Shown one piece after another: positions 1 to 35,237 of a DNA stretch of 35,237 nt. This DNA comes from Candidatus Moraniibacteriota bacterium (lineage in GTDB: Bacteria; Patescibacteriota; Minisyncoccia; Moranbacterales; UBA9337): positions 225,163-260,399 of the forward strand of contig JALSQF010000010.1 of NCBI GenBank assembly GCA_026985555.1, given 5' to 3'. The translations under genes were made by a program, and so were the position numbers. Positions within the stretch are counted from its first letter, which is position 1. Each line of letters opens with the position of its first letter. Under the pieces are notes generated by a model that was not told the DNA's origin, did no database searches, and saw only the letters and a program-made list of their open reading frames with translations.

Positions 1-735
1 TTCTTTAGCATAAGGAGCATCATCTACAATCATTAAATTAGGTTTGGCTAGTTTAGCAAAACAAGCTTTATCATCGTAAGGAGTTTTTTCTGATCCATAT
101 TTTTGGAAACACTTTTCTTTATATTCTATACCGCTGTTTCTATCTATAATTTTAGCATTTACAAATTTTTTTATTTCTTGAGGAATATATTTTTTTTCTC
201 TAGTAGTTAAAATACCAATTTTTATTCCTTTTTCTTTTAATTTTTCTAAAATAATTCTAGCTGCTGGTCTTATAAAATCAATACTTTGTCGTGGCTTATT
301 ATAATTATTAACATGAGATACTAAGGTTTCATCTAGATCAAAATAAACTTCTTGTATATTAGAATTAACTTTTTGATTGCATAGTTTTAGAAATTCTATT
401 TCAGCTAATATTTTTTTAGTTAAGCTAACGTCTATCTGCAAATCAATTAAATCATCTAGAGATTTGTTTTTAAGTTTTTCTAAAATTTCGTTTTCATCCA
501 AATTTTCAAACTCCAAAAACTTACTATTTTCTGCCTGTTTTAAATTTTCTAGATCAAAAGCCAAATCTTCTCTTAAAAATTCTTCTGTTTTAATTCCATT
601 TGTCAGTTCAAAATTGATCTTTTCCTTTAGAATTTTTTTTAATTCTATTTCTATTTGAGGAATATAAGTTTCTAAATCATTTAAAAACATCTCTTTTTGT
701 TTAGTCTCTTGTTTCCAAAATTTTTCTTGTTGCAT
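1..735 (-). CDS. HAD-superfamily hydrolase-like protein (3' end truncated by window edge)
   Basis: Open frame on minus strand from ATG at 735 to the window edge (MQQEKFWKQETKQKEMFLNDLETYIPQ...). HAD motifs: YFDLDETLVSH (DxDxT), GILTTRE, LMIVDDAPYAKE. Absent from the ORF track because it runs off the edge. Confidence 0.75.
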   Translation of the reverse strand, partial: MQQEKFWKQETKQKEMFLNDLETYIPQIEIELKKILKEKINFELTNGIKTEEFLREDLAFDLENLKQAENSKFLEFENLDENEILEKLKNKSLDDLIDLQIDVSLTKKILAEIEFLKLCNQKVNSNIQEVYFDLDETLVSHVNNYNKPRQSIDFIRPAARIILEKLKEKGIKIGILTTREKKYIPQEIKKFVNAKIIDRNSGIEYKEKCFQKYGSEKTPYDDKACFAKLAKPNLMIVDDAPYAKE

Positions 736-748
736 TATATTTTAATTT

Positions 749-1633
749 TTAATTATTTCTTGAAAAATCATTGAAAGCTTGGATAATCTTTGGCGTTATT
801 TTATCTGAAGAATTATTTCTTATTTTTCTACTATTATACCACTTTCTTAATTCAAAATACATTTTTAAATATATCTTATGATACCAAGAAGCATTTTGAA
901 AAAAGAAATACAAACCAGATTTTACTAACCAATAAATTTTTTGCTCATTGATTTCATTACTCTGTTCTAGATGTTGTATCTGAGAATTTGGAATTATTCC
1001 CAACAAAAATCCAGCTTTCTGCGCTTTCCATGAAAAATCAGCATCCTCATAATATAAAAAATAATTTTCATTTAATATACCTATTTTTCTAAAAACTTCT
1101 TTCTTAATTAACATAGCGCAACCTGTAATAAACTCTGTTGAAATTATTTTTTTTTGCGATAAAATATTTTCCAAATGATTTTCTTGATTGTGCTCTACCT
1201 TCATTTTCCACCAATTAATTTTCCCTCCCGAAAACCATATTTTATTATTTTTATCTTTAATTAAAGGACTGAATACTCCATATTTTTTTTCTTTTTCTGC
1301 TATTTTAATCATCTCTTTCAAAGTATTTCTTTTAATTAATGTATCGTTATTTAATAACCAAACATAATCCGCCATTTTTTCTAAGGCCCAACGAATTCCT
1401 AAATTATTTCCCCTAGCAAAGCCAATATTTTGACTAGATTGAATAAAATGAACTTTAGAAAAATTCATTTTAGCCTTTTCAAAGGAACCATCATTAGATG
1501 CGTTATCTACAACAACTACTTCAAAATTAGGATAATCCAAACGAAAAACACTTTTTAGACAATTATTTAAAACTTTCTTTCCGTTATAATTTAAAATAAT
1601 GATATAAACTTTTGGCCAAATATTTTCTTTCAT
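749..1633 (-). CDS. Glycosyltransferase family 2
   Basis: IILNYNGKKVLNNCLKSVFRLDYPNFEVVVVDNASNDGS, WLLNNDT, FLYYEDADFSWKAQKAGF: GT2 rhamnosyltransferase-like motifs. Confidence 0.92.
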   Translation of the reverse strand: MKENIWPKVYIIILNYNGKKVLNNCLKSVFRLDYPNFEVVVVDNASNDGSFEKAKMNFSKVHFIQSSQNIGFARGNNLGIRWALEKMADYVWLLNNDTLIKRNTLKEMIKIAEKEKKYGVFSPLIKDKNNKIWFSGGKINWWKMKVEHNQENHLENILSQKKIISTEFITGCAMLIKKEVFRKIGILNENYFLYYEDADFSWKAQKAGFLLGIIPNSQIQHLEQSNEINEQKIYWLVKSGLYFFFQNASWYHKIYLKMYFELRKWYNSRKIRNNSSDKITPKIIQAFNDFSRNN

Positions 1634-1689
1634 TATTAATATAATATTGATTTTTATTTTATAAAACTATTCTAACAAAAATATCAAAA

Positions 1690-1715
1690 AGTGGCTAATT
1701 TTAATATTAGCCACT
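1690..1715 (-). terminator. Rho-independent-type terminator downstream of tRNA-CAT
   Basis: Perfect 10-bp inverted repeat AGTGGCTAAT/ATTAGCCACT with 6-nt loop, followed on minus strand by TTTTTG. Confidence 0.75.
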
Positions 1716-1750
1716 CTATTTTAAGATAAAATAGCTTTTATACTTTAATG

Positions 1751-1822
1751 TGGGACCGGCAGGATTCGAACCTACGACCAAGCGGTTATGAGCCGCCTGC
1801 TCTACCACTGAGCTACGGTCCC
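1751..1822 (-). tRNA. tRNA with CAT anticodon (Met or Ile2)
   Basis: Minus strand GGGACCGTAGCTCAGTGGTAGAGCAGGCGGCTCATAACCGCTTGGTCGTAGGTTCGAATCCTGCCGGTCCCA; cloverleaf with loop CTCATAA. CCA not encoded. Confidence 0.93.
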
Positions 1823-1886
1823 TAATTTTTTAATTGTATTAATTATAACAATTTTTTCTATTAATTCAAAATTTTTATAAAAAAAT

Positions 1887-1922
1887 TTCTGGCTATTTAA
1901 ATGGATATTTAAATAGCCAGAA
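1887..1922 (-). terminator. Palindromic hairpin, likely terminator for the 1927..2271 gene; short copy of the repeat at 12017-12074
   Basis: TTCTGGCTATTTAAAT-GGAT-ATTTAAATAGCCAGAA, 16-bp perfect arms; on minus strand followed by ATTTTTTTAT. Confidence 0.7.
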
Positions 1923-1926
1923 GGAT

Positions 1927-2271
1927 TTAATGCATAATTTCTTCTTTTAAAAATATTGCCATTTTTAAAAGAAAAGTCTTAAAGGAAAATAAAACTATTA
2001 ACCACAAAAAATAAATTATTGTTAAGATAAAACAATTTATTTTTTGCATATCTTCCACCCAAAAAGCGAACAAAAATAATAAAGGAATAATTGTTACAAA
2101 AATTGCTACCATAGCATCTATCATATAATTGTTAAAATAAAAGAATAAAATTAAAAAGGGAGATACCGAATTAATTTCATTTTTCTTGTAAATATTTGGC
2201 TGACTTTTTATAAGAAACCAAAAAATTGGCAACCAAATATAAGAAAAAAGGATTGCTTGAATTTTCGTCAT
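1927..2271 (-). CDS. Hypothetical integral membrane protein
   Basis: 114-aa hydrophobic ORF preceded by strong SD (AAAGGAGGGGTTATG). Confidence 0.7.
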   Translation of the reverse strand: MTKIQAILFSYIWLPIFWFLIKSQPNIYKKNEINSVSPFLILFFYFNNYMIDAMVAIFVTIIPLLFLFAFWVEDMQKINCFILTIIYFLWLIVLFSFKTFLLKMAIFLKEEIMH

Positions 2272-2598
2272 AACCCCTCCTTTATTATTTATTATTGGTT
2301 ATTTTATTTTTAAAAAACTTTTTGAAAGAATCAACAATTTCTCCTGCATAAAGACTATTAGATTTTTAATTTTTTGTAAAGTCTTTCAATTTATTTTACT
2401 CTACAAATTCTTTATTAATTGGCAATAATTAAATTGATAAAAAATTTACTAATTACTAATAATACTGTTATATTATTCAAAAAAATATCTAAAAATAATT
2501 ATAACTCAAAAGGTTTTAATTTTGCCAAAAAACTCAGAAAAAAATTTGTTACATTTACATTCTAAAAAAATAAAAACTAAAAAAGACTTGTTTATAGT

Positions 2599-2790
2599 TG
2601 TGGACAATAATTGAAAATGCGCTAACCTTTTTTGAGCGAAACTCCTCTGACGTTTCGCTCAAAAAAGGTTGCTTTGATTTTGTACCACCATATGATTTTA
2701 CCGTTAAATTCCTAGCGAGCCGCGCCGCAAGGCGCGGCGAGCAAATAAGACAATCCACATCTAAAAATTTGCAAAATCTAATATGGTGGA
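2599..2790. other. Candidate structured element / small repeat
   Basis: 19-bp perfect inverted repeat (2624-2642/2652-2670), GC-rich 8-bp stem with GCAA loop (2719-2738), CCACCATAT (2685-2693) complementary to ATATGGTGG (2781-2789), TGTGGA (2599-2604) complementary to TCCACA (2754-2759). No known family assigned. Confidence 0.4.
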
Positions 2791-2860
2791 CGATACTGGA
2801 TTCGAACCAGTGACCTCTTCTTTGTAAGAGAAGCGCTCTAACCAGCTGAGCTAATCGTCC
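2784..2860 (-). tRNA. tRNA-Val(TAC), CCA encoded
   Basis: Minus strand GGACGATTAGCTCAGCTGGTTAGAGCGCTTCTCTTACAAAGAAGAGGTCACTGGTTCGAATCCAGTATCGTCCA+CCA; anticodon loop CTTACAA. Confidence 0.94.
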
Positions 2861-2875
2861 TTAAACGTAAACTAG

Positions 2876-2960
2876 TGCCACAGGTGGGATTTGAACCCAC
2901 ACGCCCTCAATGGACACTAGCCCCTCAAGCTAGCCTGTCTACCAGTTCCAGCACTGCGGC
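2876..2960 (-). tRNA. tRNA-Leu(GAG)
   Basis: Minus strand GCCGCAGTGCTGGAACTGGTAGACAGGCTAGCTTGAGGGGCTAG...GTGGGTTCAAATCCCACCTGTGGCA; class II with long variable arm, loop TTGAGGG. Confidence 0.93.
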
Positions 2961-3014
2961 TTTTAGCTTGTAGTTTATTATTTCTATTTTTTAACTAAAA
3001 CTCTATTAAATAAA

Positions 3015-3551
3015 TTATTTATTTTCTTGATTATTTTTTTCTTTCTCTTCGCTTTCTGTATTTTTATTTTTAAGATCTTTATCTTTTTGATTTATTTCTT
3101 TTTGAGTTTCTTTTTTGTTTTCTTTAGATTTATTTTTTTCAATCTTATTTTCTTTATCTACGCTCTGTTTCTTAGTTGCTAGTTTTTCTGATTTTTTTGC
3201 TTGAAAATCGGTAAATTTAAATCTTAAAGATTTAGCTGTTTTTTGTCTAACATAGTAAAGCTTTGCTCTTCTTACTTTTGCTCTTTTTATCAGTTCTATT
3301 TTTTCTATAACTGGAGAATAAATAGGAACAATTATTTCTACTCCTACTCCATTAGAAACCTTCCTCACAGTTATCATAGGAGAAGAACTTTGTTTTCCTT
3401 TTATGGCAATTATCATTCCTTCAAAAATCTGAATTCTTTCTTTTTTTCCCTCCTTTATTTTTCTGTGAACTTTAACCCAGTCTCCTGCTCTAAAATCAGC
3501 CATTTCTTTTTTTCTTTGGTTTAAATTAAATTGAATAAGTTTAGTTAACAT
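3015..3551 (-). CDS. rplS: Ribosomal protein L19 (bL19) with long charged C-terminal extension
   Basis: FRAGDWVKVHRKIKEGKKERIQIFEGMIIAIKG...SNGVGVEIIVPIYSPVIEKIELIKRAKVRRAKLYYVR is bL19; about 60-aa K/E/N-rich tail. Confidence 0.95.
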   Translation of the reverse strand: MLTKLIQFNLNQRKKEMADFRAGDWVKVHRKIKEGKKERIQIFEGMIIAIKGKQSSSPMITVRKVSNGVGVEIIVPIYSPVIEKIELIKRAKVRRAKLYYVRQKTAKSLRFKFTDFQAKKSEKLATKKQSVDKENKIEKNKSKENKKETQKEINQKDKDLKNKNTESEEKEKNNQENK

Positions 3552-3849
3552 AATTTTGAAAATATTAGAAAAAACTAGCTAATCTAGTTGTTTTTCAACT
3601 ATTATTTTTTAACTTTTTCAGTTTATACTAAAACCACAAAATAGTCAATGGTTACTTTGTTGATTCTTTATTTCTTATCTTTTTATAGCTCTTGTTTCTA
3701 AAATTACTCTTCTAAATCAATATTTTATTTTACTTAGATACTTTTTAAAATTATTTTTTATCTAATTTTTAGTAATTTTAAAATAATACTTTTTTTCCAT
3801 AAATTTAGAATTCAAATTTATTCCACACACCATCCTGTTCCACCCATTT

Positions 3850-4224
3850 CTAAACCTGGACTATCAAAATAGCAGGTGCAATACGAAAAGCTATATAAGA
3901 ATGTAAACCTATGCCAAAAATTAATCCACTTGTAAAAAATATTAAATGAGCAGTAAATTTCTTAGATTTATTGTTTTTGGAGAAATGTTTATGTAAATAA
4001 TGCCATCCTAAAAATAAAAAATAAAAAGAAAAAACTAAAACAACCGGAAGTAAAATAGCTCTAAAAGCAATCCGAGAAAAATTAATGGCAGTAAAAGAAA
4101 AGGCTATAAAATAAGAAGTTAATAATCCTAGATACCAATTTTTTCTAAAAATTTCGTAGGTTAATAGAAAAGGTATTAAGTTATAATTATGTATTACTTT
4201 TTTAAAATAATTAAAAACAACGCT
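3850..4224 (-). pseudogene. Remnant of GT39/ArnT-like polytopic glycosyltransferase
   Basis: 124-codon stop-to-stop frame without ATG/GTG/TTG start: ...NYFKKVIHNYNLIPFLLTYEIFRKNWYLGLLTSYFIAFSFTAINFSRIAFRAILLPVVLVFSFYFLFLGWHYLHKHF...AHLIFFTSGLIFGIGLHSYIAFRIAPAILIVQV*. Confidence 0.55.
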
Positions 4225-4249
4225 TTAAAGCGTTGTTTTTAATTATTTT
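4204..4249. terminator. Perfect 46-bp palindrome, probable (bidirectional) terminator downstream of dnaK
   Basis: AAAATAATTAAAAACAACGCTTT/AAAGCGTTGTTTTTAATTATTTT with T-rich arm ends. Confidence 0.75.
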
Positions 4250-4271
4250 TTTCAAAAACAGACAGTATTGT

Positions 4272-6230
4272 TTATTTTTGATTGTCCTGATTTTCATTAT
4301 CTTTATTATCATTATCTTTATCTTCTTCCACTTCAGCATCTTTTACGCCTTTTTCATTTTCTTTATTTTTAGAATTTTGATCCTTTTCATTGTCTTGATT
4401 CTGAGAAGACTCTTTTTGATTAGCCGCTTTATACAACTCCTCTCCTATTTTCTGCGCTTCTTGAGAAAGCTCTTCTGTTGCCTTTTTAATCATATCTATT
4501 TCTGCTTTCTCATCTTTAAGAATATTTTTTAAAGCTTCTATTTTTTCTTCTACTGGTTTTTTCTTTTCAACACTTATCTTATCTCCCGCATCCTTTAAAG
4601 CTTTTTCAGTGGTAAATATCAAAGTATCTGCTGTGTTTCTAGCTTCTACTAATTCTTTTTTCTTTTTGTCTTCTTCAGCATGCTCTTCGGCTTCCTTTTT
4701 CATTCTTTCTATCTCTTCTTCACTAATACCTGTAGAAGCTTCTATTCTAATAGATTGTGATTTTCCACTAGCTTTATCTTTAGCAGTAACATTTAAAATC
4801 CCATTAGCATCAATATCAAAAGTTACTTCTATCTGTGGCACTCCACGAGGAGCGGGTGGTATGCCATCTAAAATAAATCTTCCTAAACTTTTATTGTCCG
4901 CTGCCATCTGCCTTTCACCTTGTAACACATGAATATCTACACTGGTTTGATTATCAGCTGCTGTAGAAAAAATCTGTGATTTAGTAGCAGGAATAGTAGT
5001 ATTACGTGGAATCAAAGGTGTCATAACTCCACCCATTGTTTCAATTCCTAAAGTTAAAGGAGTTACATCTAACAATAAAACATCTTTAACATCTCCAGCT
5101 AAAACTCCTCCTTGAATAGCTGCACCTAGCGCTACCACTTCATCAGGATTAACAGAAGCATTGGGTTTTTTGCCAAAAAATTCTTCCACTTTCTTTTGAA
5201 CTAAAGGCATTCTGGTCATACCTCCTACTAAAATAACTTCGTTAATATCTTTAGCTGTTAATTTAGCATCTTCTAATGCTTTCTTTACAGGTTCCATAGT
5301 TCTCTCCACTAAATCATTTACTAATTCTTCTAACTTAGAACGAGTTAGTGTCATTACCAAATGTTTAGGCCCGCTAGCGTCACTAGTAATAAAGGGTTGA
5401 TTAATTTCCGTTTCTTGAGCAGTAGATAACTCAATTTTTGCTTTCTCAGCAGCTTCCTTAATTCTTTGTAAAGCTAAATTATCTTTACTTAAATCAATCC
5501 CTTCTTGCTTTTTAAATTCATCAATAATCCATTGAATAATCACTTGATCAAAATCATCTCCTCCTAAATGAGTATCTCCATTAGTAGATTTCACTTCTAC
5601 TGTATCATCTCCTACTTCTAATATAGAAATATCAAAAGTTCCTCCCCCTAAATCATACACCGCTATTTTTTCATCTTTCTTTTTATTAAAACCATAAGCT
5701 AAAGCTGCCGCTGTTGGTTCATTAATAATTCTTTTTACATCTAAACCGGCTATTTCTCCCGCTTCTTTAGTAGCTTTTCGTTGTGAATCGTCAAAATAAG
5801 CTGGAACAGTAATTACCGCTTCAGTAATTTTGGTGCCTAATTTTTCCTCAGCATCTGTTTTTAGTTTTTGCAAAACCATAGCTGATATTTCACGAGGCGT
5901 ATATTCTTTTCCACCCATAACTACCTTTACTTCTCCTTTATCACCTTTTACAATTTTAAACGGAAACAATTTAATATCTCTTTGAACTTCTGGATCGTCA
6001 TATGTTCTACCAATTAAACGTTTTACAGAAAAAATAGTATTTTCTGGATTAGTAACCGCTTGTCTTTTAGCCAATAAACCTACTAATCGTTCTCCATTTT
6101 TATTAACAGCCACCATAGAAGGAGTGGTTCTTCCTCCTTCTTTATTTTCCACAATTTCTGGTTGACCACCTTCAACTACTGCCATAGCACTGTTAGTGGT
6201 TCCTAAATCAATTCCTAAAATTTTTCCCAT
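4272..6230 (-). CDS. dnaK: Molecular chaperone DnaK (Hsp70)
   Basis: [51 protein letters not shown]; acidic/N-rich C-terminal tail. Confidence 0.98.
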
Positions 6231-6240
6231 ATTTTTTTGT

Positions 6241-6279
6241 TTTTCTCATAATTAGTTAAATCAACTAATTATGAGAAAA
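6241..6279 (-). promoter_or_regulatory. Hairpin immediately upstream of dnaK start
   Basis: 17-bp perfect inverted repeat TTTTCTCATAATTAGTT-aaatc-AACTAATTATGAGAAAA, 11 nt from dnaK ATG (6230); no T-tract on minus strand, so not a simple terminator. Confidence 0.55.
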
Positions 6280-6337
6280 TAAATTATTTTAAATTATTTT
6301 ATTAATTATTTACTAATGTTATTTAATCATTCTTTTT

Positions 6338-6366
6338 GGTTACCTAATATAAAATATTAGGTAACC
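6338..6366 (-). promoter_or_regulatory. Hairpin between hsp20 and dnaK
   Basis: 12-bp perfect inverted repeat GGTTACCTAATA-taaaa-TATTAGGTAACC; on minus strand followed by A-tract rather than T-tract. Confidence 0.5.
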
Positions 6367-6376
6367 TTAACAATGA

Positions 6377-6787
6377 CTAATCATTAGATTTAATACTTAT
6401 CTTTTTAGGTTTAGCTTCTTCTACTTTTGGCAAAGTAATTTTTAGAACTCCTTTTTCATAAGTAGCTTCAGCCTCATCTTCTTTAACATTAACAGGTAAT
6501 GATACAGAACGAGAGAAATTTCCTTTTTTTACTTCTTTACGATAATAATTTTCCTTTTTTATTTCCTTTTTCTCATCAACCTTACCTGCCACAGTAAGAA
6601 TATTATCTTTTACTGTTATATCTACTTTTTCTGGATCAACACCCGCTAAAGGAACTTCTATTACCACATCATTACCTTTTTCATAAACATCCATTGGCAA
6701 AGAAAAGTCTGCTCCACTCCATACCTCATCTTCAAAAAATCTATCTAATTCTCCTAAAGGAGTCCATTGAATTAAGTTTCTACTCAT
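6377..6787 (-). CDS. Small heat-shock protein Hsp20
   Basis: alpha-crystallin domain: FSLPMDVYEKGNDVVIEVPLAGVDPEKVDITVKDNILTVAGK...ATYEKGVLKITLPKVEEAKPKKISI. ATG at 6787 follows an ideal SD; the track start at 6796 is a GTG inside that SD. Confidence 0.95.
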   Translation of the reverse strand: MSRNLIQWTPLGELDRFFEDEVWSGADFSLPMDVYEKGNDVVIEVPLAGVDPEKVDITVKDNILTVAGKVDEKKEIKKENYYRKEVKKGNFSRSVSLPVNVKEDEAEATYEKGVLKITLPKVEEAKPKKISIKSND

Positions 6788-6791
6788 ATTT

Positions 6792-6804
6792 ATCACCTCC
6801 TTTC
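6792..6804 (-). promoter_or_regulatory. Near-perfect Shine-Dalgarno for hsp20
   Basis: Minus strand GAAAGGAGGTGAT, fully complementary to canonical bacterial 16S 3' tail, then AAAT and ATG. Confidence 0.8.
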
Positions 6805-6829
6805 TTTTTATTTATTTTTTAATTAAACA

Positions 6830-7354
6830 TTAATAAACTATTACTTTCGCTGGTCTTATTACTCTATCACCCATACGATAACCCTTAACTAAAACTTTTT
6901 TTATTTTCAAAACCTGTTTTTCCTTTTCTTTTTTATCTTTAGTTTTTTTTGAAACATTCTCGCTTTCAATAGCTTCACAAATATTCTCATCAAAAATATC
7001 TCCCTCTTTTAAACTAATCTCTTCTAGGCCATTTTCTCTTAATATATCTTCTAATTGTTTTTTTATATACATGATACCTTCTACCCAGCTATTATCTTGA
7101 GCTTCTTGAGGAATATGTTCTGTAGAAGCGCTAAAATTATCTAAAACTGGCAATATTTGTAAAATAAAACTTTCTTTAGCATAATTTAAATCATTTTTTT
7201 TCTCGGCTTCTTTTCTTTTTTTATAATTTTCAAAATCCGCTTTACATCTTTTCCATCCTAACAGATATTCCTCAGATAATTTTTTATAATCATTTTCTTT
7301 TTTAATCTCTTTTTTATTTATTGTTTTTTTCTTCTTTTTTTTCTCTGTTTTCAT
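6830..7354 (-). CDS. grpE: GrpE nucleotide exchange factor
   Basis: Lys/Glu-rich N-terminus, RCKADFENYKKRKEAEKK, LQILPVLDNF, VEGIMYIKKQLEDILRENGLEEI, VLVKGYRMGDRVIRPAKVIVY. Confidence 0.93.
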   Translation of the reverse strand: MKTEKKKKKKTINKKEIKKENDYKKLSEEYLLGWKRCKADFENYKKRKEAEKKNDLNYAKESFILQILPVLDNFSASTEHIPQEAQDNSWVEGIMYIKKQLEDILRENGLEEISLKEGDIFDENICEAIESENVSKKTKDKKEKEKQVLKIKKVLVKGYRMGDRVIRPAKVIVY

Positions 7355-7381
7355 AACAATTATTTTTAATAATATTTAATA

Positions 7382-8095
7382 CTACATTTTATTAAGCATT
7401 TTCTTTACATAATCTATTAAAGATTTGTTTTTTACATATTGCATTCTTTTAGTTCCAATAAGAGCTAGAATTCCTTTTTCTCCACTCCTTAATCTATAAG
7501 GTGAAACTATCATAGAATAATTTTCAATTTTATTGATAGGATTCTCTTTGCCAATAAAAATCTTTGTTTCATCTGTTTTAATATTTTGAATAATTTTATC
7601 AAACATTTCATCTACATAATCTAAAACCTCTACCAATTGACAAACTTTGTCTAATTCTTGAAATTCTGGCTCTTCTAATAATTCTTTTAATCCAAAATCT
7701 GTAAATTCCTTTTTGTCTAGTATTCCCGAAACTGCTAAACTATCACTAAAATTAGCTAACAATTTAGCTGCTGTTCTAGTTAGGCGAACATTTTGGGATT
7801 TAAGTTTTAATAATTCTTTCTGTAATCTTTTTTGCTCACTCAAACTTAATCCTTCTGGTTGCGATACCTTTTCTACATAATAACGATAACCTTTATCCGT
7901 TGGGATTCTCCCTGCACTTATGTGTGGTTGATACAAATAACCATTTTTTTCTAACCAAGCCAAATCATTGCGCACGGTAGCTGGACTAGCTAAAATTTTA
8001 TATTTATTCACTAATATTTTAGATCCCACTGGAACAGCTGTTTGAGAATATTCTTTAATTGTAGCTAATAAAACTTTTTCTTGTCTCTCATTCAT
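7382..8095 (-). CDS. hrcA: Heat-inducible transcription repressor HrcA, short form
   Basis: MNERQEKVLLATIKEYSQTAVPVGSK...SPATVRNDLAWLEKNGYLYQPHISAGRIPTDKGYRYYV; C-terminus GILALIGTKRMQYVKNKSLIDYVKKML. 237 aa. Confidence 0.93.
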   Translation of the reverse strand: MNERQEKVLLATIKEYSQTAVPVGSKILVNKYKILASPATVRNDLAWLEKNGYLYQPHISAGRIPTDKGYRYYVEKVSQPEGLSLSEQKRLQKELLKLKSQNVRLTRTAAKLLANFSDSLAVSGILDKKEFTDFGLKELLEEPEFQELDKVCQLVEVLDYVDEMFDKIIQNIKTDETKIFIGKENPINKIENYSMIVSPYRLRSGEKGILALIGTKRMQYVKNKSLIDYVKKMLNKM

Positions 8096-8130
8096 ATAAA
8101 GATTAAATTTGAATTTTCTTAGCTGTTTTC

Positions 8131-8159
8131 ATTATAAACATTTTTTTAGCACTCGTCAA
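8131..8159 (-). promoter_or_regulatory. Sigma70-type promoter for hrcA operon
   Basis: Minus strand TTGACG (8154-8159) - 17 bp - TATAAT (8131-8136), overlapping CIRCE. Confidence 0.85.
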
Positions 8160-8172
8160 GAGTGAGTGCTAA
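8146..8172. promoter_or_regulatory. CIRCE operator (HrcA binding site)
   Basis: TTAGCACTC-GTCAAGAGT-GAGTGCTAA, exact match to CIRCE consensus with 9-nt spacer. Confidence 0.97.
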
Positions 8173-8238
8173 AAAGTATTTCCTCTTAACAATCTAATTT
8201 TTCTTTGATAAGATTATTTTAACTAAAACATAATCTTG

Positions 8239-9189
8239 ATGTTAATTAAAGTAACTCAGAATAAAAAACAACGTTTAGATAAATTTCTTTTTGAAAAAAA
8301 TCAATCAATTTTTAGTTTCTCACTTTCTCGTTCTGAATGGACAAAAATAATTCTAAAAGGTTGGATTTTAGTTAACAATAAAAAGGTAAAACCTCATTAT
8401 ATAGTCTCTTCTTCTGATAAAATTACTCTCCAAAAAGAAAAAATTTCGCGATGGATCAAAGAAAAAACAAGTGTTTTACCCAATTCTAAAATTAAATTAA
8501 ATATAGTTTTTCAAGATAAAAACATCCTCATCATCAACAAACCAGCTCGTTTACAAATTCACCCTGATAAACACGAAAGAAGCAATACTTTAGCTAATGC
8601 TTTACTGGCTCATTTTCCTAATCTAAAAAATGTTGGAGATGATCCTGAAAGACCTGGTATAGTTCATCGTCTAGACAAAGAAACATCTGGTCTACTTATA
8701 GTAGCAAAACAACCGCAAATTTTTCAAGAACTAAAAACACTTTTTCAAAAACATCAAATAGAAAAAACTTATCAAGCTGTTGTCTACGGAAAAATGAAAA
8801 ATAAAAAAGGAATTGTCAATCTTCCTCTGGCTCGTTCTTTTAATTATAAAAAGCAAACTATCGCTACAAAAAAAACTAAAACAAGAATACGTTCTGCTCT
8901 TACTTACTATAAAGTATTAAAAACAACCAGTAATTTTTCTTGGTTAGAATTAAAACCTTTCACTGGTAGAACCCACCAGATTCGTGTTCATCTGCATTAT
9001 TTAGGCCATCCTCTCGTAGGAGATAAATTATATAAACTAAAAACATTCAAAACCTTTCCAACTACTTCCCGTCATCTCTTACATGCATCTAGCTTAAAGT
9101 TTCAATTATTCAATAAAAAATATTTTTTTCAAGTTCCCCCACCTCAAGACATAAGAATCTTTTTAGAAAAATATTTAAGAAATAATTAA
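8239..9189 (+). CDS. RluA-family pseudouridine synthase with S4 domain
   Basis: QRLDKFL S4-type N-terminus; GIVHRLDKETSGLLIVAK, PFTGRTHQIRVHLHYLGHPLVGD. ATG at 8239; track start is TTG at 8236. Confidence 0.95.
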   Translation: MLIKVTQNKKQRLDKFLFEKNQSIFSFSLSRSEWTKIILKGWILVNNKKVKPHYIVSSSDKITLQKEKISRWIKEKTSVLPNSKIKLNIVFQDKNILIINKPARLQIHPDKHERSNTLANALLAHFPNLKNVGDDPERPGIVHRLDKETSGLLIVAKQPQIFQELKTLFQKHQIEKTYQAVVYGKMKNKKGIVNLPLARSFNYKKQTIATKKTKTRIRSALTYYKVLKTTSNFSWLELKPFTGRTHQIRVHLHYLGHPLVGDKLYKLKTFKTFPTTSRHLLHASSLKFQLFNKKYFFQVPPPQDIRIFLEKYLRNN

Positions 9190-9285
9190 CTTAAAAAAAT
9201 TGATTTTTAGAAAAAAGTTTATTATTATTAATGTAATTATAATTGTTTATAATTATTTACAACTAAAAAACAAAAATAAAAAAAT

Positions 9286-10767
9286 ATGGAAAATAATAAC
9301 AACAACAATCTTAATAATGCTGAACATAATATTAATGATAATTCCCCAGAAGAAAATAATTTTAAAAAAATAACAAACTCTAACACTACAGACTATCCTA
9401 AAAATATTCCTTCTATTCCTTATAACAAAAAAAATCTTAACTTCAATAATTCATCTAATCATTTTCTTCCTTCTAATAAATCAAATAAAAAATTAATCTT
9501 AATTAGTATTTTTCTTATTGTTCTTCTTTTTCTAATTGGTGGTGGAACAGGCGCCTATTATTATGCTCACGCTCCTGAAAAGATCATCCAAAAAACTACT
9601 CAAAATTATTTATCTACTACTTCTGGAGAATATATGGGAAAAATCAGCTTAGAATTAAAAAAAGATATTTATGCCTTACCTAGCAACTCACAAGACTTTT
9701 CTTTTTTTAAATTTAAATCTAATCAAAAAAATATTTTAGCCACTAATTATAATTCTCCTCAAAAAAATAATTTTTCTCTTCAGTTTAGTGGAGCTTATAA
9801 AAACAAAAATGATCAAAACATTGCTAAAAAAATTAAAATTAATATAGATAATATCATTGAAGAAACTCCTTTAGAATTAAATTTAGAAATAAGAGGTTTT
9901 CCTCAAGCTACCTTTTTCTATGTAAACATTCCTGCTATTCTCGGAATGCAAAATTATTTATCTTTTTTCAATAATCAATGGATTAAAGTTACCGAAAAAG
10001 ATTTAAATGATTTAATAAAAGAATTATCTTTATTAGATAGCACAGGCAATAATAAAAATGAAAGTTTAAAAATAATTAAAGAAGAAAATTTTAATTTAAG
10101 CAAACGAAAAGAACAGGAAATAGGAAAATTAATACAAAATTCTACTCTTTTTCAAGTCTCAAAAAAACTCCCTAGTGAGAAAATTAATAATATAAAAGTT
10201 TACCATTACCAACTCACCCTCAATAAAAAAAATTGGATTAACTTTCTTAATGAAGCCAGTAAAATAATAGAAGAACATCCTCTTTCTGATAAGAAAATAG
10301 AAGAATTAAATAAGGATTTTAATTCTTTAGTAGATTGGAAAGAAGAAGTTTGGATAACAAAAAAAGATCTTCTTCCTTATAAAATCAAAGTTAGCTTTGG
10401 AATAAAAGAAGCTGGTGATAAAGCTGTTCCTCCTGTAGCAAAAATTAATTTTGAAATTGAATTCAAGAATTTTAATAAAGATAATTTAATTAAAATAGAT
10501 AAACCTCAATCCTATATAGGCATAAAAGAAGTGGTAGAAAAATTTCAAAAAGAAATGCTTAAACAAATGAATATTAATAAAGAAGAAGCGAGCTCTGCTC
10601 TAGATTCTGATAACGATCAACTTCCTGATAATATAGAAAAACTCTATGGAACTGATCCCCATAATCCAGATACAGATGGAGACGGATACTCTGATGGCCA
10701 CGAAGTTCAAAATGGATATAATCCTAATGGACCAGGTAAATTAAACGAAACCAATAATTTTAAATAA
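9286..10767 (+). CDS. Membrane-anchored extracellular protein with C-terminal calcium-binding TSP3-like repeats
   Basis: Asn-rich N-terminus, TM LILISIFLIVLLFLIGGGTGAYYYAH, C-terminal DSDNDQLPDNIEKLYGTDPHNPDTDGDGYSDGHEVQNGYNPNGPG. Confidence 0.8.
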   Translation: MENNNNNNLNNAEHNINDNSPEENNFKKITNSNTTDYPKNIPSIPYNKKNLNFNNSSNHFLPSNKSNKKLILISIFLIVLLFLIGGGTGAYYYAHAPEKIIQKTTQNYLSTTSGEYMGKISLELKKDIYALPSNSQDFSFFKFKSNQKNILATNYNSPQKNNFSLQFSGAYKNKNDQNIAKKIKINIDNIIEETPLELNLEIRGFPQATFFYVNIPAILGMQNYLSFFNNQWIKVTEKDLNDLIKELSLLDSTGNNKNESLKIIKEENFNLSKRKEQEIGKLIQNSTLFQVSKKLPSEKINNIKVYHYQLTLNKKNWINFLNEASKIIEEHPLSDKKIEELNKDFNSLVDWKEEVWITKKDLLPYKIKVSFGIKEAGDKAVPPVAKINFEIEFKNFNKDNLIKIDKPQSYIGIKEVVEKFQKEMLKQMNINKEEASSALDSDNDQLPDNIEKLYGTDPHNPDTDGDGYSDGHEVQNGYNPNGPGKLNETNNFK

Positions 10768-10781
10768 AGTATATATATTTT

Positions 10782-11828
10782 CTATATTCTAAACTCTATC
10801 ACATCTCCATCTCGCACCAAATAATCTTTTCCTACGGTTTGTATCATTCCTTTTTCTTTAGCTTGCAACCAAGATCCCGCTTCTAATAATTTTTTCCAAA
10901 AAATTACATCAGCGTTAATAAATTTTTTTTCAAAATCTGTATGAATAGCTGAACCTGCCTGAGGTGCTAAACTACCTTGATGAATCGTCCAAGCTCTTGT
11001 TTCCTTTTCTCCGGTCGTAAAAAAAGTAATTAAATTTAACAAACGATAAGCTTCTTGAATTAATTTATTCAATTTACTTTCTAGTCCCAACTCTTCTTTT
11101 TCTTTTGCGGTTACTTCATTAAGCTCCTCTTCTATTTTAATATCTAATTTTAAATGAGGTAATTTTTCTAATTTATCATCTAACTTTTTATCTAAATCAG
11201 AAACATTAAAAACATATAAAAATGGTTTTGCTGTTAAAAGAGAAATTTCTTGAAAAACTTTTTTAACTAATTCCTTGTCACCTTTAATTTTTTTAGCCTC
11301 AATCATTTCCTCCTTCTCTAGAAAATTTTTTATTTGTTCTAGAATTTCTTTTTTTTGTATAGCTTCTTGATTTCCTTTTTTAATATCTTTATTTAATTTT
11401 TCTTTTCTTTTTTCTAATGTTTCCAAATCAGCTAGTATTAATTCTGTATTGATAATATCTATATCATAAACAGGATTAACCTTGTTATGCACATGAGTAA
11501 TATTAGGATTTTCAAAAGCACGCACCACCTCAATAACAGCATCTACTTCTCTAACGTTAGCTAAAAATTTATTCCCTAATCCTTCTCCTTTTGAAGCACC
11601 TTTAACTAAACCAGCAATATCAACAAATTCTACTACCGCTGGAATAGTTTTTTTACTTTGAGATAATTGACTTAATTTTTCTAATCGTTGATCAGGCACC
11701 TCTACTATTCCCACATTAGGTTCAATTGTGCAAAATGGATAATTATTTATATCCACATTATTTCTTGTAAGAGCTTTAAATAAAGTAGATTTTCCTACAT
11801 TAGGTAAACCAACAATTCCTATTTTCAT
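10782..11828 (-). CDS. ychF: Ribosome-associated P-loop ATPase YchF/OLA1
   Basis: [94 protein letters not shown] at 11828 preferred over extended track start. Confidence 0.96.
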
Positions 11829-12016
11829 AAAATATTTTTTAATAAATAATAATTCTTTTATAACTCTTTTTTCTTTTAAAATCAAATAACTATACGGAAT
11901 AACTATCTGTAAGCACTTCCATTGAACTGAATATTAATTTAATTTTCCAAAAATAGAAAGGTATCTATAAAATTTAATTTTTAAAATCTACTTTTTTCTT
12001 TAAAATACTATCACTC

Positions 12017-12074
12017 AATCTTTCTGGCTATTTAAATATCCATTTAAATGGATATTTAAATAGCCAGAAAGATT
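12017..12074. repeat. Perfect 58-bp palindrome, long copy of a dispersed palindromic repeat
   Basis: AATCTTTCTGGCTATTTAAATATCCATTT/AAATGGATATTTAAATAGCCAGAAAGATT, no spacer; shares arms with 1887-1922. Confidence 0.85.
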
Positions 12075-12181
12075 TTTTTAATGAATATTAAGTTATTGTT
12101 ATTTTAGCTGTCTAATTTCTGGATTGCTTATTCTTTATTATCAAATTATCTATATAAAATATTTTTAATGTCTTAAAAAAT

Positions 12182-13951
12182 CTACCAGCTCCCTCCTCCT
12201 CCGCCACCAAAACCACCACCTGATCCTCCACCAGAAAAACCAGACCCTCCTGAACTAGCAGAGGAAGGAGAAACACTTAAAGTAGAATTGGCCATAGAAC
12301 TAAAACTATTTAAGTTGTTTACTAAAGCCACAGAACTAAATGCTTTATTGCCTACACTTTCATACCAATCAGTCGCTTGATTGTAAATATCTTCAAATTG
12401 CTGAGCCCATTCTTTTTCTACTCCAAAAACCATAGCGTAAGGTAAAAATTTTTCAAAAATTTCCGGCTTTTTTTCTGGAGCATTATGAAATTTAATCCTA
12501 TCTTTTTCAGCCGTCTTTAAATAAAGCTTAAAACCATCTAATTTTTCTTTAGTTTCAATACCTTTTTGGGTATATTTAGGCATAAAAAAAGCAAAAAGAA
12601 AAACAATTATAGAACTAACCAACAAAGAATAAAAAGTTAAAAAACCAAAAAACATAATAGCAAAATAAGATATAAAAGCAATTAAACCACTTATTTTAAA
12701 CCAAAATTTAAAAACTTTAGTAGGATCTTCTGAAAAATATTGTTTTTTTAAAACGCTTTTTACTATTTCTTTTTTTATTTCTGGAATATATTTATAAAAA
12801 TTATAGGCTAATTGCCCTGAACTAACTTGATTGTTGCTACCCAAAGAAAATAATTTATCTAATAAGATTTTTTCTTCCGAAGTTAATGGTTTTTGTTGTT
12901 TATTAGAATCTAATTTATAAAAAACATACTTACTTTTACGAAATAATTTTCCCTTTTGAGTTTGTTTAATTTTAAGATATCCTTTAATAGCTAACTGAAT
13001 AATCATAGCTGATAAATCATTATTGGGCAACTTTTCGTTGATTAAAAAAGAAACTTCTCCTACGCTCAAATCATCAGGAACATCATAGTAAGGAACAATT
13101 ACTCCTCGTCCTTTAGGATCACGACCCTTTTTCCACCACTGAATAAACATCAGAATAAAAACAACTATTGGAAGAAATATTATATAATTATCAGCTAAAA
13201 AGTAGCCTATTTTCTGAGAAATACTTGGCTCTTTTAATATACCTTTATTCACAGCAATAGCTATTGTTACTCCTTCCCCTGCTTTCATTTTTGGACAATC
13301 AAATTCTGCTTGTTGTGAAGTTTGGTTAGTTAATTGACATTCTTGTTTAGAACCATAAATTCCCACAAATGATTTAACTTTTTTGATTTTTGGTGCTTTA
13401 ATATTAACTTTTGTTTTTTGAATATCAACATTCCATTTATCACCTGTAACATTCCAATAAAATTCATCTTGTTCAGGAAAAAAATTAATCACTCTGCTAA
13501 CTAGATAAGAGATTTGATAGGTGTGTTTACCGCTAATTAATTTATTTTTATCTCCAATTTTAATTGTTATATTTTTGTTATTCTTACTAATTTTGTAAGG
13601 AACTTGTTTTTGGTCTAATGTGACTTTTATATTTTTTATTTTAATACTACTACGAACACCCTTTTTGTCTTTATATTTAATCGGAATAAATCTGTATATT
13701 CCATGTTTTTGATTATTGCCAAAATCATAAGTGATTTTTTCTGTTATAGCTACATCGCTATTGGGAAGTATATTTATCTCAGCAATAAATTGTTGTATTT
13801 TTTCTTGTTTATAGATTTGAAAATTATCATCGCTTTGAGCATTAACGTTTTGTATTAAAATATATTGCAAAAAAACAAAAAATATCAATAAAATATTTAA
13901 ATAAAAACTAAATTGCTTTTTAAAAAAAATAAAGAAAATATTTTTTAGCAT
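12182..13951 (-). CDS. DUF2207-type membrane protein with Gly/Ser-rich C-terminus
   Basis: Signal-like N-terminus, ITEKITYDFGNNQKHGIYRFIPIKY, QISYLVSRVINFF...FYWNVTGDKWNVDIQKT, C-terminal GGSGFSGGGSGGGFGGGGGGSW. Confidence 0.88.
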   Translation of the reverse strand: MLKNIFFIFFKKQFSFYLNILLIFFVFLQYILIQNVNAQSDDNFQIYKQEKIQQFIAEINILPNSDVAITEKITYDFGNNQKHGIYRFIPIKYKDKKGVRSSIKIKNIKVTLDQKQVPYKISKNNKNITIKIGDKNKLISGKHTYQISYLVSRVINFFPEQDEFYWNVTGDKWNVDIQKTKVNIKAPKIKKVKSFVGIYGSKQECQLTNQTSQQAEFDCPKMKAGEGVTIAIAVNKGILKEPSISQKIGYFLADNYIIFLPIVVFILMFIQWWKKGRDPKGRGVIVPYYDVPDDLSVGEVSFLINEKLPNNDLSAMIIQLAIKGYLKIKQTQKGKLFRKSKYVFYKLDSNKQQKPLTSEEKILLDKLFSLGSNNQVSSGQLAYNFYKYIPEIKKEIVKSVLKKQYFSEDPTKVFKFWFKISGLIAFISYFAIMFFGFLTFYSLLVSSIIVFLFAFFMPKYTQKGIETKEKLDGFKLYLKTAEKDRIKFHNAPEKKPEIFEKFLPYAMVFGVEKEWAQQFEDIYNQATDWYESVGNKAFSSVALVNNLNSFSSMANSTLSVSPSSASSGGSGFSGGGSGGGFGGGGGGSW

Positions 13952-13996
13952 AATTTTTTATTAAGATAATTTTTATATAAATTTGATATGGAAAAT

Positions 13997-14677
13997 TTAA
14001 TTATAATACTTATGTATTTGAATATTTAATTTGTCCACAGTAATATAAGTAGATGGTATATCTGTCCAACAACCGGAATTATAATATTGAATATTCTTTT
14101 TTATAATTTGCATAGATTTATGCGTATGACCACAAAAAACTACATCAGCTCCTTTAACTTTACCATATAACATGGCCCCTTCTGCCACCTGATTAGATAC
14201 TTTTAGCCATCCTTTACTTTTTTGTTTAATAAAACGGCTAATTCTTTTATCTGCAAAATCAATCATTTGAATAAATTTATAAATTTTATTAGCCATAATA
14301 CCTAAGACTGGATTATGAATCAAAAAACTATCAAACTGATGCCCATGAATAGCTAAATATTTTATTCCAGCATAATTCCATACATATTGATTATAAATCT
14401 TAATATTAGTTAAGCTAGAAAAAAAATCAGTTAATCCCTTGTCATGATTACCCACTATCCAACGCACTTTTCTCTTTTTAGCTAGCTCACTAAAATACAT
14501 TAGTAATTCCCAGTCATTTTTATTTAAAGTATTAAAATTTAAACTCTCAAAAACATCTCCTAATAAAATTAATTTTTTAAATTCAAAATTTTTTAAAAAC
14601 TTGGACAATGTTTGAGCGCGACTAACCTTAGAACCTAAATGAAGATCAGAAATAATTAAGGTATGTGTTTTGTTCAT
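13997..14677 (-). CDS. Metallophosphoesterase (UDP-2,3-diacylglucosamine hydrolase-like family)
   Basis: LIISDLHLGSK, ILLGDVFE, WIVGNHDKG, IHGHQFD, VVFCGHTHKSM. Confidence 0.9.
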   Translation of the reverse strand: MNKTHTLIISDLHLGSKVSRAQTLSKFLKNFEFKKLILLGDVFESLNFNTLNKNDWELLMYFSELAKKRKVRWIVGNHDKGLTDFFSSLTNIKIYNQYVWNYAGIKYLAIHGHQFDSFLIHNPVLGIMANKIYKFIQMIDFADKRISRFIKQKSKGWLKVSNQVAEGAMLYGKVKGADVVFCGHTHKSMQIIKKNIQYYNSGCWTDIPSTYITVDKLNIQIHKYYN

Positions 14678-14749
14678 ATTTTATATAAGTAAGATAAAAA
14701 ATATCAAAAAGTTAATATAAACTATTATAGCAATAATTTAATTTTTAAT

Positions 14750-15415
14750 CTATTTATACTTGCTTGCCTTTTTTATTTTTTTGATTGGACGAAAAGAATA
14801 ACGATGTAAAGGAGTAGGTCCATATTTTTGAAGCGCTTCTAAATGCAATTTAGTTCCATAACCTTTATGTTTATCAAAATTATATTGAGGATATTGTAAG
14901 GCATATTTTTGCATTATTTTATCTCTAGTAACCTTAGCTACAATAGAAGCAGCTGCAATAGACTTTATTTTTTTATCTCCATTTTTAATGGCCTTTTGTT
15001 TTAAAGAGAGATTAGGAATTATCTGATTGCCATCAACTAAAATCAACACTTCGCATTTTTGCATTTGCCTTTTTAATTGAGTTAAGGCACTTTTCATAGC
15101 CAGATAAGTAGCTTCTAAAATATTAATTCTGTCAATAGTTTTTTGACTAATAATACCCACGCCAACAAAAAAATTTTTTTGAATAAATTGAAAAGCTTTT
15201 TTTCTTTGTAGGACACTCAGTGTTTTAGAATCCCTAATTAAATTATGATATTCATCCAGATATTTTTCCTGAAAACTAATTTTTTCTTTTAACATAACTG
15301 CGCTAGCCACCACTGGTCCAGCTAAAGGACCTCTTCCTGCTTCATCTATTCCAACTATTTTTTGTTTATCATTATCTTTTAACTTTTTTTCTGTTTTCCA
15401 TTTTGGAATATACAT
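14750..15415 (-). CDS. rnhB: Ribonuclease HII
   Basis: IVGIDEAGRGPLAGPVVASAV, RDSKTLS, VDGNQ, SIAAASIVAKVTRD, FDKHKGYGTKLHLEAL. Confidence 0.96.
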   Translation of the reverse strand: MYIPKWKTEKKLKDNDKQKIVGIDEAGRGPLAGPVVASAVMLKEKISFQEKYLDEYHNLIRDSKTLSVLQRKKAFQFIQKNFFVGVGIISQKTIDRINILEATYLAMKSALTQLKRQMQKCEVLILVDGNQIIPNLSLKQKAIKNGDKKIKSIAAASIVAKVTRDKIMQKYALQYPQYNFDKHKGYGTKLHLEALQKYGPTPLHRYSFRPIKKIKKASKYK

Positions 15416-15481
15416 AAATTTATTTTAAAGTTTATTCTTTTTTAATTTTATGCTATTATAAACCTAAAGTAAACAAAAAAG

Positions 15482-16060
15482 ATGTATAATTTGCTAAAAA
15501 ATTTTCATTTTGAAGGACAACATAACCAAGAACACATTATTAAGATTGTGCGTCGTCACTGGTTTAATATCTTGCAACAATATATATTTATCATTTTTGG
15601 AATTGTTTTAGTTGTTAGTTTTCCCTTTTTTTTACAATTGAACAATTCAGAAATAATATTTACTTTTTGGAATTCCAATAATAATCCTTATATCATTCCT
15701 TTCTTACAAAGTCTTTTTGCTCTGCTTATTTGGACAACAGCTTTTATTATTTGGATTGATTATTATTTTGATGTTTGGATTATAACTAGTGAACGCATTG
15801 TCAATATTGAACAACGAGGACTTTTTATCCGTCAAGTAAGTGAATTAAAGTTTTCTAACATTCAAGATGTTACCACAGAAGTAGAAGGTTTAATTCCTAC
15901 TGTTTTAAACTTTGGCAATGTTTATATTCAAACAGCTGGAACAAAAAATCGTTTTCACTTCCGTAAAGTTCCTAATCCTTATAAATTAAAAGCTTTGATT
16001 ATGAATATGAAGGATAATTCTTGTCCCTTGCCTTCATCTTCAAAAGATACTACTTTATAA
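15482..16060 (+). CDS. PH-domain (bPH2/DUF304-type) membrane protein
   Basis: Two TM segments then WIITSERIVNIEQRGLFIRQVSELKFSNIQDVTTEVEGLIPTVLNFGNVYIQTAG. Confidence 0.85.
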   Translation: MYNLLKNFHFEGQHNQEHIIKIVRRHWFNILQQYIFIIFGIVLVVSFPFFLQLNNSEIIFTFWNSNNNPYIIPFLQSLFALLIWTTAFIIWIDYYFDVWIITSERIVNIEQRGLFIRQVSELKFSNIQDVTTEVEGLIPTVLNFGNVYIQTAGTKNRFHFRKVPNPYKLKALIMNMKDNSCPLPSSSKDTTL

Positions 16061-16063
16061 AAA

Positions 16064-16864
16064 TTATTCTAACATCTTTTGCGCTTGTTTTTTAAACCGC
16101 TCTTCTCCTTTTTTAATTGCTTTCAAAATAATTGGATCAAATTTATCGTATAATTTTTTACGACGCGCAATCAAACAAGCATCTAGATAAGAATCCATCG
16201 TTCCTGCATCTAGCCAAGATCCTTTTAAATAGCTATATCTTAATTGTTTTTGTTTTAAATAAAAATTATGCAAATCAGTTATTTCTAATTCTCCTCTAGT
16301 AGATGGTTTTAATTTCTTAGCCAAATTAACCACTTGATTGTCATAAATATAAGCTCCTGTAATAGCCCAATTGCTTTTTGGCCTGCGTGGTTTTTCTTTG
16401 ATATTGTAAATTATTCCTTTTTTTATTTCAGCTACCCCAAAACGTTGAGGTTGCGAAACTTTTTTTAAAAAAATATGAGCGCCTTCTTGAAAATTTTTAA
16501 TATTTCCTACAAGAGTATTAACATCTTGAAAAATATTATCACCTAATATTAACGTTACATTTTCATTGTTAATAAAAGGTTCAGCCAAAATAAAAGCTTC
16601 TGAAATTCCTCTTGGTTTTTCTTGTATTTTAGAAAAAATTTTAATACCATAACTATGAAAAAGTGGATCCAAAAGATTAATAAATTTTCCACTATGTTCT
16701 GGGGAAACTATAATTAAAATTTCTTTTATACTGGCCCTAATTAAAATATTTAAAGGATAAAAAATCATTGGCGCTTTATAAACTGGCAATAATTGTTTAG
16801 AAATTTGCGCTGTATTAGGATAAAGGCGAGTGGCATTTCCTCCGGCTAAAATTATTCCTTTCAT
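16064..16864 (-). CDS. Sugar nucleotidyltransferase (glucose-1-phosphate thymidylyltransferase-like)
   Basis: MKGIILAGGNATRLYPNTAQISKQLLPVYKAPMIFYPL, LILGDNIF, GSWLDAGTMDSYLDA: RmlA-like. Confidence 0.9.
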   Translation of the reverse strand: MKGIILAGGNATRLYPNTAQISKQLLPVYKAPMIFYPLNILIRASIKEILIIVSPEHSGKFINLLDPLFHSYGIKIFSKIQEKPRGISEAFILAEPFINNENVTLILGDNIFQDVNTLVGNIKNFQEGAHIFLKKVSQPQRFGVAEIKKGIIYNIKEKPRRPKSNWAITGAYIYDNQVVNLAKKLKPSTRGELEITDLHNFYLKQKQLRYSYLKGSWLDAGTMDSYLDACLIARRKKLYDKFDPIILKAIKKGEERFKKQAQKMLE

Positions 16865-16869
16865 ATATT

Positions 16870-17583
16870 TTAAAAACGATATGGTTTTTTATTAAAATCT
16901 AAACTATTTTGAGATTTAAAAATATATAATTTTCTTTTTGAATTGTCAAAATAAATATGTTGATATAATTCTCCTTCATCTTTTCTTTCTGACATAATCT
17001 GATTTTGATGACTAATTACAATAGGAGAAAAACTCAACTGCTCTTTGAGAAAATCGCTGAAATATTTTATATCTTTTTTATAATCTTTTTCTAACATATT
17101 TCTAAATTCTTTATCTTCAGAATAATTTGTAGCTCCTCCAAAAATAACAGCATCCACACTTCCTTTTTGGCTTCTAGTTTGAATTTCTTTTATTTTACTT
17201 TCTATTTCTTGTTGCACTTCTTCATCATATAAAGAAGAAGGAACTTGATGCGTCATAAAAGAAATATTTTTATTAGAATCCTTCTCTCTTCCTACCACAA
17301 CTAAACCATAACAAACATTAAAATCTCTTGAATATTTATCAGATTGATCTACTGGAGAAATTAAAAAATATTTTTCTTTCCCTAAAATATTTCTTAATTT
17401 CATTTCTTCCTGAGATAATTCATAATCTAAAAATAATGCTTGCTTTTTTTCAAATTGTTGAAGAATCTTTTTTTCTTCATCCAAACAATTCAAACAAGCT
17501 ATAATAGCATCTTGTTCTTTTTCTAAATGTTCCACTAATTTTCCCGCTTTTGGTTTAGAAAATTCTAATGCCTTTTCAAACAT
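16870..17583 (-). CDS. Hypothetical protein, possible CheD-like fold
   Basis: NVCYGLVVVGREKDSNKNISFMTHQVP...VDAVIFGGATNYSEDKEFRN...FLKEQLSFSPIVISHQN; Cys / HxxP / FGGA-like arrangement. Confidence 0.6.
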   Translation of the reverse strand: MFEKALEFSKPKAGKLVEHLEKEQDAIIACLNCLDEEKKILQQFEKKQALFLDYELSQEEMKLRNILGKEKYFLISPVDQSDKYSRDFNVCYGLVVVGREKDSNKNISFMTHQVPSSLYDEEVQQEIESKIKEIQTRSQKGSVDAVIFGGATNYSEDKEFRNMLEKDYKKDIKYFSDFLKEQLSFSPIVISHQNQIMSERKDEGELYQHIYFDNSKRKLYIFKSQNSLDFNKKPYRF

Positions 17584-17685
17584 AAATATATTATTTAATT
17601 ATTTATTTAAATATAACAATTATCTAATCTTTTTTCAATGTAAAATACTTTTATTTAATATTATTTTAAAAACAAAAAAATAAAA

Positions 17686-17712
17686 AACACTTCAGAATAA
17701 AAATGAAGTGTT
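17686..17712 (-). terminator. Terminator downstream of 17735..18001
   Basis: AACACTTCA/TGAAGTGTT stem; minus strand continues TTTTATTTTTTTG. Confidence 0.75.
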
Positions 17713-17734
17713 GTTTGAGTTATAAATAATATAT

Positions 17735-18001
17735 CTATTCTTTCATAACATCAACAAAAGAAAAAGAGTTTTTTTCCTCCCATTCACACTGAGAACAAAC
17801 TAATAACTTATTTTTTTCTTTTTTAATTACTTGTCCACAGTAAGGACAAAAAGAATATTTATTTTTTAAAAACAAAATAAATATTAAATTTATTAAAAAA
17901 GCAAAAAATAAAATTAATAATAAAACAGGAAAAATAAAAAAAGTAAAAATACTCATAGCTACAATCTTGTCAAACCAATTCGCTTCTTTTATTGAATTCA
18001 T
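17735..18001 (-). CDS. Small membrane protein with zinc-ribbon-like motif
   Basis: TM segment plus CPYCGQVIKKEKNKLLVCSQC. Confidence 0.7.
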   Translation of the reverse strand: MNSIKEANWFDKIVAMSIFTFFIFPVLLLILFFAFLINLIFILFLKNKYSFCPYCGQVIKKEKNKLLVCSQCEWEEKNSFSFVDVMKE

Positions 18002-18116
18002 CTCATCCTCCTTTTTGTTTTTAAATCTGAAAGAACTTTTAATTTAAATAATACTAACTTATTTTTTTAAAAATAGCAAGAAAAATAATTAATTATTGTA
18101 TCATAATCCAAAAATT

Positions 18117-18151
18117 AAAAAAGCTATCTAATTGATTAGAGTAGCTTTTTT
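18117..18151 (-). terminator. Terminator downstream of DsbA-like gene
   Basis: AAAAAAGCTA/TAGCTTTTTT stem with T-tract on minus strand. Confidence 0.75.
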
Positions 18152-18170
18152 AGTTTTATTGTAAAAATAT

Positions 18171-19295
18171 TTATTTATTTTCCAATTTCTTATCCAAGGT
18201 TTTTTTAATTGATTCTTCGTCAACTCCTCCACCTTGATAAGTATCTCCTATGAATAAGGTTGGGGTTCCACTGATACCAATGTTCTTAGCTTCTTCCATA
18301 TCAGCTTTTATTTCTTTTTCGTGTTTTTTGTCCTTATAACATTGATTGAATTTATTTACATCCAATCCTACCTGACGCGCATAAACTTTAAATTTATATT
18401 CCCCGTTTTTTTGAGTCCATTCCTTCTGATTTTCAAATAATTTATCTGCAAAAGGCATAAATTTTCCTTGCTCTTGTGCACAACTAGCGGCTAAAGCTGC
18501 TTTCATAGCCATTGGATGAATATTTTCTAAAGGAAAATATTTAAAAGCTAAGTTAACTTTATCCTTATATTTATCATCCTGTAATATTTTTTCAATTACT
18601 GGATGCAAAACTTTGCAATAAGGACATTGAAAATCAGAAAATTCTACTAAAGTAATTTGAGCATCTTTTTTGCCAGCCACAATATTTTTATCTTCTACCT
18701 TAGGAGAATTGATATATTTCCCAGCTGGAATACCTGCTTTGCTTCCATTTAAAAATATCCAGTTATCTTTTTCGTCCATTACTGGTTTAGCCTGTAAATA
18801 AAAATCAGTGTCTTTGACTTTAGAATCAAATACAAAAGCAGGAAGAGTTTTAATATTAAATTTCTTTATTAATTCCTTTCCCTTGTCAGAATCATAATTC
18901 ACCTTTTCCAATAAAATAGTTGGAATAACTTTACGTAAGCTTAATAAAATTTGATCTGGTTTACAGTTCTCACATTTGTCATCATTAATTACTTTTAATT
19001 TTATAATCGGATCTGTATAAGCTACCCAGGTTTTACCGTTCAATTCAAAAACATCTTTATTGTTAAGTATTTTTTGAGAAACACCTCCCCCTTGAATAAG
19101 TTGACTAACATCCACAAAAAGGCTTCCTATAAACAATCCTGTAAGAAGAATTATAATTGAAATTAAATTTTTTATTTTTTCTGCTTGAGATCTTTTTTGA
19201 TTTAAAGATTTATTTTTTTCTTCTCTTGTTTTTTCCGATTTATTTTCTTCTGAAGAAAAACTTTTATCTTCATTATATTGATTTTCTTCCATCAT
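18171..19295 (-). CDS. DsbA-family thiol oxidoreductase with additional N-terminal thioredoxin-like domain
   Basis: Single TM; VEFSDFQCPYCKVLHPVIEKI (CPYC), SGTPTLFIG; upstream CENC with FNIKTLPAFVFD. Confidence 0.9.
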   Translation of the reverse strand: MMEENQYNEDKSFSSEENKSEKTREEKNKSLNQKRSQAEKIKNLISIIILLTGLFIGSLFVDVSQLIQGGGVSQKILNNKDVFELNGKTWVAYTDPIIKLKVINDDKCENCKPDQILLSLRKVIPTILLEKVNYDSDKGKELIKKFNIKTLPAFVFDSKVKDTDFYLQAKPVMDEKDNWIFLNGSKAGIPAGKYINSPKVEDKNIVAGKKDAQITLVEFSDFQCPYCKVLHPVIEKILQDDKYKDKVNLAFKYFPLENIHPMAMKAALAASCAQEQGKFMPFADKLFENQKEWTQKNGEYKFKVYARQVGLDVNKFNQCYKDKKHEKEIKADMEEAKNIGISGTPTLFIGDTYQGGGVDEESIKKTLDKKLENK

Positions 19296-19405
19296 AGTTT
19301 TTTAAATTAATATTTATTGAATTATTTTTATAATTATTTATATTTTAATTTTTTATTATATTTATTTTATTCTTTTTTCTCCTTATTATTCTCTTCTTTA
19401 GTTTC

Positions 19406-19681
19406 TTATCTATTCTCTGAATTAACATTTTTTTGAGATTCTTCTAATTTTTTCATTTGCTCCTCCTGTTTTTTTAAAATTTCTTTTTCTTTCGCTCTCT
19501 CTTTGTTTATCATATTCTGTAAGTCATATTGATGTTTTCCTCCCACAACTTTTCTATCATCAAATCCAATTGTTATTGTGCGCAAAGCTTGTGTTTTAAA
19601 AAAAATCCCTAGTAATAATCCTAAAATAAATATTAAGACCATATTAAAAGAAATTTTTTTCAATATTTTTTTTAGTGACAT
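19406..19681 (-). CDS. Small membrane-anchored coiled-coil-rich protein
   Basis: 91 aa, N-terminal TM and C-terminal K/E-rich helix. Confidence 0.6.
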   Translation of the reverse strand: MSLKKILKKISFNMVLIFILGLLLGIFFKTQALRTITIGFDDRKVVGGKHQYDLQNMINKERAKEKEILKKQEEQMKKLEESQKNVNSENR

Positions 19682-19796
19682 ATTTTTTCAATTATGAATT
19701 ATTTTCTTTTATGCTTATTATAACTTAATATAGTATTATCAACAAATAATGCAATATTGACAAAAGATTCTTTTTATTTCTTAAAAAATTTACTAA

Positions 19797-21044
19797 CTAT
19801 TCTTCTTTTTTCAAGGCTTGAGCTGGCATCAATTTAGAAGCTTGACGGGCAGGATAATAACCAAAGAGTAAACCCACCAATAAAGAAAATCCTACAGCTA
19901 ATAAAATGCCCTTCATACTTAAATAAAATTCAATCAAATAACCATTTTTCTGCGCTAACCAAGTAGCTAACATAGCTACAATGAAACTTATTGCAACTCC
20001 AACAATTGCGCCTAAAAGGGTTAGCACTACTGATTCTCCTATGAATTGTTGAAGAATATCGCTATTTGTAGCTCCAATTGATTTTCGTAATCCAATTTCT
20101 TGAGTTCGTTCCTCCACAGAAACATACATTATATTCATAATCCCTACTCCTCCTACCACTAAAGAGACTGAGGCTAACACTAACAATAAAATATTTATTA
20201 CTGCAAAAACATTATCTAGAATTTTTTCCATTTCTTTCACAGTATTCACTGAAAAATCATCGTCATCAGGATCTTTAATATGATGCTGATGCCTTAAAAT
20301 AGTAATAACCTTCTGAACCGTTAAATCTAATTGTTGCATATTTTTTACCTTAAAAATAGCAAACATTACGTAGTTTATTCCCATTATTTTTTTCTGTAAG
20401 GTTCTTAAAGGAATATAAATATTATTATCTAAATTCAAAAAACCAGTCACTCCTCGTTTTTTTAAAACACCCACGATACGAAAAGATTTTCCTCCTATTT
20501 TTATTTTTTGACCAATAGCATCCTGATGAGGGAAAAAATATTTATTTATCTCATATCCTAAAACAGCCACATTAGCTAATCCTCTATCCTCTCTTTCCGT
20601 AAACATTCTTCCTCGTTCAATTTTCATTTGAGGATCAGCTTCTAATTTTCCTGCAGTCACACCAGAAATAATAGCCTGTTTATTTTTATTATGATAACTA
20701 GTAATTTTTTGTGTCATTATCATACCATACCAACTTCCTAAATTATCCAACTGAGCTACTTTTTCTAAGTCTTTTAATTTTAAAGTAGTCACTGGAGCTC
20801 CTCCGACAATTCCTGAAATATTTTTTATAGACATTTTTTTGGTTTTAGGAGTTTTAACTTCTATTTCAATAATATCACTTCCAAAGGATTTTATTTGATT
20901 GATAATAAATATCTTTACCCCTTCTCCTAAAGATAAAATTAAAATTATAGACATCACACCTACAATAATTCCTAAAAGAGAGAGAATTGTTCTCGTTTTA
21001 TTTCTATATAAACTTTTTAAAGCTAAATTAATGGCTAAAAACAT
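19797..21044 (-). CDS. MacB-like ABC transporter permease
   Basis: ALKSLYRNKTRTILSLLGIIVGVMSII, GGVGIMNIMYVSVEERTQEIGLRKSIGATNSDILQQFIGESV, PARQASKLMPAQAL. Confidence 0.94.
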   Translation of the reverse strand: MFLAINLALKSLYRNKTRTILSLLGIIVGVMSIILILSLGEGVKIFIINQIKSFGSDIIEIEVKTPKTKKMSIKNISGIVGGAPVTTLKLKDLEKVAQLDNLGSWYGMIMTQKITSYHNKNKQAIISGVTAGKLEADPQMKIERGRMFTEREDRGLANVAVLGYEINKYFFPHQDAIGQKIKIGGKSFRIVGVLKKRGVTGFLNLDNNIYIPLRTLQKKIMGINYVMFAIFKVKNMQQLDLTVQKVITILRHQHHIKDPDDDDFSVNTVKEMEKILDNVFAVINILLLVLASVSLVVGGVGIMNIMYVSVEERTQEIGLRKSIGATNSDILQQFIGESVVLTLLGAIVGVAISFIVAMLATWLAQKNGYLIEFYLSMKGILLAVGFSLLVGLLFGYYPARQASKLMPAQALKKEE

Positions 21045-21049
21045 AAATT

Positions 21050-22321
21050 TTATTCATATCTTAATGCTTCCATAGGACTAATTTGCGCTGCTTTACGCGC
21101 TGGATAAACTCCAAAAACAATTCCCACCATAAAAGAAACTATTAAAGCAATAAAAATAGACCAGTTAGAAATTAAAAATGGCCAATGATAACCTAAATGT
21201 TCAATAACTAAAGAAAATATTAAGGCAGTTAACAGACCTAAAATAATACCAAGTATTCCCCCTACTAAAGCAATGCTAACAGATTCTAAAAGAAATTGAA
21301 TAATGACATCAGAATTACGAGCACCAATAGCTTTTCTTAATCCTATCTCTCTAATTCTCTGATTAACAGAAATAAGCATTATATTCATAATTCCCACTCC
21401 TCCTACCAATAAAGCAATACTGCCCACTGCTAATAAAAAATACCTCAAAACATCCGTAATAGTTCCTATCATTTCCAAAGTAGAAGTCTGATCACGCACA
21501 CTAAAATCATCATCGCTAGAATTATCTATATGATGACAAAAACGTAAGGTTTTTTTAATATGATCTTTAGCGCTTGCTATCATTGATTCATCTTTTATTC
21601 TTAATCTAATAAATCCCAGATGATTAATACCTAAAATAATTTTTTGGGCCGTTTTTAAAGGAATAAAAATCGTATCATCTTGACTAGAAAAACCAAAGGC
21701 AACAGAACCTCTTTTAGCTAATATTCCGATTACTAAAAACTTTTTTCCATTTATTTTTATTTTTCTGCCTAAAACATTTTTCATTTGTTGATTATTGATA
21801 TCATAACCAAAAAGATCTTGAGCCACCTGACTACCTAACACAGCTATTCTAGAAAAATTAGTGTCATCTTGAGGTTGAAAAAACTTACCATAAGCTAATT
21901 GAGCATTTTCTACATTTAAATAACTAGCTGTAGTGCCTGTTAAAGAAGCATTGAGACTTTCCTTTCTCCACTCTGCCGTTACAGTTCCCATCACATATCC
22001 AGCGCCATCTACAACCTCTGGCACATTGCTTTTTCTTTTTAAAGCTAACAGATCATCATATTTAAGTGTCGTAATAGAAATTCCCATAGCTGGAGCAGGA
22101 GGCCCTTTTTCATCAGAAGCACCAGGAATAATAGCTATTAAATTAGAACCTATCCCTCTCACTTGATCAAGAATAAGTTCTTGCGCAGAACGACCAATAG
22201 CAAAAATAATAATTACCGAGGCTACACCAATAATAATTCCCAAAATAGTTAAAAAAGAACGTAGCTTATTAGCTAATAAGTTTTTAATCGCTGTTTTAGT
22301 AGTAAAAAGAAAAAAATCCAT
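21050..22321 (-). CDS. MacB-like ABC transporter permease
   Basis: AIKNLLANKLRSFLTILGIIIGVASVIIIFAIG, GGVGIMNIMLISVNQRIREIGLRKAIGARNSDVIIQFLLESV, YPARKAAQISPMEALRYE. Confidence 0.94.
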   Translation of the reverse strand: MDFFLFTTKTAIKNLLANKLRSFLTILGIIIGVASVIIIFAIGRSAQELILDQVRGIGSNLIAIIPGASDEKGPPAPAMGISITTLKYDDLLALKRKSNVPEVVDGAGYVMGTVTAEWRKESLNASLTGTTASYLNVENAQLAYGKFFQPQDDTNFSRIAVLGSQVAQDLFGYDINNQQMKNVLGRKIKINGKKFLVIGILAKRGSVAFGFSSQDDTIFIPLKTAQKIILGINHLGFIRLRIKDESMIASAKDHIKKTLRFCHHIDNSSDDDFSVRDQTSTLEMIGTITDVLRYFLLAVGSIALLVGGVGIMNIMLISVNQRIREIGLRKAIGARNSDVIIQFLLESVSIALVGGILGIILGLLTALIFSLVIEHLGYHWPFLISNWSIFIALIVSFMVGIVFGVYPARKAAQISPMEALRYE

Positions 22322-22342
22322 AATATAAATATAATTTACAAT

Positions 22343-22768
22343 CTAAAAAAATTGAATCAATCTTTTTTCATCATCTATCCATTTTAATTTTATCCAAAAA
22401 ACTTCTTGAGGCAAAATATCTTTAATTCTTTCTGGCCATTCTATAATCAAAATATTGTTGTTATCCTTACTTATTTCTTTCCAACCTAAACTTAAAATGT
22501 CTTGAGATTTTACCCTGTAAGCATCTATATGATAAATGTTAAATTTTTGTTTTTTTGTAATAGGATAATTTTTCATAATTAAAAAAGTAGGACTAATATA
22601 AGGACCTTTTACTTGCAACTCTTTTAAAATTCCTTGTGTAAAAGTAGTTTTTCCAGCTCCCAATTCTCCTTCTAAACAAATTATTTCTCCTCCTTTTAAT
22701 TCTTTAGCTAGTAACTCCCCTTGCTTTTGTGTTTCTTGAAAAGAATTAGTGATAATACTTTTTGACAT
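22343..22768 (-). CDS. tsaE: tRNA threonylcarbamoyladenosine biosynthesis ATPase TsaE
   Basis: ICLEGELGAGKTTFTQGIL, SPTFLIMKNY, IYHIDAYRV, ILIIEWPERI. ATG at 22768; overlaps murC end. Confidence 0.94.
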   Translation of the reverse strand: MSKSIITNSFQETQKQGELLAKELKGGEIICLEGELGAGKTTFTQGILKELQVKGPYISPTFLIMKNYPITKKQKFNIYHIDAYRVKSQDILSLGWKEISKDNNNILIIEWPERIKDILPQEVFWIKLKWIDDEKRLIQFF

Positions 22769-24197
22769 ATTTAAAAAAATTATTTTTAAACTTACCTTTT
22801 CTATTTTGGGGTACAATTTTCCAAACATCTCCTGCTCCCATAGTTATAATAACTTGAGAGGGAGAAGCTATTTCTTCTAACTTTTTTTGCGCCATGGTAA
22901 GATTACCAACCATATAAGCTTTTTCTTTTTGATATTTATTAATTAAACTAACTATATTATTAGAGGAAACTTCTCCTTCTTTTTCTCTAACACTTCCATA
23001 AATATCTAAAATATAAATTTTATCAGCTAAACTTAAACTTTGTGCAAAATCATCCAATAAGGCTTGCGTGCGAGAAAAGGAATGCGGATGAAAAAAAACA
23101 TAGATACTTTTTTGAGGAAAAATTTCACGAGCAGTTTTAATAGTAGCCCTTATTTCCTCTGGATGATGAGCATAATCATCAATAATAATAGCTCTTTTAT
23201 AATTACCTTTATATTCAAATCGTCTTACCGTTCCTTGAAAATCTCTTAAGGCTTTTTGAATAACTGATATATTAATACCTAATTTCACAGCTAAAACAAT
23301 GGCACTCGTAGCATTTAAAATATTATGTCTTCCAATTAAATTTAATTTAAAGTCTGCTTTCCAATTTTTTTCAGAATTAATCACTTGAAAAGATTCTCCC
23401 CATTTATTTTCTTCATCTGATTGAATTACTTTTCTATTAATTATTTGATAATCACTTTCTGAATGAAAACCATAACTAATCAAATTATTCTTTAAAACAC
23501 TTTTTTTGATAACTTCAATCACATTACTATCATCATTATTATAAACTACCCAACCTGTAAGAGAAACCTTGTTAATAAAGTCAATAAAAACCTGTTGATA
23601 CATATCAAAATTAGGATAAAAATCAGGATGATCCCAATCTAAACTAGTTAAAATAACAGCGTAAGGATTATAATATTTTAATTTATTTTGATATTCATCA
23701 GCTTCAAATATAAAATATTCTCCCTTCCCCGTTAAACTATTACTACCCCAATTTAAAACTTTACTTCCTACAAGAGCTTGCGGATTTTTATTAGCTGTTT
23801 TAAAAATATGCGCTAAAAAAGCAGTAGTAGTTGTTTTTCCGTGCGTTCCACAAACAGCTAATCCTAATTTTTGATTAAATAAGTTAGCTACCGCTTCTGG
23901 ATAACTCAACATTTTAATTTTTCTTTTCTGCGCTTCTTGATATTCAGGATTGTCTTTTTTTATAGAAGTTGAATAAACTATCCAGTCTAACTTGAGAGGT
24001 AAATTTTTGGCTTGATAATGAGAAAAAACATTGATATTTTTCTCTTGTAAAACATCATTATAAAAATGATCTCCTTCATCAGAGCCTAATACCTGATAAC
24101 CTAAATCTACATAAAGACGTGCTAAAGCAGAAGTTCCCGCACCTTCAATTCCAATAATATAAATTGTTTTAGAAGGATAATGACTTTTTAATTGCAT
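22746..24197 (-). CDS. murC: UDP-N-acetylmuramate--L-alanine ligase
   Basis: IGIEGAGTSALARL, LAVCGTHGKTTTTAFLAHI, LIGRHNILNATSAI, IIDDYAHHPEEIRATI. Confidence 0.95.
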   Translation of the reverse strand: MQLKSHYPSKTIYIIGIEGAGTSALARLYVDLGYQVLGSDEGDHFYNDVLQEKNINVFSHYQAKNLPLKLDWIVYSTSIKKDNPEYQEAQKRKIKMLSYPEAVANLFNQKLGLAVCGTHGKTTTTAFLAHIFKTANKNPQALVGSKVLNWGSNSLTGKGEYFIFEADEYQNKLKYYNPYAVILTSLDWDHPDFYPNFDMYQQVFIDFINKVSLTGWVVYNNDDSNVIEVIKKSVLKNNLISYGFHSESDYQIINRKVIQSDEENKWGESFQVINSEKNWKADFKLNLIGRHNILNATSAIVLAVKLGINISVIQKALRDFQGTVRRFEYKGNYKRAIIIDDYAHHPEEIRATIKTAREIFPQKSIYVFFHPHSFSRTQALLDDFAQSLSLADKIYILDIYGSVREKEGEVSSNNIVSLINKYQKEKAYMVGNLTMAQKKLEEIASPSQVIITMGAGDVWKIVPQNRKGKFKNNFFKYVKKYYH

Positions 24198-24215
24198 AAA
24201 AAATTATCTAAAAAA

Positions 24216-24953
24216 TTAAAACGGCAACCACTTAGTAGTATAAAGTATAATTCCAATTAAAAAAGTAAACAAGAGAAAAGTAAAGTAAGTGCGTTTATAA
24301 GTGAACTCTCCTTTTAAAAAATTTTGAATAATATCCCAGAGAAGAAAATAAATAATTAAAAGAATTACTCCTGTACTTAAATAACCAAATGGCCAAAAAT
24401 TCACTCCCCAAACCATTTCCGCTATTCCTAATGATAAAATTAAACTAAATAAAACACATTTTCTTTTCTTACCCCAATCTATTAAACAAAGATAATAATA
24501 AGAAAAAAGAAAAGTAATTAAACTATAAACTAAAATCATAATCCACAATGGAATTAAAAAATTGAGATAGATTCCCCATCCAGCTGAATAAAAAAGAAAT
24601 AACCCTGCTAAACTAGTAGCCGCCAATAAACCTTGCGCTGTTTTATCTTTTAAGTAACTTTTTAAACGATACATTCCTAAAAAAAACAAATAAAACAAAA
24701 AAGAACTAATCCCAATAAAAATTTGTTCCTGTTGAAAATTATCTATTAAAAACAACAGTGTCATAGCCGACCAAGCGAAAATTAAAGGCACCAAAAAAGA
24801 ACTTTTTCTATAAGCTACTTTTTTAGCTGCTAACCAAACAATAAAAGCCACTCCTCCAGATACATAAAAAAAACAATGTGGATAAAAAACAATTATCTCT
24901 AATGCAAAAAAATATATTAAAGCGTAAAAAAAAGAAAAAAGATGGAAAAACAT
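24216..24953 (-). CDS. Hypothetical polytopic membrane protein
   Basis: 245-aa ORF with several predicted hydrophobic segments; no family recognised. Confidence 0.7.
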   Translation of the reverse strand: MFFHLFSFFYALIYFFALEIIVFYPHCFFYVSGGVAFIVWLAAKKVAYRKSSFLVPLIFAWSAMTLLFLIDNFQQEQIFIGISSFLFYLFFLGMYRLKSYLKDKTAQGLLAATSLAGLFLFYSAGWGIYLNFLIPLWIMILVYSLITFLFSYYYLCLIDWGKKRKCVLFSLILSLGIAEMVWGVNFWPFGYLSTGVILLIIYFLLWDIIQNFLKGEFTYKRTYFTFLLFTFLIGIILYTTKWLPF

Positions 24954-25036
24954 AATGATATTATTTTTTTCATCTTAACATAAGTAATTAAAAAAATAAA
25001 ATCAGCTCAATTAACTCGCATTACAAATTTAAATTT

Positions 25037-25474
25037 TTACTCCTGATATATAATTTTTTTAACCTGCCTTAAAATATCGCGTGATTGAGAATAAGTAAGC
25101 AGTTTTAAAGCTTCTTTATAATTCGTCCACTTATAATTTTTTAATTCTTTAGTTTGTATTCTTACCTTCTCTATATCGGTTTTTCCTAAAAAATATTTTA
25201 CTTTTTTATGAAAGATTTTTTTATTTTTCTCAAAGTCATATTCCTCTTCCCAAAAAAGATAAGAAAAAATAACGACTTCATTAATTCCTGTTTCTTCTTG
25301 AAACTCTCTTAGAGCAGTTTCTTCATCACTTTCTTTTTTATCTTTGTGTCCTTTGGGAAAACCCCAGTGACCTTCATTGTGTTGCACTAACAAAAATAAC
25401 CAGTTATTACTTGTGCTTTTTCTAATGGCAATAATTCCATAAGAAAAATCATTTATTTTCATTGAATTTACCAT
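25037..25474 (-). CDS. NUDIX hydrolase
   Basis: GHWGFPKGHKDKKESDEETALREFQEETGI is a NUDIX box (GX5EX7REUXEEXGU). Confidence 0.93.
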   Translation of the reverse strand: MVNSMKINDFSYGIIAIRKSTSNNWLFLLVQHNEGHWGFPKGHKDKKESDEETALREFQEETGINEVVIFSYLFWEEEYDFEKNKKIFHKKVKYFLGKTDIEKVRIQTKELKNYKWTNYKEALKLLTYSQSRDILRQVKKIIYQE

Positions 25475-25480
25475 TAAAAG

Positions 25481-26713
25481 TTAATTAGAAAATTTTAACG
25501 TAGAAATAAATTTTTCATTACTAATTAAATTTTTAAAAGTATTCAATGAAGTAGATGAAGAATCTAGTCTTAAAGTAGCCCATAAATCATCGTCTTCTTC
25601 CCAGTTTTCATGCCAATAAGAAATGGCTTTAAATTGCAAAAGAGAATCCTGATTTAAAATATAAGCAAAAGCTCCTTTTAACCATTGGCTTTTTTTTCCT
25701 AAAGGATGATGATCAGTTACACCAAACTCTAGAAGAGCTATTGGTTTTTTCTGACTAATTTCTAAAATCTTATTTTGACGTTCTTTCATAATTTTACTAA
25801 AAGTATCCCAATAATCTTCTGCTGGCGTTTGAGGGCCATAAACACTTATTCCTATCCAGTCTATATAATCATCTCCGGGATAAAAATACTTTGGATCATT
25901 CCATTTTCTATGCTCTGGATAAGAATATATATCTGGATGAAAAAACCAGGTTACATTATTTACTTTTTCAAAACGAAAAATATTTATAATGTGACGATAA
26001 GCATCTACAAATCTTTCTGGACCATCTGCTTTCTGAGGATCTCCATATTTTGTTTTAACAGCTCCTCCATTCAACGCTCCGCCCCAAGGAAACCAATCTC
26101 CATTCATTTCCACTCCAAAATCAATTAAAATTGGTTTTTGAAAATTTTTTACATCTTGCGCATATTTATGCAATTCTTTATCAAATTTTCCTTCAATAAT
26201 TTTTTGCAAACTAAAAGTTTTATCATAAGCTGTATCAAAATACTTACGTGGCATCATTCTTACGAAAGGAACTGCTCCGCTAGAATAAATTATTTCTACC
26301 TTTTGCAGAGGAAATTTTATCCCATCTCTTCCCCAATTATTAGAAAAATAGGCCCAGGCAATATTTTTTCCTACTAGTTTATTAAACTGCTCAATTCTTT
26401 TTTTACTAACCTTATCCTCTGGACCACCAAAATCTGGAAAAGCTCCCCAATATATTTTTCCATCTTCAGGAGATAATAATTTTTTTTCTATAAGTTTTAA
26501 AGATTGTTTATCTTTATTGTTAGAAGCTGACTTTTCTTGTTTCTCTGAAGTTTGCTGATTATTTTCTTTTTTTTCTTGCTCTGTTTTTAAATAAGAATAT
26601 CGCGTAACTATTTTTTTCTTTGCATAATTTTTATTATAATATTCTAAAAAAAATAGCCCGCTTATTAATCCTATTAATAAAAACAAAAAAAGATATATAT
26701 AATTTTTTTTCAT
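25481..26713 (-). CDS. Membrane-anchored glycoside hydrolase, GH26-like
   Basis: N-terminal TM; WGAFPDFGG, VPFVRMMPRKYFD, ILIDFGVEMNGDWFPWGG (candidate acid/base Glu), WIGISVYGP, PIALLEFGVTDHHP (candidate nucleophile Glu). Confidence 0.8.
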   Translation of the reverse strand: MKKNYIYLFLFLLIGLISGLFFLEYYNKNYAKKKIVTRYSYLKTEQEKKENNQQTSEKQEKSASNNKDKQSLKLIEKKLLSPEDGKIYWGAFPDFGGPEDKVSKKRIEQFNKLVGKNIAWAYFSNNWGRDGIKFPLQKVEIIYSSGAVPFVRMMPRKYFDTAYDKTFSLQKIIEGKFDKELHKYAQDVKNFQKPILIDFGVEMNGDWFPWGGALNGGAVKTKYGDPQKADGPERFVDAYRHIINIFRFEKVNNVTWFFHPDIYSYPEHRKWNDPKYFYPGDDYIDWIGISVYGPQTPAEDYWDTFSKIMKERQNKILEISQKKPIALLEFGVTDHHPLGKKSQWLKGAFAYILNQDSLLQFKAISYWHENWEEDDDLWATLRLDSSSTSLNTFKNLISNEKFISTLKFSN

Positions 26714-26729
26714 TCTTTATACCTTAAGA

Positions 26730-27950
26730 TTAATTTTTACCAAAAAATATTTTTTTAAAATTCTTTTTCCCCACTTGAATTACATCTTTTTGATTATTTT
26801 TTTGAGTTAAAATAAAGTCAAACTGGGTTACTTTTTTCTGATTAATTTTTACTCCTCCTTGCTCTATTTTTCTTCGCGCTTCACTTTTACTTTGAGCTAA
26901 ATGAGCTTTAACTAAAAAATCAATTAATTTAATCTGCGTTTCGTTAATTGAAAAAAGGTCTATTTGTGAAGGCAATTGTTTTTTAGAAAAAGTAGCAATA
27001 AAATATTGTTCCGCTTTTTGAGCTAATTCTTTTCCATGGAAAATCTTTACTATTTCTTTAGCTAGTCTAATTTTAGCATCCCGAGGATTTTTTAATTGCA
27101 ATATTTCTTTTATTTCTTTTAAAGAAATTCTTGTGCATCCTATTAATAATGGTTTAATCATTCCATCTGATTGCGCCATAATCGCTCCAAATAAATCATT
27201 GGGAGATAAATTTAAAAACACTCCTGTTCCATTAGATTTAGACATTAATTCGCCTGTTTTTTCATCAGCAATTAAATTTGTAGCTATGATAAATTTTTCT
27301 TTTTTCTTTAATTTTTGCATTAATGTTCTTCCTGCTAAAGCATTAAAAATTTGATCCGTGCCACACAATTCTGCATCCACATCTAAAACAACACTATCAT
27401 AACCCTGCATTAAAGGATATAAAAACTCATGCAGATAGACAGGTTTTTGATTCTTAATTCTTTTTTCAAACATATCTCTTTCTAGCATTTGTTGCACTGT
27501 GAAATTAGAAGCTAATTCTAATATTTCTGCAAAAGATAATTTTCCTAACCATTCTGAATTAAAACGAATTTCCACAGGGTTTTCCTTGTCATCAAAATTA
27601 AGAATATTTTTAATTTGATTTTTCCAATCGGAAAAATTTTCTTTTACTTTTTCTGAAGATAATTTTTGTCGAGTAGCGCTTTTATCCGTTGGATCTCCTA
27701 TCATACCCGTAAAATCACCTATAAGAAAAATTACCTTATGACCTAATTTACGCAAATCTTCCAATAACATTAAATTTTGTGCATGACCTAAGTGTAAAGC
27801 TGGCGCAGTAGGATCAGCGCCTAAATAAAAACTTAATCGCTCTCCACTTAATAATTTGTTCCTTAATTGTTTCTTATCTGGTAAAATTTCCGCAATAACA
27901 CCTCTTTCTAAAATTTCATCTATTCTTTTTTTGTCTTTAATTATTTTCAT
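26730..27950 (-). CDS. tyrS: Tyrosyl-tRNA synthetase
   Basis: FYLGADPTAPALHLGHAQNLMLLEDL, FLIGDFTGMIGDPT, DQIFN, KSNG; C-terminal S4-like domain. Confidence 0.95.
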   Translation of the reverse strand: MKIIKDKKRIDEILERGVIAEILPDKKQLRNKLLSGERLSFYLGADPTAPALHLGHAQNLMLLEDLRKLGHKVIFLIGDFTGMIGDPTDKSATRQKLSSEKVKENFSDWKNQIKNILNFDDKENPVEIRFNSEWLGKLSFAEILELASNFTVQQMLERDMFEKRIKNQKPVYLHEFLYPLMQGYDSVVLDVDAELCGTDQIFNALAGRTLMQKLKKKEKFIIATNLIADEKTGELMSKSNGTGVFLNLSPNDLFGAIMAQSDGMIKPLLIGCTRISLKEIKEILQLKNPRDAKIRLAKEIVKIFHGKELAQKAEQYFIATFSKKQLPSQIDLFSINETQIKLIDFLVKAHLAQSKSEARRKIEQGGVKINQKKVTQFDFILTQKNNQKDVIQVGKKNFKKIFFGKN

Positions 27951-27966
27951 ATTTTCTAAATTTCTA

Positions 27967-28395
27967 TTAAAATAATTTACTTTTTTCCTTATCTAAAGCT
28001 TGATTCACTAGTTGATCAGCTATTTTATTTTTTTCTCTAGGAATATGTTGAAAAATTAATTGTTTAAAATCTAATCCTAAATTCCATATTTCTAAAAAAT
28101 ATTGCTGAATACGTTTTTCTTTTAACTTATATTGATGATTAAGTTGTTTTACTACTAATTCACTATCTAAAAAACATTTTACTTTTGTCTCCTTGGCCTG
28201 CTTTTTTCCCAAAAGGCTTTTAATCTTTTTTAATCCTAAAATTAGAGCTTCATATTCGGCTTCATTATTAGTTTTATTTTCTCCTAAAAATTGGCTATAT
28301 TTTTTTTGTAAAGTTTCAATCCAAATTCCTGCTCCCGCTGGACCGGGATTACCTCGCGCTCCTCCGTCAGTATACAAATTAATTTCTTTAAACAT
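27967..28395 (-). CDS. Ribonuclease HI family protein
   Basis: INLYTDGGARGNPGPAGAGIWIE, NNEAEYEALILGL, CFLDSELVVKQLN, HIPREKNKIADQLVNQAL. Confidence 0.94.
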   Translation of the reverse strand: MFKEINLYTDGGARGNPGPAGAGIWIETLQKKYSQFLGENKTNNEAEYEALILGLKKIKSLLGKKQAKETKVKCFLDSELVVKQLNHQYKLKEKRIQQYFLEIWNLGLDFKQLIFQHIPREKNKIADQLVNQALDKEKSKLF

Positions 28396-28406
28396 AACTA
28401 ATAATT

Positions 28407-29192
28407 TTAAAAATTACGTTTTCTGTTTTCTCTTTCTAATTCTAAAATTTCTCTTACTAAATTTTTATAAGCGCGCGCTCCTTTAGAAAAAGCGTCAAAG
28501 TGTAAAATAGATTTACCAAAACTAGGCGCTTCAGCTAAACGCACAGAACGAGGAATCACTACTTCAAAAACATATCCTGGAAAATGTTTTCTTACTTCAT
28601 TTACTACTTGACGCGCTAAACGATTTCTTCTATCAAATAAAGTCAATAAAGCTCCCATAACTTTTAAGTTTGGTTGCAAATTTTCTCTGACCAAATCAAT
28701 TGTTTCTAATAATTGACTTAATCCTTCTAAAGCATAATATTCTGTTTGCACAGGAACAATAATTTCATCACTAGCCACCAAACCATTTAAAGTTAATAAT
28801 CCTAAACTAGGAGGACTATCAATTAAAATATAATCATATTCAGAACGCACTTGACGTAGAACTTCATAAAGACGAAATTCCCTGTGTTCCATATGAATCA
28901 TTTCAATTTCTGCTCCAGCTAAATCTTGAGAAGAGGGTATTATGTCATAAGCTACTTTTTTACTAGTCATAATAATATTGCGAGGATGTTCTCCAGATAT
29001 CATGGCTTCGTATAATCCCTTTTCTAAATTTCTAATATCTACACCTAAACCAGAGGAAGCATTGCCTTGAGGATCTAAATCCACCAAAAGCACCTTTTTT
29101 CCTGCCTCGGCTAAATAAGTAACTAGATTAATAGTAGAAGTAGTTTTACCCACTCCTCCCTTTTGGTTGACGAGAGAAATAATTTTTGCCAT
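28407..29192 (-). CDS. ParA/Soj-family chromosome partitioning ATPase
   Basis: MAKIISLVNQKGGVGKTTSTINLVTYLAEAGKKVLLVDLDPQGNASSGLG, YDYILIDSPPSLGLLTLNGL. Confidence 0.96.
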   Translation of the reverse strand: MAKIISLVNQKGGVGKTTSTINLVTYLAEAGKKVLLVDLDPQGNASSGLGVDIRNLEKGLYEAMISGEHPRNIIMTSKKVAYDIIPSSQDLAGAEIEMIHMEHREFRLYEVLRQVRSEYDYILIDSPPSLGLLTLNGLVASDEIIVPVQTEYYALEGLSQLLETIDLVRENLQPNLKVMGALLTLFDRRNRLARQVVNEVRKHFPGYVFEVVIPRSVRLAEAPSFGKSILHFDAFSKGARAYKNLVREILELERENRKRNF

Positions 29193-29199
29193 AATTCAC

Positions 29200-29229
29200 T
29201 TGTCTTTATTATATAAATCAGTATATAAT
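29200..29229 (+). promoter_or_regulatory. Probable promoter of tRNA-Leu/tRNA-Ser genes
   Basis: TTGTCT (29200-29205) - 18 bp - TATAAT (29224-29229). Confidence 0.55.
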
Positions 29230-29258
29230 GTTTTTTAAAAAAATAAAAGATTTCTAAA

Positions 29259-29342
29259 GCCCGGATGGCGGAATTGGTAGACGCGCTGGACTCAAAATCC
29301 AGTGATGGCAACATCATGAGAGTTCGAGTCTCTCTCCGGGCA
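29259..29342 (+). tRNA. tRNA-Leu(CAA)
   Basis: GCCCGGATGGCGGAATTGGTAGACGCGCTGGACTCAAAATCCAGTG...GTTCGAGTCTCTCTCCGGGCA; loop CTCAAAA. Confidence 0.94.
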
Positions 29343-29378
29343 CTAATAAATTTTCAAAGAATTTATTAGTTATAAAAA

Positions 29379-29465
29379 GGAAGCGTGGCAGAGTGGTTGA
29401 ATGCACCGGTCTTGAAAACCGGAGAACCTTCACGGGTTCCGGGGGTTCAAATCCCTCCGCTTCCG
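29379..29465 (+). tRNA. tRNA-Ser(TGA)
   Basis: GGAAGCGTGGCAGAGTGGTTGAATGCACCGGTCTTGAAAACCGGAGAACCTTCACGGGTTCCGGGGGTTCAAATCCCTCCGCTTCCG; loop CTTGAAA. Confidence 0.94.
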
Positions 29466-29482
29466 CTAGTTAATCTAAAACT

Positions 29483-30055
29483 ATGAAAAAAATTAGAATC
29501 GGTTTATCGGGAAAAAAGGGAAGTTTTTCAGAGGAAGCTTCTCATTATTATTGTCAAAAAGAAAATATAACTAATTATCAACTAGTTTATCTCACTACGG
29601 TCAAAAATGTTTTAAAATCTCTTAATCAAAATAAGATTGATTGGGGAATTTTTCCTATTGAAAATTCTAACGGAGGAATTGTTTATGAAGCCGTAGAAGC
29701 TATGTCACAATACAATTTTCAAATTAAAAAATTTTTTGAAATTGATATTAGCCACTGCTTAATAGCGCTTCCTCAAACCCTTCCTCAAAAAATTTCCGCT
29801 ATTGTTTCTCATCCTCAAGCCTTAAAACAATGCCGTATGTATCTTAAAAGAAAATGGCCTGATATTGAATTAAAAGAATGGGAAGATACCGCCGCTGCCG
29901 CTGAAGCGCTTTCTCAAAAAAAGATTAGTCCTAATTATGCTGTAATTGCTTCTCGGAACGCCGCTCAGCTTTATCATTTAGATATTTTAGAAGAAAACAT
30001 TCAAGATTTAAAATTTAATTTTACTACTTTTTTAGCTGTAACTAAAAGAAAATAA
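29483..30055 (+). CDS. Stand-alone prephenate dehydratase-like protein (no ACT domain)
   Basis: GLSGKKGSFSEEASHYY, WGIFPIENSNGGIVYEAVE, IVSHPQALKQC, DTAAAAEAL, YHLDILEENIQDLKFNFTTFLAV. Confidence 0.88.
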   Translation: MKKIRIGLSGKKGSFSEEASHYYCQKENITNYQLVYLTTVKNVLKSLNQNKIDWGIFPIENSNGGIVYEAVEAMSQYNFQIKKFFEIDISHCLIALPQTLPQKISAIVSHPQALKQCRMYLKRKWPDIELKEWEDTAAAAEALSQKKISPNYAVIASRNAAQLYHLDILEENIQDLKFNFTTFLAVTKRK

Positions 30056-30070
30056 AATAATCTTTTACTA

Positions 30071-30955
30071 TTAATTATTTTCCCTAATTTGATTTTGAGC
30101 TAATTCCACTACATTTTTTAACAGACAAGCCACTGTTACCGGACCCACTCCTTGAGGAACAGGAGAATAACATCCTAAATTATTTTCTAATTTGAAAGAA
30201 AAAAAATCTCCTTTCACTTTCTTCCCTTTCTTAATAATCCCTCCATCCACCACCATTACTTCCTCTTTTCTTAAATCATTAGCTTGAAAAAGGTTCTCTT
30301 TTCCGCAAGCTGTTATAATTAAATGCGCCTTTTTCATTTCTTTTCTAAATCTCTTTTTATTTTTCAACCACTCCTGACATTTAATTAAACGAATGTTTTT
30401 CCAGTTTCTTTTTTGCAAACTAGCTTTCATAATCCGAAAAAAAGAAAGTGATTGACTTATTATAAGCGCTTTTCTTTGAAATAAATCTGTTTTTTTCCAA
30501 CACTTTTTTCTTTCCGCCTCATTAATTAACCGCCTAATAGCAGAAGGAAAAACAGGTTCTATAATTTCTTTACCCTTCAAAAATTTCTCAATATTTTCTG
30601 GATGAAAACCATCAGCATCTTTAGAAGGATGGACACTTTGAATAATTTTATCTCTATCTATTTTGGAAGGCAAAGGTAACTGAACTATAATTCCTGTTAT
30701 TTCTTTTTTGTTATTTAATTCTTTAATTTTTTGTATTAAAAACTTTTCCGTTATAGAATCAGGATAAGAAAAGACTTTAAAACCTAAACCAATTTTTTTT
30801 CCAGTTTCTTGTTTTAATTTAACATATAAATGAGAAGCTTTGTCATCACCCACTAAAATAATCGCTAATACGGGATTAACTTTTAAATTATTTATTTTTT
30901 TTTGAAGACTAAAAAGAATATTGTTAGCAATTTTTTTTCCGCTAATTTTTTGCAT
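30071..30955 (-). CDS. folD: FolD-like methylenetetrahydrofolate dehydrogenase/cyclohydrolase (divergent)
   Basis: LAIILVGDDKASHLYVKLKQETGKKIGLG, GIIVQLPLP, KDADGFHPEN, ITACGKENLF, VVDGGI, PVPQGVGPVTVACLLKNVVEL. Confidence 0.87.
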   Translation of the reverse strand: MQKISGKKIANNILFSLQKKINNLKVNPVLAIILVGDDKASHLYVKLKQETGKKIGLGFKVFSYPDSITEKFLIQKIKELNNKKEITGIIVQLPLPSKIDRDKIIQSVHPSKDADGFHPENIEKFLKGKEIIEPVFPSAIRRLINEAERKKCWKKTDLFQRKALIISQSLSFFRIMKASLQKRNWKNIRLIKCQEWLKNKKRFRKEMKKAHLIITACGKENLFQANDLRKEEVMVVDGGIIKKGKKVKGDFFSFKLENNLGCYSPVPQGVGPVTVACLLKNVVELAQNQIRENN

Positions 30956-30962
30956 TCAATTT

Positions 30963-31298
30963 TTATTTAATAACTGAAAAAACAAAACTAATCATTGACA
31001 AAACAATACTAAACAACACTGCTGACAAAAAAGAAGCCACACTAAAACCAGGCACTAAATAAGCTGTTAACATCACAATGAAAGCATTGATTACTAAAGT
31101 AAACAATCCTAAACTAAGAATATTAACTGGCAAAGTTAAAATAATTAAAATTGGCTTAAGAAAAGTATTTGCCACACTTAAAACTACCGCCACCACAAAA
31201 GCCGCCCATAAACCTACCACATTAACACCTGGTAAAAGATAAGCTGTTATTAATACAGCTACCGCCATAATTAACCATTTCCATAAATATTTAATCAT
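30963..31298 (-). CDS. Phage-holin-4-superfamily-type (PF04020-like) four-TM membrane protein
   Basis: LITAYLLPGVNVVGLWAAFVVAVVLSVANTFLKPILIILTLPVNILSLGLFTLVINAFIVMLTAYLVPGFSV. Confidence 0.85.
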   Translation of the reverse strand: MIKYLWKWLIMAVAVLITAYLLPGVNVVGLWAAFVVAVVLSVANTFLKPILIILTLPVNILSLGLFTLVINAFIVMLTAYLVPGFSVASFLSAVLFSIVLSMISFVFSVIK

Positions 31299-31371
31299 AT
31301 ATTTATATTTAATAATTATTTATAATCAATTCAATATTAAACCAATTATTTTATAATAGCAATAACTCCTA

Positions 31372-33753
31372 TTATAAATTAATATTTTCTAAAGTATTTT
31401 TAATTCCCTTATCTAAATTAGAAATCATTTTTTTAATTTTAATAATAATATCCACTCTCCCGTTACTTTCTTCTAAAAGTTGAATAGTTTTTTGATATTG
31501 AATTTTTGCCTTTTCTTTTTCTCCTCGCTTTTCCAATAAAACACCTAAATAAAAATGTCCCGTTATATTTTTTTCATCTATCTGAATTATTTTTTCATAA
31601 ATTTGTTCCGCTATTTTATTATCATTTTCTTTGTTTCTTTTTTGATACATCCTCCCTAAAGCTAATAAATATCTATTATTATAAGGATCTATTTTTAAAG
31701 CTTCTTGTTCTGTTTTAATGGCTTCATTTATTTTTCCTAACATCTCATTTGTTAAAGCTAGATAATAATAAGATTCTGCCAAATTATTTTTTTCTTCAAT
31801 GGATTTTTCTAATAATTTTTGCGCTTTTAATGCTAATTCTTTTCTTTCTTGCTCTTTTTTCTTTCTTTTGGCCTGAACTAATTTTATTTGCCCTAGTTTT
31901 AAATAATATTGAGGATTATGAGGTTCTAATTGCAAAGCTTTTTGATAATTTTTCTCTGCTAAATCTAAAGAGTCCGTTACATAAAAACCTGCATTTTCAT
32001 AAATCATAGCTAAATATTCTATCACCGCAACATCTTTTTCAGCTATATTTTTAGCTTGAACCACAATAGCAATGGCTTTATTTAAATTATCTTTAATTTT
32101 ATTAATATCCTGTTCTGCTCTTTCCTTTTGAGCTTCTTGATTAGCTAAAGTAATATAATATTGACCCAAATGAAGATAATAATTAGTTTCTCTTTGATTA
32201 AGCCTGATGGCTTGACTCATATAATCAATACTTTTTTCTAAATCCTTTTTTTCTAGTTGAAGAGCTTCTTGAGCTTTCACATCTGCTTGATAAATTTTGT
32301 TTAATTGAGCAGATAAATATATTAATCCTCCACTACTGAATAAAAATAGAAAAATAAAAATCACTCTTATTTTTGGAGAAAAATTAAATAAAACTCCTTT
32401 TTCTTTTTCTTGGCCAAATTCATAAAAAATAGTTGCCCAGGCTAAACTTCCTATCAACGTTACCTCAAACAAATTTATTCCATCTATTTTTTGCCAAAAT
32501 AAATTGACCAACAAAACAAGCCAGGCAGAAAAAATTCCTAAAGAATAGATCCTATCTTTATTCTTGCTTTGATAAAGATAATAAAATTGCCAACCAAGAC
32601 TAAAAAATAAAAGCCATAACCAAACCATGGTTCCCAAAAATCCTATTGTCGTTAAAGATTCCTCAAGAAAACCAGCTCCTCTAGAAAAATGTTTTGAATA
32701 AAATTTAGTTAAATTAAACTCTTTTGGTTTCCGTAGAGAAAAAGCATATTTATAAGTAGCTGGCCCACTCCCTAGAAAAAAATTATGCTTTAAACTTTCT
32801 TTAGCTATCTGAAAAGATGTTTGATGATTTAAATTTATTGTTGCAGGAAAATCTATCTTAACAAATGTTTTATTTTCAATTAATAAATTTAGCAGTAAAA
32901 AGAAAAGAAAAACTACTCCGGGAAGCCATAACCATCTAGTTCTAATTTTAACAAATTTAGCTAACAAAAATAAAAAGAAAATAAAGTTGCCTAGTAAAAG
33001 CGCTCCCCCTACAATATATTGATAAAGCAAAGTTATTACTAGTAAATCTAATAATAAATATACCAATAAAAAAGCAAGGATAAATTTTTTCCAAAGCTGA
33101 GCTAAAATATTATTAGCAGCTATTTTTAAAATAACAGTTAAAAGAATCAGATTTAAACTAGCTAAAAATAATCCTAAATTAGCGGGAGAATAGAAAGGAT
33201 TATTTAAAAAATATTGTCTTATTTTTTCTGAAAAAAAATTTAAATGTAAAAAAATATTTAATTCTCCTACTACTAAAATAAAACCAGAAACCAAAATGGC
33301 ACTTAAAACTAATTTTAATCTCTGAAGATTAAAATTATAAAAAAGAAAATAGAAAATTATTATATAGCTCAATATACTCACCCAACTTCCTGCTGGATCT
33401 TTAAACTCTCCCCAAAAACTTCTCCATTGGTCAACTGAAAAAAAACTACTTATACTGATTAAAATTATGCTTAAAAACAAAAGATAATCTAATTGAGTTA
33501 TTTTTAAAACTATCTTTTTTTCTAAAATTATTTTTAAAAACCATAAAAACAAACTAAACAATAGCCAAAAATACAAATAAATTTGTTTTTCAAAAATAAT
33601 TCCTTGCCAAGTATTTCCTCTAAAAAATAAAGGCCAAACTAAAAACAAAAGAAAAATATTAATTCCTATTAAAAAATTTACCACTTTCAAAAAGAAATTA
33701 ATTTTTTGTTTTTTTCGTTTTTGAAAATTAAGTGTTTTAACTATTGCTGACAT
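31372..33753 (-). CDS. O-antigen ligase/polymerase-like membrane protein with C-terminal TPR repeats
   Basis: Multiple TM segments, WzyC-like GSGPATYKYAFSLRKP, C-terminal TPRs (EKNYQKALQLEPHNPQYYLKLGQIKL, EAIKTEQEALKIDPYNNRYLLALGRMYQK). Confidence 0.87.
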   Translation of the reverse strand: MSAIVKTLNFQKRKKQKINFFLKVVNFLIGINIFLLFLVWPLFFRGNTWQGIIFEKQIYLYFWLLFSLFLWFLKIILEKKIVLKITQLDYLLFLSIILISISSFFSVDQWRSFWGEFKDPAGSWVSILSYIIIFYFLFYNFNLQRLKLVLSAILVSGFILVVGELNIFLHLNFFSEKIRQYFLNNPFYSPANLGLFLASLNLILLTVILKIAANNILAQLWKKFILAFLLVYLLLDLLVITLLYQYIVGGALLLGNFIFFLFLLAKFVKIRTRWLWLPGVVFLFFLLLNLLIENKTFVKIDFPATINLNHQTSFQIAKESLKHNFFLGSGPATYKYAFSLRKPKEFNLTKFYSKHFSRGAGFLEESLTTIGFLGTMVWLWLLFFSLGWQFYYLYQSKNKDRIYSLGIFSAWLVLLVNLFWQKIDGINLFEVTLIGSLAWATIFYEFGQEKEKGVLFNFSPKIRVIFIFLFLFSSGGLIYLSAQLNKIYQADVKAQEALQLEKKDLEKSIDYMSQAIRLNQRETNYYLHLGQYYITLANQEAQKERAEQDINKIKDNLNKAIAIVVQAKNIAEKDVAVIEYLAMIYENAGFYVTDSLDLAEKNYQKALQLEPHNPQYYLKLGQIKLVQAKRKKKEQERKELALKAQKLLEKSIEEKNNLAESYYYLALTNEMLGKINEAIKTEQEALKIDPYNNRYLLALGRMYQKRNKENDNKIAEQIYEKIIQIDEKNITGHFYLGVLLEKRGEKEKAKIQYQKTIQLLEESNGRVDIIIKIKKMISNLDKGIKNTLENINL

Positions 33754-33791
33754 AAGTTAAGTTTAACTGATATTTTTATCAAAAACCAGCT

Positions 33792-35237
33792 CTAATTTCT
33801 TATTTTCACTCCTCTTAATTTAATATGACCTCTCATTTTTAAAGTTGAATTTAAGGTTTCATCCGCACCAATATCCCAAGTATGATCCTTTCTGCTTTCT
33901 CCGTCTATATCAGTTAAAAAAGATAAATTAGCATCATTAGATAAATCAATTCCCGCATCTTTAGCAGTGCTATCATTGGGAGAAAGATGAAAATCATGGT
34001 GTGTTACATCCATAAATAATACCGTAGCATTGGTTTTAGAATGACTTCCCGGAGCTGTACCATCAGAGGAGATGTTGTAGTCGGAGGAGGAGTCAAAGGT
34101 GCCTGAATAGCCGGTAGTACAATTTTGAACGATATTGTTTTTTACAATAGCAGTTTGAGCGACTCTTCTTATTGCTATACCCCCATCAGAACAATTATAA
34201 AATGTATTATTATATATATAGTTTGTCAAATTAGCCGAAGAATATATTTCTAAAAAAATCGTTTTAGTACCACTAAAATCATAGAATAGATTGTTATAAT
34301 AATACACATTACCAGTAGCATCTGCACTTAAATAAGCTGTAGAATGCGCTTGAAACCAATAATTAGTATTATTATGTACTCCCCTAAATATATTGTCAGT
34401 TATATATGTTTCTACATCCCCAGCTGAGAAAGAAAGATGTAGCATGAAAACATCATGTGTAATATCTCCACTAGTTTCATACATTTGAATGCCTTCTAGC
34501 CTAAAAAAACCTTCATAATTACGAATAGCGTGGTCATTTTCCACCTCCAACCGATACTTCCCCTCATCCCACTTGCCATGATGTCTTTGACTTACTCCTA
34601 CTTCATTAGAATTAACAGGAGTATAAATTTTAAGAAAGTTATTTGGTCCAGTGGTCCAGCCAACTATACTAACAGCTGTAGTATCCGCTGTGGTTCCATT
34701 AGCATAACAAGCAATGTTCCATTGTTCGTTGTTAGCTACTAAATCTCTGTTTCCTCCAGTAAAAGTTATAGGAATGCTAGTATTTTGAGTTCCATTTTCA
34801 GCGTTAGCTAAACTAGTATAAGCTCTATAAATTGACCAAGTATCATTAGTAGATAAATCTGCAGGAGTAGATCCGTTATCTGTTTGTAAAATATAATGAG
34901 TGGAATCAGTTCTTTCTTGAATAAAAGCTAAAGAGTCACTGGAATCTAAATCATTGTCTCCGTCTGAATCATAAACTAAAACATCTCCTACTCCGATATT
35001 GTCAGCTAGAGCAGATGAGAAAGTAGCTGTGCCATTAGAGATAGTTACTGTATCACTATGAGAATTATCTGTTTGTAAAGCCGAAGTAGCTCCGGGTGCA
35101 ACACTTCTGTAAATTCCGATGGCTCCTTCATCCGCTCCAATATCCCAATTAGATTGAATAGGACGAGTGTCTCCATCTATGTCCGTAGAAAAAGGTAAGT
35201 TACTATCCGAACTTAGGTCAGTACCAGCTTCTCTAGC
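33792..35237 (-). CDS. Modular surface protein, choice-of-anchor-Q / parallel beta-helix type (5' end beyond window)
   Basis: 482 uninterrupted codons from window edge to TAG at 33792. Two copies of a motif: DLSSDSNLPFSTDIDGDTRPIQSNWDIGADE and DLSNDANLSFLTDIDGESRKDHTWDIGADE; beta-helix-like N/T/Y-rich rungs between them. The track start at 34550 is an internal TTG. Confidence 0.85.
   Translation of the reverse strand, partial: AREAGTDLSSDSNLPFSTDIDGDTRPIQSNWDIGADEGAIGIYRSVAPGATSALQTDNSHSDTVTISNGTATFSSALADNIGVGDVLVYDSDGDNDLDSSDSLAFIQERTDSTHYILQTDNGSTPADLSTNDTWSIYRAYTSLANAENGTQNTSIPITFTGGNRDLVANNEQWNIACYANGTTADTTAVSIVGWTTGPNNFLKIYTPVNSNEVGVSQRHHGKWDEGKYRLEVENDHAIRNYEGFFRLEGIQMYETSGDITHDVFMLHLSFSAGDVETYITDNIFRGVHNNTNYWFQAHSTAYLSADATGNVYYYNNLFYDFSGTKTIFLEIYSSANLTNYIYNNTFYNCSDGGIAIRRVAQTAIVKNNIVQNCTTGYSGTFDSSSDYNISSDGTAPGSHSKTNATVLFMDVTHHDFHLSPNDSTAKDAGIDLSNDANLSFLTDIDGESRKDHTWDIGADETLNSTLKMRGHIKLRGVKIRN

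Follow-up and report, generated by a model that had tools for sequence, protein, structure and literature searches.

Within the analysed stretch of DNA from a Candidatus Moraniibacteriota bacterium (35,237 nucleotides, henceforth the window), a minus-strand tRNA-Val(TAC) gene, which comes after tRNA-Leu(GAG) and lies downstream of the gene for ribosomal protein L19, is directly followed at its 3' side by an island of hairpins (about 2600–2790). The question raised by this locus is what the island represents, i.e., an RNA gene, a set of terminators, or a mobile element. An earlier note, made from the sequence without database searches, had suggested a structured RNA or a small dispersed element. 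The island is regarded here as probably being what is left of an integrative element that a large serine recombinase inserts at tRNA 3' ends, or a minimal, non-autonomous version of such an element; a relic or mini-element is proposed because the recombinase gene is missing.

All inverted repeats listed in the note were recovered, namely a perfect 19-bp repeat with a loop of 9 nt (2624–2642 and 2652–2670), a GC hairpin with an 8-bp stem (2719–2738), TGTGGA (2599–2604) with TCCACA (2754–2759), and CCACCATAT (2685–2693) with its inverted partner ATATGGTGG (2781–2789). Taken together, these repeats exceed chance; by our own estimate, a window of such composition should hold only about 1e-4 perfect inverted repeats of 19 bp with a short loop. 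The elevated local G+C content was confirmed as well, with 0.37–0.47 over 2600–2799 (100-base windows) against 0.13–0.28 over 1800–2600 and 0.278 for the whole window. Two features had been missed in the first reading: ATATGGTGG covers the last 6 nt of the tRNA-Val gene, and a direct repeat, GTGGAC[AG]ATA, is present at both island edges, 186 bp apart. Read as parts of a recombinase element, the locus would be composed as follows:

2600–2609, plus strand: predicted left junction, GTGGACAATA, the direct-repeat copy at the border between host DNA and tail 1 (repeat comparison)
2601–2645, plus strand: predicted tail 1, a C-terminal coding tail of the recombinase, reading WTIIENALTFFERNSS (tail profile and translation)
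2652–2684, minus strand: predicted tail 2, inverted, reading YKIKATFFERN and forming the 19-bp palindrome with tail 1 (tail profile)
2685–2701, minus strand: predicted inner end arm, GTAAAATCATATGGTGG on the minus strand, an inverted copy of the recombinase 3' end that continues into tail 2
2702–2771, no strand assigned: predicted spacer between the end arms, the place of the recombinase gene in intact relatives, holding the GC hairpin and most of TCCACATCTAAAAATTTGCAAAATC
2772–2789, plus strand: predicted outer end arm, CAAAATCTAATATGGTGG, abutting the tRNA with an overlap of 6 nt (intact elements overlap the tRNA by 4–8 nt)
2784–2860, minus strand: tRNA-Val gene, anticodon TAC, the putative insertion target (ARAGORN and Rfam RF00005), whose 3' end points at the island
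2786–2795, plus strand: predicted right junction, GTGGACGATA, the direct-repeat copy inside the tRNA 3' end, where the crossover meets the tRNA (p about 0.005 for the direct-repeat score versus shuffles)

The reference for this division was obtained from intact elements in related Patescibacteria. In total, 30 recombinase loci from the order were compared, 13 of them closest (12 readable) and 17 more distant. The recombinases of the clade carry the Pfam domains PF00239, PF07508, and PF13408 (Resolvase, Recombinase, zinc-ribbon), and inverted repeats of 78–155 nt around the recombinase gene were found at 11 of the 12 readable close loci, at none of the 17 distant loci, and at 2 of 71 control loci. 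Many of the repeats flanking the close loci are 95–100% identical, and the element was found in several genera of the order. One of the two repeats is formed by the recombinase gene's own 3' end, and its outer edge overlaps the 3' end of a tRNA gene by 4–8 nt at eight loci (Ser, Val, Arg, Gly, and Lys tRNAs). Hence, the protein ends in antisense tRNA, e.g., WR/KGRDSNPRG, where the slash marks the junction. The other repeat lies upstream of the gene in inverted orientation and leads into another C-terminal extension that brings a stop of its own, e.g., WR/CVLDNVRMYFELNPDDEP-stop; this extension matches the tail profile described below at five loci. The two contexts of the repeat part at one sharp point, presumed to be the crossover. 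In G014, a further copy 2.7 kb off faces the first and begins exactly at this divergence point, suggesting that it may be the far end of the element. A composite transposon between the two G014 copies was considered and set aside; the intervening 2.7 kb hold three genes without Pfam match, and the recombinase lies just beyond. The genome of the window has one recombinase of the clade (L127, 3220–4686, contig G000:C3), which is split by a frameshift and has inverted repeats of 155 nt with 74% identity. A description of the clade was not found in the open-access journal literature searched. In two genomes (G001, L059 at about 1715–2012; G006, L062 at about 1674–1971), a small GIY-YIG nuclease-like ORF was observed immediately after tRNA-Ile; behind it comes a further copy of the tRNA 3' half, which would fit an insertion that duplicated the tRNA end.

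The link between the palindrome and these elements is given by its arm, AACCTTTTTTGAGCGAAAC, of which single, non-palindromic cousins were found in relatives and in the genome of the window. All seven cousins have the common flanks GRACGAARYTCGAAC...TTTGAGCRAAA and read in frame as LDEVRTFFEQNPE-stop. The arm is identical at 17 of 19 positions to the cousin on contig G000:C3, which is located 240 bp upstream of the large serine recombinase gene and beside tRNA-Ser, and at 18 of 19 positions to that in G038. Substitutions in the tail fall mostly on third codon positions (heterozygosity of 1.24, 2.04, and 3.11 at positions 1, 2, and 3), F/Y swaps are conservative, and the tail carries on the recombinase frame across the junction; by this pattern, the tail is protein coding. 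A profile over all loci matched tail 1 at an E-value of 5e-5 and tail 2 at 0.002. A profile built without the window and the copy from its own genome matched the window arms at E-values of 0.004 and 0.018 (the next match in the window was at 1.7) and recovered the own-genome tail at 2e-8. The profile E-values are partly circular, as the first members of the tail set came from the window arm as query. The copy number of the tail repeat is one or two per genome. In several solitary copies, the tail is followed by a module whose G-tract loop, GGAAGGGGGTTGGGGGGAAGG, may form a G-quadruplex and is closed by the stem GGCGGGCAAAAA/TTTTTGCCCGCC. This module was seen at L106, L107, L108, L111, and L112 (G038, G030, G019, G020, and G046, respectively), and an identical 46-nt stretch of the module is shared by G038 and G046, which belong to different families.

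Comparison of the island with the intact elements showed the same geometry at the tRNA. The outer end arm overlaps the tRNA 3' end by 6 nt, within the range of the eight intact loci; an inverted arm copy is followed by the C-terminal tail (E-value 0.018), the arm being short and the tail degenerate; and the presumed crossover core is found at both edges in direct orientation (at 2600 and 2786). The end arms enclose no gene for a large serine recombinase, and no recombinase ORF was found at 2600–2790. Both facing tails of the palindrome read TFFERN. The junction from arm into tRNA is CAAAATCTAATATGGTGG/ACGATACTGG (translated IWW/TILDSNQ), that from arm into tail 2, in inverted orientation, is GTAAAATCATATGGTGG/TACAAAATCAAAGCAACCTTTTTTGAGC (IWW/YKIKATFFERN), and that from host DNA into tail 1, at the far edge, is GTTGTGG/ACAATAATTGAAAATGCGCTAACCTTTTTTGAGC (W/TIIENALTFFERN). 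A single frame rule fits these three junctions together with those of relatives (WR/YCLDEIL, WR/CVLDNV, and WS/CFYAQA). Of the two overlapping ORFs, 2598–2813 on the plus strand and 2555–2758 on the minus strand, which the note had taken for by-products, the former does not fit that description: it begins with the recombinase C-terminal tail (WTIIENALTFFERN) and ends in antisense tRNA (WTILDSNQ), like the recombinase genes of relatives. Among the 31 tRNAs of the genome, the tRNA-Val of the window has the best combined signature of inverted and direct repeats, and the second-best (C10:111711) was an ordinary terminator hairpin. Every hairpin of the island, save the GC hairpin of the spacer, thus appears to land on a predicted part: ATATGGTGG and CCACCATAT would represent the two end arms, and the facing tails would make up the perfect palindrome. 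The suggestion of a small dispersed element is accordingly retained in modified form, the repeats matching the ends of serine-recombinase elements and the island being read as a derivative without integrase at a tRNA 3' end.

The 70-nt spacer with the GC hairpin and TCCACATCTAAAAATTTGCAAAATC (2754–2778) can be assigned to the element only loosely. TCCACATCTAAAAATTTGCAAAATC is shared only with G004 and G035, where it lies beside tRNA-Val in both. The motif GATTTTGCAAAWTTTTAGA...GTG was initially suspected to be an att core or a dif-like site, a view that was dropped; among about 85,000 genomes, just two others contain it, beside tRNA-Val in both and inverted in one, and it probably belongs to the same element family as the island. 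At the tRNA-Val loci of G004 and G035, the test for inverted and direct repeats gave no convincing signature. In viral contigs, one motif was unmatched and the other had four unrelated matches. The orthologous tRNA-Val/tRNA-Leu/L19 locus of G004 (Candidatus Elulimicrobium; L011, 370–660) was seen to carry a GC-rich hairpin island with the G-tract module and the motif GATTTTGCAAAATTTTAGATGTGGA.

In the mode of action general to serine integrases, recombination of the element's own site with a tRNA 3' end would spare the tRNA on insertion, because the element end rebuilds its 3' terminus. In the intact relatives, the crossover site would lie within the 3' end of the recombinase gene, so that integration would join the gene to the tRNA, read antisense, and the second, inverted site copy upstream of the gene would retain the uninterrupted tail (LDEVRTFFEQNPE-stop). 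In the window, an element may have entered at tRNA-Val and may then have lost the recombinase gene between its inverted end arms as well as the cargo between the facing tails. What would be left behind is, in order, host DNA, tail 1, 9 nt, inverted tail 2, inverted arm, spacer, arm, and tRNA-Val; such deletions would leave a palindromic scar. The empty tRNA-Val locus would correspond to TTATAGTTGTGG directly joined to ACGATACTGG. The anatomy of the island, the sequence match of its tails, its geometry at the tRNA, and the architecture conserved among relatives are observed; the succession of steps, the gene loss, and a crossover at the GTGG core are inferred. We consider the island to be an int-less relic or mini-form and not a functional member.

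A structured RNA, one of the two options of the note, taken as a non-coding RNA gene or riboregulator beside tRNA-Val with a plus-strand transcript, is quite unlikely. The region is locally G+C-rich, the GC hairpin has a GNRA loop on the plus strand, and the fold of 2590–2790 is very stable, its RNA folding energy being better than that of all 200 dinucleotide shuffles on either strand. However, the z-scores are almost equal (−8.3 on the plus and −7.8 on the minus strand), which follows from the palindromic nature of the features, and no strand preference was seen. Rfam, which the note had named as a check, returned only tRNAs in the window at gathering thresholds, and at relaxed thresholds eukaryotic microRNA models on the hairpin, all below their cut-offs. 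The whole island had neither a second copy in its own genome nor a homologue in 56 relatives (short matches only), and in relatives the palindrome arm belongs to a coding tail. Ordinary transcription terminators of the tRNA-Leu/tRNA-Val operon, whose leftward course leads into the island, would account for strong hairpins just downstream of tRNA genes and are an unlikely alternative: the terminator scan made no call at 2600–2783 on either strand, although it did call stems with T runs at 1887–1922 and 1688–1717, and the T run of the 19-bp repeat lies within the stem, not after it.

REP elements of the REP/RAYT system are intergenic palindromes (PMC3733652), and a REP/BIME-like repeat spread by a RAYT (Y1) transposase would share with the island its palindromic, intergenic nature and the presence of family copies elsewhere in the order, where RAYT-size Y1 proteins were found in 33 of 57 genomes. 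This reading is largely refuted: the genome of the window has no PF01797 match and no Y1 transposase, the repeats adjoin serine recombinases rather than RAYT genes, no GTAG/CGTC tag was seen, the tail is coding, the island palindrome consists of two coding tails, and one or two copies per genome are seen, not dozens. We regard it as highly improbable. There is, finally, the view that chance palindromes in an AT-rich spacer and a GC-rich insertion of other origin have come together, unrelated to recombinase elements. It draws on the shortness of each matched segment in the window (two of 19 nt, and end arms measuring about 17 nt) and on the 70-aa ORF, which in a protein search of 131 genomes of the order matched only itself. 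Very little probability is given to it, as the 19-bp repeat is long and perfect, and tails, arms, tRNA overlap, direct repeat, and reading frame all fit intact elements simultaneously.

Read as a derivative of a serine-recombinase element, the island can be set against known systems. Large serine recombinase elements of the phiC31/Bxb1/TP901 type have the same domain set as the clade (PF00239, PF07508, PF13408) and likewise have site-specific junctions at one crossover core with the element between the halves of the host site. The clade differs from them in that the crossover sits in the recombinase gene's own 3' end, that many different tRNA 3' ends serve as targets, and that an inverted site duplicate of 78–155 nt lies upstream of the gene; the window copy lacks the recombinase gene, and its direct repeat exceeds the core of 2 bp that serine integrases usually have. 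SSV-type archaeal tyrosine integrases have their attachment site in the integrase gene and a tRNA target, so that integration alters the gene. The clade resembles them in all three respects, whereas its enzyme is a serine and not a tyrosine recombinase, only the C-terminal tail is swapped, and the site persists intact in a second, inverted copy. MITEs and Correia/BOX-type mosaic elements are short and non-coding, have inverted ends and hairpins, and can be mobilised only in trans, if at all. The island shares their shortness, non-coding nature, inverted ends, and hairpins, and would likewise be movable only in trans, if at all; its ends, however, derive from the attachment region of a serine recombinase instead of the terminal repeats of a DDE transposon, and the copy number of its family is very low.

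A broader proposal is made only tentatively, and we think it rather doubtful at present: in a clade of Patescibacteria serine recombinases, the gene may be flanked by a pair of inverted attachment sites, both lying in copies of its 3' end. On integration, for which several tRNA 3' ends would be open, the C-terminal tail would be swapped for antisense-tRNA codons, and the spare inverted site would keep the intact tail and could allow inversion of the gene segment; the island would then be a natural mini-element of little but such sites, movable in trans. An attachment site that lies within the gene of the recombinase and is duplicated in inverted orientation, together with many tRNA targets, appears to be a novel variation on a familiar type. 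The recombinase-element reading of the island would account for a class of spacers in tiny, AT-rich genomes that follow tRNA genes, are spiked in GC and rich in hairpins, and are easily mistaken for RNA genes. It also points to a little-described clade with the 3' ends of many isoacceptor tRNAs as targets and an attachment site present in a second, inverted copy. Serine recombinases with multiple targets are attractive for genome engineering, and the junctions described here are testable candidate attachment sites.

Other palindromes were observed in the window. The hairpin TTTCTGGCTATTTAAAT...ATTTAAATAGCCAGAA occurs at two distant terminator-like sites (1887–1922 and 12000–12091), the second within a 92-nt palindrome, and a perfect 46-nt palindrome (AAAATAATTAAAAACAACGCTTT/AAAGCG...) lies at 4204–4249, just downstream of a dnaK-like gene.
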